Positions 1 through 63,147 of a DNA stretch of 63,147 nt are shown here, in pieces. The notes under the pieces are model-generated. The model had not been told where the DNA came from, did no database searches, and saw only the letters and a list, made by a program, of their open reading frames with translations. How positions within the stretch are numbered: the first letter of the stretch is position 1; every line of letters starts with the position of its first letter. Where the stretch lies: the NCBI GenBank assembly GCA_938021675.1, contig CALIFY010000006.1, positions 1 to 63,147 on the forward strand, read 5' to 3'. Position numbers and translations under genes: made by a program. The stretch comes from an uncultured Acidimicrobiales bacterium. GTDB taxonomy: Bacteria > Actinomycetota > Acidimicrobiia > Acidimicrobiales > SZUA-35.

Positions 1-934
1 GGACAAGGCGGACGAAGTGTTCGAGTTGTGCCTGGTATGGGTCGCCCGTCTCGGCGGTGAGCCGATGCGACCGCAGGGGTGATTCCCACCCCGGTTCAGG
101 GTCGTGTCGGTCGTATCGCCATGCCGTGAGGCTCGGGAACGCAAGCGACGCATCGCGGCCCATGAACTGGGCGTAGTCTTGACCAGCGTTGTGGAATCCG
201 AGTTCGGCGGTCACCGACGCCTCCCAGCTCCACGGCGACGGTATGCAATCGCTAATCACGATTGTGCCGAGTGCGCCGTTCGCCAGCTGGACGACCACCG
301 AAGCGGTGTCATCGAAGGCGAGGCGCCGATTCACGTTGGTGCCCGCGCCCTGCACCCACTCGATCTCCCCGCAGACCGAGCGAAGGAGATCGACCTCGTG
401 AATGAGGTTGACCAGAAGAGGGCCGGCCCCTTCGCTTCGGCGCCACGCCAACTCGTAGTACGAGTCGGGTTTCTTCATGGTGACCAGGGTGTTGGTGGCG
501 ACGAGCGGTCCTAACTCCTCGGCGACAAAGCGGCGGGCTTCTGTAACCAAACCGTGGTGTCTCCGATGGTGACCGACCAAGACCTTGACATCGCTATGCG
601 AGGCCACCCGACACAATTCCGCTCCAGCCGAAAGCGAATCGGCGATCGGCTTCTCCACCAGCACGTGCATGCCGCGCTCGGCGAAGAAGCGGCCGATTTC
701 GAGGTGTGTGCCATTGGGTGTGGCAATCAGTACCGCTTCGGGGTGGGTGTTCAGAAGGTCTCGGAAGTCCCGAACGGCGGGGACCCCGTACTGCCGTCCG
801 AACTCATCGGCGGCGGGGTCGACGTCAGAAAGTCCGCAGAGCTCGATGTCCGCCACCCGCAGGGCTGCTCGCAGGTGAACCCGACCGATTGCCCCGATGC
901 CGACAACGGCAAGTCGTACTGGCTTTTGGATCAT
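1..934 (-). CDS. Gfo/Idh/MocA-family NAD(P)-dependent oxidoreductase (3' part beyond left edge)
   Basis: The reading frame is open from an ATG at 934 down to base 1, giving 311 codons, and its C-terminus lies outside the window. An N-terminal Rossmann fold is seen as VGIGAIGRVH (residues 11-20) with GxGxxG spacing. The family EKP motif (E94-K95-P96) follows, in the sequence HVLVEKPIADS. The substrate-domain stretch NLIHEVDLLRS carries the usual histidine. Members oxidise or reduce sugars, inositols and sugar acids in the cytoplasm. It is divergent from a Liv-type importer and shares a promoter region with repeated operators, so it probably belongs to the same sugar or sugar-acid pathway as the KDG kinase and KDPG aldolase downstream of that importer. 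Substrate unknown. The family assignment is firm; the pathway role is inferred. Confidence 0.9.
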   Translation of the reverse strand, partial: MIQKPVRLAVVGIGAIGRVHLRAALRVADIELCGLSDVDPAADEFGRQYGVPAVRDFRDLLNTHPEAVLIATPNGTHLEIGRFFAERGMHVLVEKPIADSLSAGAELCRVASHSDVKVLVGHHRRHHGLVTEARRFVAEELGPLVATNTLVTMKKPDSYYELAWRRSEGAGPLLVNLIHEVDLLRSVCGEIEWVQGAGTNVNRRLAFDDTASVVVQLANGALGTIVISDCIPSPWSWEASVTAELGFHNAGQDYAQFMGRDASLAFPSLTAWRYDRHDPEPGWESPLRSHRLTAETGDPYQAQLEHFVRLV

Positions 935-984
935 CAACAAACCGTTCCGGGGAAGTTCCAGTTAAGAAAGGTCGACTAGTATGG

Positions 985-1013
985 TTGACTAGTATGGTAG
1001 TAGCGTGTAGAAC
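985..1013 (+). promoter_or_regulatory. Sigma70-like promoter for the importer operon
   Basis: TTGACT (985-990) and TAGAAC (1008-1013) are separated by 17 bp, about 80 bp before the lipoprotein start codon. The -35 box lies inside the first operator pair, and the second pair lies just downstream of the -10, a layout typical of repression. Prediction by eye only. Confidence 0.45.
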
Positions 1014-1019
1014 TATCAA
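991..1019 (-). promoter_or_regulatory. Overlapping reverse promoter for the Gfo/Idh gene
   Basis: On the reverse strand, TTGATA (1019-1014) is followed after 17 bp by CATACT (996-991). It faces the Gfo/Idh gene and overlaps the forward promoter and the operators, so both directions could be controlled together. The -10 box matches only 4 of 6 consensus bases. Confidence 0.35.
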
Positions 1020-1094
1020 CTAGTACATCTAACCAGTACATCAGTAAGCGGTTGAGGAGTCCGAGAATCGGGCTTTTGCAAGGGGGAGTTTCAT

Positions 1095-2444
1095 ATGTCG
1101 AGTCGAATTTTGCTGCGATTTCTCGCGCTCTTTTTCACCTTCGGGCTGGTGACAACAGCTTGTTCGAGTGATGGGGGCGACGACACCGATGCCGCAGCCG
1201 ATACCAGTTCCAGTGCCGAGGGTGACAGCGGCGATGCCGAGCCCCCAGACGACGGCACTGACACCGACGGCACTGACACCGACGGCACTGACACCGACGG
1301 CACTGACACCGACGGCGGGGACGAGCCAGATGCCGAGTGCCCTCATGAGAACGACACCGTGCTTCTCTTCGGTCCGTATGAGGCAAACCAGCCAGCCGGC
1401 GTGAACTGGCGAGCTGGAGTAGAGCATGGCATCCGCGACGTGAACGAAAGCGGCGGCATTCTCGGTTGCCAAATCGACATCGAATGGCAGGACACCCAGG
1501 CCGACCCCGACATTTCCAAACAGGTGGTTGCCGAGGGGGCCGAGTTGGACCCATACACCATCATGGGCACCGTCTTCTCCGGATCGACGATCGTGAATAT
1601 GGTCGAAGCCCAGCGAGCCATGATCCCGCAAATCGTCGGCTCAGAATCACCGGCCATCACCGACCGAGCCGAGAACGGCGACAACGATTTCATTTTCCGC
1701 ACCTCATTCGGCGGAGATAGCGGCGCTCCGAAGTTGGTCCAATTCATGGTGGAGGAGGGAGTCGAGAAGGTCGATCTCATCTACAAGAACGACGAATTCG
1801 GGGTCGGTGGAGCCGAAGCCCACCGTGAGGCATTCGAGGCGGCCGGTATCGCCATCGGTGAAGAGATCGTGGTCCAACCCGAACAAATCGACCTTTCGGC
1901 TGAAGTGAGCCAGCTGGCCGCTACCGATTCTGACGCGGTGTTCGTGTTCTTCTCAGAAATCGAAACCGGTGCGTTCCACAGCGAGGTGGCGGTGCAGGGC
2001 TTCGAAAAGCCGTTGTGGGGCGCTGACCCTCTGACAGCAGGCGCTTCCATCGAACTTGCCACACCGGGCTCGGCCGATGGAGCACGGTCACATTCCGGTG
2101 TTGTCGCCGATGCTCCATTGTTCGAGGATTGGCTCGCAGCGCACAATGAACTACACCCCGACATCACCAGCGTCGATCACAACAACATCAAGGGGTACAT
2201 CGGCGTCTACGTGGTAAAGGAAATCACCGAACGCATGGGCAGCTTCGATCGCGATGCCTTCCCCGCCACGCTGCATTGTGCGTCGATCACCGTCGAAGAC
2301 GAGCCAGGCGTTCTGCTCGACGTCAGCTACGACGCCAACGGAGATGTCGACCGAGAGAGCTTCATCGTCGAGGTGGTCGACGGCGTTGCCACCGTGATCG
2401 CCACCGTTCCCCCACTTGAGAACCTGGCCGACCGAGGCTGCTGA
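1095..2444 (+). CDS. Liv-type ABC transporter substrate-binding lipoprotein
   Basis: 449 aa. A lipoprotein signal ends at VTTAC (C23), followed by an acidic Ser/Asp/Thr linker of about 60 residues that includes a perfect repeated DGTDT segment. The rest is a type I periplasmic-binding fold of the branched-chain amino acid/amide (HAAT) class, starting near DTVLLFGPYEANQP and including the characteristic GSIVNMVEAQ-like and VDLIYKNDEFGVGG segments. The start is supported by an AAGGGGGAG ribosome site at 1080-1088. It is first gene of an operon with two permeases and two ATPases. HAAT proteins carry amino acids, amides, urea or aromatic acids; the catabolic genes downstream suggest a sugar acid or related carboxylate here, which is inference. 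Confidence 0.9.
   Translation: MSSRILLRFLALFFTFGLVTTACSSDGGDDTDAAADTSSSAEGDSGDAEPPDDGTDTDGTDTDGTDTDGTDTDGGDEPDAECPHENDTVLLFGPYEANQPAGVNWRAGVEHGIRDVNESGGILGCQIDIEWQDTQADPDISKQVVAEGAELDPYTIMGTVFSGSTIVNMVEAQRAMIPQIVGSESPAITDRAENGDNDFIFRTSFGGDSGAPKLVQFMVEEGVEKVDLIYKNDEFGVGGAEAHREAFEAAGIAIGEEIVVQPEQIDLSAEVSQLAATDSDAVFVFFSEIETGAFHSEVAVQGFEKPLWGADPLTAGASIELATPGSADGARSHSGVVADAPLFEDWLAAHNELHPDITSVDHNNIKGYIGVYVVKEITERMGSFDRDAFPATLHCASITVEDEPGVLLDVSYDANGDVDRESFIVEVVDGVATVIATVPPLENLADRGC
1251..1310 (+). repeat. Four perfect 15-bp tandem repeats in the lipoprotein linker
   Basis: GACGGCACTGACACC occurs four times without mismatch (1251-1265, 1266-1280, 1281-1295, 1296-1310) and encodes DGTDT repeats in the linker between lipid anchor and binding domain. 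Perfect identity suggests recent slippage, so copy number may vary between strains. Confidence 0.95.
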
Positions 2445-2471
2445 CCGGAAGCTGATCTAGCTGCCGCCCTA

Positions 2472-2519
2472 CGGTCCGGAAGGAAGCGGAGTCCCCCAAC
2501 CCGCCCCCCTTCCGGACCG
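2472..2519 (+). terminator. Hairpin between binding protein and permease genes
   Basis: A perfect 12-bp inverted repeat (CGGTCCGGAAGG at 2472-2483, complement at 2508-2519) with a 24-nt loop lies in the 109-bp gap after the binding-protein gene. No T-run follows. Such hairpins commonly stabilise the upstream mRNA or cause partial termination, so that binding protein exceeds permease; that role is inferred. Confidence 0.5.
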
Positions 2520-2553
2520 GGGGCGTGCAGCGACCAAACGGGAGACAGGTTTA

Positions 2554-3516
2554 ATGGAGCAGTTTCTTCAGGTCACGATTTCGGGGCTAGCTACCGGGGC
2601 AATCTTTGCTATCTCGGCGGTCGGCTTCGCTCTCCTGTGGCAGACCGCCGGTGCGGTGAACTTTGCCCACGGCGAATTCATTATGGTTCCCGCGGTGCTC
2701 ATCTTGGCTCTGGGCACGCAAGAACCCACCGTCGGGATCCCCGACTTCATACCACTTATAGGTGGCGCCAACATCGGAGTTGCCCTGCCATCGGCCGGTT
2801 TACCGTGGGGTCTCCTCATCGGGTTCGCTCTCACGATCCCGATCGCCATCTTCCTGCTTGGCTACCTCTTCAAAGTGTCGCTTGTCGATCGTCTACTCCA
2901 ACCGGGAGGTGACGACATTCCCCTCGTCATTGCGACCATCGGCCTCGGGCTTTTCCTGAGAGAGTATGTGCACGAGGCATGGTTCGCCACGCCACAGCCA
3001 TTCCCCTCGGTGTTCGGGAACGGATTCTGGCGCCCGGGCGGCGTCGCAATCAGCGCCGACGACATCGGAATCATCGTCGCCTGCACGATCGTCATCGGGG
3101 CCCTGCAATTCTTCATCAAGCGGACCTACCTCGGACGCCAGATGGAAGCGGCAGCGCAGAACGCCGAAACCGCTCGGGTCTTGGGAATTCCGGTCAACCG
3201 CATGGTGTTGCTGACTTTTGCCATCAATGCGGTACTGGTGACAATCGCTGGCCTACTCGTCTCGCCGGCAATCAACGCCCGATGGGATGCCGGCATCAAC
3301 CTGGGACTCCTGGCCTTCACCGCTGCCATCATCGGCGGATTCAATCAGGTTCGGGGGGCGCTCTATGGCGGCTTTTTGGTTGGCGTGATCCAAAACTGGT
3401 CGGGGGCCTACCTCTCCACCCTGTATCGAGATGCCGGTCCCCTCCTGCTGCTCATCCTGGTCATTCTCGTTCGACCCCAAGGTCTCTTCGGCCGGGCTGA
3501 AGAGCGGCGGATCTGA
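2554..3516 (+). CDS. Liv-type ABC transporter permease (LivH-like)
   Basis: 320 aa, an integral membrane protein with about eight hydrophobic segments. The LivH hallmark GFALLWQTAGAVNFAHGEF is near the N-terminus, and the cytoplasmic EAA-like region NAETARVLGIPVNRM is present. It forms the membrane channel with the LivM-like protein encoded 5 bp downstream. Start ATG at 2554 follows GGGAGACAGG. Permease identity is firm; the substrate is not shown by sequence. Confidence 0.92.
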   Translation: MEQFLQVTISGLATGAIFAISAVGFALLWQTAGAVNFAHGEFIMVPAVLILALGTQEPTVGIPDFIPLIGGANIGVALPSAGLPWGLLIGFALTIPIAIFLLGYLFKVSLVDRLLQPGGDDIPLVIATIGLGLFLREYVHEAWFATPQPFPSVFGNGFWRPGGVAISADDIGIIVACTIVIGALQFFIKRTYLGRQMEAAAQNAETARVLGIPVNRMVLLTFAINAVLVTIAGLLVSPAINARWDAGINLGLLAFTAAIIGGFNQVRGALYGGFLVGVIQNWSGAYLSTLYRDAGPLLLLILVILVRPQGLFGRAEERRI

Positions 3517-3521
3517 TCACG

Positions 3522-4781
3522 ATGGCAGAATCGGTCAACGTCCCCCAATCGAAAGCCGCCGACGGGTCGGATGCTCTCGACCAACCCGACTTCGAAAACC
3601 GTCGCGACAAGATCGCCATCGTCGACCGTGGTCGACTTTCGCCCTCGTTGATCGCTCTCGTCTCGATGCTAGGGGCTGCGGTCGCGGTGATGCCGGTCGG
3701 TCGAGCTGGCTTCGATGGAGTCATCGGACTCTGGTTTTTGTCGGTACTCCTACTGGTCGGTGTGAACGTCGCGGTACCACTCGATACCCGCAATGGGCAG
3801 ATGGTCAGATGGATCTCGACCGCTACCTTCGTTGCGTTCATGATGTTGTTCCCGATCGGAAAGAGCGGGGCGACCATGACCGACTTCGGTCTGTTCGCCA
3901 TCTTTGGTGCCGTTGTCGTCGGCATGAATCTGACTCAAGGCTTTGCCGGGCAGGTCTCGCTCGCCCCCGCCGCCTTCCTCGGCATTGGATCGTACACATC
4001 GGTGCTGCTCGACATGGGTGAGGAGGTCACCGTCGCCGGCGTGACAGTCGATCTACCGGATCTTCCCTTCCTGGCCACGATTCCCATCGCCATCGTGGTG
4101 TGCATGCTGCTCAGCGTGCTTATCGGCTTCCCGGCGCTGCGTGTCCGGGGGCCGTGGCTGGCATTCGTTACCCTCGCCTTCAGCCTTCTCGTTTTCCTGG
4201 TTCTCAACAACGAAGACGGCCTCACCCGAGGTTCTCGCGGCATCCGAGTCCTTCGGAATGACTTCGAGATCTTCGGGATCGATATGCTCCCGACCCACAA
4301 CTTCTATTACGCCGGGTTGTTCTATCTCTTTTTCAGCCTGACCGTGGTGTGGTGGATCGTGCGAAGCCCCTGGGGTCGAGCCCTCAAAGCCATCAGGGAC
4401 AACTCCGGTCGAGCCAGCAGCCTCGGTGTCGACGTCAGAAACTACACGCTGCTCGGGTTCGCGGTCGGGTCCGGGCTTGCCGGAGGCGCCGGAGCGTTGT
4501 ATGCCCGACAGGTGGAGTACATCGAACCTCGAAGCTACTTCGTCAACCAGACGATCGACTTCTTCCTCGCCACCGTCGCCGGCGGCCTCGGCACGCTCGC
4601 TGGTCCCCTCATCGGTGGGTCGCTGATCACTCTGGTGGCCGACTACCTCCGATTCACCGGGGACTGGTACCGGGTCTGGTTTGGCCTGTTCGTAATGGTC
4701 ATGATGGTGGTCGCACCAGAGGGCCTGGCCGGCTCGTTCAACAGATTCCGGGCTTGGGTCCAGAAGCGAGTTGACTCATGA
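3522..4781 (+). CDS. Liv-type ABC transporter permease (LivM-like)
   Basis: 419 aa. A hydrophilic N-terminal extension of about 45 residues is followed by about ten membrane segments. Typical LivM motifs are NLTQGFAGQVSLAPAAFLGI, RVRGPWLAFVTLAF and the coupling region SPWGRALKAIRDNSGRASSLG. The C-terminal VAPEGLAG is also usual. It starts 5 bp after the LivH-like gene and its stop overlaps the next start (ATGA), so translation is probably coupled. It forms the second half of the membrane channel. Confidence 0.92.
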   Translation: MAESVNVPQSKAADGSDALDQPDFENRRDKIAIVDRGRLSPSLIALVSMLGAAVAVMPVGRAGFDGVIGLWFLSVLLLVGVNVAVPLDTRNGQMVRWISTATFVAFMMLFPIGKSGATMTDFGLFAIFGAVVVGMNLTQGFAGQVSLAPAAFLGIGSYTSVLLDMGEEVTVAGVTVDLPDLPFLATIPIAIVVCMLLSVLIGFPALRVRGPWLAFVTLAFSLLVFLVLNNEDGLTRGSRGIRVLRNDFEIFGIDMLPTHNFYYAGLFYLFFSLTVVWWIVRSPWGRALKAIRDNSGRASSLGVDVRNYTLLGFAVGSGLAGGAGALYARQVEYIEPRSYFVNQTIDFFLATVAGGLGTLAGPLIGGSLITLVADYLRFTGDWYRVWFGLFVMVMMVVAPEGLAGSFNRFRAWVQKRVDS

Positions 4782-5542
4782 CCAAAACCGTCGACAACGA
4801 ACCAGTCGTCCGGGTGCGCAATATCTCTAAGCGGTTTGGAGGAAACCAGGCCGTCGATGACGTGTCCTTCGATGTCACCAAAGGAGAAATCCTGGGGGTC
4901 ATCGGCCCGAACGGCTGTGGGAAGTCGACCCTCTTCAATTGCCTGCTGGGCCAGTACCGGCCCGACAACGGATCGATAGAGCTCGACGGCATCGATGTGA
5001 GTGACTGGTCGCCACCGAGGCGAGCGAAACATGGCCTCGCTCGGACCTTCCAGTTGTTACAGATCTTCGAGACGATGTCGGTTCGCGACAATCTAAAGAC
5101 CGCGGCGCAAGAACACATCGGTTCTGCCGCCCGGCGCCTCTTCATGCGACCAGACATGGGGCTCGATGGCGAGGTCGACGATCTTATCGAGCGGTTTCGG
5201 ATGGCTCACTTGGCTGATGAGCTTGCCGGAAACCTCAGCTATGGACAACAAAAGCTGCTGGACACCGCGATGGCTTTGGTCTCAAAACCGGCGGTCGCCT
5301 TCCTCGATGAGCCAGCCGGTGGGGTCAACCTCACCATGTTGGCCGACGTAGAGCAGCAGATCCGAGACCTGAATGTCCACGATGGCGCCACGATGGTGAT
5401 CGTCGAGCACAACATGGAGTTCATCTTCGCTCTCGCCCACCGAATAGTCGTCATGGCCGAGGGAAGAGTCCTTATGGAAGGCACACCAGACGAGGTTCGC
5501 AACGACCCCCGAGTAGTGGAGGTATACCTTGGCGGCCACTGA
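4778..5542 (+). CDS. Liv-type ABC transporter ATP-binding protein (LivG-like)
   Basis: 254 aa. The complete nucleotide-binding domain has Walker A GPNGCGKST (near residue 45), the LivG-specific ARTFQLLQIFETMSVRDNL around the Q-loop, the signature LSYGQQKLLDTAMALV and Walker B AFLDEPAGGVN, plus the switch histidine in VIVEHNMEFI. It powers import together with the LivF-like partner, and overlaps the permease gene by 4 bp. Confidence 0.93.
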   Translation: MTKTVDNEPVVRVRNISKRFGGNQAVDDVSFDVTKGEILGVIGPNGCGKSTLFNCLLGQYRPDNGSIELDGIDVSDWSPPRRAKHGLARTFQLLQIFETMSVRDNLKTAAQEHIGSAARRLFMRPDMGLDGEVDDLIERFRMAHLADELAGNLSYGQQKLLDTAMALVSKPAVAFLDEPAGGVNLTMLADVEQQIRDLNVHDGATMVIVEHNMEFIFALAHRIVVMAEGRVLMEGTPDEVRNDPRVVEVYLGGH

Positions 5543-6317
5543 GACAGGAGTCGGACCTGATCCGGCGTCGGGGTCCCGAGAAATCCTTCGATTGGATCGC
5601 GTGGTGGCTGGCTACGGATCTACGACCATCCTTCACGAGACGACCGTCGGCGTCGAGCGAGGCAAGCTGACGACGATCATCGGACCAAACGGGGCCGGGA
5701 AGTCCACGGCGCTCAAAGCGATTTTTGGAATGGTCAAAGTCCGATCGGGCCGAATTCTGTTCGAAGGCGACGATGTCCTCGACCTTCGCCAAACCGAACT
5801 GCTCGATCGAGGCATGGCCTTCGTCCCACAGGGCCGGAACATCTTTCCGGCCATGACGGTCCGCAACAACCTAGAACTGGGCGGGGTGAGTCTAGGCGAT
5901 CTGGAGCTGTGCCGATCCCGGATCGAATCGATTTCGTTCAGCCTGTTCCCGGTACTGAAAGAAAAGGCCAATGACCAGGCAGGCACCCTGAGCGGAGGCG
6001 AGCAGAAGATGCTCGAAGTCGGGCGGGCGATGCTGCTCGAACCTCGGTTGCTTCTCATCGATGAACCTTCAATCGGCCTCTCCCCCATTTTGGTCAAGCA
6101 GGTCTTCGGTCTGCTGCAGTCTCTGCGAGATACCGGCGTCACCGTTCTGATGATCGAGCAAAATGCCAAGAAGGCATTGGAGATCAGCGACAACGGCATC
6201 GTTATGCAACAGGGGCGAGTCGCACTGGCAGAGACTGCTCAAGACGTACTCGACCACCCCAAGATCGGCCACCTCTTCCTCGGCGGAGCCGTCGATCTAG
6301 ACTCCGCCGACGAGTAA
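5529..6317 (+). CDS. Liv-type ABC transporter ATP-binding protein (LivF-like)
   Basis: 262 aa. Walker A GPNGAGKST, signature LSGGEQKMLEVGRAML, Walker B LLLIDEPSIGLSP and switch region MIEQNAKKALEISD are all intact. It overlaps the 3' end of the LivG-like gene by 14 bp. The N-terminal 15 residues are unconserved in character, so a start a little further in is possible. It completes a full binding protein/HMGF-type importer. Confidence 0.93.
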   Translation: MAATETGVGPDPASGSREILRLDRVVAGYGSTTILHETTVGVERGKLTTIIGPNGAGKSTALKAIFGMVKVRSGRILFEGDDVLDLRQTELLDRGMAFVPQGRNIFPAMTVRNNLELGGVSLGDLELCRSRIESISFSLFPVLKEKANDQAGTLSGGEQKMLEVGRAMLLEPRLLLIDEPSIGLSPILVKQVFGLLQSLRDTGVTVLMIEQNAKKALEISDNGIVMQQGRVALAETAQDVLDHPKIGHLFLGGAVDLDSADE

Positions 6318-6359
6318 CTCCACCGTCGAGCCCTCGCGCGCAACAAACCGGAAACGAAC

Positions 6360-7049
6360 ATGGAAACCCCGCCAAAACCAACCGACGCCAAGCGACACAC
6401 ATCGGCCGATGAGATCTTCACCCATCTGAAGAATGAGATCATCTCGCTCAAGATCCTTCCCGGTACGAAACTTTCCGAAGCCGAGGTAGCCAAGAAGTTC
6501 GACCTATCTCGACAGCCTGTTCGCGAAGCCTTCCAGCGCCTGGGCGATCTGGGTCTGTTGGAGATCCGGCCACAAAAAGCCACCCTCGTGAAAAAAATCT
6601 CACTTCGAGAAATTGCCCACACCAGGTTCGTCAGGCTGGCGCTGGAAGTCGAAGTCGTCCGAGTGGCGAGTGAAGTTGCCAGCGATGAGGCCATCGCCGC
6701 TCTGTGGCAGAACCTGTCACAGCAAGTACAGGCTCGGGCCTCCAATGAACCGAGACGAATCCAAGAGCTCGACTACGTATTTCATCGCCTCATTTGCGAA
6801 GCGGCAAAGCAACCAAACGCGTTCGACGTGATCGCCGAATACAAGGCCCACACCGACCGGGTCTGCACCGTCGAGATGTCGGACGACAAAGGGATGGAAG
6901 AGACGATCGACGGGCACACCGGCATCGTCCGAGCCCTCGCCGAAAAGAACCCTGAACAGGCGGTGAAAGCCGCCAGGGACCATCTGCGGCACCTCGACAC
7001 AACGATCGAGAGCGCATTGGTAAGTCACCCGGAGTACTTCGAGCTGTAG
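6360..7049 (+). CDS. GntR-family transcriptional regulator with FCD domain
   Basis: 229 aa. An N-terminal winged helix-turn-helix (about residues 15-85) contains GTKLSEAEVAKKFDLSRQPV and REAFQRLGDLGLLEI. A C-terminal all-helical FCD ligand domain (about 95-220) has the usual metal/ligand residues in ELDYVFHR, DGHTGIV and ARDHLRHLD. FCD regulators sense sugar acids, organic acids or amino acids and usually repress the neighbouring catabolic and uptake genes. It sits between the transporter and the enzymes of the operon, so it is the likely controller of the 13-bp repeats at 972-1043 (inference). Confidence 0.92.
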   Translation: METPPKPTDAKRHTSADEIFTHLKNEIISLKILPGTKLSEAEVAKKFDLSRQPVREAFQRLGDLGLLEIRPQKATLVKKISLREIAHTRFVRLALEVEVVRVASEVASDEAIAALWQNLSQQVQARASNEPRRIQELDYVFHRLICEAAKQPNAFDVIAEYKAHTDRVCTVEMSDDKGMEETIDGHTGIVRALAEKNPEQAVKAARDHLRHLDTTIESALVSHPEYFEL

Positions 7050-7121
7050 GCCTGTGGCGCTGCCGACGCCGACACGGTGTGCTCGACCGAAACGACAACA
7101 ACCGAACAATGAGGAGGACAG

Positions 7122-7871
7122 ATGGATCTGCGAGGGAAGACCGCGATTGTCACCGGCGGTGGCCGCGATATTGGTCGCGCCTGTGCGATCGCTCTGAGCG
7201 GCCACGGTGCGAATGTCGCCATCAACTATCACTCGAGCGAGGAAGGTGCCCAGTCCGCAGTGGCGGAGATCGAATCGAGCGGAGGTACGGCGTTCGCCCG
7301 CCAGGGAGACATGACAAACCCTGATGACGTCTCGACCCTGATCGAAGAGACGACCGAACGGCTCGACGCCGGCATCGACATCGTGGTTCATGTGACAGGC
7401 GGCCTGATCGCTCGTACCTCCATACGGGACATGGACCACGACCACTGGAACAAGGTCTTCGACTTGAACACGTCATCACTGTTCCACGTAGTGTCGACGG
7501 CGTTACCTCACATGTCCGCCGGCGGAAGCATCGTCACCTTCGCCTCCCAGGCAGGTCGAGATGGTGGCGGTCCCGGGGCGATCGCCTATGCCGCATCAAA
7601 GGGCGCCGTCATGACGATGACTCGCGGGTTGGCAAAGGAACTCGGACCAGACATTCGTGTGAACTCGGTGTGCCCCGGAATGATTGATACCGACTTTCAC
7701 AACGTGTTCACCTCCGATGAGGTCCGCAAGCGGGTGGCCGACGGCACCCCCCTCAAGCGTGAAGGCCAATCAGCAGACGTTGCCAACTTGGTGGCGTATC
7801 TGGCGTCGGACGACGCATCGTTCATAACCGGTGCCTGTATCGACATCAACGGCGGCACCCTTTTCTCATGA
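7122..7871 (+). CDS. SDR-family NAD(P)-dependent oxidoreductase
   Basis: 249 aa, a classical short-chain dehydrogenase. Cofactor motif [10 protein letters not shown] lies at the N-terminus, with catalytic Ser in IVTFASQAG, the Tyr-Lys pair in IAYAASKGA and the C-terminal [12 protein letters not shown]. An AGGAGG ribosome site precedes the ATG (AATGAGGAGGACAG). It is the first enzyme gene after the regulator and before a KDG-type kinase and KDPG aldolase, so a sugar-acid or polyol dehydrogenase is likely. Exact substrate unknown. Confidence 0.9.
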
Positions 7872-7892
7872 TCACGGCCCTCCGTTGCCTCA

Positions 7893-8843
7893 ATGACAGC
7901 ATTTGACCTCTTATCCATCGGCGAAGCGATGGCCGAAATCTCCTGTATCGAATCCCCTGGGTCTCCAACGGAGTTCGAGGTCGGAGTCGCTGGCGACACC
8001 TACAACACCGCGGTGTACTGCAAGAGGATCTTGGGGCAACGAGGGGCGGTGGCGTTCGCTTCCCGGGTCGGAAACGACGCACTCTCTTCTGAGCTCTTAA
8101 GCTCGGCCAAACGCGAGGGTCTCGATGTTTCACAGATCGCGGTGGATCCAACAAGGGCGATAGGTATCTACTCGGTCTCGACCGACGAGCAAGGCGAGCG
8201 CCGATTCACCTATTGGCGTGAGCGCTCTGCCGCCCGCACGCTCTTCTCGGGCGGGGCCGACATCGACCTGCCAGCGGCCCGTATCTCCTACCTGTCGGGG
8301 ATCACGCTGGCCATTCTGACCCCGGCTGCCCGCTCGGTGCTACTGAGCCACCTATCGGCAGCGTCCGAGGCCGAGCAAACGCTCGTCGCTTTCGACTCGA
8401 ACTATCGACCCGGTTTGTGGGAGAGCGAAACCGTGGCCCGTCAAACGATCGACGAGATGTGGCAAATCGCCGACATCGCACTTCCTTCTGTCGACGATGA
8501 ACGGGCCCTCTTCGGAGACGCGTCTGAAGAGCACACCATCTCCCGATTCCTCGACCGACCGTGGACTGCTTGTGCGATCAAACGGGGTGAACGAGGTCCG
8601 GTTTCACCGACATTCGAGCATCCATCGACGATGGAGTTCCCTGCCGCGGCGAACGTCGTCGACACGACCGCGGCCGGAGATAGCTTCAACGCCGGGTACC
8701 TCGCTGGATTTCTGAAGGGCGAAGCCGAGTTCGACTGTCTACAACGCGGCCACAACCTAGCGGCCCAGGTCATTGCCGGGCGGGGAGCGATACTCCCCCG
8801 TGATGAACAGCCGAACCTCGGTCGGGATGCGGCCCGTGGATAA
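7893..8843 (+). CDS. kdgK: PfkB-family sugar kinase, likely 2-keto-3-deoxygluconate kinase
   Basis: 316 aa, ribokinase/PfkB fold. The N-terminal LSIGEAMAEIS resembles KDG kinases, VGVAGDTYNTAVYCKRI carries the substrate-binding region, and PfkB signature 2 with the catalytic Asp is DTTAAGDSFNAGYLAG. It would phosphorylate 2-keto-3-deoxygluconate to KDPG in the cytoplasm. The adjacent, overlapping KDPG aldolase gene strongly supports this. A fructose or other ketose kinase is the alternative. Confidence 0.85.
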   Translation: MTAFDLLSIGEAMAEISCIESPGSPTEFEVGVAGDTYNTAVYCKRILGQRGAVAFASRVGNDALSSELLSSAKREGLDVSQIAVDPTRAIGIYSVSTDEQGERRFTYWRERSAARTLFSGGADIDLPAARISYLSGITLAILTPAARSVLLSHLSAASEAEQTLVAFDSNYRPGLWESETVARQTIDEMWQIADIALPSVDDERALFGDASEEHTISRFLDRPWTACAIKRGERGPVSPTFEHPSTMEFPAAANVVDTTAAGDSFNAGYLAGFLKGEAEFDCLQRGHNLAAQVIAGRGAILPRDEQPNLGRDAARG

Positions 8844-9480
8844 CCCCGATCCCGGCCATGTTCAAGGAACGCTACCCGCTCATCTCGAGTCGATCCCCGT
8901 CGTGCCAGTCTTGACTGTTCCGAGCGTGGAGCTGTCGGTCCAGCTGGCGGAGGCGTTGGTAAGAGCCGGGCTCAATGTCATCGAAGTCACCTTGCGAACC
9001 GACGCTGCGTTAGAGGTAATCGATGCGATGAGGAGCGTCGAGGGCGCGGTTATCGGGGCCGGCACGCTGCTGCATCGACGCGACGTTGAGCGTTGCAAAG
9101 AAGCGGGTGCGTCCTTTGGAGTATCTCCAGGAAGCACGAACGAAGTTCTCGACGCCTGTGAACATGTCGGGCTTCCCCTCCTGCCCGGTATCGACAGCGT
9201 CACGACGGCGATGGAAAATCTGGCGAGGGGCTATCGCTATCAAAAGTTCTTCCCATCCGAGCAATCGGGTGGGGTTGGCAAGCTACAAGCGCTGTATGGA
9301 CCGCTACCCGATATCCGATTCTGTCCGACCGGAGGTATCAACTCACAGAATGCTGCCGACTACCTGGCGTTGCCGAACGTCTGTTGCGTAGGCGGGACCT
9401 GGGTTGCTCCAACGCCGCAGATCGAAACGCATCAGTGGCACAACATCGAGGAAACGGCGACCGCCGCCTCGCTGCTCTAG
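8827..9480 (+). CDS. eda: KDPG/KHG aldolase
   Basis: 217 aa from the ATG at 8827. The frame extends upstream to 8773, but that start would overlap the kinase by 71 bp, whereas 8827 overlaps by 17. Class I aldolase features are clear: the general acid/base Glu in EVTLRTDAAL, FGVSPGSTNEV, LLPGIDSVTTAM, the Schiff-base Lys in YQKFFPSE and the phosphate site CPTGGIN. It cleaves KDPG to pyruvate and glyceraldehyde 3-phosphate, the final Entner-Doudoroff-type step, and is last gene of the locus before a strong hairpin. Confidence 0.93.
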   Translation: MRPVDNPDPGHVQGTLPAHLESIPVVPVLTVPSVELSVQLAEALVRAGLNVIEVTLRTDAALEVIDAMRSVEGAVIGAGTLLHRRDVERCKEAGASFGVSPGSTNEVLDACEHVGLPLLPGIDSVTTAMENLARGYRYQKFFPSEQSGGVGKLQALYGPLPDIRFCPTGGINSQNAADYLALPNVCCVGGTWVAPTPQIETHQWHNIEETATAASLL

Positions 9481-9494
9481 GGCTGCAACCAGCG

Positions 9495-9527
9495 AACGGC
9501 CGACCGTGCAGATCACGGTCGGCCGTT
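9495..9527. terminator. Strong hairpin terminator after the aldolase gene
   Basis: A perfect 14-bp stem (AACGGCCGACCGTG at 9495-9508 and its complement at 9514-9527) with a 5-nt loop begins 15 bp after the aldolase stop. It lies between two convergent genes, so it may stop transcription from both sides. No long T-run is present. Confidence 0.7.
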
Positions 9528-9567
9528 CCACTCATCTTGGCAGCCGCTTACCGCCAAATTCTTTGGT

Positions 9568-10029
9568 TCAGTTGGCTGAGTCGAACGTCGTCCAGTCAAA
9601 CGTTGGGCCCGGTGAGCCGGGGCCGTGACACCCGAGCTTGTTGCACGGGCCAGGTGGTTGTGGATCGGTTGGGAAATCTGGGAAGGGATCATCATTTGGC
9701 CACGGGAACGGCGGCCAGTCAGGCTCAGGCTCGGGTGGTGGAGGAGGCGGATCGCCGACACCACCGCCGCCGCCGTCCTCGCAGAAGTCGATGACCGGAC
9801 ACCAGTCGTTGTCGTCTTCCTCTTCTTCTTCGTCCTCTTCACAGATCGGATCGTCTTCTGGCTCGTCTTCGACGATCCCACATTCGTCACCGGTCTCGGT
9901 GTCGTCGGTTTTGGCTGTTGCGTCGGCCGGCGAAACGGCCACTCCAAGCAGCATCATTGATGCCAGTACGGCGACGATGGCGGCCAGCAGCCGGCGCCAC
10001 GCCAATCTTTGTGTAATCGATTCGGTCAT
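9568..10029 (-). CDS. Small secreted acidic, proline-rich cysteine protein of unknown function
   Basis: 153 aa. A signal peptide (LLAAIVAVLASMMLLGVAVS followed by PADA) ends near residue 37. The mature part has an Asp/Glu block (including CEEDEEEEEDDNDWC), a Gly/Pro stretch (PPPPPPEPEPDWPPF) and six cysteines, two in a C-terminal CNKLGC pair. No domain recognised. It stands alone between the sugar-acid operon and a DMT transporter. The signal peptide and cysteines support a real extracellular protein; the low complexity makes function unpredictable. Confidence 0.65.
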   Translation of the reverse strand: MTESITQRLAWRRLLAAIVAVLASMMLLGVAVSPADATAKTDDTETGDECGIVEDEPEDDPICEEDEEEEEDDNDWCPVIDFCEDGGGGGVGDPPPPPPEPEPDWPPFPWPNDDPFPDFPTDPQPPGPCNKLGCHGPGSPGPTFDWTTFDSAN

Positions 10030-10121
10030 CGGTCAGTTCTCCTGCTCGTCGAATATCTGACCGATATCGTGATCGCCACTCCTCCATCGCTGTGTCTCCG
10101 AGCTGACAGAGCGGCAACGAG

Positions 10122-10137
10122 TAGGGTCGGGACCCTA
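10122..10137. promoter_or_regulatory. 16-bp palindrome upstream of the small secreted protein gene
   Basis: TAGGGTC-GG-GACCCTA, a perfect 7-bp dyad with 2-bp centre, lies about 93 bp before the reverse-strand gene at 10029 and after the transporter stop at 10182. It could be an operator or part of a terminator. No further evidence. Confidence 0.35.
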
Positions 10138-10181
10138 TTGGCCCGGTGGCGTTGCAGATCGATGGCGTACCCTCGCGGCGT

Positions 10182-11078
10182 TCAACCGAGCACGAGAAGT
10201 TCGGTCGCCCCCATGGCCACGATGAAACCCGCCCCTTGAGACCGGCTCATTCGTTCCCCCAGAACCAGGCGAGCGAGAACGACGGTGGAGATCGGGTAGA
10301 GCGACGACAACACGGACACGATGGCCAGGTCACCGAGAGCGGTGGCATACAGGAACGAGATGTTCGCTCCGGTATCGAGCACGCCGACAGCACCAATCCA
10401 CACCAGCGTCCGACGCTCTGTCGGTATGACGAAGCCCGTGCCGTCATGCTGGCCGCCGGCCCGACCGACCCGGCGACGACGGTCGATAGCCAGTGCACCC
10501 AGCAACACCGTAGACGTGATGACCCTGGCGGCCGCCACCGGCCAGGGCGCCGTCGCCGTCTCCGTCGCATCGAGGGCGATGAAGATCCCTCCAAACCCGA
10601 CTCCCGCCAGCAAAGACTCAGCAACCACCTGCACGGTCACCGCCGGTGACCCTTCAGGCCCGCCGCTGCCACCGTCCGATCCACTCGAAACCAGCAGCAC
10701 CGCCATCAACCCAAGGACGACCCCGAACCAGCCGAGCATCGAAAGACGCTCCCCACCGAGGAGACCCCACGACGTGGGAACAACGGCCGAGGTAAGCGCG
10801 GTAAGCGGCGCAACCACACTCATCGGCCCGGCGGCAAGACGCCGATACAACAGCACGACACCGACCAGTCCGAGTCCACCGCCCAGAGCGCCGAGAGCCA
10901 ATGCCTCGACCGTTACCGTCTCGGCCAGCAGCAAGGCTGCGGTCACCGACCCGATAGCACCGATCACGTGTGAACCGGCGACGACCTGAACGACTCGGGT
11001 CTTGCGAGCGGCCAGACCACCGAGAAAATCACCGGCACCAAAGAGCGCAGCGGTGATGAGAGCGAGAACGACGACCAC
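10182..11078 (-). CDS. DMT-superfamily (EamA) transporter
   Basis: 298 aa, ten predicted membrane helices arranged as two EamA repeats. Examples are the first helix with ITAALFGAGDFLGGLAARK and the helix-end motif GPMSVVAPLTALTSAVVPTS, with the second repeat around NISFLYATALGDLAIVSVLS and PISTVVLARLVLGERMS. Length is typical. These carriers export amino acids, metabolites or drugs; substrate cannot be told. It is monocistronic as far as seen. Confidence 0.88.
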   Translation of the reverse strand: MVVVLALITAALFGAGDFLGGLAARKTRVVQVVAGSHVIGAIGSVTAALLLAETVTVEALALGALGGGLGLVGVVLLYRRLAAGPMSVVAPLTALTSAVVPTSWGLLGGERLSMLGWFGVVLGLMAVLLVSSGSDGGSGGPEGSPAVTVQVVAESLLAGVGFGGIFIALDATETATAPWPVAAARVITSTVLLGALAIDRRRRVGRAGGQHDGTGFVIPTERRTLVWIGAVGVLDTGANISFLYATALGDLAIVSVLSSLYPISTVVLARLVLGERMSRSQGAGFIVAMGATELLVLG

Positions 11079-11313
11079 TGCACCACCATATTCCGCTCGA
11101 CAACGAAGAGACCCGTGCCGGACCCGAGACCCAAATACCCCGGTTCCACAAGGCCTGGAGGCTCGACCCCCGATATCGACGATGGAGGCGATCCTCGCAG
11201 CTCACCGTGTGGCAAATGGCCGACCGGTGCCGCCGACGATTGGTCACCACGGTCGAGTACAGTCATGCGGTCGAGCGCATCTGGCGGTGTCTTGTACAGG
11301 CGGTGTCTAACAC

Positions 11314-12327
11314 TTGAGGGCGAACACAATTAACCGGAATTCCAACCACGCCATCAGTCGGCTTATTGTCCCTTTCGCTGCTCTCGCCATTGTGGCACCG
11401 GCATGTGGATCGGAGACCACGGTGCAGCCAGCCGAGGCGGCTAGCCCATCGACAATCGTCACCACAACCACCGAGCCACCGCCGACGACGACCACGATCG
11501 ACTTCACCGTTGCGTCTCAGGGGCTCACCGCGCCCGTTCCCGACGAACCGACGATCGACGAACTTACCGACGTGATAAATGACGTTCGGGGCAACACCGC
11601 AGATATAACCGGCGAGATGAATCGACTGGCACCGTTCGTCCAGTTGAGCTCAGCCACCGTGGCCCAAATCGTAGACATCGCAATCGCTGCCGAGCCCGGC
11701 GTTGACGGTCGGGTACGAACCACATCGTCGGTTGTGGCCTACGTGCCAGCCGACGGGGCGACGGTGGCCACCCTCATCGACGACGAGCTGCGCGCCGCTG
11801 GTTGGAACCGGGCCGAGCAAACCGACAACTCCGAGGGCAGCAACGTGTCGGTGGAGCGGGCCTATCGAGTCCCCGGCACACCGGGAGACGAACAGCAGCT
11901 GGTCGTGGCCGTCGAAGGTGAACCAACCGAAGCGACGCTACTCCGGCTGGAATACGACGTGGAAGACGACACCGAGGAGAACGAGGCCACCTTGGCCCGG
12001 CTTACCGCCTGGCAATCCAATCTGCCCTCGCCCCGAAGCAGCACCTTCGAGAGCGCCACGGCAAAGACCGACGGTGACGAGGCGACCCTATCTCTCGCCT
12101 ATTCGGTACCAGCTGAATCCACCCTGGAAGCCCGCCGCCAGTTCGCAGGGCAACTCTCCAGCGCTGGATACGACGTGGCCGACAGGGAAATCGAAATCGA
12201 AACCGACCGGTTAGCGTTCCTGGACCCTGATGGCCACGAACTCGTCGCCACTTTTGATCGAGCATCGGACCCTGACCTCATGGAACTGGTCGTGTCGGCC
12301 GAGATCGGCATGAAGCCGATCGGTTAG
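11314..12327 (+). CDS. Putative secreted lipoprotein of unknown function
   Basis: 337 aa from a TTG at 11314. A hydrophobic segment (LIVPFAALAIVAPAC) ends in a possible lipobox at C31, followed by a Thr/Pro-rich linker and then a mixed domain rich in Asp/Glu with no motif I recognise. The segments VAYVPADGATVATLIDDELR and RLEYDVEDDTEENEATL look like globular mixed alpha/beta sequence. The start codon is uncertain and no good ribosome site is visible. Orphan gene with its own upstream region of about 235 bp, in which I see no RNA gene. Confidence 0.7.
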   Translation: MRANTINRNSNHAISRLIVPFAALAIVAPACGSETTVQPAEAASPSTIVTTTTEPPPTTTTIDFTVASQGLTAPVPDEPTIDELTDVINDVRGNTADITGEMNRLAPFVQLSSATVAQIVDIAIAAEPGVDGRVRTTSSVVAYVPADGATVATLIDDELRAAGWNRAEQTDNSEGSNVSVERAYRVPGTPGDEQQLVVAVEGEPTEATLLRLEYDVEDDTEENEATLARLTAWQSNLPSPRSSTFESATAKTDGDEATLSLAYSVPAESTLEARRQFAGQLSSAGYDVADREIEIETDRLAFLDPDGHELVATFDRASDPDLMELVVSAEIGMKPIG

Positions 12328-12351
12328 GCACCCGCCCCCCGGACACCGTCG

Positions 12352-12615
12352 TCAGGCGACCATCGAGTCCCAATCGACTTCGGCTGGATCCCACGTAAGA
12401 ACGGCTGGCATTCCGACACCGGCCGGAATTTCAAGGGTCACACAACCGTCCCCGACGTTGAGCACGCCGTTCGCCCCCCGGCCATCAAAGGCGTCGCCGG
12501 CCACCGAACCACCATCCCCTGAACCGGCGATGGCCAACGAGAGTCCGAAACCGCTCGGCACGTATCCAACCCGTACCGCCGTTGCTCCGGTCATCGTGTG
12601 ATCTGCCATCGTCAT
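12352..12615 (-). CDS. Small protein of unknown function
   Basis: 87 aa, glycine-rich and lacking a signal peptide. Sequence such as TAVRVGYVPSGFGLSLAIAG and VLNVGDGCVTLEIPAGVGMP suggests a small beta-rich fold. A GAGGCGATGACG-type sequence precedes the start region. It lies between a forward lipoprotein gene and aroQ on the opposite strand. No family recognised; a real gene is likely from frame length and codon use but not certain. Confidence 0.5.
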   Translation of the reverse strand: MTMADHTMTGATAVRVGYVPSGFGLSLAIAGSGDGGSVAGDAFDGRGANGVLNVGDGCVTLEIPAGVGMPAVLTWDPAEVDWDSMVA

Positions 12616-12785
12616 CGCCTCCTCGATCGTTTGGTGGGACTACCTACCTCTCTGACGCACTGAACCGAGATCTGGTTCCCGAATACCCATTACGGAATCA
12701 TCACAACTTGTTTCCGCCCCGGACTTCGAGCCCCGGACCGAGAACGGTCGCCGGGGTGGTGGCCGGCCACGGGTACGCTGCAGCG

Positions 12786-13238
12786 ATGCTCGACAGCAAG
12801 ATTCTCGTGCTAAACGGACCGAACCTCAACCTACTGGGCATCCGAGAACCAGATGTCTACGGCGCCGACACCTTGGCCGACATCATCGAAGACCTTCGGG
12901 CCTACGCCCTCTCGCACAACTGTGAGCTCCGGCACCTGCAGTCCAACTCCGAAGGTGCGTTGATCGATGCCATCCAAGAATCGATGGGTTGGGCCGACGG
13001 CGTCGTTTTTAATCCCGGGGGCTACACCCACACCAGCGTCGCCCTTCGCGACGCCGTCGCCGGCTCAGGCCTGCCGGTGGTCGAGACCCATCTCTCGAAC
13101 ACCCAGGCCCGGGAAGACTTCCGTCACCGCTCGGTCATCGCCGGCGAATGCATCGGCGTCGTCAGCGGATTCGGCTCAGATAGCTACCGGATCGCTCTGA
13201 CCGGCCTCCTCGGCTATCTCCGACGTATCGACTCCTAG
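12786..13238 (+). CDS. aroQ: Type II 3-dehydroquinate dehydratase
   Basis: 150 aa, the normal size. The frame runs upstream to 12582, but the conserved N-terminus ILVLNGPNLNLLGIREPDVYG begins right after the ATG at 12786. The family blocks are QSNSEGALIDAIQ, FNPGGYTHTSVALRDAV with active-site Asn, and VETHLSN with the catalytic His. It dehydrates 3-dehydroquinate in the shikimate pathway. Its last 63 bp overlap the 3' end of the convergent RND transporter gene. Confidence 0.96.
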   Translation: MLDSKILVLNGPNLNLLGIREPDVYGADTLADIIEDLRAYALSHNCELRHLQSNSEGALIDAIQESMGWADGVVFNPGGYTHTSVALRDAVAGSGLPVVETHLSNTQAREDFRHRSVIAGECIGVVSGFGSDSYRIALTGLLGYLRRIDS

Positions 13239-15923
13239 CGACCGGTCGGGCCGCATTGAGGCCGGACGCCACGGCGTGACGACCAGATCCCGAAGTGTCT
13301 CCATGGCCAGGTAGTAGTACGGGAACGCCAGCAACACCAAGAACGTGCTCGACAACAGACCGAAGATGATGGTGAATCCCAGCGACTCCCAAAAGGGGTC
13401 CGACAGGGCGAGGGGCAACACCCCGGCCACCGTCGTGAGCGACGTGGCGACCAACGGCCGGAACCGCCGCTTGATCGCCGTCTCTATAGCCTGCTTGCGA
13501 TCGGCTCCATCGCGCCGTTCTTGATTTGTGAAGTCGGTGAGAAGGATGGTGTTGTTCACCGCGATTCCGATAAGGCCGAGCAAGCCGAGCATCACGAAGA
13601 AGCTCAGTTCGTTGTCGGTTATAAGCAGACCGCCAAATACGCCGAAGAAGCTGAATGGGATGGCGAGGAAAACGAGGATCCACTGCACACTGGACCGGAA
13701 CTGAATAATAAGAAGCAGAAGCATGGCACCAAGGGCCAGACCGAACGCCCGTGGCATCGAAGCGAACGACTCCTGATTCTCGCTTTCTTGGCCAAAGTCG
13801 AATGCTAGGGAGTCAGATTCGAGACCGAGTGCCGCCAACTCCTCCGCTCCATACAGGTCCGTGAGGAACTCTTCAGTTTCGGCCGTCGTGGTGGTGATGT
13901 CATCGGCATCGAACCGGGCCCTGACCTCGATCAGGCGCCGGCCATCCTCTCGCGAAACCACATCGGTCAGCGCCAGATCGGTTTCAATCACGGTGAACGT
14001 CGTACCGTTGTCACGCTCGATCGTGGCGTTGTCGAGGTCTGCGGCCATCGCTTCACCGGCCGCGGTCAAGGCATCGATGTCTTCTCCGTACACCTGGGCC
14101 TGAAATGGGAATAGCTCCTCCGGCGGCCCTCCCGACTGGGTGTTGAACACCACGCGGGCACCCTCGACCGACTCGGAGATGGGATCGAGCGCTGATTCAA
14201 CCAGCTCCGGGGCCGGGGTCCGACCCCCGATATCGGTCAAGCTGTACTGGGCAAACGCTTGCTGGGCCGACCCGATAAAGGTGTACGCCCCGATCAAGTC
14301 CTCGCCGAGAGCGTCAACAGCCTCCTGGTTGACACGACGCGTGAGTTCCTTGGCGTCTTCAATCGACGTGCCCGGCTCAAACGTGTACTCGACGGCGATG
14401 AACGCCGAATCTTTCTGCGGGGGAAAAATGTTGAACCCGACCTGCGGAGCGAACACAAAAAGTCCGACTCCGGTGAGCACAATACTGAGCGCGATGCCAG
14501 CAAATCCGATGATCACGCCCTTACCGCCTCTGGTCCCCGGCAGTGAGGCAACGGCGTCGGCGAGCCGGTCTTCGATCCGAGCGAGTGGCCCCGCGGACGG
14601 AGGGGCGGACAACACGATGAAGCGCGACGCGAACGGAATGAAGATGAGCGACAGCACCAACGACGTGACGAGGGCGATGATGACCGAAATCGGCAGAACA
14701 CGAATGAACTCCCCGAGGATGCCGCTGATGGCCAACATCGGAGCAAATACCAGCACGGTGGTCACCGTGCCGGAAATACTGGCTGCGCCGACACGCTTGA
14801 TGGCATGACCGATGATCTCGATCGGGCGATCTCCGCCCTCCCGGAACGCGTCGATCGCCTCGGTAATAACTATCGCATCGTCGACGAAGAGTCCTAGGGC
14901 CAGAATCAGACCGAACAGCGAGATCGTGTTGAGCGAGATCCCGAAAAGGAACAACACCGCGACCGATGTGGCCAACACGGTAAGGATGAAGAGCGCGGTG
15001 ATGACCGAAGCTCGCCACGAGATCAGGATCAACGCCACGATGGCCACCGCAATCAGGCCGGTCAGCACATTGCCTTGCAACGAGCCGATCTGCTGGCGGA
15101 TCTGGGTGGCAAAGTCAACGGCGACGAAGGCACTGAATTCGTCGTCGAGTAGGTCTTGGCCTTCGACGCTGGCCAAGGCCAAGTCGGTTGTGTCCCGGAT
15201 TGCCAGCGAATCGACTCCGTCGGACGCCAGCACACCGATAGCGACCGATGGGCGAACCTCCAGAGCCTCGGAATCGCCGGCGATCGTCGACTGGTTGAAC
15301 TCGGTCTCGTTGGCCACCGGGCTACCGGTTGCCGGGTCGATGCCCTCGCTGATCAGCTCGACCACCTCAGCATCGGCGATCTCATCCCACCCATCGAACG
15401 CCGGCAATATGCTCTCGGCCGCGGCCTCAAGCTCTTCGGCCGTTGCGTCCACCGGCCCGAGCACGCCGACCAACAAGTCGTACTGGTTGAGAAACCGAGC
15501 GGCGTCGACCACCTCGACGTCGTACTGGGCCTCGGGAGGCAGGTCGATCCCATCGATTTCGGACTGGAGAATCTCCTGCCCGTCGCGCGACGTAAAGGCG
15601 TCGTCGAACTCGGCGATTACCACGAATGAATTGTCTCTCGAGTTCGTGGTGACCGATTCGATCTCCGAACGCTGACCTAACGCTTCGGCGATCGGTTGGG
15701 CTACCTCTTCATCGACCCGATCTTGATCGTCGACGAAATACCCGCCAGATGCCACCGAGATTGGAATCTCGACAGACGGAAACCCTTCGCGGGGCAACAG
15801 CGTGGTGTAGGCCAGAATTCCAAACCCGATAAGCAGTACCCACAAAGGCAGCGTAATAAAGGTATTGGCGGCGAAGAACTGCACGACTCGACGTAACACG
15901 AGTCCCCTCCTCAGGATTGACAA
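13176..15923 (-). CDS. RND-family efflux transporter (AcrB-like)
   Basis: 915 aa, somewhat shorter than typical AcrB relatives (about 1030). The first membrane helix is followed by FPSVEIPISVASGGYF, the usual region after TM1. The proton-relay Asp pair in helix 4 is GLFVDDAIVITE (about residue 347), and the conserved LGLIGIAVNNTILLTDFTNQ segment is in the C-terminal half. Proton-driven export of drugs, lipids or metabolites is likely. No membrane-fusion or outer-membrane partner is adjacent, as expected for a monoderm. The 3' end overlaps aroQ. Confidence 0.9.
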   Translation of the reverse strand: MSILRRGLVLRRVVQFFAANTFITLPLWVLLIGFGILAYTTLLPREGFPSVEIPISVASGGYFVDDQDRVDEEVAQPIAEALGQRSEIESVTTNSRDNSFVVIAEFDDAFTSRDGQEILQSEIDGIDLPPEAQYDVEVVDAARFLNQYDLLVGVLGPVDATAEELEAAAESILPAFDGWDEIADAEVVELISEGIDPATGSPVANETEFNQSTIAGDSEALEVRPSVAIGVLASDGVDSLAIRDTTDLALASVEGQDLLDDEFSAFVAVDFATQIRQQIGSLQGNVLTGLIAVAIVALILISWRASVITALFILTVLATSVAVLFLFGISLNTISLFGLILALGLFVDDAIVITEAIDAFREGGDRPIEIIGHAIKRVGAASISGTVTTVLVFAPMLAISGILGEFIRVLPISVIIALVTSLVLSLIFIPFASRFIVLSAPPSAGPLARIEDRLADAVASLPGTRGGKGVIIGFAGIALSIVLTGVGLFVFAPQVGFNIFPPQKDSAFIAVEYTFEPGTSIEDAKELTRRVNQEAVDALGEDLIGAYTFIGSAQQAFAQYSLTDIGGRTPAPELVESALDPISESVEGARVVFNTQSGGPPEELFPFQAQVYGEDIDALTAAGEAMAADLDNATIERDNGTTFTVIETDLALTDVVSREDGRRLIEVRARFDADDITTTTAETEEFLTDLYGAEELAALGLESDSLAFDFGQESENQESFASMPRAFGLALGAMLLLLIIQFRSSVQWILVFLAIPFSFFGVFGGLLITDNELSFFVMLGLLGLIGIAVNNTILLTDFTNQERRDGADRKQAIETAIKRRFRPLVATSLTTVAGVLPLALSDPFWESLGFTIIFGLLSSTFLVLLAFPYYYLAMETLRDLVVTPWRPASMRPDRSLGVDTSEIAEEAGQSDPVAI

Positions 15924-16080
15924 ATCCGGCGCCCATCAAGGCAGCAACCGATGATGCCCGCGCCCGCGGACGATCGGTAGCTACCCTAATCTTTCACGGG
16001 ACCGTCTAGCGCCATCGTGTGATCGACGACACGTCTCGACCCCGACGACCCCCGCCGCTTACCCCTGTACCGTCGGTCGA

Positions 16081-16974
16081 CTAGGGCGCATCGACCTGCT
16101 CCAACTCGGCGGGATCGAGCCGGCCGAGTTGGCCGAGCATCTCGTCGAAATCGAGTTCGGCTCGAAAAAACCTAACCGCCGGTTCCGGCAATCGATAACG
16201 GGGCCATTCCGCATCTTCTAGCAGGTGACAGTGGCTTTCGATCGAGCCGTCATCGGCAAACCGGTACACCCGATAACCGGGCGGCAACGTTGTCCATTGG
16301 CTGAAATCGAAGTTGATAGTCAACGCAGGGCACACGAACACCGGCCGACCACCGACTTCGAGCACGGCGTCACTATGGATGTGACCTGCTGCGATGCCCC
16401 GGATCGTGGGGTGAGAGTCGAGCAGGGCCCCAACCTCAGCATCCAGGGTGACGCTTCGGTTGATGCCCGGCACCCCCGGCGGGTGATGCATCCAGACGAA
16501 CACGTGGTCGGCATCGGAGGCCTCAATCATCTCCCCAAGCCGGGTCGCCTCGGCCACGCCGAGGGCACCATCGGCGGACAGACGGTCCGGCCCGTCGAAG
16601 ACTTCACCACCGTGGTTGGAGTCGGCGTAAAGAAACAGCCACGAATCGAGCCGCTGTGTCCGATCCATCCCCACGCCGGGACGAGGCATCGACACCCGCA
16701 ACGGCAGGTCGAAGTCGTGGTTCCCCGGCAACAGGTTGACCGGTACCGGTAGTCGGGTCAACGCTTCGGCGGCAACCGCGTATTCGTCCAGCCGGCCACG
16801 ATCGACAATATCGCCGGTGACCACCACAAGGTCGGCCGATGACATCGCCCCATTCCGGCCGGCATCGACCAACACACGCTCGAACGCCCGGTCGGTGTCA
16901 TACCCAAAACCTCCGTGACTCCGGTGGCCTGGCGTGGAAAAGTGAGTGTCCGAGAGTTGGATCACCGTTGGCAT
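16081..16974 (-). CDS. Calcineurin-like metallophosphoesterase (CpdA-type)
   Basis: 297 aa from the ATG at 16974; the frame extends ten codons further up, but the conserved start MPTVIQLSDTHF begins here. All dimetal motifs are present in order: DTH, VVTGDIVDRG, LLPGNHDF, MHHPPG and AAGHIHSD. Close in layout to 3',5'-cyclic-nucleotide phosphodiesterases. Exact substrate cannot be read from the sequence. It is transcribed away from a DUF6941-like gene. Confidence 0.9.
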   Translation of the reverse strand: MPTVIQLSDTHFSTPGHRSHGGFGYDTDRAFERVLVDAGRNGAMSSADLVVVTGDIVDRGRLDEYAVAAEALTRLPVPVNLLPGNHDFDLPLRVSMPRPGVGMDRTQRLDSWLFLYADSNHGGEVFDGPDRLSADGALGVAEATRLGEMIEASDADHVFVWMHHPPGVPGINRSVTLDAEVGALLDSHPTIRGIAAGHIHSDAVLEVGGRPVFVCPALTINFDFSQWTTLPPGYRVYRFADDGSIESHCHLLEDAEWPRYRLPEPAVRFFRAELDFDEMLGQLGRLDPAELEQVDAP

Positions 16975-17094
16975 CGGACCAGCCTGCCACGACAATCCGG
17001 ACACCGCATCCCGCCTCGACGCACTATACCGACCGGTCGGTTAGCCTGCGGTCGTGCCCAACGCCGACCAAACCTCACGAATCTAGGGACGACG

Positions 17095-17553
17095 ATGGAG
17101 GATTTTCTCACCGGCTCGGGCCTGTCCGTGCAACTCCTACTGTGCGATTCAGCGCAGGTGGCAGGCGGAAAGTTGTTCATCCTGGGAGGTGGTGTCGCCT
17201 CGATCGGGCCAAAACCACAGCCGCTGGCCTTGGCGTTACAGATCACCGTGCCGTGGGACCGAGCCAACCGCCCCCACCGGTGGCGGATCGAGTTATTTGA
17301 CGAGGACGGCCGAGCCGTGCTTATCGGCACCAAGCCGGTATTGGTGCGAGGCAAATTCGAGGCCGGTCGGCCGCCGGGGCTCCGCCCCGGTTCGCCGCTC
17401 GGCGTCTGTCTCGCCATCAACCTCACCCCTCTTCCGTTACCGGGTGGATCGAGCTACACGTTTTCGCTGTCCATCGATGACCGCACCCAGCCAGACTGGC
17501 GGGTGCAATTCTTTGTCAAGGCCAAACCATTGGCTCAAGCCGAAGACATGTGA
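17095..17553 (+). CDS. DUF6941-like protein
   Basis: 152 aa from the ATG at 17095. The longer frame starting at 16915 overlaps the divergent phosphoesterase and is not needed. LLLCDSAQVAGGKLFILGGGV resembles the N-terminal signature of DUF6941 proteins, small cytoplasmic beta-rich proteins of unknown role common in actinobacteria and proteobacteria. The rest alternates beta strands (WRIELFDEDGRAV, SYTFSLSIDD). No catalytic motif seen. The family call is from memory. Confidence 0.7.
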   Translation: MEDFLTGSGLSVQLLLCDSAQVAGGKLFILGGGVASIGPKPQPLALALQITVPWDRANRPHRWRIELFDEDGRAVLIGTKPVLVRGKFEAGRPPGLRPGSPLGVCLAINLTPLPLPGGSSYTFSLSIDDRTQPDWRVQFFVKAKPLAQAEDM

Positions 17554-17604
17554 CCGACGCTAAATTCACATCCACCATCGGTTCTCGGCACTAGTGTCCC
17601 GACG

Positions 17605-18381
17605 GTGGGTTCAACGGCAGAACATTCCTCGGCCCGATCGTCGGGGCCGGTGTGGGACCGTAGCGCAGCCATCGACGGCATACGGGCGTTGCTACCCCTC
17701 GCGCTCCCCGCTCCGTTTTTTGGACTTGTGCTCGGCGTGCAAATAGGCGAGTCACCATTGGTCGACAACACGGCTGGATGGGCGTCCTCGTGGCTGATCT
17801 TCGGAGGGGCGTCGCAGCTCGCGGCTGTCACGCTTCTCAACGCCGGGGGAAGCGCGGTGTTGGCGGTCTTGACCGTCTTGGCCATCAACTCCCGCCACAT
17901 CATGTATAGCGCTGCGCTTCAACCGCGGTTTCGCGACGCCCCGCTCTGGTTCCGCTACATCGGACCATACGTGCTGGTAGATCAGGTCTTTGCCACCTCC
18001 GACGCTCGAAGCGATGACGACTCGATGGCCTACCGGGTGAGCTTCTACCTGGTTTCGGGGGTCTGTTGGTTCCTTCTGTGGAACCTCTCTGTGTTGGCCG
18101 GGATCCTTGTTGGCAACGTCGTGCCGGCATCGTGGTCGTTCGACTTTGCCGTGCCGTTGATGTTTCTCGGTCTGATGGTCAACGCGCTCAAAGATCGCCC
18201 CGGGATCGTTGCCGCCGCCATCTCCGGAGTGATCGCAGTGATGGCCCGAGACCTTGAGCCGGCCGGCTCCGGGTTGCTCGTCGGCGCACTCTGTGGCATG
18301 ACGGTCGCTGCGTTACTGGACTGGCGGCTCGAATCAGGCTCGGACGAACAGACCGACCATTCGCTGAAAAACGACCGATGA
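17605..18381 (+). CDS. azlC: AzlC-family branched-chain amino acid exporter, large subunit
   Basis: 258 aa, about six to seven membrane helices. The AzlC hallmarks are LALPAPFFGLVLGVQ, FGGASQLAAVTLLNAG and AINSRHIMYSAALQP, followed by FRYIGPYVLVDQVFATS. With the AzlD partner it exports branched-chain or related amino acids. The stop overlaps the azlD start by 4 bp, so the two proteins are probably translationally coupled. Confidence 0.93.
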   Translation: MGSTAEHSSARSSGPVWDRSAAIDGIRALLPLALPAPFFGLVLGVQIGESPLVDNTAGWASSWLIFGGASQLAAVTLLNAGGSAVLAVLTVLAINSRHIMYSAALQPRFRDAPLWFRYIGPYVLVDQVFATSDARSDDDSMAYRVSFYLVSGVCWFLLWNLSVLAGILVGNVVPASWSFDFAVPLMFLGLMVNALKDRPGIVAAAISGVIAVMARDLEPAGSGLLVGALCGMTVAALLDWRLESGSDEQTDHSLKNDR

Positions 18382-18695
18382 AGAGTTGGCTGGTCTTCAT
18401 CTTCGCCGGAATCGGCACGTACCTCACCAGGGCGTCCTTTATCGCCTTCGGCGCCGGGGTCGAGCTGCCGACATGGCTTCAGCGGGCGTTGAAGTATGTA
18501 GCACCAGCGGTGTTCGCCGCCATCGCCCTGCCGGCGGTCGTCACCGGCGGCGCCAACCCTGATGTGATCGCAGTGGACGCCCGTCTGGTCGCAGCAGCGA
18601 TCGCCACCGGGGTCGCGATGTGGACCAAGAATCTGACTTGGGTGCTGGCCATCGGTATGTCCACGCTTTGGGTGTTGCAGTGGATCGGCCTTTAG
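18378..18695 (+). CDS. azlD: AzlD-family branched-chain amino acid exporter, small subunit
   Basis: 105 aa, three to four membrane helices, the usual AzlD size. Motifs GIGTYLTRASFIAF near the N-terminus and LKYVAPAVFAAIALPAVV in the middle are typical. It partners AzlC encoded immediately upstream. Confidence 0.93.
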   Translation: MKSWLVFIFAGIGTYLTRASFIAFGAGVELPTWLQRALKYVAPAVFAAIALPAVVTGGANPDVIAVDARLVAAAIATGVAMWTKNLTWVLAIGMSTLWVLQWIGL

Positions 18696-18934
18696 TGACT
18701 CGCTGAAAGCGTGCCGGCCCACGTCAACCGGTCGGGCCGCCTCGGTATGTGAGCTTGATTTCTAGGGGCTTTTTTCGTACCAGGCCGGGAATTCTGCACA
18801 AAGGGCTTGCGATTTTCCGATTTCGCGTGAATCATGCGACCCAGTGGGCGGTGCGACAAGCATCCGCAATGATGGACTGGACGGGAGGGGCCCTTCGGTC
18901 TGTCGGATTACCAACATGAGTAGATAGCACTCCA

Positions 18935-19204
18935 ATGGACAGATTTTCCGCCGGTGGCCGAAAGGCCGCAAACTTTGCATTCTCCGAGACCGGGTCAAGA
19001 CACCTGGCCGACTGCCTTCGCTGGCTGGAGCGAGCCGCCCATAGCACCGTCAACCCAACGATCCACCGTCTCATCGACGACGTAGCGACCGAACTTCGCG
19101 ACCTCGGGTCGATCGACGTTGAGATGCGCGCCGTCATTGAGGGCGCGCTTGAGTCGGTCGCTACCGCACTCGACATAGACCGCTCACTTCGCCGAATGAA
19201 CTAG
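18935..19204 (+). CDS. Small helical protein of unknown function
   Basis: 89 aa, predicted mainly alpha-helical and without signal or membrane segments (for example LADCLRWLERAAHS and IEGALESVATALDIDRSLRR). It is preceded by a 240-bp region after azlD that is more AT-rich than its surroundings and holds a T-run (18770-18776), but no clear promoter. A frame of similar length runs on the opposite strand; I prefer this one for its codon use and helical pattern. Ribosome site weak, so moderate doubt remains. Confidence 0.4.
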   Translation: MDRFSAGGRKAANFAFSETGSRHLADCLRWLERAAHSTVNPTIHRLIDDVATELRDLGSIDVEMRAVIEGALESVATALDIDRSLRRMN

Positions 19205-19260
19205 CCGGTCTCGAAACGAGCTTCAATCCAAAAGAGAACGAGGATTCGAGCAAGAACGCG

Positions 19261-20073
19261 CTATTCCGTGCCCCGGTTAGACAACGAAGCCGAGCCGAAG
19301 GGGAGCGTCCCCGATTCGGACAACGCCCGCAAGCTTTCTATGGTTCCTTCGGTCATCGGGGCTGGCACATCGAGAGAGTCGAGAAGTCCGAGCGCACTCC
19401 TCATCTCATCGAGCCGTCGGTTCGTGTGGGTCGTGGCCCCTTCGACCAAATGCTCGAGCCACGTTTCGTCGGCGGTGTCGATCTCATCGACCAGGTTGCC
19501 CCAAAGCCACTCAAGATCGTCGGCTGCCGCTCCAGCCCGGAGCGCCTCGATTAACACCGCCGCCGTGCCTTTCAGCATGACGCTACGGAGCAGCTTCTTG
19601 GCCGATGCCGATCCCGGTGCACCGTCGAGCCGATCGACGTATCCCCCGATGCTGTTGATCATCTCGGCGTATGCCGCCGCGCCCGGCCCAGCGGCCACGG
19701 TCGGCGTGGCCAATCCATAGCCACGCACCGTTCTCATCAGAGCCACGTCGGCGAACGCCAGAGATTTAGCCTGTGCCACATCGGCCAATTGGACCATGAG
19801 GTTCGGATCCGCGGTCGAAAGGTCGGCGTAGGTGGTTCCAACCGACATCGCTTCGAACGCCTGAAAGAACGCCAGCTTGGCATCCGAGGCAGCGGTGACC
19901 GCCATGACCAAATCGCTACCGCGGACGGCCAGCGCGGGGTGAACGTACCGAACGACACCCTCCGGGGTAGGAATCTCGGCCGGGTCAAACGCCTGAACGT
20001 AGGCGCCAGCAAGCACAAGGTCGGAAGCCAACCTTGATCCTGCCTCGCCAAGCCCGAATACGCAGATCCTCAT
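19261..20073 (-). CDS. NAD(P)-dependent oxidoreductase, 6-phosphogluconate/3-hydroxyisobutyrate dehydrogenase-like
   Basis: 270 aa from the ATG at 20073. The upstream 59 codons of the frame are Arg/Pro-rich and not protein-like, and the Rossmann motif MRICVFGLGEAGSRLASDL starts right at this ATG. The C-terminal half (KKLLRSVMLKGTAAVLIEAL) fits the DUF1932 helical domain that carries the family's catalytic Lys. It is divergent from modA across about 290 bp. Probable beta-hydroxyacid dehydrogenase; substrate unknown. Confidence 0.85.
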   Translation of the reverse strand: MRICVFGLGEAGSRLASDLVLAGAYVQAFDPAEIPTPEGVVRYVHPALAVRGSDLVMAVTAASDAKLAFFQAFEAMSVGTTYADLSTADPNLMVQLADVAQAKSLAFADVALMRTVRGYGLATPTVAAGPGAAAYAEMINSIGGYVDRLDGAPGSASAKKLLRSVMLKGTAAVLIEALRAGAAADDLEWLWGNLVDEIDTADETWLEHLVEGATTHTNRRLDEMRSALGLLDSLDVPAPMTEGTIESLRALSESGTLPFGSASLSNRGTE

Positions 20074-20312
20074 CGCCGTTCCGAACGCTAACAGTACCGC
20101 CCCAGGTTCGCTACGTGGTCGGCGTGGAACCCAGCGCTCCCCCGTCGGCCGGTTGACCGACCCTGGCCGGGCCGACCGCGTTTGGGTCCGAAGGTCTCCC
20201 GGTGAAGACCGGGTTGGACGACACGCCCCGGCACCCGGTGGACGGGTCATCGCCTGATCGGAATTCGGTCAAGACTGGTTCTGGCGGCGATTGGCGGGCG
20301 ATGACCGTCCCC

Positions 20313-20341
20313 GACCTCTAGTCTCGGTGAAACCAGAGGTC
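20313..20341. promoter_or_regulatory. Inverted repeat upstream of modA
   Basis: GACCTCT (20313-20319) and AGAGGTC (20335-20341) form a perfect 7-bp stem with a 15-nt loop, ending 22 bp before the modA start. It could be an operator or a leader hairpin. It does not match the ModE or Moco-riboswitch patterns I know. Confidence 0.3.
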
Positions 20342-20362
20342 AAGGGCGAGGTGCGACACTAC

Positions 20363-21154
20363 ATGACGATTCGGGTAGCACCCCTCAGGCACCGGTCGAT
20401 GCCGCCATCGTTTCAGGGTGCGCTCGTCGTTGTGTCGATCATCGTCATCTCGATTCTCGCCGGTTGCGGGTCGGACGGTGACCGTCGAACGCTTCGCGTG
20501 TTCGCCGCCGCCTCACTCACCGATTCGTTCGCTGACCTGGCGGAGGCATTCGAAGCCGAGAATCCAGGCGTACGCGTCGAACTCAATCTGGCCGGTAGCT
20601 CATCGCTACGTGAGCAGATCTTGGAAGGAGCGCCCGCTGACGTGTTCGCATCGGCAAACGAGCAGGTCATGGACGACCTGGTGGCGGCAGCAGCCGTGTC
20701 CGGCGATCCCGCACCGTTCGCTTCAAACCGGCTGGCTCTGGCTGTTCCCGCCGGGAACCCGGCAGACGTCGATGGGCTCGCCGACCTAGCGGACGCCGAA
20801 CTGTTGGTCGGACTGTGCGCCAGCCAGGTTCCGTGCGGGCAGCTGGCCTCCGAGGCGCTCGGCATGGCCGGCGTCACCGCCGCGCCGGATACCACCGAGC
20901 CTGACGTACGGGCACTCCTGGCCAAGGTTGAGGCCGGCGAGCTCGATGTCGGCCTCATCTACGCCAGCGACGTCGTCGCTTCCACCGGGGGCGTCGAGGT
21001 GATTGCCGCCCCTGCCCTCGATGGTCACTCCACTCGGTATCCGGTAGCGGTTCTCAGCGGTTCGACGTCACCGGCCCTGGCCGACGCGTTCATGATCTTC
21101 GTGTTGTCGCCGGAGGGGCGGGCCATCCTCGACCGTCATGGCTTTGGCCGATGA
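20363..21154 (+). CDS. modA: Molybdate ABC transporter substrate-binding lipoprotein
   Basis: 263 aa from the ATG at 20363. A start at 20291 is possible but would put the signal peptide 24 residues inside. Lipoprotein signal with lipobox LAGC (C35). The mature protein opens with LRVFAAASLTDSFADLAEAF, the classic ModA start, followed by NLAGSSSLREQILEGAPADVFASA, which supplies the oxyanion-binding serines. It captures molybdate or tungstate for ModBC. First gene of a three-gene operon with 4-bp overlaps. Confidence 0.94.
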   Translation: MTIRVAPLRHRSMPPSFQGALVVVSIIVISILAGCGSDGDRRTLRVFAAASLTDSFADLAEAFEAENPGVRVELNLAGSSSLREQILEGAPADVFASANEQVMDDLVAAAAVSGDPAPFASNRLALAVPAGNPADVDGLADLADAELLVGLCASQVPCGQLASEALGMAGVTAAPDTTEPDVRALLAKVEAGELDVGLIYASDVVASTGGVEVIAAPALDGHSTRYPVAVLSGSTSPALADAFMIFVLSPEGRAILDRHGFGR

Positions 21155-21990
21155 CAGTGAAACGGGATGCCGCGGCCACCGGCAGCAAACGTCGCCGTTC
21201 TCACCGATCGGCCGATAGCCGTACGCCCTGGCCATTGGCGGTGCTCGCCGCGGTGGCGTCCACGATTTTCGTAGTCCCCCTGATCGGACTGATCGGCAGC
21301 GCCCCATGGCGAGACCTCCCAAATCTCATCGCCGATGAGATCGTCGTCGATGCCATCGGTCTCTCGTTAGTGTCGTCGCTCGTCGCTGCCATGTTGTCGG
21401 TGATCCTCGGCGTACCGCTTGCATGGGTTCTCAGCCGATCCCGCTTCCCAGGACAGCGACTCCTCCGAGCGGTGGTCACGCTTCCGATGGTGCTCCCACC
21501 GGTCGTGGGCGGCGCTGCGCTACTCTTCGCCCTCGGGCGGCGTGGCATCATCGGCGAGCCGCTGGCCGAGGCCACCGGATTCGTCCTCCCGTTCTCGTTG
21601 TGGGGGGTGATCGTGGCGAACACCTTCGTCGCCATGCCGTTCCTTGTCGTAACCGTCGAGGGGGCGTTCGATAGCGTCGACCGACGCTACGAGGCAGCGG
21701 CGGCCACCCTGGGGGCCAACCGGTTCACCGTGTTTCGCCGGATCAGTCTCCCGATGATCGCGCCATCGCTACGAGCCGGGTTGGTGTTGGCCTGGGCCAG
21801 AGCCCTCGGAGAGTTCGGGGCCACGATCACATTCGCCGGAAATCTGTCCGGGCGGACCCAAACGCTACCGCTGGCGGTGTTCGTGGCTTTGGAGGCCGAT
21901 CGGCCGAGGGCGCTGGCCATCAGCCTCCTCCTCGTCGTCGTTTCCATCGTGGTGTTGGTGACGCTCCGCGACCAGTGGTGGCGCCGATGA
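21151..21990 (+). CDS. modB: Molybdate ABC transporter permease
   Basis: 279 aa with five to six membrane helices. The ABC permease coupling loop is YEAAAATLGANRFTVFRRIS, and GRALGEFGATITFAGN-like sequence (RALGEFGATITFAGNLSG) is the typical ModB ending. It overlaps modA by 4 bp and modC by 4 bp. Confidence 0.94.
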   Translation: MTVKRDAAATGSKRRRSHRSADSRTPWPLAVLAAVASTIFVVPLIGLIGSAPWRDLPNLIADEIVVDAIGLSLVSSLVAAMLSVILGVPLAWVLSRSRFPGQRLLRAVVTLPMVLPPVVGGAALLFALGRRGIIGEPLAEATGFVLPFSLWGVIVANTFVAMPFLVVTVEGAFDSVDRRYEAAAATLGANRFTVFRRISLPMIAPSLRAGLVLAWARALGEFGATITFAGNLSGRTQTLPLAVFVALEADRPRALAISLLLVVVSIVVLVTLRDQWWRR

Positions 21991-23117
21991 TCGAGGATCA
22001 CGGCGGCCTGATGGCGAAAATCGCCATCGACCGCCCGGCCCAACCCCACCAGGACATCGGGTTCCACCTCGATCTAGCCTTCTCCATCGATCCCGGCGAG
22101 ACGGTGGCCCTGCTGGGACCAAACGGAGCCGGAAAGTCGACGACGGTGCAGCTTCTCGCCGGGTTGCTCTCGCTGGACCGCGGGCAGATCTCGCTCGGCG
22201 GCCGTGTTCTCGACCGGGCAGGAAACGGCGCCGACCAACTGTTCGTCCCCCCAGAAAACCGGCACATCGGTGTCGTGTTCCAGGACTACCTGTTGTTCGA
22301 TCACCTTTCGGTGCTCGACAACGTCGCCTTCGGCCCGGTAAGTCGTGGTACATCGCGACGGGAAGCGAAGGTGTCGGCAGCCAAACTGCTCGAACTCGTC
22401 GGACTATCGGCGCTGGCCGGGTCGCGGCCCACCGCCCTATCGGGTGGCCAAGCCCAACGAGTAGCGCTGGCTCGAGCCTTGGCCACGGAGCCGGATCTGC
22501 TACTCCTCGACGAACCGCTGTCGGCGCTCGACGTCACGACGAGGGTCGAGCTTCGTGCCATGCTCACCGCCCACCTGGCGCTCTTTGAGGGGCCGATACT
22601 GCTTATCAGTCACGACCCAGCGGAAGCGTTCGGGCTCGCCGACCGGATCCTCGTCCTGGAGGACGGCCGCCTTACCCAGGCTGGAACCGTCGACGAGATC
22701 CGTCGCCGACCTGCGAGTCGCTACGCTGCCGCATTGACCGGGGTCAATACTCTGACCGGAGTTTCCGATCGGGGTGCCATCACCCTCGACGACTCCCGAC
22801 AACACCTCCAGACATTCGACCGGACATCTGGGTCGGTGCAGGTCACCATCGACCCTCGGGCCGTTGCCGTGTACCGCCGGGCACCGGAGGGCAGCCCCCG
22901 CAACAGCTGGTCCACGACCATCGAGGCCATCGAACCCCTCGGCGACATCATGAGGCTTCAGCTCGGTGCGCCGTTGCCACTACTTGCCGACATCACCCCA
23001 GGTGCGGTATCGGATCTCTCACTCAAACCAGGACAGACCGTCTGGGTGTCGATCAAGGCCACAGAAGTCCTGGCCACCAAGACCGGGGACGACCCGGAGA
23101 AAAATCTCGACGATTAA
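21987..23117 (+). CDS. modC: Molybdate ABC transporter ATP-binding protein
   Basis: 376 aa from the ATG at 21987, which overlaps the modB stop (ATGA). Walker A GPNGAGKST, signature LSGGQAQRVALARAL, Walker B LLLLDEPLSALD and switch LISHDPAEAFGLADR are intact. The C-terminal 120 residues form a TOBE-type oxyanion-sensing region. It powers molybdate import, presumably for molybdenum enzymes such as the one encoded at 57727. Confidence 0.93.
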   Translation: MIEDHGGLMAKIAIDRPAQPHQDIGFHLDLAFSIDPGETVALLGPNGAGKSTTVQLLAGLLSLDRGQISLGGRVLDRAGNGADQLFVPPENRHIGVVFQDYLLFDHLSVLDNVAFGPVSRGTSRREAKVSAAKLLELVGLSALAGSRPTALSGGQAQRVALARALATEPDLLLLDEPLSALDVTTRVELRAMLTAHLALFEGPILLISHDPAEAFGLADRILVLEDGRLTQAGTVDEIRRRPASRYAAALTGVNTLTGVSDRGAITLDDSRQHLQTFDRTSGSVQVTIDPRAVAVYRRAPEGSPRNSWSTTIEAIEPLGDIMRLQLGAPLPLLADITPGAVSDLSLKPGQTVWVSIKATEVLATKTGDDPEKNLDD

Positions 23118-23182
23118 CCGGTCGACCCTCGACGAACTTGGCTCATCTGGGGTATGCAGAGACGGTGCTGTCAAACCGAACG

Positions 23183-25177
23183 ATGTCGACCGCTTGGGAT
23201 GCCATCGAACCCGGTGATCTCGACCTTACCGATCCGCTCCACGCCTGCTGCCACGGATCGCGTGTCTTGGGGCGAGAACCGGCGTTCGTCCTTCACGGCG
23301 GTGGCAACACGTCGGTCAAGGCACCGTGGACCGACATCGACGGTTCGACCATCGACACGCTCTACGTCAAGGGCTCAGGTTGGGATCTGGCCACCATCGC
23401 GCCGGCTGGCTTCTCTCCGCTTCGCCGATCTCGATTGGCCGAACTGTTGGAACTCGACACCTTGTCCGACGAGGCGATGGCCCGCGAGTTGGCGGCGGCC
23501 AAACTCGACCCCACTGCCCCGGCGCCGTCGGTCGAGTCGCTGCTCCACGCTTACCTCCCCTTCCCGGCGGTGCTGCACAGCCATGCCGATGCCATCGTAG
23601 CGATAACCAACACCGCCGACGGCGAAGCCCACGTCAGGTCGGCGCTCGGTTCCAATGTCGTCGTCATCCCATACGTGATGCCCGGTTTCGATCTGGCGAG
23701 ACTCGTCCGGGAACTGTGGCCGACCCAGTATCACGATGACGTGACCGGCATGGTGCTGCTCAACCATGGGCTGTTCACGTTCGCGACGACAATCCAAGAG
23801 GCGCTCGCACGCCATGTTGCATTGATCGAACGGTGTGAACAATGGATTGAGACTCACCCCGTCGCTCCACGGGCAACGCCCCACGGCGGGCGGGCAACCC
23901 CGGTCCCGCCGTCGCCTGACCCAATCGCCACCGCCGAGCTCCGACAACGAATCTCGGTTGCCGCCGGACGACCGATGGTGTTGACATCTATCAGCAACGC
24001 TGCAACCGACACGTTTCTACGCCGGACGGATTGGACCGACCTGGCTTCGAGGGGTCCGCTCACCCCGGACCACATCTTGAGGACGAAACGCCTGCCCCTT
24101 GTAGGGACCGATGTCGAGGGCTACGTCGAAGAATACGTCGACTATTTCGCCCGGCACACAGCCGGCTCCGGTCAGGAGCTGGTCATGGTCGACCCTGCCC
24201 CACGTGTCGTGCTCGACAGCTCGATGGGCATGCTGACCGTCGGGTCGACGGCGGCCGAAGCGTCGGCTGTCGCCGACATCGCCACCCACACCATCGACGT
24301 GGTGGCGACTGTGGAGGATCGTCTCGGAGGCTACGTTGCCCTGTCGGAGGCCGAACTGTTCGCGGTCGAGTACTGGGAGCTGGAGCAAGCAAAACTTCGA
24401 CGCCAAGGAACGCCGGCCGAGCTGGCCGGGCAGGTGGCGATCGTAACCGGGGCCGCATCGGGAATAGGGCGCGCCTGCGCCGCATGTCTGTTGGAACGGG
24501 GCGCGGCGGTTGTCGGGATCGACGTTGCCGACGGCGTGGCCAACGCGTTCGACGGACCGGCCTGGCTCGGAATTCGCTGCGACGTTACCGATGGTCCGGC
24601 CGTGGCCGAGGCCGTCGCCGCCGCATCGGCTCGCTTTGGTGGTCTCGACATCGCAGTGGTGGCCGCTGGAGTACTCGGGGCAACTGCACCGATACGCGAC
24701 CTACAAGACGATGCCTGGAGACACACCATGTCGATCAACGTCGACTCGGTAGCAACGTTGTTCCGTTCGATCCACCCCTATCTCGCTTGTTCCCCGGTCG
24801 CCGGGCGGGTGGTGGTCATCGGTTCAAAGAACGCTCCAGCGCCTGGTCGTGGTGTTGCACCGTATTCGGCATCAAAGGCGGCGTTGACCCAGCTGGCGCG
24901 GGTAGCCGCACTCGAATGGGCCGATGATGGGATCCTGGTCAATGTCGTCCATCCCGACGCGGTATTCGATACCGGTCTGTGGAACGAGGAGATGATCGAG
25001 ACCCGAGCCCGTGCTTACAACATGACACCCGAGGCGTACCGATCGCGAAACCTGTTGGGCACCGAGGTCACATCGGCGGCGGTTGCCGACTTGGTGCTTG
25101 CGCTCTGCGGGCCGGCCTTCGCCGCCACCACCGGAGCCCAGATCCCGATCGACGGCGGCAGTGACCGAATCATCTAG
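23183..25177 (+). CDS. Fused class II aldolase / short-chain dehydrogenase
   Basis: 664 aa from the ATG at 23183; a TTG at 23138 is the alternative. The N-terminal class II aldolase/adducin domain (about 1-400) has FVLHGGGNTSVK and the zinc-binding histidines in AVLHSHADAIVAITN and NHGLFTF. The C-terminal SDR domain (about 415-660) has IVTGAASGIGRACA, a Ser in VVIGSKNAP, the YSASK pair in VAPYSASKAAL, and DGGSDRII at the end. This architecture is known from rhamnulose-1-phosphate aldolase/lactaldehyde dehydrogenase fusions; the exact substrate here is open. It follows modC by 65 bp. Confidence 0.9.
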   Translation: MSTAWDAIEPGDLDLTDPLHACCHGSRVLGREPAFVLHGGGNTSVKAPWTDIDGSTIDTLYVKGSGWDLATIAPAGFSPLRRSRLAELLELDTLSDEAMARELAAAKLDPTAPAPSVESLLHAYLPFPAVLHSHADAIVAITNTADGEAHVRSALGSNVVVIPYVMPGFDLARLVRELWPTQYHDDVTGMVLLNHGLFTFATTIQEALARHVALIERCEQWIETHPVAPRATPHGGRATPVPPSPDPIATAELRQRISVAAGRPMVLTSISNAATDTFLRRTDWTDLASRGPLTPDHILRTKRLPLVGTDVEGYVEEYVDYFARHTAGSGQELVMVDPAPRVVLDSSMGMLTVGSTAAEASAVADIATHTIDVVATVEDRLGGYVALSEAELFAVEYWELEQAKLRRQGTPAELAGQVAIVTGAASGIGRACAACLLERGAAVVGIDVADGVANAFDGPAWLGIRCDVTDGPAVAEAVAAASARFGGLDIAVVAAGVLGATAPIRDLQDDAWRHTMSINVDSVATLFRSIHPYLACSPVAGRVVVIGSKNAPAPGRGVAPYSASKAALTQLARVAALEWADDGILVNVVHPDAVFDTGLWNEEMIETRARAYNMTPEAYRSRNLLGTEVTSAAVADLVLALCGPAFAATTGAQIPIDGGSDRII

Positions 25178-25207
25178 ATAGCCCTCGGCTCAGACACCAC
25201 CGGGCGG

Positions 25208-26098
25208 TCAATCGAGAAAGAGCCAATCGGTCACCACACCGTCGGGGTCTACCAGCAGTACCGTTTCATCTTCGTTCGACCAGACCGGGAACTGCTCGCC
25301 GAGGTAACGGTCGGCCTCGGTGTCGGTCCCCTCTCCGGTGCGTACCCGAAGACGCGAGCCGGCATCGAGGCGACCATCGAGTGTGAACCGATTGCTCGTC
25401 GTGTGATCTCGAATAACCCAACCCGCCAAATCAACCGGCTCTCCAGAGCGGTTTTCAATCTCCAACCACTCCTCGGCAAGCACCTCGCCATCGGGGCCCG
25501 GCGGGTTCGGTTGGGCGTCGCCGATTTCGAGCGCTTGTGTCGCCGGGGTGCCGCAACGGTCGCCCCACAGGCCAAGTCGAGCTTCGGCCGACGCCTTCAT
25601 GGCCTCTCTCCGCCCATCGTCTTCGAATAGGGCCAACCCATGCCCCTCGGCGATGAGGAGATCGACGACGGATTCGCCGTCGGCCAGAAGCTCGACGAGC
25701 AACCGACCGAACCGGTCGTTTTCTTCGCCAATCACCGACAATTGTCGGCCTTCGAGGAGTTCCGCGAGGGCCACCGTCGAGGCCTCGCCGTGGCAGCTTG
25801 GCCGGTCGTCGGGCAAGAGCGCTTCTGGGGCGTTGTAGTTTTCCAATCTCACATCGACGTCTTCGCCGGCGATCGTCATCTCCAGCGAGTCACCGTCGAC
25901 CACCCGAATCAATTCGGCCGGCGCACCGCCGCTAACGGTTGGCTGCCCCTCGGACCCTGGCAGCGATCCAGGGTCGTTTTGGTCGAAGGACTCGCTCGAC
26001 GTCTCGGCGGCTGAACAGGCGATTCCGACCACCGCCAGAGCCGTCAGCACACCGATCCCGAACGGGCCGACACGAAAACGTAGGGGTAGTGATGCCAT
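25208..26098 (-). CDS. Thermonuclease-family lipoprotein with lamin-tail domain
   Basis: 296 aa. Signal peptide with possible lipobox (GIAC, C28). A staphylococcal-nuclease-like domain (about 60-175) has LIRVVDGDSLEM, VRLENYNAPE, a Glu/Arg-containing EENDRFGRLLVELL and VDLLIAEGHGLA. A C-terminal lamin-tail-like domain (about 190-296) has EEWLEIENRSGEPVDLAGWV. It is probably a surface-bound nuclease or nucleic-acid-binding protein. It lies downstream of the Tad-locus VWA gene on the same strand, 76 bp away. Confidence 0.85.
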   Translation of the reverse strand: MASLPLRFRVGPFGIGVLTALAVVGIACSAAETSSESFDQNDPGSLPGSEGQPTVSGGAPAELIRVVDGDSLEMTIAGEDVDVRLENYNAPEALLPDDRPSCHGEASTVALAELLEGRQLSVIGEENDRFGRLLVELLADGESVVDLLIAEGHGLALFEDDGRREAMKASAEARLGLWGDRCGTPATQALEIGDAQPNPPGPDGEVLAEEWLEIENRSGEPVDLAGWVIRDHTTSNRFTLDGRLDAGSRLRVRTGEGTDTEADRYLGEQFPVWSNEDETVLLVDPDGVVTDWLFLD

Positions 26099-26174
26099 AG
26101 GTGCTGGCCAGCGTACGAGGCGTCGGGGTCGACCCCTGCGCCGGCCTATGAGATTGACCGATCGGCCGGCTCAC

Positions 26175-28766
26175 CTACGGCGACTTCGGAGTGCCTCTCG
26201 GCCAATGGCGACGTCTTCCCATGCGAGGCCATAGGGAGCGAGAGGACGACGGGCCGAGGGGCGACCGCCACGATCCAATCTGGAATCCCCGCCAGCCGAC
26301 GAAGCCACCGAAGAACATGGCAGCCAGAGTCGCCAGTACGTACCATAGACGCCCGCTCGTTCCTTGCCGCCGAGTCATGGCCACCAGATCGTCTAGCTCG
26401 TCGAGCTGTTGAACAAGCGCTCGTTCCTGGGCCAACTGGTCGAGACGGACTGCCTCGACCTCCTCGCCGACGGTGACCTCGGCTCCGTCCTCACCGGCAC
26501 CGATGGCCCGAATCTCGTTCTCGAGACGGTCGACCTCCTCATCGAGGTGGCAACCCGACGCATCGTCACAGGGGTCGATGGCCGGGTCGACCACCCCGTC
26601 GACTTCAAGCCGCACCGGAACCGAGAGGCCCTCAAGCGTTCGAGAGTCGACGGTCACCTCCACGTACCAAACCAGTTCGCGACGGTCCGACTCCGAACCG
26701 AAGAACGGCACGGCTCTGATCGGGGATTGTTGGCGTACGACCGGTTCGAGGTCGGGACCATACAGCACCGCTCGAACCCGCGGTTGTTCTCCACCGTCGA
26801 CGTCGACCACCGGCTGAGCGTCGACGAAAAATTCGCGCTGATCGTTGGCGATCATCACCGCAAACACCGTCGGTCGGCCGACCGTTACTTGCTCCGTCGT
26901 CACCCCGGCTGGTCGAAACGTCGCAGAGCGGAAATCGGCCCCGCCCGACACCAACCCGATATCGACCGGCTCGTCATCAGCGTCGGCCCCGGCCGATGAA
27001 ACGGCGACCAGGGTTAACGACACGATCGTCACCGCCAACGCGACCGAGACAACCCGCACCGACACCGAATACCTCGGTCGTTCGGCCAGAGAAGCGACGA
27101 ACCGTTCACGGTGGCGAGCGCCGGCGACCGTGCGGTGGCCGTCCTCGTCTCGGGCCACGAGCAGGGGTGATGCAGAAAGCAGCGACTCAAGGCGCCATCC
27201 GACAAGTGCGGTGAACCCGGCGGCCAATGCGGCGACCACCGCCCAGACGATCACCCACCGGGGCCACAATCTGGAACCCATATCCAGGTCTTTGGCCGCG
27301 GTCAACGCCGACAGTTCGGCGGTCCGCTGATCGATTGAAGACTGCAGCTCGAGCAGACGGCGCCCGCTCAGCTCTTCACCGCCCTGATCGGCGCTTGCTC
27401 CAAGGGTCGCCGCCGCAAGCTCCAACGATTGCACCCGGTCGAGGTACTCACAACGGGCGCCGGCCGGGCAGCCGGGTCGGCGGCCTCCGAACCCCGTGCC
27501 TTCGAGATGAAGTTCGACTACTTGCGACGATGCCCCCTCTGGCGGCTCGCCGGTGAGACGCACACCGATATACACGTCCTCGTTCGGGTCGCGGTCGAGT
27601 AGCCAACCTGCGGCAATGCGGGTGGCGTCTGCGCCGGAGTCGACTTGGCCGATTCGTTCCCGCCGGTTCGTCAACAACACGTCGTCGCCGCTGCCAGAAA
27701 TTACGAACACCTCAAGCGATGGCGCGTCATCACCAATCCGATTCTGTTCGCCCCTCGGAGGAGGCGGCGCATCGAAGACCGTGGCCGTTACGTAGAACGG
27801 CAGGGATGGTTCGATGCCGGCCCGATAGACCGCCGTTTCGCCGATGGCGATCCGATCTCGGTACAGGCCGGCCGCCATATCTGGAGTGCCGAGACGTGGC
27901 GCTCCAGCAATATCGGGGGAGCCTTCAACCATCGTCGCTTGTTGGCTCGGGGCGGCTCGCTGGATTTCGCCAGCCAACAGTTGCGAGAGACCAGACAACA
28001 ATGAGTCGGCATCGGTTACCGACACGAACGCTCCGCCACCGGCTTCGGCGATACATCGAAGCTCGGCTTCCGCCGAGTCGCCGGTAAGAAATCCGACCGA
28101 ATCGATCCGCAGGTCGGGGTGCCGTCGATGAAGGTCGGCGGCGAGGCGGCAAGGGTCCGGTCCGAAACTCGGACCGGAGGCCGGGTCGCCATCGAGATCT
28201 GCGTCGTGGCATTCGTCCCGCCCGTCGGACACGAGAATTATTCGACCGGTAGCGCCCGGTTCGGAACTGAGCCCGGCGTTGAGATCTTCGGCCGAAGAGT
28301 TCAGCCCGAGGGCGATCGGCGTGTCTCCCCTAGCTTCCAGGCTCCCGATCTCGCTGGCTGTGACATCGGGGGTGACCGGTCCGATCGGCACAACGCTGCG
28401 AGTGTCGCGGCGGCACGATTCGGCCCGTCGAGCCGGTGCCACCGATGGCCAATCGGCACCGTACACCCGCAGGCCCAGATCGGTGGCTGGAGGCAACACC
28501 GACAACAGGGAGCCGAGGGCTTGCTTCGATTGGTCGAGCTTGGTTGGCGATCCCTCGTTCATCGAGCCTGACAAGTCCACCAGCAACACGATCGATCGAT
28601 CATCGTCCGATTGGCTCGTGACCGCCGGTGCCCGGTCCGTCCCCACACGATGGGTACCGGTGACGTCGGCACCGGATCGGTTGGCGCCCACCGATCCGAC
28701 CACCAACAACGCCCCGACGACGAGGCCGAAGACGACTCGGACCGATGTGGCCGTCGAGCTCAACAT
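26175..28766 (-). CDS. Two-module VWA membrane protein of the Tad pilus locus
   Basis: 863 aa from the ATG at 28766, 4 bp after the upstream TadG-like stop; the longer frame overlaps that gene. Signal segment, then a von Willebrand A domain (about 55-260) with intact MIDAS motif DLSGS. A membrane helix follows near residue 530 (WVIVWAVVAALAAGF) and a second hydrophobic segment near 600, then a second extracellular module containing a CDDASGCHLDEEVDRLE coiled-coil-like stretch and a final helix LATLAAMFFGGFVGW. Canonical TadG carries its VWA domain itself; here it seems to be moved into this partner. A surface-adhesive role is inferred. Confidence 0.8.
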   Translation of the reverse strand: MLSSTATSVRVVFGLVVGALLVVGSVGANRSGADVTGTHRVGTDRAPAVTSQSDDDRSIVLLVDLSGSMNEGSPTKLDQSKQALGSLLSVLPPATDLGLRVYGADWPSVAPARRAESCRRDTRSVVPIGPVTPDVTASEIGSLEARGDTPIALGLNSSAEDLNAGLSSEPGATGRIILVSDGRDECHDADLDGDPASGPSFGPDPCRLAADLHRRHPDLRIDSVGFLTGDSAEAELRCIAEAGGGAFVSVTDADSLLSGLSQLLAGEIQRAAPSQQATMVEGSPDIAGAPRLGTPDMAAGLYRDRIAIGETAVYRAGIEPSLPFYVTATVFDAPPPPRGEQNRIGDDAPSLEVFVISGSGDDVLLTNRRERIGQVDSGADATRIAAGWLLDRDPNEDVYIGVRLTGEPPEGASSQVVELHLEGTGFGGRRPGCPAGARCEYLDRVQSLELAAATLGASADQGGEELSGRRLLELQSSIDQRTAELSALTAAKDLDMGSRLWPRWVIVWAVVAALAAGFTALVGWRLESLLSASPLLVARDEDGHRTVAGARHRERFVASLAERPRYSVSVRVVSVALAVTIVSLTLVAVSSAGADADDEPVDIGLVSGGADFRSATFRPAGVTTEQVTVGRPTVFAVMIANDQREFFVDAQPVVDVDGGEQPRVRAVLYGPDLEPVVRQQSPIRAVPFFGSESDRRELVWYVEVTVDSRTLEGLSVPVRLEVDGVVDPAIDPCDDASGCHLDEEVDRLENEIRAIGAGEDGAEVTVGEEVEAVRLDQLAQERALVQQLDELDDLVAMTRRQGTSGRLWYVLATLAAMFFGGFVGWRGFQIGSWRSPLGPSSSRSLWPRMGRRRHWPRGTPKSP

Positions 28767-28770
28767 CGGA

Positions 28771-29277
28771 TCAGTTCTCAATCCGCGGTTCGGCCACCGA
28801 GCGAACCTCGAGGTCCATGCCCGAGTCGGTGAAAAGGTGTGCCAGGAAAAAGTCGACCCGACCACGAATGACGACTTGCACTTCGTCGGTGGTTGCCCGA
28901 TAGTCGGCCGGCCACACCACCGAACGTGTCACCTCCGGAGGCTGATCGGCTAGGTTCTCGGCCGCCAATCGTTCAGCGTCACCGCGATCGAGGCGGACAT
29001 CGCCGGTGAAGGCGAAGTGTTCGAGGTCGATCCCATTCGCGCCTGCTCTGGCCGAGGAATCCGCTGCCTCCTGCAATGCCCGCCGTTCGGAGATGACCGA
29101 CCAGAGATCGACGCCCAAAGCACCGAATCCGATGAGGCCGACGAGTAGCAGCATCGTTGCCGGTGTGAGCCAACCATGATCGGTGCGCAGCGGCCGAACA
29201 ACCACACCTCCAACTTTCTTGCATGACGGCCACATATTCAGAGGCATCTTCACATGGGTATTCACCGGTACAGTCAT
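28771..29277 (-). CDS. TadG/TadE-like pilus assembly protein (short)
   Basis: 168 aa. The ATG at 29277 overlaps the preceding stop (ATGA), fixing the start. The TadG-type N-terminal pattern GWLTPATMLLLVGLIGFGAL is followed by DLWSVISERRALQEAADSSA, typical of the TadE/G pseudopilin-like helix. The remaining 110 residues are a small extracellular domain without VWA. It probably works with the VWA protein downstream. Confidence 0.82.
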   Translation of the reverse strand: MTVPVNTHVKMPLNMWPSCKKVGGVVVRPLRTDHGWLTPATMLLLVGLIGFGALGVDLWSVISERRALQEAADSSARAGANGIDLEHFAFTGDVRLDRGDAERLAAENLADQPPEVTRSVVWPADYRATTDEVQVVIRGRVDFFLAHLFTDSGMDLEVRSVAEPRIEN

Positions 29278-29741
29278 GGATCGAAGCTGCGGTAGTCTTC
29301 GACCCGTTCGGTAGCCGACGTCGACCAGAGCGCCGGGCCAAACTGGCGACCGCCAGGAAAATCGATGGCGGGAATCTGAGCTTGGACGGTGACGGTAAAG
29401 GGTTGGCCTCGTTCGATCGAACCTGACGTTGATACAGAAAATTCCGTCGCCTCGAACCCGTAGTTGGCCACGACCTGCCCCACCATCGCTTCGGCTACGG
29501 CCGGACCGTCAGCTGGGTCATCGACCAAAATGGCGGCTCGAGCCCCCTCGGCCGCCGCCGCTCTCGCCGCATGCTGACGTTCCGGCATAAGCGGTATGAG
29601 CGACACGAAAATGATGACCAAGAAAATCACGAAGATGAGAAACATGGCCTCCGGCGCGGCAAAACCCGAATCGCCATACGCTCGGAAGCGCCGACAACGC
29701 AGCGATCCCTTTCCGACACTCACCGGCCGATCATGATTCAT
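29274..29741 (-). CDS. TadE-like minor pilin
   Basis: 155 aa from the ATG at 29741, which overlaps the preceding stop (ATGA); the longer frame upstream is not protein-like. Pseudopilin pattern DSGFAAPEAMFLIFVIFLVI, with the conserved Glu in the helix, then RQHAARAAAAEGARAA, typical of TadE proteins. A beta-rich C-terminal domain follows. Part of the Tad operon, coupled on both sides by 4-bp overlaps. Confidence 0.83.
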   Translation of the reverse strand: MNHDRPVSVGKGSLRCRRFRAYGDSGFAAPEAMFLIFVIFLVIIFVSLIPLMPERQHAARAAAAEGARAAILVDDPADGPAVAEAMVGQVVANYGFEATEFSVSTSGSIERGQPFTVTVQAQIPAIDFPGGRQFGPALWSTSATERVEDYRSFDP

Positions 29742-30124
29742 TCGACCCCTGGCTCCCTGGCGATGACCGCTGTGTGAGAAATATCGAAGTCGCTGACGGG
29801 GCCAGCGATTTGAAGCAAGAATGGCACCGATCCGATAGCGACCGCTTCGATCACGTCGCCGTTTTCCTGGCATGAAACCTGGATCTGAGCGCCGGCCGGA
29901 CCGAGTAGATCGTTGACCGACTCTTGCGCTCGCCCAATGCATTCGGCCGAGCCATTTCCCTCCAGCGCACCAAAACGAGCGCCGTCATCGAGCGATGCCC
30001 GAACCGCCCCCTTTGCGTACCAGACGACTACCAAGTTGGCACCGACCAGCACCAATACGAACAGCATGAGGAACAGAAGGACGAAGGCGGGCGGGCTATA
30101 CCCACCTTCGCCCGCAAGCGACAT
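29738..30124 (-). CDS. TadE-like minor pilin
   Basis: 128 aa from the ATG at 30124, chosen because MSLAGEGGYSPPAFVLLFLM is the pilin-like start; the 344-codon open frame upstream is antisense shadow and low-quality sequence. The hydrophobic helix is followed by WYAKGAVRASLDDGARFGAL. The short C-terminal region has two cysteines (SAECIG, VSCQENGD) that may pair. It lies 17 bp after the Flp-like gene and overlaps the next TadE gene by 4 bp. Confidence 0.8.
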   Translation of the reverse strand: MSLAGEGGYSPPAFVLLFLMLFVLVLVGANLVVVWYAKGAVRASLDDGARFGALEGNGSAECIGRAQESVNDLLGPAGAQIQVSCQENGDVIEAVAIGSVPFLLQIAGPVSDFDISHTAVIAREPGVE

Positions 30125-30141
30125 CGGGCCAGGTGTACCGG

Positions 30142-30384
30142 TTACGGGATACCCAGCCTGGTTCGTATCTCGGCAATTGCATCGACGATCAGGTTGGTAA
30201 GCGGTGTCTCTATCGCCAGAACTACGGTGACTCCAATAAGGCCCAATCCAGCGGCGACCACTATTTGCTGAACTCCTCGGTCGGACCTCAACCTGGCATG
30301 AATTCGACCGCCTAGACTCTGAAACCGGGTGGCCGCTCGATGGGTGGCGTGCGCCGGCTGACCCACAGCTTGTGTCTCCAACAT
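30142..30384 (-). CDS. Small Flp-like major pilin candidate
   Basis: 80 aa, with a long basic leader (about 37 residues) followed by SDRG and the hydrophobic helix VQQIVVAAGLGLIGVTVVLA. Size, position between tadC and the TadE genes and the Gly before the helix fit an Flp pilin. However, the expected Glu at position +5 is absent, so cleavage by a prepilin peptidase is uncertain. Good ribosome site AGGTAGGA precedes the ATG. No peptidase gene is in the window. Confidence 0.6.
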   Translation of the reverse strand: MLETQAVGQPAHATHRAATRFQSLGGRIHARLRSDRGVQQIVVAAGLGLIGVTVVLAIETPLTNLIVDAIAEIRTRLGIP

Positions 30385-30471
30385 TGTTCCTACCTTTCCA
30401 TTCTTTACCGCCGGCTCGAGCCGACCGATTGCGGCGATTTGCCGCTGAGTTTTTACTACTCCAAGGCGACA

Positions 30472-31413
30472 TCAGAACAGCCCACCAAAGACGGTCGGGA
30501 TGGGAGCAACGACGTAGAGAAGCCCCACTGGTGATGCCAGAAACAAGATGGGCAACATCATGGCGGCCCGCTTCTTTGTCGCTGACTTCTCGATTTGTTG
30601 GCGCCGCTCGCCGCGAAGCTGGTCGGCGTACCCACGGAGCGTTCCGGCCATATCGCCGCCGGATGTGCTGACGTTTCCGATGAGCCGAAACAGTCGAGCA
30701 ACGCTCGAGTCGGCGGTGTCTTGAGCCAACCGATAGAACGCGGTGTCGATCGGGGTTCCCGCATCGATCCACCCCAAGGCCAGGCTCAGTTCATCGGCGG
30801 TCGGCCCATGGGCCCGCTCACTCAGCAGCCGAACCGCTCCGATGGGGCCATGGTTTGCCTGAACCAACATGCCGAGAAGGTGGGCGACGGTATACAGCTC
30901 CAATCGCATGATCTCCGCTCGGGTGGCTGCCAGCCTGGTGATCCGATGACGAAACCATGCCCCTCCGAGCGCTGCTCCCACCCCGGCGAAAATGATCAAC
31001 ACCGCGAAGTTCGTGCCGCTGCGAACCACGGCCAGTGCCATCCCGGCACCGGCGCCGGTCAACGTCGCCTTCAGCTGGTCTGAGCGAAACTGAGCGACCG
31101 AAACGTCGGTCCGACCTGCACGACGAAGCAGGAGCCGAATCCCCGTCCCGCCGTCGCCATCAAGCAACTCGGAGAGCCGAAGCGACCATCGAGAACTCTT
31201 GGCTCGCATCCAACTCTGGGGAGCGAGTGTGCCGTCATCATCACCGGCGACATCGATGGCGGCCAACACGTCCGGACGGTTCCCAAGGCGGAGGGCCTGA
31301 AGTTGGGAGTACGGGGCCAGCCGATCATAGAGGCGTACGTCAGGGCGCAGCACCAGTCGCATCAGACCCATGAAACACAGGCCCACCAAGGTCGCAGCCA
31401 GAATCTCAACCAC
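30472..31413 (-). CDS. tadC: Tad pilus inner-membrane platform protein (TadC/GspF family)
   Basis: 313 aa with about four membrane helices. The type II secretion F domain includes ELSLALGWIDAGTPIDTAFY, SSVARLFRLIGNVSTSGGDM and a C-terminal helix pair with PILFLASPVGLLYVVAP. It forms the motor platform with TadB, encoded immediately upstream with an 8-bp overlap. Confidence 0.9.
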   Translation of the reverse strand: MVEILAATLVGLCFMGLMRLVLRPDVRLYDRLAPYSQLQALRLGNRPDVLAAIDVAGDDDGTLAPQSWMRAKSSRWSLRLSELLDGDGGTGIRLLLRRAGRTDVSVAQFRSDQLKATLTGAGAGMALAVVRSGTNFAVLIIFAGVGAALGGAWFRHRITRLAATRAEIMRLELYTVAHLLGMLVQANHGPIGAVRLLSERAHGPTADELSLALGWIDAGTPIDTAFYRLAQDTADSSVARLFRLIGNVSTSGGDMAGTLRGYADQLRGERRQQIEKSATKKRAAMMLPILFLASPVGLLYVVAPIPTVFGGLF

Positions 31414-32299
31414 GACTCGGTTCTTCCTGAGCGAACAGACGGGGTTCGACCGTAGCCCTGCCCAACCTGCTGACGATGACGAAGCTGGCGACGCTCAGCG
31501 CGGTGCCGACGGCGACCACGGCAAATCCGGCACCACTCTCATAGAACCGGCGAAAGGCACCGCCGCCGATGAGTACAACCACCACCAGCATCACCATCGG
31601 CAACAGAACGGTCATCCAGGCCGTAATCTTTTCCTCGGTGTTGGCAACGTCGATACGGCGGACGAGGTGCAGGTCTTCGCTGATCGAATCGGCCAAATCC
31701 CGCAGGATGTCGAGCACCACCGAAGGGCCAGCGTCGAAGGCCAAAATCAGGACCTCCAGCACGCGATCGGTGACCGGGTCGGCCAGATCATCCCGCACCG
31801 CTTCCAATGCCGATTTCGGGTCGAGCGATTGCGACAACACCGCATATTGCCGCCACATGAATCGAAGCGATTCCGGACCCACCGTCGACAGACCAACCAA
31901 CGATTGGTGCAACGAACGGGCGGCCAGAATCCCACTGACCAGTTCGCGAATAGCTTCTGGCCACGCCTGCAAGCGTTTCCGACGCCACTGTTGTCGACGA
32001 CGTTCAAGGTAGATCGTCGGGCCACCGATGCCGGCGGCGACGGCGACCGGCAACGCCAAAGACGACACTCGCAGCACCATGAACACGACACCAAACGTCG
32101 ATAGCCCGACGAGTAAGGTGGCGGCTACCCGTTGCAGCGGCCGCATCTCCGGCGGTCCTTGGAGACGGGATCGGGTCGCCGGCGCGGCCTTCGACCGGGC
32201 ATCGATCGACTGAAATAGCCGCGCTGGACCGGTCCCGGTGAACAGCGCGACCCCTACGGCAAAGAAGACCCCGACCGAAAGCGCAGCCAAAAACACCAT
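31406..32299 (-). CDS. tadB: Tad pilus inner-membrane platform protein (TadB/GspF family)
   Basis: 297 aa from the ATG at 32299, which overlaps the tadA stop (TGATG); upstream codons of the frame lie inside tadA. Membrane helices at both ends, and a type II secretion F domain with WPEAIRELVSGILAARSLHQ, ESLRFMWRQYAVLSQSLDPK and LDILRDLADSISEDL. Partner of TadC in the pilus motor. Confidence 0.9.
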   Translation of the reverse strand: MVFLAALSVGVFFAVGVALFTGTGPARLFQSIDARSKAAPATRSRLQGPPEMRPLQRVAATLLVGLSTFGVVFMVLRVSSLALPVAVAAGIGGPTIYLERRRQQWRRKRLQAWPEAIRELVSGILAARSLHQSLVGLSTVGPESLRFMWRQYAVLSQSLDPKSALEAVRDDLADPVTDRVLEVLILAFDAGPSVVLDILRDLADSISEDLHLVRRIDVANTEEKITAWMTVLLPMVMLVVVVLIGGGAFRRFYESGAGFAVVAVGTALSVASFVIVSRLGRATVEPRLFAQEEPSRG

Positions 32300-33657
32300 C
32301 ACGGCGACACCACCTTTACCGGTCGGCGGTTCGTGCCTAGCTTCGTTACCTGCCCCCGGGCGAGGGCAGGGTGACTCTGCAGGATGGACTGGAGATCGGT
32401 GCCTTCTTGGGCCAGTGCCGCCTCTAGCGCTCCTTCCAGTTGTTCCGGCACCGCTTCTCCGGTCCATTGGAGCGGTCCTCCGATTTTGGGCCGGACCAAG
32501 AGTGGGCGAATGGCAAAATCGTCATCACCGGCCTGCAATGCCGGTACCGCGGCGATCTCCATGACCTGTCGTCTGATCGGGCCATCGGAAGAGGAGCGGA
32601 AGTGCACGTCCTCGCGATCGAGAAATAGCACGAGGTCGAAGATCTGGCCAAGAGTCGATCGGACGTGGTGGGCCGGAACGTTCTGCCCGGCCATGATGGC
32701 GGTGTCGACCAACGCGGTCAGGCCTTCTCTGGCTCCATTGCTGTGGACGGTGGCCATCACGCCACAGCCGGCGTTTCCCGCTCGTAGCAGTTCGAATGCC
32801 TCCGCACCTCGGACCTCGCCGATGACCAACAAGTCGGGCCGCATCCCCAAGCAAATCTTCACCAGATCGCGAAGCGTCACGGCCGCCGACTCCCCACCGT
32901 CGGCTGTGGACGGTCGAGTCTGGTAGTAGGCGCCGTGATTGAGAGGAGCCGACAGCTCGCGAACCTCTTCGCAACACAGGACACGATGACCGGCCGGCAC
33001 CGATCGAAGGGAGGCGTTTATGAACGTGGTCTTGCCGGCGCCCGGCCGACCGCAGATCAAGATTCCCATCCCCGACCGCATCGCAGCGGACATCAGGGTG
33101 GCCCCTCCGGGGGTGATGGCATCGAGGTCGACCAGACGATCGAACGTCTCGTGACGCATCGTGTATTTGCGAAGGGTTACCGAGAGCTGATCGGCAACCG
33201 GCCGCCCCACAACCCCGAGCCGTATACGACCACCGAAGACACGAGCTTGGATGATCGGCTGCCGCTCGCTCAACTCGCGACCGGAAGACATCAAGAGTTT
33301 GTTGACCTGATGGAGGAGTTCGGCCTCGCTGGTCGCCACGCCAAGCGATTGGAGCCGGCCGCTGCTATCGACGGCGTACAAGTCGGCGCCCTCGATAAAG
33401 ATCTCTTCGATCTGTGGATCTTCGAGCAGCGAGCCAAGTGGCCCGTAGCCGGAAATTGATGCCAAGAGGCGTCGGCTCATGTCGGCCTGTCGGGCCAACG
33501 GCGGCGTGTCCTCCAGGCCGAGTCGGGCCTGGGCTTGATAGTGGGTGACGGCGCCGGAGATCAGCTCCGACACGAGGCCTCCGTCAGCTCGCGGATCGAG
33601 CCCGGTCTCCTTAATCCGTGCGCTGATTCGGTCCCGTAGAACCTCATAGGCCGACAT
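32299..33657 (-). CDS. tadA: Tad pilus assembly ATPase (TadA/CpaF)
   Basis: 452 aa from the ATG at 33657, overlapping the preceding stop by one base. Secretion ATPase with Walker A CGRPGAGKTTF (Lys at about 209), Asp box near EEVRELSAPLNHG, Walker B LLVIGEVRGAEAFELL and His box VMATVHSNGAREGL. The N-terminal region around IEEIFIEGADLYAVDSSGRL is the usual CpaF start domain. It drives pilus assembly. Confidence 0.94.
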   Translation of the reverse strand: MSAYEVLRDRISARIKETGLDPRADGGLVSELISGAVTHYQAQARLGLEDTPPLARQADMSRRLLASISGYGPLGSLLEDPQIEEIFIEGADLYAVDSSGRLQSLGVATSEAELLHQVNKLLMSSGRELSERQPIIQARVFGGRIRLGVVGRPVADQLSVTLRKYTMRHETFDRLVDLDAITPGGATLMSAAMRSGMGILICGRPGAGKTTFINASLRSVPAGHRVLCCEEVRELSAPLNHGAYYQTRPSTADGGESAAVTLRDLVKICLGMRPDLLVIGEVRGAEAFELLRAGNAGCGVMATVHSNGAREGLTALVDTAIMAGQNVPAHHVRSTLGQIFDLVLFLDREDVHFRSSSDGPIRRQVMEIAAVPALQAGDDDFAIRPLLVRPKIGGPLQWTGEAVPEQLEGALEAALAQEGTDLQSILQSHPALARGQVTKLGTNRRPVKVVSP

Positions 33658-35420
33658 CACGCCGTCCGTTCGTTTCGGTGCTCGAGGTCCGACTCGTCGT
33701 CTTCTGAATGGACCGTCGTTCGGCGACGTCTCGATTGCTTTCGCTCGTTGGCGACGGCATTGTGGAGCTGGAGCAGCCGAGTTCTCATCTCGTCGGCGGG
33801 CTGTGCCGGTTTCGACCACGCCACACCGTCCTCGGCTGGTGGCGGCTCAGACCACTCGCCGCCAACAGCCGCCGGGGCGACCGCCGGTTCAGCCGGATCG
33901 TTCTCCGGTTCTGGAATCACCTCGCCGTGGGCGGTCGACGACTCTGGCCTCACCTCGTCGAGATCCGACAGCGAACCGTCTTGGCCGGCGTCGATCGAGA
34001 CCAATTCCTCTGTTCGTGGTTTGGGCCTCGACCGTTTCTCCGGTGGACGACCGCTGGTCGTTCGTGTCGCGCTCTGCTCATCATCGCCGACCGCCGGCTC
34101 CCCGGCCTCGACAACCTCAACATCTGAGTCGACAGCATCGGAGTTCGAGTCGGTGTCGGATGATTTCGTCACCGTTCCGGTCGTACCCGACCTAGCCGGA
34201 AGCGACGGTCGAGCCAGTTCGACGTCGCGGCCCCTCATCGGCTTGGCCAGCGAGCGCAACGGACGGACGAGCCGCTTGGGAGGAGCGGCACCGTTCCACC
34301 GTTGCTTGTCGAGCGCGCCGCCGGTTGGCACGAAGATCACATGGTCGATGACATCCGGGCCGGCACTTGCTCGAAGGTGAGTCTCCAACTCGACACGACG
34401 GAACCTGGCCCGAGTTCGCCCGTAGAAGACGACGGTCACCTCGCCGGGCGTGCTGATGCGGAGCAGGTCGGCCAACCGATCGAGGGCTCGTAGCGCGCCG
34501 ACCGGGTCTGGCTCGGCCACGATAACCACAGAATCTGCGCGATCGAGAACCGCCCGCGTGGCCGCGCCACGCTGCGGAGCGCCCGGTATCCGATCCCAGT
34601 TCGGTGCGCAGATGGCCACGGTGCGCGACCAATAGGCTTCGGTCTCATCGAGTAGACCGTGAATTGATTCGGCGGTCAACTCCTGCCAATCCCGGCGTTT
34701 CGCCATCCCGCACAACACCGCAAAGTCGAGCGGCCTGGCGCCTCGCAAGTGGCGACCAAGAGAATCGGCGAGCACCCGCGGGCCTTGCCCGTTGCGGATG
34801 TAGTCGACCACATTTGGCGACAGGGCCAGCATAAATCGCGACGCCACCCCGGGGTCGATGTCGTCGACGTCGACGAGGATGGTGGGCCCATGGGCCGTGA
34901 AGGCCGACGCCAACGCGGCCCCCACATCCACCACTGCACCCTGCCAATGGCCGACGACGGCACACAACGATCCGACCTGATCGTCGACCTTCGCCCGGCG
35001 TTCTTTGACGACCTCGGTCGGACCTCGCTCGCTCTTGCCCTCTTCGGCCGCTTGCTCGAAGGCGGCGAGCAAGTCCGCTGGTGCACACGGCAATCCGACG
35101 AGTTGGTCGATGCCAACTCGTTCGAGTTGCGATCGACCCATGCCGTCTACCCCGGTGGCGTCGAACACCCCGACGACAGCTATCCCGGTCGCCTTCAGTC
35201 TGTCCACCAGATCGGTAGCCACGAACTGAGTCACGTCGTCGAACACGATGACATCAAAGGCAGTGGGAGAAATGTCTCCCGGCTCGCGGATAACAGCGAT
35301 AGAGACGCCGACGGTGTGATCGGTGATCCACGCCTGCAGGTCCGATCGCCACTGGCGCGGCGTAGCAACGATGCCGATCCGTAGTGCGTTGCCGCGTTCC
35401 CCTGGTGACGTGTTCATCAA
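33657..35420 (-). CDS. CpaE-like protein with degenerate P-loop and long acidic tail
   Basis: 587 aa. An N-terminal receiver-like domain (about 12-125) is followed by a ParA/MinD-like domain (about 150-400), recognisable from VDVDDIDPGVASRFMLALSP and DSVVIVAEPDPVGALRALDR. The expected deviant Walker A (GKGGVGKT) is replaced by VVGHWQGAVVDVGAALA, so ATP binding is doubtful. The last 170 residues are Ser/Asp/Glu/Pro-rich and probably disordered. CpaE/TadZ proteins place the Tad machine at the pole. The position between cpaB and tadA and a 4-bp overlap with cpaB support this. Confidence 0.8.
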   Translation of the reverse strand: MMNTSPGERGNALRIGIVATPRQWRSDLQAWITDHTVGVSIAVIREPGDISPTAFDVIVFDDVTQFVATDLVDRLKATGIAVVGVFDATGVDGMGRSQLERVGIDQLVGLPCAPADLLAAFEQAAEEGKSERGPTEVVKERRAKVDDQVGSLCAVVGHWQGAVVDVGAALASAFTAHGPTILVDVDDIDPGVASRFMLALSPNVVDYIRNGQGPRVLADSLGRHLRGARPLDFAVLCGMAKRRDWQELTAESIHGLLDETEAYWSRTVAICAPNWDRIPGAPQRGAATRAVLDRADSVVIVAEPDPVGALRALDRLADLLRISTPGEVTVVFYGRTRARFRRVELETHLRASAGPDVIDHVIFVPTGGALDKQRWNGAAPPKRLVRPLRSLAKPMRGRDVELARPSLPARSGTTGTVTKSSDTDSNSDAVDSDVEVVEAGEPAVGDDEQSATRTTSGRPPEKRSRPKPRTEELVSIDAGQDGSLSDLDEVRPESSTAHGEVIPEPENDPAEPAVAPAAVGGEWSEPPPAEDGVAWSKPAQPADEMRTRLLQLHNAVANERKQSRRRRTTVHSEDDESDLEHRNERTA

Positions 35421-36343
35421 CCGTCCCCTTCGCCGGCCGGGCCGCCGCTCTCGGGTTCCGCCTCAGAGCCCACGTCATCCGCATCGAGTGGCGGGGGTTC
35501 TGGTGTAGTGTCGGGATTCGGTTCGGCCGGCTCTCGGCGGAGATCAGCCTCCGCTTCTTGGGCCGAAATCAGTGCCTCTCGAAGTACGACGATGACACCG
35601 GCCTGGGTGCCAACTCCCGTGCGGTCGACGTTTACTGGCGGAGCCGCAGCGTTTGTCCGAGCGAGCTCCAGATCCCCCAAACCTTGCGCCGCGGTAACCG
35701 TCAGCAGCTGATCTTCGGTGAGGGCGATGGTAACAAAGTCGCCGCCCGTGGTTCCGGCCAAGGCTCCTGATCGGCCGCTGCCCGGCACCGCCACCACCTC
35801 GACGTCTGTGGCTACGAACGTCGAGTAGGTCGTCCCGCTTTGTGAGATCACCGCCAAGACGTGAACTCGGTCGCCGATAGCGAGACCCCCACCGGGTAGC
35901 TTGTCGGATTGGACGGGCACGCTGAACTCGCTTCGTTCCGCCCCACCGCCGGATGCCACAAGCGCAGTTAGCGGAATTGGCGCACCGGCCGCCACCGGTT
36001 GGACCAACCGCATCGACTCGCCGGCCAAACGTTCGGCGGTGGCGAACTGAGTACCGAACTCCGAGTTGGCCGGGAAGTCGGTTATCTCGAACGCACCTTC
36101 GGTGAGGTCGGTCCCGGTCGGCAAGTCGTCAACCGCTACGGCGACCTGCACGGTTTGACTGTCCTGGTTAAGTACCAGCATCGTCAATCCGAATCCGATA
36201 ACGCCGGCGATCAGCATCAAGACGTGACCGAACGACAGGTTTCGGCTTCGACGGGTTCGCCGATCCCGATCGTCGAGCACCCCGAATTCAGCAGCGCTGC
36301 CGGCGGTTGAACCGTTTTGCTCAGCGTCGATCACCGAGGTCAC
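35417..36343 (-). CDS. cpaB: Flp pilus assembly protein CpaB/RcpC family
   Basis: 308 aa. A cytoplasmic N-terminus of about 40 residues, one membrane helix (HVLMLIAGVIGFGLTMLVL), then an SAF domain starting QVAVAVDDLPTGTDLTEGAF, and the CpaB C-terminal domain with LAIGDRVHVLAV and a Pro/Glu-rich tail. First gene of the Tad operon; a gap of 244 bp precedes it, presumably with the operon promoter, but I could not pick a convincing one. Confidence 0.87.
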   Translation of the reverse strand: MTSVIDAEQNGSTAGSAAEFGVLDDRDRRTRRSRNLSFGHVLMLIAGVIGFGLTMLVLNQDSQTVQVAVAVDDLPTGTDLTEGAFEITDFPANSEFGTQFATAERLAGESMRLVQPVAAGAPIPLTALVASGGGAERSEFSVPVQSDKLPGGGLAIGDRVHVLAVISQSGTTYSTFVATDVEVVAVPGSGRSGALAGTTGGDFVTIALTEDQLLTVTAAQGLGDLELARTNAAAPPVNVDRTGVGTQAGVIVVLREALISAQEAEADLRREPAEPNPDTTPEPPPLDADDVGSEAEPESGGPAGEGDG

Positions 36344-36587
36344 AGCGACGACCGATCGATGGCATCGACGTTTGGATATCGGTATAGAGCGAACGGATTG
36401 CGCGTTGTATCGAACACAACTCGGACCTCCCCGTCCACGATCGATCCACCGATTTGGCTGTGATCGATGTCAGCGTCGCTCTGAACGCCGCGTGCCGTGT
36501 GCGTACCTGGTTATGTCCGGCTCTCACGCCGTTCTAACGAGATATCGCAGACTTTTTTGCGGTTTCTAGACTGCGACGGGTGAACGG

Positions 36588-38222
36588 CTAGTCACAAACC
36601 GAACCGGCAGGCGGGCCGCCAGTACCATCGGCGAACGGTGCGGCGCATGGAGCGACGCGGGTGCCGGGCCCGCCTGGGGTCTCTGCCGCGTTGTTTTCGA
36701 CGATGGCCAACGCCGAGGCGATGTCGGCCATGTCCTTGGTGTAGCGACAGGTCGGGTCGTCGGATTCGCAATCCGGAGATGTGCCGGCGGCAACATCGAT
36801 CCCGAACCGCTCTTCGACGGTGTCGAGGACTCGACCATCGGGACCCCACTCGGTGACCAACCCGAATACCGAGTCACAGGGATTCGATACGACATAGCCG
36901 CCGTAGTCGACCAGCGCTCGGGCGACCATACCCCCCATTTCGGTACGCATGGTCGACGGGTCGAAGCCGGCAGGCAGGGCGAGCAACGTGCCAAGCTGAA
37001 GCGCCGGGTCATCGCCGTTGAAGTTGCATCGGCCCCCTGAATTGTCGGCGACGTAGTCGTTGGCTCGAACCGCGGGCCAACGAAAGCCGCCCCCCTCAGG
37101 ACTCAGGTAGTCGCGGCCATCGACGGCTAGCTTGATGGCGTGAGGAATACGGCCGGCCTCGATATCGGCCACTCGGATCGTGCCCCCAAGACTCGACATA
37201 CCGGACCCAGGCTGACCTCCGACAAGACCATCGCCGAACAGGTCATCCTTGGGCGATTCGATTCGGGACGCGACCAAGCCTTCGCCGCATAGATGAAGCG
37301 GGGCCGTGTTCCATACCGTTCGACCGTCGGCGTCGAGAATGACGCCGACATTCCCGGCGTTGCGATAGATCTCTTTCCCTTCGGTGAGGAAGCTGTCGGG
37401 AATCGGCAGTTCTTCGCCATCGAACAACGGTTTGTCCGAGTCCACATCTGAGCAACGGGGCGGAAGATCTAGACCCCACCCGACCTCGGTCATGTAGATC
37501 GGTTTCGGCGGCGCGTCGGGCCGAAGAATGACGACGCTCTCCTGGAAGGTCGTGCCGTTCTTCGATGCTGTCATCCCAGCTGGGCGGTACGAGGCGTCGG
37601 ATCCGATTGGCATGTTCCAAATGCTGTCCCATTCGAAGGGTTGGATCAGAGGATCGCGGCTTTGGTCGATAACGGGCGTGGCATCTTCCGGCTCGGCAGG
37701 GACCGACGTAGACGGGGGCGGGGGCGACGATGCCGCCGTCTCATTCTCATCGGGCGTTGTCGTGCTCGGAGTCTCGACGATCTCGGTCCCTTCCACGGTC
37801 GAGGAAACCGAGACGGTCGTCTCCGACCCCGATCGGTTGGCCAACACCGCGGCGATGCCAAAGCCGAACACGATCGCCGCCGCGGCGACGATCAACTGGG
37901 CGGCCCGGCGCGGCAGATGCCGAACCGAATCGGCGACCTCCGGCTCGGGGGCAGGACTCCCCAGCAGCATCGGCGACAGCTCGGGTTCGGGAACGGGCCC
38001 CGAAACGTCCGAGGGTGTTCGCCCACCGCCGGGGCCAGATGTCGATTCCGCCCGTTGGCGAAGCAGGTCGATGGCCTTGACCTCGGACACAACATCTAGA
38101 CCAACCGGTTCTTGGAACCGATCGACGAAGCCATCATCGTCTAGTGGATCCAGCATCGACAGCAGACCATCGATGAGATCATCATCGCTTGGTGACCCAT
38201 CTGGTGACATTCGATTTGTCAT
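36588..38222 (-). CDS. Membrane protein: anti-sigma-like cytoplasmic part with extracellular domain of unknown function
   Basis: 544 aa from the ATG at 38222, 10 bp after the ECF sigma stop. The first 115 residues are acidic and cytoplasmic, then come one helix (LIVAAAAIVFGFGIAAVLA) and a Ser/Thr/Pro linker. A 370-residue extracellular domain opens with DSIWNMPIGSDASYRPAG, a start I have seen in uncharacterised secreted actinobacterial proteins, and has several conserved-looking Cys (PPRCSD, HLCGEG, GRCNFN, NPCDS). Placement directly after an ECF sigma gene suggests an anti-sigma factor that senses something outside. No classic zinc HxxxCxxC motif is visible. Confidence 0.65.
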   Translation of the reverse strand: MTNRMSPDGSPSDDDLIDGLLSMLDPLDDDGFVDRFQEPVGLDVVSEVKAIDLLRQRAESTSGPGGGRTPSDVSGPVPEPELSPMLLGSPAPEPEVADSVRHLPRRAAQLIVAAAAIVFGFGIAAVLANRSGSETTVSVSSTVEGTEIVETPSTTTPDENETAASSPPPPSTSVPAEPEDATPVIDQSRDPLIQPFEWDSIWNMPIGSDASYRPAGMTASKNGTTFQESVVILRPDAPPKPIYMTEVGWGLDLPPRCSDVDSDKPLFDGEELPIPDSFLTEGKEIYRNAGNVGVILDADGRTVWNTAPLHLCGEGLVASRIESPKDDLFGDGLVGGQPGSGMSSLGGTIRVADIEAGRIPHAIKLAVDGRDYLSPEGGGFRWPAVRANDYVADNSGGRCNFNGDDPALQLGTLLALPAGFDPSTMRTEMGGMVARALVDYGGYVVSNPCDSVFGLVTEWGPDGRVLDTVEERFGIDVAAGTSPDCESDDPTCRYTKDMADIASALAIVENNAAETPGGPGTRVAPCAAPFADGTGGPPAGSVCD

Positions 38223-38232
38223 CGACCCACTC

Positions 38233-38739
38233 CTACCGTGATCCTGCCGCCGCCAGCACATGCTGAAGGCGTCGACGGGCTCGGTACAAGCGTTGATGTA
38301 CTACCGAGGGCGGAAGATCGACGACATGGGCAATCTCGGCTGGCGTCAGTTCCTCCCATGCGGTCAAGAAGAGAAGCTCCCGATCGTTTTCCGACAGTTG
38401 AACTAAGGCTTCGGTCAACTCGGCTGCAACCGTTCGCCACGACTCAGGGTTGGGGGTTACCCGCAGACCGTTTGCGATTTGGGTAGACGCACGATCGACC
38501 AACCGGTTTCGACGCCGCCTACTCCGGTCGTAGTTGGCTGTCACCTTTCGGGCGACACCGTACAACCAGGCCCGGGTCATCGGCTCTTCTGGAATCTGAT
38601 CGCTTCTGCGCCAGGCGACGAGAAAGGTCTCCGACACGATGTCCGCCGCATCATCCCGGTCGGTTCGACGCAACACGAAGGCCGCGACATGGCCAGCATG
38701 ATCGTGGTACAGCTTGGCAAAAGTCCAGTCGTCAGTCAT
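38233..38739 (-). CDS. ECF-type RNA polymerase sigma factor
   Basis: 168 aa from the ATG at 38739, preceded by a strong GGGGAGGTGG ribosome site; a longer frame starts at 38781. Sigma region 2 (LYHDHAGHVAAFVLRRTD, DIVSETFLVAWRR, RAWLYGVARKV) and region 4 (LLFLTAWEELTPAEIAHVVD, VVHQRLYRARRRL) are both clear. It probably works with the membrane protein just downstream and may control the neighbouring Tad locus; that link is inferred. Confidence 0.92.
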   Translation of the reverse strand: MTDDWTFAKLYHDHAGHVAAFVLRRTDRDDAADIVSETFLVAWRRSDQIPEEPMTRAWLYGVARKVTANYDRSRRRRNRLVDRASTQIANGLRVTPNPESWRTVAAELTEALVQLSENDRELLFLTAWEELTPAEIAHVVDLPPSVVHQRLYRARRRLQHVLAAAGSR

Positions 38740-38914
38740 CGAATCGCCACCTCCCCCCACGCCACCTAGTCGAGCCATCAATCATCGACATTGCCACCAG
38801 TCTGCACAACGAGCGATGAATGGGAAAGGACGCGTTTGAGCCCCTCTGACGAGACTCTCGCCCCCAACAGCGGTACGCGGTCGCGTTGTCGGCCCAAACC
38901 CGGTGTCTTAACTC

Positions 38915-38944
38915 TTGATAACCCGACCCAGTCGTGGGTACATA
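38915..38944 (+). promoter_or_regulatory. Sigma70-like promoter for the LuxR-type regulator
   Basis: TTGATA (38915-38920) and TACATA (38939-38944) are 18 bp apart, with the regulator start codon 21 bp further on. The TTG of the -35 box is also an in-frame possible start, but the promoter argues for the downstream ATG at 38966. Confidence 0.5.
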
Positions 38945-38965
38945 AACGCGTACGATGTGGCGATC

Positions 38966-41470
38966 ATGTCGCTGTCAGATCATCCATGTCACCCGAAGGC
39001 AAACACCTTGGGACCGCTCGTCGGCCGCGCCACCGAGTCTGAATACGTGGTGGACACGGTGAGCAATCACGGCCGTGCGCTGTTCGTCGTCGGACCTCCG
39101 GGGTCGGGACGAACCTCGATGCTCGATTCCGCGGCGACGGCCGCCAAAAGGGCAGAGCTCGCCGTGCTACGAGTTTCCGGCGGCTCTGAGCATCTCCGAT
39201 GCCAGCTGCCGGGGAACCGCCAACTAACGCTTCAACCCATCGATCGGTCGATCGACGCCGCGCAGGTATTCAAACGACTCGAAGAGATTGCCCCTTGGAT
39301 ACTCCTGATCGACGACCTCCACCATCTCTCGACCGACGCCACCAGAACGTTGCACGGTGTGTGCCACATGGTGTCACCGACCACCGGATCGCTAGTGGTG
39401 GCGGTACGAGCGGGGGCTCGCCGCACTCCCATTCACGCCTCGTTCCTCACCGAAGTATCGAACCGGTTTCTCTCATCGACCATCGAGCTCGGCAACCTAT
39501 CCCGAGGCGACGTCCACGAAGTCGTCACCTCGGTGTGCGGTCCGGATGACCGTATGGCAATCGTCGAGCGCCTCCTGGAGTGGACCGCCGGAAACCCCGG
39601 ATTGATCGCATCCTCCCTTTCGGAACTGCGGCAGTCGAGGGTAGGAGCGAAACAGAACGGCAAGCTCTTGGCCGCCGTCGAGAACGCCCTCGTCGGGGCG
39701 CTCGACACTCGACTGCAAGCGGAACCGGCGCTCGGCGAAGCACTGATCCGACTCGCCCTCCTGCTCGACGGAATCGGTTCAGACGACCTCGACCTTCTCG
39801 CCGAGGTAACAGCGACCGAACAACAGACCGTCGCCGAGGAACTCGAGCTGCTAAAAGAGAGCCGTTCGTTGACCGTGCAAGACCGGTGGTACCGGATCAG
39901 TGATCCGTATCGAGCGCTATTGGTTCATCACGATCAGAACGAACTCCGAATGCGAGCTCTCGAATCGAAAGCTCGGGACGTGGTGTTCACATCGCTACGT
40001 TCGTCCGAGACGCCAAACCAACGTATGTCTGCGATCGCTTGTGTCCTCGGCAACGACGACGATCGACAGGATCGTGATGCCATCATCTCCGCTGCCGCCA
40101 ACCTGGCCTACCGTAACCCAACCCTCAGCCACGCCGCGCTCGATCGGGTCGATCCGTCAGGAGTTCTGGCGTTGATGGAACGCCCGCTGGTCATCGACCG
40201 CATCGACAACAGCCCGGACAGAGCCCAAACCATCGACCGGCTCGCCGAGCTCACCCGATCGATGCCTGACCGCCGTCGTTTCGACACGCTGGCATCGGCG
40301 GTAGTCGTTGGCGAACAACCGATCGATGGAGCCCTTGTTCAGTCCTCGGTCGGAATCGAACTTCTCTCGATCGGAGGCGACCGAGCCTGGCACTGCCCAA
40401 TGCTGGAACTAGCCTTGGCAAACACCCTGGTGGCGGCAGGTGACAACCATGGAGCGACGCAACTGCTCGATTCGATCGAAACGAGCCAGGATCCACTTCC
40501 CTGGTTTCTCAGACTCGAACCGGTACACCTCGCCCATTTCATCGAACACGGACGGTTCGATCTTGAAACCGCCCAAGCGGCAGTGGACGAAACCGTAGCG
40601 ACACCGAACTGGCCGGAGTGGCAAATCGAGCTCGCCGCCGTCTATTTGGCCGACGGGAGTATTCGACGGTGCTCCGACGTTTTGACGTCGTGTTCCCCTC
40701 CAGCCGGGCGCCTCGAACGGCGACATCGCAGCCTGTGGCTCATGGCTGAGGTCTTGATCGGACGTCCAACAGAGGTGTGGGCCTGGGCCACCCGAAACCC
40801 GTCAAAGACGGCAACCGGTGTCGGGCACCTCGCCATCGCGTTGGCCGGGCACCGGCTCGGACACGGACACCGCGGTCGGCGATGGCTACCCGACCCGGCA
40901 TCGCTTCACCCGAGATGGCACGACCTCTACGACTATGTCGAGTGGCGATTCGATGACGGTGGCACCACCTCATCGGATTCACCGACCTCGTTGTGGCGAC
41001 AACTCGGGAGGTCGAACACCGCGGGCGACACCGTATCGGCCGTGCGTGCAGCTCAAGTCGCAGGGCTCGTCGATCCGGCGCTCGACCGTTGCCTGTCCGT
41101 CGCATCCAACCCCGAGGCAGATGACGGCGCCCGACAGTGGTGCCTGGCCGAGCTGGAACGTTCGGGTGACAAACTCCGCCTCGCTCTGGCAAAACGCCAC
41201 ACCGGTGACCTGAAGGACGCGATCCACGGCAGCGCAACCTCCGACGAGCTGTCGGCAAGCGATCGGCAAATCTGCGAGCTGGTCGCGAGCGGGCTGACCA
41301 ACCGAGAGGTCGCTCAGGAACTCGCGCTCTCCACCCACACCGTGTCGAATCGGCTCAAGCGGTTGTTCGTGCGGTTCGGGGTACAGAATCGGACGGCCCT
41401 CGGTGTCGAGTTCCGGGCGTGGGATGCGCCGACCGAACCGGGCCGGGGGCGCCGATGGCGTCGCCGCTGA
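38966..41470 (+). CDS. LuxR-family regulator with N-terminal ATPase domain (LAL type)
   Basis: 834 aa. The N-terminal AAA-type domain has a P-loop VGPPGSGRTSM in which the usual Lys is Arg, and Walker B WILLIDDLHHL. A long helical middle part resembles the repeat region of MalT/LAL regulators. The C-terminal LuxR helix-turn-helix (last 60 residues) reads LSASDRQICELVASGLTNRE then VAQELALSTHTVSNRLKRLF. Probably a single-gene transcription regulator. The Lys-to-Arg change may weaken ATP hydrolysis. Targets unknown; the MFS gene 34 bp downstream is one candidate. Confidence 0.88.
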   Translation: MSLSDHPCHPKANTLGPLVGRATESEYVVDTVSNHGRALFVVGPPGSGRTSMLDSAATAAKRAELAVLRVSGGSEHLRCQLPGNRQLTLQPIDRSIDAAQVFKRLEEIAPWILLIDDLHHLSTDATRTLHGVCHMVSPTTGSLVVAVRAGARRTPIHASFLTEVSNRFLSSTIELGNLSRGDVHEVVTSVCGPDDRMAIVERLLEWTAGNPGLIASSLSELRQSRVGAKQNGKLLAAVENALVGALDTRLQAEPALGEALIRLALLLDGIGSDDLDLLAEVTATEQQTVAEELELLKESRSLTVQDRWYRISDPYRALLVHHDQNELRMRALESKARDVVFTSLRSSETPNQRMSAIACVLGNDDDRQDRDAIISAAANLAYRNPTLSHAALDRVDPSGVLALMERPLVIDRIDNSPDRAQTIDRLAELTRSMPDRRRFDTLASAVVVGEQPIDGALVQSSVGIELLSIGGDRAWHCPMLELALANTLVAAGDNHGATQLLDSIETSQDPLPWFLRLEPVHLAHFIEHGRFDLETAQAAVDETVATPNWPEWQIELAAVYLADGSIRRCSDVLTSCSPPAGRLERRHRSLWLMAEVLIGRPTEVWAWATRNPSKTATGVGHLAIALAGHRLGHGHRGRRWLPDPASLHPRWHDLYDYVEWRFDDGGTTSSDSPTSLWRQLGRSNTAGDTVSAVRAAQVAGLVDPALDRCLSVASNPEADDGARQWCLAELERSGDKLRLALAKRHTGDLKDAIHGSATSDELSASDRQICELVASGLTNREVAQELALSTHTVSNRLKRLFVRFGVQNRTALGVEFRAWDAPTEPGRGRRWRRR

Positions 41471-41504
41471 GAGCAGACCCAACCAGCAGCGGTAGGCTCG
41501 GCTC

Positions 41505-42764
41505 TTGAACACCGCCACCGCCGAACAACGCAGCGTCGGCATGGGAAGCAACGAGTTCGTGTGGTTTCTGGCCACGATCTCGGCGACCACGGCACTCGGC
41601 ATCGACATGGTACTGCCGGCATTCGGTGAGGTTCGCCAAGCATTCGGGCTCGCCGACGACTCGACAAGCGTGGCCCTCACCGTCACCGTGTACTTTCTCG
41701 GCCTGTCGGTTTCACAGATCCTGTACGGACCGCTCGCCGACCGCTTTGGCCGTAAACCGATCCTTCTGGCCAGCCTCGGACTGTACATCGCCGGGGCCAT
41801 CGCCGCTGGGTTGGCCCCGTCCCTCGAGGTTCTGTTGGCTGCCCGCCTTTTGTGGGGGGTCGGAGCGGCCGGCCCACGGGTCTTGCTTATGGCCATCGCC
41901 AGAGATGTCCACGATGGTGATCGGCTGGCCCGAGTGTTGTCGATGGCGATGGCGATCTTCATGATCGTGCCGGCGGTGGCCCCACTGCTCGGCCAAGCAG
42001 CGCTCGCGCTCGGCGGTTGGCGACTCACCTTCATCGGACCGCTGATCCCGGCGATGGCCGTGATCCTGTGGTCCTCTCGATTGTCCGAGACGCTGCCGGC
42101 CACCTCGCGGCGGCCTCTTACGTTCGCTCGAACCACCACAGCTGTTCGGGCCGTTGTCGACAACCGGACGGCGCTCGGCTTCTCGCTCGCACTCATGTTC
42201 GACTTTGCCGCTTTTGCCTCGTTCCTTGGGACCAGCGAGCTGTTGTTCGATCGGGTCTACGACCGGTCAACACAATTTCCTCTCCTGTTCGGCGCGATGA
42301 GCGTCGTGATGGGCATCACGGCCTTCAGCAGCTCCCGCCTCGTCGGCCGATTCGGGGCTCGCACCATGATCCACACCATGATTGGTTTCGCCCTGCTGAC
42401 GGCGGTGGCCCAAACTGTCGTGTCGGTCCTCGGAGATGGCGCTCCCAACTTCTGGCTGTGGTTTGCCATCATCACGATCGCCAACTCGATCCGGACATCG
42501 GTCAATCCACTGATCGGATCCGAAGCCATGCAGCCCATGGGCGACTTGGCGGCAACGGCGGCCTCGGTCATGGGTACTATCAGCATGGGCGGCGGAGCCC
42601 TTCTCGCCAGTGTGACCGATCGGTTCATCCTCGACTCGGTGACGCCCCTGGCCTTCGCCTACCTCGGATACGGCGTAGCCAGTTTGCTGACCATCCTGTG
42701 GGCCGGTGGCATGCTCAGTCAGCGATCCAACGACCCAATCCCCCAGGATCAGCTCGAAGGATGA
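41505..42764 (+). CDS. MFS transporter, Bcr/CflA-type multidrug efflux
   Basis: 419 aa from TTG at 41505 (ATG at 41541 is the alternative). Twelve helices. MFS motif A in LADRFGRKPILLASL, the drug-resistance-type helix start IDMVLPAFGEV, and motif C-like GPRVLLMAIARDVHDGD. Likely proton-coupled drug or metabolite export. The last 50 bp overlap the convergent membrane-protein gene. Confidence 0.88.
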   Translation: MNTATAEQRSVGMGSNEFVWFLATISATTALGIDMVLPAFGEVRQAFGLADDSTSVALTVTVYFLGLSVSQILYGPLADRFGRKPILLASLGLYIAGAIAAGLAPSLEVLLAARLLWGVGAAGPRVLLMAIARDVHDGDRLARVLSMAMAIFMIVPAVAPLLGQAALALGGWRLTFIGPLIPAMAVILWSSRLSETLPATSRRPLTFARTTTAVRAVVDNRTALGFSLALMFDFAAFASFLGTSELLFDRVYDRSTQFPLLFGAMSVVMGITAFSSSRLVGRFGARTMIHTMIGFALLTAVAQTVVSVLGDGAPNFWLWFAIITIANSIRTSVNPLIGSEAMQPMGDLAATAASVMGTISMGGGALLASVTDRFILDSVTPLAFAYLGYGVASLLTILWAGGMLSQRSNDPIPQDQLEG

Positions 42765-43179
42765 GCATCAACACACCGAATCCAACCGCGGCGACCAGAA
42801 GTGGAGTCACCGCCAGCCGACGACGGCCGGTGCCGTAGCCGACCAAGGCAATGATCGGCACGAGGATGGCGACAAGAAACGAACCGACGATGCAGAGTTC
42901 GGTGATCGTGTGGTGAATCCCTAACTCTTTCGGATCCGGTTCGTTGCGGACCGGCCAGGCGCCGTCGGAAAGTCGCACCCGCAGCGCCATCGACAACAGC
43001 AACATGGTGGCGACAGCAGGGATCGAGCCGAGGGCCCACAGCACGATGGACAGCCACGATCGGCTCACTCGTGGCACCAGACGATCGCCGCCGATGACCG
43101 AAGCGAGGAGATCATCATCCACACCATGATCGTGGCCGAGGTCACCGACCTCTGAATCGGTTCGCTGGTCTGAGCCCAT
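42715..43179 (-). CDS. Small membrane protein of unknown function
   Basis: 154 aa. An acidic N-terminus (about 45 residues), then three to four membrane helices (SWLSIVLWALGSIPAVATML, LCIVGSFLVAILVPIIALVG, LAVTPLLVAAVGFGVLMLIL). No family recognised. It lies between an MFS gene on each side and overlaps the forward MFS gene 3' end by 50 bp. Confidence 0.7.
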   Translation of the reverse strand: MGSDQRTDSEVGDLGHDHGVDDDLLASVIGGDRLVPRVSRSWLSIVLWALGSIPAVATMLLLSMALRVRLSDGAWPVRNEPDPKELGIHHTITELCIVGSFLVAILVPIIALVGYGTGRRRLAVTPLLVAAVGFGVLMLILRADPGGLGRWIAD

Positions 43180-43206
43180 CAGGTTTGATGGTAGTGGGTT
43201 GTTCGA

Positions 43207-44412
43207 TCATGAACCGCTCGGACGGGGATAGACCGCGATCAATACACAACCGGGCAACGTGACGACCGCTACGGCGACTCCGACCGATAGTCGAGAATCG
43301 GCGATGAGCCCGACGAGGATCGGTGCGGCTACGCCGGCCAGCTTGGTGCCAGCGGTAAGCGCACCAAGAGCTCGCCCTGGTGGCCCGTTGGCTTGGGCCG
43401 CTGCATCGTAGAGCTGAGGAAACACCACGGAGACACCGAGAGCGGCGACGTAGTATCCAAGCAGCGATACCACCAGCAACGTCGATCCGCTGTCGATGGC
43501 GGAGCCGGGTGGCAGGCTAGCGGCGGCGATTCCAACGGCGGCCAGGACCGCGGCCCATCGGGCGAGGCGAGCCGGGCCGATGAGGGCTTGAATCGTGTCA
43601 CCAAAGAACCGCCCCGTCACCATGCCACAGGTAAATGCCACGAACCCGAGTCCGACTCGGCCCGGTTCTACCTGCAGGTCGTCGGCCAGGCGAAAACTCG
43701 CCCAGTCGGCGGTGGTCATCTCCATCGACACCGCGGCCGCGCCGAGCAGCCCAAGCAGAGCGAAGGCCCGAGCCGATGACCCACCGCGACCGGCTGGGGT
43801 TTCGCGATCGGCAACAGCGGTCGGGGTCTCATCATCGGAGAGCAGAAACCACGACGACACCATCAGAACCACACCGAGAACGACCGATACGACAATAAAG
43901 TGAACCCAGAGTTCCACGCCATCGGCAGCCGCTCGAACCGCGATGAGACCGCCGACAACCGTACCCAGGCTCCACAATCCGTGTAGCCGGTTCATGACCG
44001 GCGTGGTTCGACGGGCGCTTAGCCGTGAACCCTGCAGGTTCATCGCTATGTCGATCACGACGTCGAACCAGGCGATGGCGGCAAGTGCGAGGGCCAGCGT
44101 CGCCACCGAGCCGGTCAGACCAACTATCGGCAAGACGACGATTGTCAGAACCGTGCCGCCGATGATCACACGCCGTGTCCCGAAACGGCCGATCGCCGGG
44201 CCAGCTACGGCACTACTGATCAGGCCGCCGACGGCCGAAAGGGTCAACACCAGTCCGAGTACGGAAACATCGACCCCCAACCGATCGCGAAGTTCTGGCA
44301 GTCGGGGGATGATGGAGGCGTACACCATCCCGTTGATCCAGAACTGAGCGGCGACAGCCATCAGCGCCTTTCGGTCGCCGCTGCCACCGCTCGCCTGTGA
44401 CGATTCGATCAT
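43207..44412 (-). CDS. MFS transporter
   Basis: 401 aa, twelve helices. Motif A-like GPAIGRFGTRRVIIGG in the first loop, RLPELRDRLGVDVSVLGLVL near the start and GRFFGDTIQALIG in the second half. The overall pattern resembles the YbjJ/FucP-like branch. Substrate unknown. Divergent from the Ser/Thr kinase with a 56-bp gap that must hold both promoters. Confidence 0.88.
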   Translation of the reverse strand: MIESSQASGGSGDRKALMAVAAQFWINGMVYASIIPRLPELRDRLGVDVSVLGLVLTLSAVGGLISSAVAGPAIGRFGTRRVIIGGTVLTIVVLPIVGLTGSVATLALALAAIAWFDVVIDIAMNLQGSRLSARRTTPVMNRLHGLWSLGTVVGGLIAVRAAADGVELWVHFIVVSVVLGVVLMVSSWFLLSDDETPTAVADRETPAGRGGSSARAFALLGLLGAAAVSMEMTTADWASFRLADDLQVEPGRVGLGFVAFTCGMVTGRFFGDTIQALIGPARLARWAAVLAAVGIAAASLPPGSAIDSGSTLLVVSLLGYYVAALGVSVVFPQLYDAAAQANGPPGRALGALTAGTKLAGVAAPILVGLIADSRLSVGVAVAVVTLPGCVLIAVYPRPSGS

Positions 44413-44468
44413 GTCGGTAGCCAGCTGGACGGGTCGCGCCTACCGAACACCTCTTCTGCGATTAGTCT

Positions 44469-46181
44469 TTGGCCGTGCAAAACGTCGTCGAGCTGGGAAT
44501 CCCGGGTATTGGTCCGGCCACACTTCTGGCCCGCGGCGGCTCTGCCTACGTCTATTTGGCCGAGCAAATGGATTTCGGCCGCCCGGTCGCGGTGAAGGTC
44601 CTCTTTCAGGCGCTCGAAGACGAGGCGACCATCAAACGCTTCGATCGGGAGTGTCGGGCCATCGGGGCGGTGTCGTCTCACCCCAACATTGTGGTGGTTC
44701 ACGGCCGCGGACTGACCGCTGACGACCGACCGTATCTCGTGATGGAGCACCGGGCGGGCGGTTCGTTGGCCGAGCGGCTGGCCATCCGCCGACGTCTGAC
44801 CGAGGCGGAGGCCACGAGTATCGGCATCAAGATCGCCGGCGCACTCGACGTTGCCCACGCCGCAGGTGTCCTCCACCGCGATGTGAAGCCGGCGAATATC
44901 TTGCTGTCGGCATATGAAGAACCGGCGCTGGCCGATTTCGGCATCGCCCGAATCGAGGGCGGACACAAGACGACCCAGGGGGTTCTGAGCGCCAGCGTGC
45001 TCCACGCCAGCCGCGAGGTACTCGACCACGGCGAGCCGACCGCTCGGTCCGACGTCTACTCGCTGGCATCCACGCTGTTCGAGCTGACAACCGGGCGAGC
45101 CCCATTTTCTGACCCTGACGACGAATCGATGTGGGCCGTGGTCAACCGCGTTCTGACCGAGGACGCCCCCGACCCGACGACGCTTTCGGTCTCACCAGCT
45201 TTGGCCGCCGTGTTACGCCGGGGCCTTTCCCATGACGCGGCGGCACGACAACCGTCGGCCGCGGCGTTTGCCGCTGAGTTGGAGGGCTTGAACAAACCGA
45301 CGCGGGCCAACGAACCGACGGCCCAGACTCCGGTAACCTCAGTCGAGGCGTCGAGTAACACCACGGTGATGGCCTCGGTTCCCGCCGTTCCCGACCATGC
45401 CAACCCCGCTGGCCAATCGATTGCCGGGGCCAGCCAACCGCCGGTTGTTCCGACGCCACGGGTTCGAATTCGCCGTGTGCTGCTGGCCGTGACGTTACTC
45501 ATCGGCGTCGGCATCGGGGCGGTAATCGTCTTTGAAATCTTGACGTCCGATGCTTCCAGCCAGGCAGCATCGGTCGATGAGCGACCGTTCGATGATGTCG
45601 GTACCGATCTGAACGAAATTGCCGGAGCCGATGCCGCCGACGGGCCACAACTCAACTTTGCCCGAGCGGCGATCGGCCCGCTCCGGGCCGGCGAACGATA
45701 CACCCTCGATGTGATCGATGGCCCCGACCAGGCCCGGTACCGGATCTTGGTCGATGGCCAACCGGTAACCGATCTCGAGGAGTCGGTGCCGATCTATTTC
45801 CCCGAAACCGGTCGATACGCTGTCCAACTCGAAATCGAGACCCCCGATGAGGAGAGAACGACCACCGAACAAGCGGTCACCCCACCGGTCGAGGTGTATG
45901 TCTCGGGCGATGGGCCAGAACCCGGGTACCGGGCCAACCTGGCGTCGATTCGGTCCCTACCCGAGAACTGGCCCCAGGCACTCGATCTGTACGACAAGCT
46001 CGTCAGCGATGGACACACCGAGTTGAAGCTGAACCTCTCCACCCGTGCCGAAGAAGACAGCTTGCCGTTCTGGAACTACTACGTCGACGGATTCGGTGAC
46101 GATCAGGCCGAAGCCGAGGCCTATTGCAAACGCTTCGGGCTCGACGCCGACAGTTGCTTCGTGGCGAGAGCGGGAGCTTGA
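44469..46181 (+). CDS. Membrane receptor Ser/Thr protein kinase (PknB-like)
   Basis: 570 aa from TTG at 44469 or GTG two codons on. Kinase domain (about 10-275): VAVKVLFQ with catalytic Lys, HRDVKPANILL (about 135), DFGIARI (about 156) and ARSDVYSLASTLFELTTGRA. The usual APE motif is replaced by ASRE. A linker leads to one membrane helix (LLAVTLLIGVGIGAVIVFEI, about 335-358) and a 210-residue extracellular domain of unknown type containing Pro-rich and beta-strand segments. No PASTA repeats are visible. It senses an outside signal; ligand unknown. The 3' end overlaps the convergent gene by 61 bp. Confidence 0.9.
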   Translation: MAVQNVVELGIPGIGPATLLARGGSAYVYLAEQMDFGRPVAVKVLFQALEDEATIKRFDRECRAIGAVSSHPNIVVVHGRGLTADDRPYLVMEHRAGGSLAERLAIRRRLTEAEATSIGIKIAGALDVAHAAGVLHRDVKPANILLSAYEEPALADFGIARIEGGHKTTQGVLSASVLHASREVLDHGEPTARSDVYSLASTLFELTTGRAPFSDPDDESMWAVVNRVLTEDAPDPTTLSVSPALAAVLRRGLSHDAAARQPSAAAFAAELEGLNKPTRANEPTAQTPVTSVEASSNTTVMASVPAVPDHANPAGQSIAGASQPPVVPTPRVRIRRVLLAVTLLIGVGIGAVIVFEILTSDASSQAASVDERPFDDVGTDLNEIAGADAADGPQLNFARAAIGPLRAGERYTLDVIDGPDQARYRILVDGQPVTDLEESVPIYFPETGRYAVQLEIETPDEERTTTEQAVTPPVEVYVSGDGPEPGYRANLASIRSLPENWPQALDLYDKLVSDGHTELKLNLSTRAEEDSLPFWNYYVDGFGDDQAEAEAYCKRFGLDADSCFVARAGA

Positions 46182-47482
46182 CCATCGGCTGACGATGGAG
46201 GAGCGCCATCGGGGTCAAACGGACTCGCCACCTCCTCGGCACCGTCCGCATCGACCACGGAGGCTCGAACCCGAACCGGTGGGACATCATCGAACGGTGG
46301 TACCAGTTCGTCTGGGAGGGGTCGGACCGTTGGCCTGGCCCGCCGCCGACGACGCTCGGGCACCAAGGACCGCATTTCTTCCATTTTCCCGAAGCACAGC
46401 AGCCGGTCGTCAGCCTCCAGCACCCGCCCGTCGCGGGGATTGGGAATCACTTTGCTCCCCCGGTGGAGGGTGAGGACCGAGATGTCGCGGGCCCGCAGCC
46501 CAGCCCCAATCGTGTTGCCCACCAGTTCGGCTGCCTCGCCGACCACGAGTTCGGCGACACCATAGCCGGTGCTGATCGATAGCCGTTGCCGCACATCCAG
46601 CTCGGGAAATGCCACCTGACGGGCGATGTAATCGACCACAGCGCCGGCCACGTCGAGCCCGGTTGCGGTCTCGATTCCTTCCATGCCCGGAGACGAGTTG
46701 ACCTCCATGATCAACGGGCCATCATCGGATTCGAGCATGTCGACGCCGGCGACTCGAAGTCCCATGATGTGGGCGGCCCGTACGGCAAGCGCTTTGGCGT
46801 CCTCATCGAGATCGACTACCTCGGTCCGCCCACCACGGTGCACGTTTGAACGGAACTCGTCGTCCTTCCCGATCCGCCGCATGGCGGCGATGACCTGGTC
46901 GCCAACGACGAAGGCCCGGATGTCACGCCCTCGGCTCTCGGCGATGAAACGTTGGATAAGCACGTTCTGGCGCGTCCATTGAAGGGTCTCGATAACCGTT
47001 TCGGCCACGGCCGCATCGGGGGCAAGAATGACACCGATGCCCTGTGTCCCCTCAAGCAACTTGATGATCACCGGCGCTCCGCCGACCCGCTCGATCGCTG
47101 GCGACACATCGTTGCGGTCTCGAACGAAGGTGGTATCTGGAATGCCGATCGAGTGCCGGGACAGTATCTGAATTGACCGGAGCTTGTCGCGGGAGTTAGC
47201 GATGGCATTTGCTGTGTTCGGCGTGTACACATCCATTTGTTCGAACTGGCGAACTACCGCCATGCCATAGAACGTGATTGACGCGCCGATCCTGGGGAGA
47301 ATCGCATCCACATCAGCGATCGGCTCCCCGCGATAGAGCATGTCGGGCTCATCGCCCGACAGGTCGATAGCCAGCCGTAACGTGTCGAGTATCTCCACGT
47401 CGTGCCCCCGTTCAACGCCAGCAGCGAGAAGGCGTTGTGGTGAGTACGAAGAGGGGTGTCGCGAAAGTAGTGCCAGTCTCAA
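46121..47482 (-). CDS. RimK-like ATP-grasp ligase fused to RCK_C domain
   Basis: 453 aa from the TTG at 47482, chosen because a GGAGGG ribosome site stands just before it and the conserved RLALLSRHPSSYSPQRL starts there. The N-terminal RimK pre-ATP-grasp part and the ATP-grasp domain (about 100-290) show IIKLLEGTQGIGV, IQRFIAESRGRDIRAFVVGD and GPLIMEVNSSPGMEGIE. Next comes an RCK_C/TrkA-C-like domain (about 305-390: GVAELVVGEAAELVGNTIG, then DRLLCFGK), and then a disordered Pro/Asp-rich tail. RimK adds Glu to proteins or peptides; the RCK_C part suggests small-ligand control. Substrate unknown. Confidence 0.83.
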   Translation of the reverse strand: MRLALLSRHPSSYSPQRLLAAGVERGHDVEILDTLRLAIDLSGDEPDMLYRGEPIADVDAILPRIGASITFYGMAVVRQFEQMDVYTPNTANAIANSRDKLRSIQILSRHSIGIPDTTFVRDRNDVSPAIERVGGAPVIIKLLEGTQGIGVILAPDAAVAETVIETLQWTRQNVLIQRFIAESRGRDIRAFVVGDQVIAAMRRIGKDDEFRSNVHRGGRTEVVDLDEDAKALAVRAAHIMGLRVAGVDMLESDDGPLIMEVNSSPGMEGIETATGLDVAGAVVDYIARQVAFPELDVRQRLSISTGYGVAELVVGEAAELVGNTIGAGLRARDISVLTLHRGSKVIPNPRDGRVLEADDRLLCFGKMEEMRSLVPERRRRRARPTVRPLPDELVPPFDDVPPVRVRASVVDADGAEEVASPFDPDGAPPSSADGQAPALATKQLSASSPKRLQ

Positions 47483-47571
47483 GTTTCCCTCCGCCCATTC
47501 CCGGGTCCGGACCTCGACCGAACGGCTACATTCTACGTTGTCCGGCCATCCCTGCGGCTTCGCCCCCAACC

Positions 47572-47596
47572 CCAACCACGGTTTTTTTCGTGTTGG
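47572..47596. terminator. Possible hairpin with T-run loop between two reverse-strand genes
   Basis: CCAACCACG (47572-47580) pairs with CGTGTTGG (47589-47596), with one bulged base and an 8-nt loop that is a T-run on the forward strand. It lies just after the amidohydrolase gene read in reverse. It may be a weak terminator of the island's reverse arm. Confidence 0.3.
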
Positions 47597-47627
47597 GACA
47601 ACGATTTTCTCGCTGGTTTAGTGAGTT

Positions 47628-49022
47628 TCAACCAGGCTGAAAACGTCTAGCAATTCGACTGTGGTCGACCAACATTTCGTCTAATCGGGGCGAAGCAAGT
47701 CGGCCGTCGGCAACTATCGGCCGTCCGGCCACCACCGTGTACCACGCTCCGGTCGGACCGCACCGCAACCATCCTTCGATCGGATCGGCCACGACACCGG
47801 CAAAGCTTGGGCCGGCCAGACGCCACACTGCGATGTCGGCCACGGCCCCGACGCTGAGTTCACCGAGCTCTCCGGACCTCCCGAGACACGCCGCTCCCCC
47901 TCGGGTGGCCATCTCCAGAGCGACTCGGGCCGGCATGGCGTCCGCTCCCGCCGTTAGTTTGGCCTGGAGGAGTGCCAATCGAGTCTCCTGCCACAACGAG
48001 CCACTGTCGGCCGAAGACGAGCCATCGACCCCAACTCCGACCGGGCATCCGGCGGCCAGTAAGTCCACGATCGGCGCTATCCCCGAACTGAGGATCATGT
48101 TCGAACTCGGGCAGTGAGCGATCCCGACCCCAGCTGCCCCGAGCCGCTGAATCTCCGATGGATCGGGCCGGACGACGTGGGCGGCCCAGCTCCGATCGGT
48201 CATCCAACCGACGTCTTCGTACAGATCGATCGGCCGCATACCAAACGTGGCGAGAGCGAACTCGTCATCCTCGACGTTCTCGGCCAGATGGGTGTGGAGT
48301 CGGACGTCGAGCGCTTCGGCAAGCTCGGCCGTTCGCCGCATCAGGTCTGGGGTCACGGTGAACGGGGAGCAAGGAGCGAGGGCGACCCTGGTCATCGCAC
48401 CATGGCTCCGGTCGTGCCAGCGATCGACATGGCGAACCGATTCGGCCAAGATCGTGTCCTCATCCTGCACCGCGTCGTCTGGCGGTAAGCCACCGTCCTT
48501 GGTCGACAGGCTCATCGAGCCATAGGTTGGATGGAAGCGGACCCCAAGGTCTAGGGCGGCGTGGATTTCGGCCCCCAACAAATCGCCGGCCGTCGACGGG
48601 TGCAGGTAGTGGTGGTCCGAGGAGGTCGTGCACCCCGAGAGCGCCAGCTCGGCCAGACCGACCCATGCCGCAACGTGGACTGCCTCTTCATCAAGAAACT
48701 CGGTCCACAGCGGATAAAGGCGCTGCAGCCACCCGAACAGCGGTGCCGACGTCATCGGCCCGTAGGCTCTCGTCAAGTTTTGAAAGAGATGATGATGGGT
48801 GTTGACAAGGCCAGGGGTGACCAGGCATCCCTCTGCGGAAAGCGTCGAGGTAGCCTCCGGCGCCGCATCGGTCGATGCCCCGACAGCGACGATGAGACCA
48901 TCGGTGATAGCGACCCAACCTCCGGGAAGTTCTCGCCGATCGGCGTCGACGGTAGCGACGAGGCGAGCATCACGGATCAACAGATCACAGGGGGCAGCGT
49001 CGGGCTGCGACCCAACCGTCAC
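47628..49022 (-). CDS. Amidohydrolase, 8-oxoguanine deaminase-like
   Basis: 464 aa. A metal-dependent amidohydrolase with HxH in NTHHHLFQNLTRA, a second-barrel histidine in RLHTHLAENVEDDEF, and catalytic regions GIAHCPSSNM and VGVGVDGSSSADSG. The pattern NTHHHLFQNLTRAYGP with CTTSSDHHYL is typical of the 8-oxoguanine deaminase / chlorohydrolase subgroup. It would deaminate an aminated purine to its oxo form in the cytoplasm. The GTG start overlaps the upstream transporter ATPase stop (GTGA), so it is the last gene of the importer operon. Confidence 0.85.
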   Translation of the reverse strand: MTVGSQPDAAPCDLLIRDARLVATVDADRRELPGGWVAITDGLIVAVGASTDAAPEATSTLSAEGCLVTPGLVNTHHHLFQNLTRAYGPMTSAPLFGWLQRLYPLWTEFLDEEAVHVAAWVGLAELALSGCTTSSDHHYLHPSTAGDLLGAEIHAALDLGVRFHPTYGSMSLSTKDGGLPPDDAVQDEDTILAESVRHVDRWHDRSHGAMTRVALAPCSPFTVTPDLMRRTAELAEALDVRLHTHLAENVEDDEFALATFGMRPIDLYEDVGWMTDRSWAAHVVRPDPSEIQRLGAAGVGIAHCPSSNMILSSGIAPIVDLLAAGCPVGVGVDGSSSADSGSLWQETRLALLQAKLTAGADAMPARVALEMATRGGAACLGRSGELGELSVGAVADIAVWRLAGPSFAGVVADPIEGWLRCGPTGAWYTVVAGRPIVADGRLASPRLDEMLVDHSRIARRFQPG

Positions 49023-50695
49023 GATGCGTCGGTCACCTCGGAATCGGCCACTGCGGACTCGGGCCCATCAGAATCGGGCCCATCAGAATCGTGGACAGGC
49101 GAATCTGCGATAGGCGAATCGGCCACAAAGGAATCTGCCTCACCGACGGTGGCACCGGCCATGGCCAGGCCGAGCCCCTCACGAGTCGCCGATGGGCGAT
49201 CGAGCACCGAAACAACCTTTCCTTCATACATCACCGCAATCCTGTCGGCCAATGCAAGGATCTCATCAAGGTCTTCGGAGATCATCAGGATAGCCACGCC
49301 ATCAGCTCGCTGAGCCAGAAGCTGCGAGTGGATGTATTCGGCGGCGCCGATGTCGACCCCTCTCGTCGGTTGAGCGGCCAACAACACGGTGGGGCTGCTG
49401 TCCAACTCCCGAGCGAGGATGAGCTTCTGGATGTTGCCACCGGACAAGCTCTTCGTCGGAGTTTCCAGGCTTGGGGTCTTCACCGAAAACGCATCGACGA
49501 GGCGGTGACAGTGCTCGGCCATCCGCTCGGAGCGAAACAATCCGCTTCGCAAGAACCGGGAATCGTCGTGGTTGATCAATAGCAGGTTCTCTTTGACATC
49601 GAACTCGCCGATGGCACCGTCTTTCATACGCTCTTCCGGCACATAGGCCAAGCCGGCAGCGCGAGTAGTCGCCGAATTGGCCGCCGTTACGTCGACCCCA
49701 TCGATCTCCACCACCGAACCCCGGCGGGCCGGTCTGAGCCCGGCGATGGTCTCGGCCAGCTCGCGTTGTCCGTTCCCGGAGACCCCGGCGATACCAACGA
49801 TCTCGCCCGCCCGGACGTCGAGGTCCACGCCGTTGACCGCCATGGTGCCCCGGTCGCCGATGACCTTGACGTCCCGGAGGCTCAGGCGGACATCACCAGG
49901 TTCCACCGACGCCTTATCGGGGGCCAACACTACCTCACGTCCAACCATCATCTGAGCTAGCTGGTGGCGGTCGGCGTCGGCTGGCACCGTGTGTCCGGTG
50001 ACCCGACCGTTGCGAAGCACCGTGATCCGGTCGCTCAACTCTATGACTTCGTGGAGTTTGTGAGAGATAAACACAAGACCACGCCCGTTCGCTGTCATCT
50101 GCCGGAGGATGACGAACAGATCGTCCACCTCTTGGGGTGTCAACACCGCGGTCGGTTCGTCGAGAACAAGCAGCTCGGCGTCTCGATACAACGCCTTGAT
50201 GATCTCTACCCTCTGGCGCTCCCCGACCGACAGCTTCCACACTTCGATCGAGGGATCGACCGCCAGCCCGTATCGCTCCGAGATCTCGACGATCCGGGAT
50301 GACACCGCCCCGAGGTTGGTGGACGGCCGCCAGCCAGGCTTCAGACCGAGCGCCACGTTTTCGGCGACGCTGAGCGTCGGCACCAACATGAAATGTTGAT
50401 GGACCATGCCGATCCGCATGCCGATGGCGTTTGTCGGCGATGTGATCTCCACCGGATTACCGCGGAGCAGAATTTGTCCCTCATCGGGCTGATATAGCCC
50501 GAACAGGATCTTCATCAGAGTACTTTTTCCCGCTCCGTTCTCTCCGAGAAGGGTGTGTACCTCTCCGCGGCGAAGATCAAAGCTTACGTCGTCGTTAGCC
50601 ACCACGCCGGGAAAGCGCTTGGTGATGTTTCGCATTTCCAACAACGGAACATCGGTGTTTTCAACACGTTCCGGCGCGGTAGCCAACGACTCCAT
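49019..50695 (-). CDS. Nucleoside-type ABC importer ATP-binding protein with two ATPase domains
   Basis: 558 aa. Two tandem nucleotide-binding domains of the BMP/RbsA type. The first has Walker A LLGENGAGKSTLM, signature LSVGERQRVEIIKAL and Walker B LLVLDEPTAVL. The second lacks a canonical Walker A but has the signature LSGGNIQKLILARE, typical of this family. The last 39 residues are a five-residue xDSxx repeat. Partner of the two permeases and the BMP lipoprotein upstream. The family imports nucleosides or bases. Confidence 0.92.
   Translation of the reverse strand: MESLATAPERVENTDVPLLEMRNITKRFPGVVANDDVSFDLRRGEVHTLLGENGAGKSTLMKILFGLYQPDEGQILLRGNPVEITSPTNAIGMRIGMVHQHFMLVPTLSVAENVALGLKPGWRPSTNLGAVSSRIVEISERYGLAVDPSIEVWKLSVGERQRVEIIKALYRDAELLVLDEPTAVLTPQEVDDLFVILRQMTANGRGLVFISHKLHEVIELSDRITVLRNGRVTGHTVPADADRHQLAQMMVGREVVLAPDKASVEPGDVRLSLRDVKVIGDRGTMAVNGVDLDVRAGEIVGIAGVSGNGQRELAETIAGLRPARRGSVVEIDGVDVTAANSATTRAAGLAYVPEERMKDGAIGEFDVKENLLLINHDDSRFLRSGLFRSERMAEHCHRLVDAFSVKTPSLETPTKSLSGGNIQKLILARELDSSPTVLLAAQPTRGVDIGAAEYIHSQLLAQRADGVAILMISEDLDEILALADRIAVMYEGKVVSVLDRPSATREGLGLAMAGATVGEADSFVADSPIADSPVHDSDGPDSDGPESAVADSEVTDAS
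49022..49138 (-). repeat. Seven-copy pentapeptide-coding repeat at the ATPase C-terminus
   Basis: Seven consecutive five-residue units of type x-D/E-S-x-x (ADSFV, ADSPI, ADSPV, HDSDG, PDSDG, PESAV, ADSEV) followed by TDAS. At the DNA level the period is 15 bp, with some diverged copies. No function is apparent; probably a flexible acidic tail. Confidence 0.85.
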
Positions 50696-50714
50696 AGTTT
50701 TGATCTACTTTCGA

Positions 50715-51917
50715 CTACTGGCCGGTGCTGATCGAGCCGTCGACGACGCCAGCGATCGTCTCACCAACCCCACCCTTGATCTCTTCATCCAGTTCGAAGC
50801 AACCGTTGAACTCGATCACGAGGCCCTCGTTCTCTAACGTCAACTCGAAGACCTCACCTCCGAGCGTGCCGCCTTCGATTGCCGAGAAGATGTCGGTCAG
50901 GACGACCTCCCAGTGATACACCTGCGATGCGACCACCAGGTCGGGCGAGAGCGACACCTGATTCGACTGCGTTCCGAACCACGGAACTTGGTTGGCGTCA
51001 GCAACGCTAATAGCGCCCACAACATGCTGGGCCGAGCCGGTCAAGATGTCTGAGCCGGCGTCGACATGGGCCGTTGCCGCCTCGGTAGCGAGAGCGACAT
51101 CGCCGAACGAACCGGTGTACGTGACGTTGACCGAGGCCCCTTCAGCCTCCGCTCCGGCGACAAACCCGTCGACGTAGAGGGCGGCATCGCCAGCTTCAAT
51201 CGGTCCGACCATGCCGATCGATCCTGCCTCGGACAGCTTGGCTGCCACGGTTCCGAGCACGTACCCACCTTGATCTGCAGCCGGCGTGTAGGCAAAGACG
51301 TTGTCGAGCCCTTGGGTCTCGCTTGCGGTGCCCCACACGAAGCTCGTCTCCGGGAACTCGGGAGCGATCTCCTCCAGCGAGCCTCCGTACTGTGTGCCAT
51401 GAGCGATGACCACGTCGATCCCGTCCTCGGCATAGCCACGGATAGCGGCCGCCGCCTCCTCAACCACGAACGTGCTGGTGGTTAGCTGCGGTTCGATACC
51501 GAGTGCCGTGACGGCGTCGACCATGCTCTGCGTGAATGCCAGATCATCTTCGGCGCTGGGGGCCACGATGGCGACGGTCAAGTCGGTGACCGGCTCAGAC
51601 GCGGCGGGGAACGATGAGGTTTCGCCACATTCGACGGTAAGCATGTTCCCGCCGGCATCGGCCATAGCGTCGCCATCGTCGGCGTCGCCTTCTTCCTCCT
51701 CTTCCTCTTCCATCGCGCCTTCGGCTTCTTCGGTCACATCATCGACGGCATCGTCTGCCGCATCCGCTGCGTCGCCAGCTGCGTCGACAGCATCGTCGCC
51801 GGCGTCGGTTACCTCGTCGACCGCATCGTCGACAGCATCATCGCTACCACAGGCGGCAGCGATGAAGACAAGCGCCGCGAGGGCACCAATCAGCTTCAGA
51901 ACAACCTTCTTACTCAT
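50715..51917 (-). CDS. BMP-family substrate-binding lipoprotein
   Basis: 400 aa. Lipobox IAAAC (C23), then an extraordinary acidic linker of about 65 residues (DDAVDD-type repeats and a run of Glu), then a BMP/PnrA-type ligand domain. Motifs include DLAFTQSMVDAV, VIAHGTQYGGSLEEIAPEFP, GMVGPIEAGDAAL and YHWEVVLTDIFSAIEGG. This class binds purine nucleosides, bases or related compounds. Given the purine-type enzymes around it, a purine or urate-like ligand is likely (inference). Confidence 0.92.
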   Translation of the reverse strand: MSKKVVLKLIGALAALVFIAAACGSDDAVDDAVDEVTDAGDDAVDAAGDAADAADDAVDDVTEEAEGAMEEEEEEEGDADDGDAMADAGGNMLTVECGETSSFPAASEPVTDLTVAIVAPSAEDDLAFTQSMVDAVTALGIEPQLTTSTFVVEEAAAAIRGYAEDGIDVVIAHGTQYGGSLEEIAPEFPETSFVWGTASETQGLDNVFAYTPAADQGGYVLGTVAAKLSEAGSIGMVGPIEAGDAALYVDGFVAGAEAEGASVNVTYTGSFGDVALATEAATAHVDAGSDILTGSAQHVVGAISVADANQVPWFGTQSNQVSLSPDLVVASQVYHWEVVLTDIFSAIEGGTLGGEVFELTLENEGLVIEFNGCFELDEEIKGGVGETIAGVVDGSISTGQ

Positions 51918-51994
51918 AGTGAAATGTGTCTCCTGCCTTGGTCTTTGAACTGGATCTTGTCTCGTTTGCCTAGCGATTGGTTGCGCGGTTCATA

Positions 51995-52927
51995 TCAATG
52001 CCGCGAGAACGGTCGGGCCAGAGCGGCCGGAGCTTCGATTCGACGGGCCAACACCACGAGGGCGACGATGGTCAACACGGCCGGGGCCATGGCGCCGAGA
52101 TCGGAGGCTTCGAGCGGGATGATGCCGCGGGTCTTCAGCTGAAGGACAAGGGAGGCCACGATCCCGTACAACAACGCACCGACCATCACGCCGCGGGATC
52201 GCCAAGCGCCAAAGTAGACGAGAGCAACGGCGATGAATCCAAGCCCCTGGGTTAGGTTTGGCTGGAAGATCCCCAGGCCGAGAGACAACGCCATCCCCGC
52301 CAGGCCGGCCATCGTGTTTCCGATCAAAATGGCGATGAATCTGACGCCGGCGACCGACACGCCGAGGCTGTCGGCGGCCTGCGGGTTCTCGCCGACGGCT
52401 CGGACGTTCATGCCGAAGGTGGTTTTGAACAATACGAGCGTAACGATGGGCACCAATGCAAAAGCCAGGTACGTCAGAGGGTTGTGCTGGAAAATGGCAT
52501 CTCCGACATACGGAATCGAGCCGAGACCGGGTATGGCTACCTCTTCGAGCCTGACCTTCAGCGGCGTAGGTGTACCAACGAGTTCTTCGAATAACAGGTC
52601 GCTGAACCCGAGCCCAAACAGGAAGATACCTATCCCGCTGATGCCCTGTTCCGCCTCGAAAACTACGGTGATGACGCCGTAGACCACGCCCATGAGTAAT
52701 CCGATTACCGCCCCCGCCAGGAAGCCGTACCACAAGTTCTCGGTTCGTAATACGACGTAGTACGAACCGAACGCGCTGAGCAGCATAACGCCGTCGACAC
52801 CAAGGTTGAGCACACCGGACCGTTGACCGATCGTTTCGCCGAGCGCGGCGAGAAGGTACGGGGTAGCGAGTCGGATACCGGCGGCTACGGTCGACACGAG
52901 AACCGACAAGGTGAACAGATCCCTCAT
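51995..52927 (-). CDS. Nucleoside-type ABC importer permease (YufQ-like)
   Basis: 310 aa with eight to nine helices. Typical motifs are TPYLLAALGETIGQRSGVLN near the start, then GVDGVMLLSAF, KTTFGMNVRAVGENPQAADS and FIAILIGNTMAGLAGMALSL. It lies 4 bp after the companion permease gene. Forms the membrane channel with it. Confidence 0.92.
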   Translation of the reverse strand: MRDLFTLSVLVSTVAAGIRLATPYLLAALGETIGQRSGVLNLGVDGVMLLSAFGSYYVVLRTENLWYGFLAGAVIGLLMGVVYGVITVVFEAEQGISGIGIFLFGLGFSDLLFEELVGTPTPLKVRLEEVAIPGLGSIPYVGDAIFQHNPLTYLAFALVPIVTLVLFKTTFGMNVRAVGENPQAADSLGVSVAGVRFIAILIGNTMAGLAGMALSLGLGIFQPNLTQGLGFIAVALVYFGAWRSRGVMVGALLYGIVASLVLQLKTRGIIPLEASDLGAMAPAVLTIVALVVLARRIEAPAALARPFSRH

Positions 52928-52931
52928 CGCT

Positions 52932-54068
52932 TCACACCTCTCCGGTCACGGCGACATCATCGGTCGTCTCATGGGAGTGAGGTAGTCCACCTTTTTCCCG
53001 TAGCATCCGGTCTTCGATCAGGTGGCGGACTCGGCCACTCGACACTACGAAAATGACGATGATCCCGTTGAGAGCGATGGCCAATGGAGCGGGGATCTGA
53101 AGTGCTCGTTGGAGGTTGTTGGCGCCGGTCAGCAAGCTGCCAAACAAGAACGAAGATGGGATGGTCCACAGTGGGTGTAGACCGCCGAACAACGCAGCGA
53201 CGATCCCATTGAATCCAGCGGAGCCGGTGAACCCCACCGATGAACCATCGGTGACCATTCGTAGACTCTCGCTCCCAAATACCAGGACCGCACCGGCCAG
53301 ACCAGACAGCGACCCGCTGATAGCCATGGCGGTTACGATGCTTCTCTCTACAGAGATTCCAGACGCTCGGGCGGCATCCGGATTGTAACCGACCGCCCGG
53401 AGCCGGAATCCCAGGGGTGTTCGCCAGAGCACCACCCACACCGTCAACGCTGCCGCTATCGCGATAACGATCCCGAGATGAAACCGAGTACCGGGGACGA
53501 GGATGGGAAGGGCTGCATTGTCCGTCAGTCGCTGGGTCTGAGGAATCCGGCTACCTTCGAGTTCTGCAGGGTCGATCATCGGGCCACGCAACAGGACGTT
53601 CATTACCTGAATGGCGACCAGGTTGAGCATAATCGTGCTGAGGATCTCATTTACCGCGGCGTACGCCTTCAGCACACCGGGAATCGCTCCCCAAAACGCA
53701 CCGCCGACCATGCCGGCGAGAAGCACGATGGGCAAGAGCAAGATCTTCGGCGTGTCGGGGATGGTCAAGGCGATGGCGGTGCCGAGGAGCGCTCCGATCA
53801 CGATTTGGCCCTCGCCGCCGATGTTGACCACCCGCGACCGAAAGGCCACGGTGATTCCGGCACCGACGAGCAGGAGTGGTGCCGCTCGGACCATTGTGGT
53901 GGCCAACCGGTCCGGCGTACCAAACGCCCCATCAACCATCGCCACCAACCCGTCGAGCGGGTTTGCTCCCAGAGCGAGAATCATTACTGCTCCGAACAGG
54001 AAGGCGACAAGGGCCGCCCCAAGGGGCACGACGCCGCCAAGCACTCTCGTCCCGACCACCCGTCTCAT
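52932..54068 (-). CDS. Nucleoside-type ABC importer permease (YufP-like)
   Basis: 378 aa. Helix-rich, with VRAAPLLLVGAGITVAFRSR, VVNIGGEGQIVIGALLGTAI, GFRLRAVGYNPDAARASGIS and TALNGIIVIF-like ends. The BMP-associated permease pattern is clear. First transporter gene of the reverse arm, 179 bp after the regulator stop; that gap shows no clear terminator, so read-through from the regulator gene is possible. Confidence 0.92.
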   Translation of the reverse strand: MRRVVGTRVLGGVVPLGAALVAFLFGAVMILALGANPLDGLVAMVDGAFGTPDRLATTMVRAAPLLLVGAGITVAFRSRVVNIGGEGQIVIGALLGTAIALTIPDTPKILLLPIVLLAGMVGGAFWGAIPGVLKAYAAVNEILSTIMLNLVAIQVMNVLLRGPMIDPAELEGSRIPQTQRLTDNAALPILVPGTRFHLGIVIAIAAALTVWVVLWRTPLGFRLRAVGYNPDAARASGISVERSIVTAMAISGSLSGLAGAVLVFGSESLRMVTDGSSVGFTGSAGFNGIVAALFGGLHPLWTIPSSFLFGSLLTGANNLQRALQIPAPLAIALNGIIVIFVVSSGRVRHLIEDRMLREKGGLPHSHETTDDVAVTGEV

Positions 54069-54247
54069 CGACGGTCACGCGGCAGACGTCGTCGTATCCG
54101 GTCGATCACAGCGCCCCTCCCGGTCAGCAATGTACCGAAGACCGTGCCACATTGAAAGAAGGATCGACATCCAGGTAGGCCCACCACGGCCGGCAGACCA
54201 TACGAAACCCTGACGACATCGACACTGCTCAGGCGCCGGTCAGGGCG

Positions 54248-54742
54248 CTATGCCGTCCTGTCGATTGCGTTCAGGTAGTTGTAAATTGTAATTCTGCTGA
54301 CACCCATGATTTTGGCCATGTCGTCGACGGCGCCGCGAAGCAGGAACGCACCATGCTCATCGAGCATTCGTACCACCTGCTGTTTTTCGGCCCTGGTCCA
54401 CTGAGTGGACGGCGTCCCGAGATCTCGTTCGGCGGCTCGGATCATGTTGGCCAGCGCATCGTGGAGGGGCCCAACGTTGAGCTGATCAACATCGGTTCCG
54501 ACGTGAATTCGGATGGAGGTCGCTCCGGCCCCGACCGCTCCCCGAATCATGTCGGCAACCGAATCGGCGATCCGATCGACGCCACCCGAGGTCACCGAGG
54601 CGAACGGACCAAGCTCGACGGATAGCCCCCGTCGCTCGAATGCCTCGACTGCGACGTCGACGTATTGCCCCGGCGAACCTTCAATGAACGGTTCTACCAG
54701 GAACTCGGCGGCAAGTTCGGATGGAGGTTCTTCGGAACCCAT
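54248..54742 (-). CDS. Regulator: thiamine-binding-fold (YkoF/MTH1187-like) domain fused to HTH_22
   Basis: 164 aa. N-terminal part (about 10-95) with AEFLVEPFIEGSPGQYVDVA and VELGPFASVTSGGVDRIADS resembles the small thiamine/HMP-binding (DUF77/YkoF) fold. The C-terminal part (about 112-160), EKQQVVRMLDEHGAFLLRGA then VDDMAKIMGVSRITIYNYL, matches the helix-turn-helix of YheO/DauR (HTH_22). So it is a small ligand-binding regulator sitting at the head of the importer operon and divergent from the YgfK-like gene. It is the likely controller of the palindrome at 54814. The domain calls are from memory of the families. Confidence 0.75.
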   Translation of the reverse strand: MGSEEPPSELAAEFLVEPFIEGSPGQYVDVAVEAFERRGLSVELGPFASVTSGGVDRIADSVADMIRGAVGAGATSIRIHVGTDVDQLNVGPLHDALANMIRAAERDLGTPSTQWTRAEKQQVVRMLDEHGAFLLRGAVDDMAKIMGVSRITIYNYLNAIDRTA

Positions 54743-54813
54743 GACCTGCCACGGTAGCTCACGCGTTCGGCCCCGTCGCCAAGCAGGGACACGGCGACCA
54801 CCAAACAGCGAGC

Positions 54814-54828
54814 TTTACATTTTGTAAA
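54814..54828. promoter_or_regulatory. Palindromic operator candidate TTTAC-N5-GTAAA
   Basis: A perfect 5-bp dyad with AT-rich 5-nt centre lies between the divergent regulator and YgfK-like genes, flanked on both sides by AGCT. It is the most AT-rich spot of the intergenic region and is a good site for the HTH_22 regulator. Confidence 0.55.
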
Positions 54829-54840
54829 CAGCTGGGTACC

Positions 54841-56760
54841 GTGGGCATGGTGACCCAACGCGCCATGCATGATGATCATTGTGGCACCAGTTCGCCCGGT
54901 GACCATATCGGTGAGACCGCTCCCCTTACACCGATGGGCCTCGACGTACTTCTGAATCGTGTCGCCCACGAGTTCAACTCCCGAAACCGAATATTCGACC
55001 TCCCGACCGCCCGCTATTGGCGACCCGATCCCCAGATCGATCTCGGTTTCGATTTCCTCGGTCGTCACGTTGCCACCCCGACCGGACCAGCAGCCGGCCC
55101 CCACAGCCAACTCGCTCAGAACATCGTGTTGTCCTGGCTCGGCGGCGCCCGCCTATTCGAGCTGAAAACGGTACAGATCCTCGACGAACTCGACATCGCC
55201 AGGCCATGCATTGACATGGCGACGGTCGGCTACAACATCGAGTGGAGCCAAGAGCTACGCATCCCGCAGAGCCTCACCGAGTACGTCAAAGCATCGATGA
55301 TGCTCGAAATGTTGGCCCGATGGGAACCGGTGACCGCCCACATCGGTGAGGATTCCGGGCCATACGTGTTCGATCTGTCCGTCGGCTACGACTTGGCCGG
55401 TATCTCCGACGAGCGGGTCGCCACCTTCATCCGAGGGATGGCCGACGCCACCGCCGAAATCGAACGGCTGCGGGGCAAGATTCCTGAACCGTTCGCCCGG
55501 TTCCGCGACTTCGATTTCACTACCCGCCTGGCCGACACGTTGACCCTGTCGACGTTTCATGGCTGCCCGCCGGACGAGATCGAACGGATCACCAAACACC
55601 TCATCGATGCCCATCACCTCGACGTCATCGTCAAGCTGAACCCAACCCTTCTCGGCTATGAGACGGTCGCCGGCATCGTGAACGACGAGCTCGGCTACTC
55701 CGATGTGGACATCAAACAGGAGGCGTTCGCCGACGATCTGCAGTTCGACCGCGGCGTCGAACTCATCGATGAACTCAACGACTACGCCACCGAACGGGGA
55801 CGTCGATTCGGGATCAAGTTGACGAACACGCTCGTTGTCAACAATCGAAAACAGTGGATGCCCGACGACACGATGTACCTCTCGGGGGCCCCGCTCCACG
55901 TGTTGGCCATGTCCTTGCTCGACAAGCTGTCGGCGACGATGCCCGGACGGTTCGACCTCCCCGGTCACGACGGCGACATCCTCGTCAGCTTCTCGGCCGG
56001 TGTGTCAAAGGACAATCTGGCCGACACCATCGCCACCGGCGTCAACCCGGCGACCGTCTGTTCCGATCTATTGAAGCCCGGCGGCTACGGCCGGCTCGCC
56101 CCGATGCTCAAGGCGTTGACGACCGCGGTCCGAGAATCCGGAGCCACCGACCTGGCGGGATTCCGAGCCAATCGGCAGGCCGAGGCGATAGCGGCCGGCG
56201 CGTCGTCGACCACCGCCGCCCATGTGGCGGCCATACGGGGGATCGATCGTCACCGATACCACGTGGACGGCAACAGCAAATGGCCGAGGGAGGTAGAGAG
56301 CGACCTGAAGATGTTCGGGTGCGTCGCCTGCAACCTTTGCATCACCGTCTGCCCAAACGATGCCTTCTTCTCGATCAAGAGCCTGAGCACCGACCACGAA
56401 CTCCGCACAACGTTCGACGTCGAGGGCACGGAATCCCGACAGCAGTACACCGAGTCGGGCATGGAGTCCCGACAGCAGTACGTCGTGTGGGCAGAGCTGT
56501 GCAACGAGTGTGGGAACTGCATGACCTTCTGCCCGGAAAACGGCGACCCGGCCATGATCAAACCCCGGCTGTTTACCGACCCTGCCGTATTCGAAGGGCG
56601 TACCGGCCAAGGCTTCCTGCTGGGCGATGCACCCGAGGGTGCCGACGCCCCGGCCGGCGTCGGATTGACCGCCCGAGACGGCCATGAGGCCGACGGACGC
56701 ATCGTGGCCGCCCTGTTGTCTTCCCCGGCCGGAAATCCGTTGTGGAGATCCGAGTCGTGA
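54841..56760 (+). CDS. ygfK: Compact YgfK-like FMN/iron-sulfur protein
   Basis: 639 aa from GTG at 54841; ATG codons at 54847, 54865 and 54934 are alternatives, and the last aligns best with where E. coli YgfK begins. The dihydroorotate-dehydrogenase-like domain (about 45-440) contains ATPTGPAAGPHSQLAQNIV, LFELKTVQILDEL, TLSTFHGCPPDEIE, KLNPTLLGYE and VCSDLLKPGGYGRL, all shared with YgfK. At the C-terminus are two 4Fe-4S motifs, CVACNLCITVC and CNECGNCMTFC. The GltD-like FAD/NAD(P)H region that lies between these parts in full-length YgfK (about 1030 aa) is missing. Part of the purine-type degradation set; the reaction is not known to me. Confidence 0.85.
   Translation: MGMVTQRAMHDDHCGTSSPGDHIGETAPLTPMGLDVLLNRVAHEFNSRNRIFDLPTARYWRPDPQIDLGFDFLGRHVATPTGPAAGPHSQLAQNIVLSWLGGARLFELKTVQILDELDIARPCIDMATVGYNIEWSQELRIPQSLTEYVKASMMLEMLARWEPVTAHIGEDSGPYVFDLSVGYDLAGISDERVATFIRGMADATAEIERLRGKIPEPFARFRDFDFTTRLADTLTLSTFHGCPPDEIERITKHLIDAHHLDVIVKLNPTLLGYETVAGIVNDELGYSDVDIKQEAFADDLQFDRGVELIDELNDYATERGRRFGIKLTNTLVVNNRKQWMPDDTMYLSGAPLHVLAMSLLDKLSATMPGRFDLPGHDGDILVSFSAGVSKDNLADTIATGVNPATVCSDLLKPGGYGRLAPMLKALTTAVRESGATDLAGFRANRQAEAIAAGASSTTAAHVAAIRGIDRHRYHVDGNSKWPREVESDLKMFGCVACNLCITVCPNDAFFSIKSLSTDHELRTTFDVEGTESRQQYTESGMESRQQYVVWAELCNECGNCMTFCPENGDPAMIKPRLFTDPAVFEGRTGQGFLLGDAPEGADAPAGVGLTARDGHEADGRIVAALLSSPAGNPLWRSES
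56431..56481 (+). repeat. 11-residue tandem duplication between the two Fe-S motifs
   Basis: An 18-bp sequence (GAATCCCGACAGCAGTAC at 56431, with one change at 56464) repeats with a 33-bp period, so ESRQQY occurs twice (ESRQQYTESGM then ESRQQYVVW). It sits in the loop between the ferredoxin motifs, in frame. Confidence 0.9.
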
Positions 56761-57683
56761 CCGGTCGAGTGCTACGGGTCGGGGCTGGTCAACTCGGGCC
56801 GATCGCTAGAGACGAACCGCGCCACGACGTGGTTGCACGGTTGATCGCCTTACTCGAACAGGCGGGTGACCGTGGGGTTGAACTACTGGCCTTTCCTGAA
56901 CTGGCACTTACTACATTCTTTCCCCGGTGGTTCACCGACGACGTCTCCGGCCACGACCACTATTTCGAACGATCGATGCCAAGCGAGGAGACCAAGCCCC
57001 TCTTTGATGCGGCGACGACCTTGGGCATCGGGTTCTCTCTCGGATTTGCCGAACTGACAGAAGACGGCGACCGCTACAACTCGACGATCCTGGTCGACGG
57101 CGATGGTTCGACCGTCGCCACATTCCGCAAGGTCCATATCCCCGGTCACCAAGATGACGAGCCGTGGCGTCCGTTCCAGCATCTAGAACGCCGGTACTTT
57201 CTCGAATCCGACGACGGGTTCGGGGTCTGGCGGTGCTTCGGCGGACTGGTCGGCATGGCGACCTGCAACGATCGGCGCTGGCCTGAGACGTACCGAGAGA
57301 TGGGTCTCCAAGGGGTCGAGCTGATCCTTATCGGCTACAACACCCCGATCCACTACGCCCCGGATCCCGGCCAGAACTCGCTTCAGGGGTTCCACAACCA
57401 CCTCTGTATGCAGGCCGGCGCCTATCAGAACGGCACCTGGGTGGTCGGTGTGGCCAAAGGCGGAACCGAAGAAGGGGTCGAGTCACTGGCGCAGTCGGCC
57501 ATCATCGCCCCATCGGGGCAGATCGTGGCCCAGGCGTTGACGACCGGCGACGAACTCATCGTCGCCGACTGCGACCTAGACAGCTGTCGCCGTTACAAGG
57601 AGACCTTGTTTGACTTCGCCCGGTACCGCCGGCCCGAGGTCTACCAACGGATCGCCGGACAGAAAGGCGTGATCGAGCCGTGA
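56757..57683 (+). CDS. N-carbamoyl-D-amino-acid hydrolase homologue (nitrilase superfamily)
   Basis: 308 aa from the GTG at 56757, which overlaps the preceding stop (GTGA); an ATG at 56742 is also in frame. The Glu-Lys-Cys catalytic triad is visible in AFPELALTTFFPRW, FRKVHIPGH and TCNDRRWPE. These segments, with FQHLERRYF, GYNTP and MQAGAYQNGTW, match Agrobacterium-type D-carbamoylase closely. It removes carbamoyl as CO2 and ammonia from an N-carbamoyl compound. Here it probably acts on a ureido intermediate of ring opening (inference). Confidence 0.88.
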   Translation: MTGRVLRVGAGQLGPIARDEPRHDVVARLIALLEQAGDRGVELLAFPELALTTFFPRWFTDDVSGHDHYFERSMPSEETKPLFDAATTLGIGFSLGFAELTEDGDRYNSTILVDGDGSTVATFRKVHIPGHQDDEPWRPFQHLERRYFLESDDGFGVWRCFGGLVGMATCNDRRWPETYREMGLQGVELILIGYNTPIHYAPDPGQNSLQGFHNHLCMQAGAYQNGTWVVGVAKGGTEEGVESLAQSAIIAPSGQIVAQALTTGDELIVADCDLDSCRRYKETLFDFARYRRPEVYQRIAGQKGVIEP

Positions 57684-57726
57684 GACATCGAGTTGATACG
57701 ACGGCAGAAGAGACGAGGTCGGTTCG

Positions 57727-60402
57727 ATGAAAAAAGAACCGATCGACCTCGTGGTAAACGGCCAGCCGGTATCGGTATCGGCCGAGCACGAACATCTCTT
57801 GTTTGCCCTCCGGGACGAGCTAGGGGTTATCTCACCGAAAGACGGATGCGCCCCCTCAGGGCAATGCGGATGCTGCACGGTACTGGTCGACGGCAAAGCC
57901 AGGGTGGCCTGCCAGACATCGATGGAGCGAGCCGCCGGCACCGAGGTGACGACCGTCGAAGGACTCGATGCGTCCGAGAGCGACGCGATGGTCGCCGCCT
58001 TCGCCGCCCACGGAGCCCTCCAGTGCGGATTTTGTACTCCGGGCATCGTGATGCGAACCAAGGCCATGATCGACAAGAAGGGCCAGGACCTCACCCGCGA
58101 TGACGCGTCCCGCCTTCTGGGAGCGCACCTCTGCCGGTGCACCGGGTACATCAAGATCCTCGACGCCATCGAAGACCTAGCGGCCGGCGAGGTGCCGGTG
58201 GCTATCGAACCGAGCGGCGTCGGCTCTCGGGGAATTCGCTACGAGGCCGCCGAACTGACCCTCGGATCGCGGCCATACATCGACGACATGACACCCCCGG
58301 GGTTACTCCACGCCGCCTTCGCCTTGACCGATCACGCCCGAGCCGACGTATTGGCTATCGACACCAGCGAAGCCGAGGCGTTGCCTGGCGTCGTTCGAGT
58401 GTTTACCGCAACGGACGTACCGGGGGAACTTCGTTCGGGACTGATCCACAAGGACTGGCCGATCTTCATCCCGGTCGGCGGTCGAACCAGCTACCTCGGC
58501 GACGTGCTGGCCCTGGTGGTGGCCGAAGACCGACCGACGGCACGTCGGGCCGCCGAACTCGTGACTGTCGAATACGACGTACTTTCTCCGTTCACGAACC
58601 CGGCAGAAGCGGTGGCCTCCGACGAAGACGCGGTGTGGACGCTCGATGGGAACGTTCTGTCGACGTCGGTGTACGCCCGAGGCGACGTCGAGGATGCGCT
58701 CGCCAGCTCGGCTCACGTGGTGACCGAAACGTTTCAGACCCAACGGATCGAGCACGCATTCCTCGAACCGGAATCGACCTTGGCCGTGCCGGTGCCAGCT
58801 GGGACACCGCTACCGGTAACGGCCGGCGACAAGACCGTTGACGATGTCGACCGGCTGATGGTGTATAGCGGTGGTCAGGGAATCTGGGATGACCGCGACG
58901 ACATCGCCCGCATTCTCGACGTCGACACGTCGGTGGTGGTAACCGAGTTGGTCTCCAACGGAGGGGCATTCGGCGGCAAGGAAGACATGTCGAATCAGGG
59001 CCAGACGGCGTTGGCCGCTTGGCTGTTGCAACGACCGGTCCGTTGCACCCTGTCTCGAGAGGAGTCGTTGCTGATCCACACCAAACGGCACCCGATCGCC
59101 ATGACCTACGAGGCCGGCTGCGATGCCGACGGCCTTCTCACGGCGGTCAGAGCCAGGATGCTCGGCGATTCAGGGCCGTATGCGTCGGTTGGGATGAAGG
59201 TGCTCGAGCGGGCCGCCGGTCACGCTTCTGGACCGTACGTCGTCCCGAACATCGACGTCGAAGCGGTGGCGGCCCGGACGAACAATTCGGTGTGCGGTGC
59301 CTTTCGAGGGTTCGGGGCCAACCAGGCCCAGTTCGCCATGGAGGGCGTGATGGATCGGCTGGCCGCCGCGGTCGGGATCTCCCCATGGGAGATGCGGAAC
59401 CGCAACGTGGTCGAACCCGGCTCGGTCTGGGGCCCCGGCCAGATCATGGACGATGGCTGCCTCGGTGCCAGGGCATGCCTCGATGCGGTCAAACCGGCGT
59501 TCGATGAGGCATCGGCGGCCGGGAAGGCAGTCGGTGTCGGGCTCGGGCTGAAGAACTCCGGCCTGGGGAACGGGTTCAACGAGGTGGCGAGGGCGGTCGT
59601 CCGATTCCGGCCTGAAGACGGGTCCGGGAAAAAGGGGCAAAAAGGAGAGCAAAAAAGAGTTGAGGTTCGGCATTGCTGGACCGAGATGGGCCAGGGGGTG
59701 CACACCGTCGCTCTTCAGGTGGCGGTCGAGGAACTCGGCGTGTCGGCCGATCAGGTCGAGGTCATCGTCGACTCGACCCGAGAACTCGGCGCCGGCCAGA
59801 CGACGGGTAGCCGGGGCACGCTCATGGGGGCAGGCTCGGTGGCCGACGCCTGTCGTGCCGCGGTGGCGGACGGCTGCCGGGTCGGAGTCGACTACGAAGG
59901 CGAGTATCGGGTCGATTGGACCAACTCATTGTCCGATGGTCTCGAACATCCGATCATCCATTCCACGTTCGGCTACGCAGCACAACTGGTGGTCATGGAC
60001 GCCGCCACCGGCGACATCGAGAAGGTGGTGGCGGCCCACGACGTCGGCCGCGCCGTGAACCCGCTGCTCTGCGAGGGCCAGGTCGAGGGGGCGGTCCACA
60101 TGGGCCTCGGCTACGCCTTGTCTGAGGGGTTCCCGTGCGACGAAGACGGACGACCGCTGAACACCACACTTCGAAGTCTCGACATCATCCGACCAAAGGA
60201 CATGCCAGCCGTCGACGTGATCTTGGTCGAGTCACCCCAACCCGACTCGCCATACGGAATTAAGGGTGTCGGCGAAATTGGGCTTGTTCCTACCGCGGGG
60301 GCGGTGGCCGAAGCATTGCGGGGCGTCGATGGGGTATGGCGCAACGAGCTACCGATGGTAAACGAAGCCAACCGTGAACGAGCGAGTGCATGGGAACGCT
60401 AG
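57727..60402 (+). CDS. xdhD: Fused molybdenum hydroxylase, XdhD-like xanthine dehydrogenase family
   Basis: 891 aa. N-terminal 2Fe-2S plant-type ferredoxin domain (KDGCAPSGQCGCCTVLVDG, Cys41/47/50) and second 2Fe-2S domain (QCGFCTPGIVM, HLCRCTGYIKIL), then the molybdopterin-binding domain (about 170-890) with GGAFGGKEDMSNQGQTALAA, FRGFGANQAQFAME, MGQGVHTVALQVAVEEL and the active-site Glu in GVGEIGLVPTAGAV. The same fused layout occurs in E. coli XdhD and the so-called selenium-dependent xanthine dehydrogenases. No FAD domain, so an outside electron carrier is needed. It hydroxylates a purine-like heterocycle. The reading frame has no in-frame TGA, so selenium as Sec is not used. Confidence 0.92.
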   Translation: MKKEPIDLVVNGQPVSVSAEHEHLLFALRDELGVISPKDGCAPSGQCGCCTVLVDGKARVACQTSMERAAGTEVTTVEGLDASESDAMVAAFAAHGALQCGFCTPGIVMRTKAMIDKKGQDLTRDDASRLLGAHLCRCTGYIKILDAIEDLAAGEVPVAIEPSGVGSRGIRYEAAELTLGSRPYIDDMTPPGLLHAAFALTDHARADVLAIDTSEAEALPGVVRVFTATDVPGELRSGLIHKDWPIFIPVGGRTSYLGDVLALVVAEDRPTARRAAELVTVEYDVLSPFTNPAEAVASDEDAVWTLDGNVLSTSVYARGDVEDALASSAHVVTETFQTQRIEHAFLEPESTLAVPVPAGTPLPVTAGDKTVDDVDRLMVYSGGQGIWDDRDDIARILDVDTSVVVTELVSNGGAFGGKEDMSNQGQTALAAWLLQRPVRCTLSREESLLIHTKRHPIAMTYEAGCDADGLLTAVRARMLGDSGPYASVGMKVLERAAGHASGPYVVPNIDVEAVAARTNNSVCGAFRGFGANQAQFAMEGVMDRLAAAVGISPWEMRNRNVVEPGSVWGPGQIMDDGCLGARACLDAVKPAFDEASAAGKAVGVGLGLKNSGLGNGFNEVARAVVRFRPEDGSGKKGQKGEQKRVEVRHCWTEMGQGVHTVALQVAVEELGVSADQVEVIVDSTRELGAGQTTGSRGTLMGAGSVADACRAAVADGCRVGVDYEGEYRVDWTNSLSDGLEHPIIHSTFGYAAQLVVMDAATGDIEKVVAAHDVGRAVNPLLCEGQVEGAVHMGLGYALSEGFPCDEDGRPLNTTLRSLDIIRPKDMPAVDVILVESPQPDSPYGIKGVGEIGLVPTAGAVAEALRGVDGVWRNELPMVNEANRERASAWER

Positions 60403-61427
60403 CGGCAGACCAAACACCGGGTTTGGTCTGCGCTCACCATCATCTCTATTCGACATTGGCTCGGGGCATGCCGGCGCCGCCCCGGACTCCAACCGAGTTC
60501 TTGGAGATACTTGAATTGGTGTGGTGGCGGCTCGATCGGGCCCTCGACCTCGACGTGATTTACCACTCCGCTCGGCTCGGCGCGCTCGAAGCACTGGCCG
60601 CTGGGTGCACCGCCATTATCGACCACCATGAATCTCCGAACGCTATCGACGACTCATTGTCGGTCATCGCTGAAGCATGCGCCGAGGTTGGGGTTCGGGT
60701 GAGTTGCTCCTACGGGGTCACCGATCGACATGGCCCCGAGGGCGCTGAGGCCGGGCTGGCGGAGAACGACCGATTTCTATCGTCGGGCGGTCGAGGCATG
60801 GTCGGGCTTCATGCCGGATTCACGTGTTCCGATGAGACGATCGCGGCCGCCGCGGCCCTTGCTCAAACACATGGGGTGGGCGTCCATGTCCACGTTGCCG
60901 AGGGACCGGCCGATACCTGGCAAAAGCTACGAGGCCACGCCACCAACGATTGGCTGTTGATCCATGGGGTCCATCTCCCCGACGATCACGACTTGTCAGG
61001 AACCATCGTTCACAATCCACGCTCGAATATGAACAACGGTGTCGGCTACGCCGTTCCTCGACGGTTCGCCAATCCGGTGGCCTTGGGCACCGACGGGATC
61101 GGGGCCGACATGCTCGATGAGTTTCGCCTCGCGTTCGTCAAGGCCAGGGAGGATGACGTGACCGTGGGGCCGGACGTGGCCTGGGGTTGGTTGCGTACCG
61201 GTTGGGATCTGTTTCCCGAGGCGCTGAACGACGCCGTGACGTGGAACTACCCTGTGATGGATTCGTGGCGGCTGGCCTATTCCACACAGGTCAGCCCGAC
61301 GACGATCGAGATTGACGGTGAGGTGGTGTGGGCCGATGGATCCCCGACCAAGGTCGATGCCGACGAGGTGCGCCGTAGCGCGGCCGAGGCGGCGCAAACA
61401 CTGTTCGACAGGCTGGAAGGCCTGTGA
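60390..61427 (+). CDS. ssnA: SsnA-like amidohydrolase with short N-terminus
   Basis: 345 aa; E. coli SsnA is about 440. Clear SsnA-type blocks: CAHHHLYSTLARGM with the HxH pair, LVWWRLDRALDLDV, GCTAIIDHHESPNAID, VHVHVAEGPADTW, VHNPRSNMNNGVGYA and ALGTDGIGADMLDEF. The composite N-terminal beta domain and first strands are absent: the protein opens almost directly at the HxH motif. The C-terminal beta part (TTIEIDGEVVWADGSP) remains. It overlaps the XdhD-like gene by 13 bp. An aminohydrolase of the purine-type set; metal binding should still be possible. Confidence 0.87.
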   Translation: MGTLAADQTPGLVCAHHHLYSTLARGMPAPPRTPTEFLEILELVWWRLDRALDLDVIYHSARLGALEALAAGCTAIIDHHESPNAIDDSLSVIAEACAEVGVRVSCSYGVTDRHGPEGAEAGLAENDRFLSSGGRGMVGLHAGFTCSDETIAAAAALAQTHGVGVHVHVAEGPADTWQKLRGHATNDWLLIHGVHLPDDHDLSGTIVHNPRSNMNNGVGYAVPRRFANPVALGTDGIGADMLDEFRLAFVKAREDDVTVGPDVAWGWLRTGWDLFPEALNDAVTWNYPVMDSWRLAYSTQVSPTTIEIDGEVVWADGSPTKVDADEVRRSAAEAAQTLFDRLEGL

Positions 61428-61457
61428 GTACCACAGCTGCTCTTCGGAGGTATCCCG

Positions 61458-63002
<1,545 letters not shown>

Positions 63003-63147
63003 CGGGACCGGACCGGCGAACCCATTCCTCCGCTACCGGCAACGGCTCGACTCCTACGCCCCGGTCCGGGACGGTCGGCTGTCCGACGAGCGATTCGTCG
63101 AGATCGTCGAGCGCCTCAACAGCGCGGTGGCCGACGTCGACGGCGGC

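Follow-up and report, generated by a model that had tools for sequence, protein, structure and literature searches.

The window, by which we mean the whole stretch of DNA analysed (63,147 nucleotides), is an entire contig of a 4.45-Mb host genome that is 95% complete and consists of 99 contigs. Towards its end, a compact YgfK gene heads a tight row on the plus strand, followed by genes for a carbon-nitrogen hydrolase, an XdhD-like enzyme, an SsnA-like enzyme and a PLP enzyme. The XdhD-like, YgfK-like and SsnA-like genes thus lie together within positions 54841–61427. Since the window ends where the contig ends, the gene row may continue past it. The features of this region are as follows.

47628–49022, minus strand: 8-oxoguanine deaminase (584 bits against a cut-off of 532)
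49019–54068, minus strand: Bmp/PnrA-type ABC uptake system of four genes
49019–50695, minus strand: ABC ATPase with the Walker A motif GENGAGKST, assigned by sequence and position only
50715–51917, minus strand: Bmp/PnrA-type ABC binding protein, by family search
51995–52927, minus strand: ABC permease, assigned by sequence and position only
52932–54068, minus strand: ABC permease, by family search
54248–54742, minus strand: divergent HTH_22 regulator with a weak thiamine-binding-like match, under the cut-off of that family
54841–56760, plus strand: compact YgfK ORF of 639 aa (barrel at about 30–432, linker, two 4Fe-4S motifs at 494–564, no GltD-like domain)
54925–56136, plus strand: DHODH/DPD-like barrel part of YgfK (TIGR03315 positions 4–398, and fold)
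56323–56631, plus strand: C-terminal double 4Fe-4S part of YgfK (TIGR03315 positions 888–966, and invariant Cys)
56742–57683, plus strand: carbon-nitrogen hydrolase of the nitrilase/N-carbamoyl amidase type, by family search
57727–60402, plus strand: XdhD-like molybdoenzyme with [2Fe-2S] and Moco domains and no FAD domain (TIGR03311, 781 bits, cut-off 830)
60390–61427, plus strand: short SsnA-like amidohydrolase of 345 aa, candidate for ring opening together with YgfK
61458–63002, plus strand: PLP-dependent enzyme (PALP) of 514 aa, weakly cysteine-synthase-like, by family search

The original prediction described the ORF at 54841 as a YgfK that keeps its DHODH-like part and two ferredoxin motifs and lacks about 400 residues of a GltD-like flavin domain. 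Comparison with the TIGR03315 (Se_ygfK) profile bears this out. Residues 29–432 correspond to profile positions 4–398 with 423 bits, below the curated cut-off of 835, and positions 399–887 of 1012 have no counterpart, about 60 residues standing in their place. The profile stretch lost is therefore about 490 positions long, and the figure of 400 is correct as a net difference, E. coli YgfK (1032 aa) being 393 residues longer. Within the region that is absent here, a long YgfK homologue carries Fer4_20 and Pyr_redox_2; a Pfam search of the compact protein returned neither Fer4_20 nor Pyr_redox, and its matches were to 4Fe-4S families only. Both CxxCxxCxxxCP motifs are complete (C494/497/500/504 and C554/557/560/564). 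The eight cysteines are invariant across 46 aligned compact sequences, namely the window and 45 of 68 relatives passing a length filter, taken from the best 80 of 223 related loci (alignment A1, mean column identity 62%). Given the absent flavin domain, the predicted need for an external electron donor is supported.

A structure model built with the 46 sequences as input (mean pLDDT 83, pTM 0.88) found pig dihydropyrimidine dehydrogenase (DPD) as its best PDB match by Foldseek (E 4.3e-9). VIA-align superimposed the model on DPD chain 1gt8_C with a Z score of 24.6 and an rmsd of 2.7 over 286 residues; DHODHs scored equally, so that fold comparison does not distinguish DPD from DHODH. The barrel is thus recognised by fold and missed by Pfam, DHO_dh (PF01180) giving no match at E 0.001 despite the similar fold. 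A PDB sequence search gave no match at E 0.01. The overall architecture, an FMN-type barrel and two C-terminal 4Fe-4S motifs with no FAD domain, is of the PydA/UacX/PreA kind, and fold and motifs together suggest that the protein carries FMN and 4Fe-4S clusters. Its true start is probably the GTG at 54850, 9 bases inside 54841, because the aligned relatives begin with MTQ or MSQ.

The neighbouring XdhD-like enzyme lacks an FAD domain according to Pfam, just as had been predicted. It has eight 2Fe-2S ligand cysteines and spans positions 2–845 of the 848 of TIGR03311; since this match runs from end to end, the missing FAD domain is a trait of the family and not a special match to compact YgfK. 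We regard this enzyme as a candidate urate-to-yanthine reductase. E. coli XdhD has been proposed to be steered by residue E606, which falls within an insertion that is missing from the window enzyme. In E. coli XdhD itself (L125:21317-24187), the N-terminal [2Fe-2S] cysteine ligands are all gone, although the protein is annotated as Fe-S binding; the first 260 residues contain cysteines at 190, 201 and 238 only. An XdhD orthologue in the single-contig genome G002 (G002:C1:703323-705881, about 63 kb from compact YgfK) contains one in-frame TGA, reflecting either a pseudogene or recoding. Compact YgfK is also present in a second single-contig genome, G027.

Among the other neighbours, the 8-oxoguanine deaminase would yield urate, the carbon-nitrogen hydrolase is a candidate for cleavage of the ureido group, and the 514-aa PLP enzyme possibly acts at the diaminopropionate end; by family, this last enzyme is not YgeX-like, and the window contains no HyuA or YgeW match. 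The SsnA of the window has 345 aa where that of E. coli has 442, and it starts near position 58 of the family profile. This short form is conserved: a cluster of 33 loci has a median length of 350 aa. Gene content beside compact YgfK was then compared across the best 80 of 223 related loci, nearly all of them labelled as Acidimicrobiia or Actinomycetota metagenome assemblies. Of these loci, 63 encode XdhD, SsnA or the nitrilase, alone or in combination, at 55% identity or more. The remaining 17 have none of the three, some because of contig ends and others with the compact gene standing apart, which we count against a urate-pathway reading of compact YgfK. Counterparts of the 514-aa PLP enzyme occur in 27 of the 80, and an M20 amidohydrolase in 32, by similarity to one scanned member that exceeds the cut-off of the hydantoinase/carbamoylase family TIGR01879. 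A YgeX-like PLP enzyme similar to the one scanned member, in L082, which passes the diaminopropionate ammonia-lyase cut-off, is found in 7. A FAD-bearing XDH small subunit (one scanned) lies nearby in 14 and is a possible further source of urate. In 19 of the 80 there is another PLP enzyme, resembling that of L053 (366 aa).

The proposed survey of compact versus long YgfK established the compact protein as a conserved form. All 77 complete compact copies in the best 80 of 223 loci are 574–831 aa long (median 602). Across the class, YgfK occurs in 108 of 395 genomes, 70 with a compact form (52% identity or more, 65 of the 70 spanning at least 470 residues), 43 with a long one (a frame of at least 1000 aa) and 10 with both. 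A survey of the phylum gave YgfK matches in 20 of 396 genomes; outside the Acidimicrobiia these included two more compact forms (frames of 594 and 587 aa) against twelve long ones, in a distant group that we take to be Coriobacteriia from gene content and recall. The loci and genomes named here overlap and are not independent samples.

A barrel-only tree was calculated from 60 hand-chosen rows and 399 columns (33 Acidimicrobiia compact forms, 16 long forms, 10 Coriobacteriia-type sequences and E. coli); because L118 and L127 are one genome, L118 was left out of the long rows. The 33 Acidimicrobiia compact forms make up one clade (support 100/100) set apart by a long branch of 1.84, and the two other compact forms join the 8 long Coriobacteriia-type rows (100/99). 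A grouping of all compact forms was rejected with a p-AU of 0.005, in a test that was chosen after inspection of the tree and involves long branches. The compact/long trait has therefore changed at least twice. All 60 rows, compact and long, agree at seven barrel residues, K109, C242, K265, N267, N329, T330 and G349.

Both compact clades are set apart from the 25 long rows by twelve columns, and two mixed control groupings give 3 and 2. Simulation along the tree under LG+C20, which fitted the controls (2.1 and 1.8), produced a mean of 3.0 such columns, and none of 300 replicates reached 12. Under plain LG, which overshot the controls (5.7 and 4.8), the mean was 7.2 and 14 of 300 reached 12. 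One column is strict, with Ala386 in 35/35 compact and Gly in 25/25 long rows; it is not strong by itself, since 18 of the 300 LG+C20 simulations contain at least one strict column. Glu129 and Arg350 are invariant in the long rows and lost in both compact clades. In the predicted secondary structure, position 386 follows a barrel strand and position 350 opens a helix, which would place both at the FMN face. These data are suggestive, but not proof, of parallel barrel changes in the two compact clades, as the second clade consists of two sequences.

On the basis of these features, we consider it probable, though far from certain, that compact YgfK is a ferredoxin-fed yanthine reductase that takes up electrons through its 4Fe-4S pair. 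In such a pathway the neighbouring molybdoenzyme would turn urate into yanthine (2,8-dioxopurine), compact YgfK, as an FMN/4Fe-4S reductase, would dearomatise the yanthine, and SsnA would open the ring and thereby pull the YgfK reaction. Electrons would enter YgfK at its C-terminal 4Fe-4S pair and would pass from the clusters to FMN and then to the substrate. A small carrier would deliver them, the likeliest being ferredoxin that the 2-oxoacid:ferredoxin oxidoreductase of the genome has reduced. Cofactor content, the substrate in this organism and ferredoxin as the donor are the parts that we infer. As far as the literature was searched, no substrate test of the compact clade was found.

The POR_N domain, a mark of 2-oxoacid:ferredoxin oxidoreductases, was present in 22/22 genomes tested, and reduced ferredoxin appears to be the likeliest donor of compact YgfK. 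This count, like those of oxidase, uricase, SelD, XdhD and Fer4_20, comes from hand-picked sets of 20 to 66 mostly more complete genomes. Counted against a ferredoxin-fed enzyme is that no convincing small 4Fe-4S ferredoxin gene lies close to the compact gene among the best 80 of 223 Acidimicrobiia loci; the motif search set aside ORFs overlapping labelled genes as well as 2Fe-2S ferredoxins, and its matches in 4 loci were judged spurious. Five of ten Coriobacteriia-type loci do have a ferredoxin gene, whose motifs indicate 2 or 4 clusters, between YgfK and the FAD-less XdhD, at L151:11208-11432, L156:6898-7173, L157:7304-7561, L158:4720-5082 and L160:12575-13054. YgfK is compact in one of these loci and long in four, so this ferredoxin may serve XdhD and not YgfK. 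Three of the five were scanned by family search, and their best matches were RnfB-type or related Fe-S proteins, below cut-off. These ferredoxins are also candidates for the donor of XdhAC-type enzymes. A 2025 commentary names the physiological donor of XdhAC, a FAD-less molybdoenzyme of the reductive urate pathway, as an open question (PMC12990295).

The physiological setting was examined in the same manner. Cytochrome oxidase subunit 1 is encoded in 20/20 compact-bearing Acidimicrobiia genomes and was found in none of 4 Coriobacteriia-type genomes, and judging from this gene content the compact-bearing Acidimicrobiia can probably respire oxygen. A uricase search found no match in 20 compact-bearing Acidimicrobiia genomes including the host, other urate oxidases such as HpxO lying outside its scope. 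PMC12990295 describes the reductive urate pathway as confined to obligate or facultative anaerobes, and the oxidase in all 20 genomes is accordingly counted against the urate-pathway reading. The counts of OHCU decarboxylase (5 of 108 YgfK-bearing genomes against 20 of 287 others, p 0.49) do not establish that it and YgfK exclude each other. SelD exceeded its cut-off in 26 of 27 genomes. In 20 of these 26 its gene contains one in-frame TGA, for example G000:C65:22154-23071, and the product is probably selenocysteine-containing. For UBA5794, an oxidase-bearing actinobacterial group, PMC12008989 interprets ygfK as encoding a selenate reductase.

Other sources of electrons have to be weighed against ferredoxin. 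The original prediction suggested that XdhD and YgfK may exchange electrons directly, which would call for a complex wired from Fe-S to Fe-S in which XdhD oxidises one purine and YgfK reduces another. The shared cluster, the FAD domain missing in both proteins, the 2Fe-2S cysteines kept in the window and lost in E. coli, and a FAD-less XdhD orthologue in 46 of 49 compact-bearing genomes (G290, among the remaining three, has an XdhD fragment at a contig end) all agree with such wiring. However, FAD-less XdhD also accompanies long YgfK, in 13 of 17 long-only genomes, or 14 of 17 counted by long loci, where L118 and L127 are one genome. Conversely, compact YgfK in G086 (locus L184) is clustered with an XDH that includes its FAD subunit, and a FAD-less XdhD was not found there. 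In G255, a few genes separate compact YgfK from an XdhD that has a YgfM-like FAD subunit, and on another contig long YgfK stands beside a FAD-less XdhD. The two FAD-less traits thus assort independently. Both pathway steps are, moreover, reductions (PMC12507026), and two enzymes that consume electrons cannot feed each other in steady state, although they may share a donor. We therefore hold direct exchange to be very unlikely. An NAD(P)H flavoprotein, GltD-like or of another type, could also have its gene elsewhere and act in trans, as PreT does for PreA; this is unlikely but deserves more weight. PreA of the E. coli dihydropyrimidine dehydrogenase PreA-PreT has an FMN barrel followed by two 4Fe-4S clusters, to which the other protein brings electrons, and the host genome has a GltD. 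This 501-aa protein, its single Fer4_20 protein, adjoins a 1520-aa ORF of GltB size, which is counted against a part in feeding YgfK. A separate GltD-like gene beside the cluster was searched for as the original prediction had proposed, and the only strong match of the GltD-domain HMM in the best 80 of 223 loci was a long YgfK paralogue in L118; 45 of the 80 loci have more than 5 kb of flank on both sides, the others being a weaker test. Fer4_20 was furthermore not found in 4 of 20 compact-bearing Acidimicrobiia genomes (one genus, 94–95% complete) in a survey of the Fer4_20 type. With these genomes lacking the domain and none beside the cluster, a GltD, whether dedicated or borrowed, cannot be the general solution. 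Weak GltD HMM matches in 7 loci (23–39 bits) were rejected as nearby GltD, the one in L055 being an HI0933-type flavoprotein. Such a flavoprotein (L055:10722-11948, the one scanned) is encoded 3' to the compact gene in 5 of the best 80 of 223 loci and would suit a partner in trans; a like-sized ORF at the equivalent place in L165 encodes a GGDEF protein.

The compact protein might instead be a paralogue with a changed substrate or direction, long YgfK performing the urate step where both occur. The 10 of 395 class genomes with both forms, which could mean different substrates and are counted against the ferredoxin-fed yanthine reductase, fit this idea, as do the tandem of compact and long genes at L126, the long separation of the compact clade and the 12 distinguishing columns. 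Against it, of the 65 class genomes whose compact form is well spanned, 55 gave no long one, compact YgfK fills the slot beside XdhD and SsnA held elsewhere by the long form, and the seven checked barrel residues do not differ between the forms. A changed task thus seems quite improbable. That the gene is degenerate, truncated or an assembly artefact, as its reduced length might by itself suggest, is refuted by the compact length of all 77 complete copies, by column identity, invariant cysteines and barrel residues, and by the second compact clade, and we give it practically no credence.

Returning to the ferredoxin-fed yanthine reductase, we tentatively offer a bolder extension. The NAD(P)H module may have been lost from YgfK on two or more occasions, with like changes in the barrel, and a shared Fe-S carrier or even direct contact may feed both XdhD and YgfK, together constituting a ferredoxin-driven four-electron urate reductase, so that aerobically respiring bacteria would run the oxygen-independent urate pathway on ferredoxin. 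The kind of enzyme that YgfK represents is known; what is new is the loss of the NAD(P)H module, accompanied by parallel changes, and its occurrence in actinobacteria that have an oxidase and no uricase. In the literature searched, no mention of a YgfK lacking the GltD-like domain was found. Compact YgfK beside a FAD-less XdhD, in some genomes without a GltD-type domain, would narrow the donor towards an Fe-S carrier and provides a small, testable enzyme for the donor question. It would also extend the reductive urate pathway to environmental actinobacteria with aerobic terminal oxidases.

Comparison with known systems places the compact protein among several relatives. PreA resembles it in architecture, whereas no PreT-like partner was found for compact YgfK and its context is purine, not pyrimidine. 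The neighbouring molybdoenzyme shares the single chain of 2Fe-2S and Moco domains without FAD with TIGR03311, the selenium-dependent xanthine dehydrogenase family, but scores under its cut-off. The reactions of the reductive urate pathway and their order were worked out in 2025 for E. coli and C. difficile (PMC12507026). In E. coli both enzymes act as reductases, XdhD-YgfM with NADH and YgfK with NAD(P)H, and yanthine reduction together with SsnA was demonstrated for YgfK. Compact YgfK has in common with E. coli YgfK the seven barrel residues, the C-terminal double 4Fe-4S part and the SsnA and XdhD-like neighbours; it differs in lacking the GltD-like FAD/NAD(P)H domain, by which the E. coli enzyme draws electrons from NAD(P)H, in scoring under the family cut-off, and in its other neighbours. 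UacX of C. difficile, which has no FAD domain, carries out the yanthine step with SsnA when assayed with reduced methyl viologen, and ferredoxin was proposed as the donor for both FAD-less C. difficile counterparts (PMC12507026). UacX, which is PydA-like, and compact YgfK are both FMN barrels without FAD beside a FAD-less XdhD, and would catalyse the same reaction. UacX is, however, a PF01180 protein, whereas the compact protein falls into the YgfK branch and gives no DHO_dh match; because the families differ, the likeness is probably convergent.
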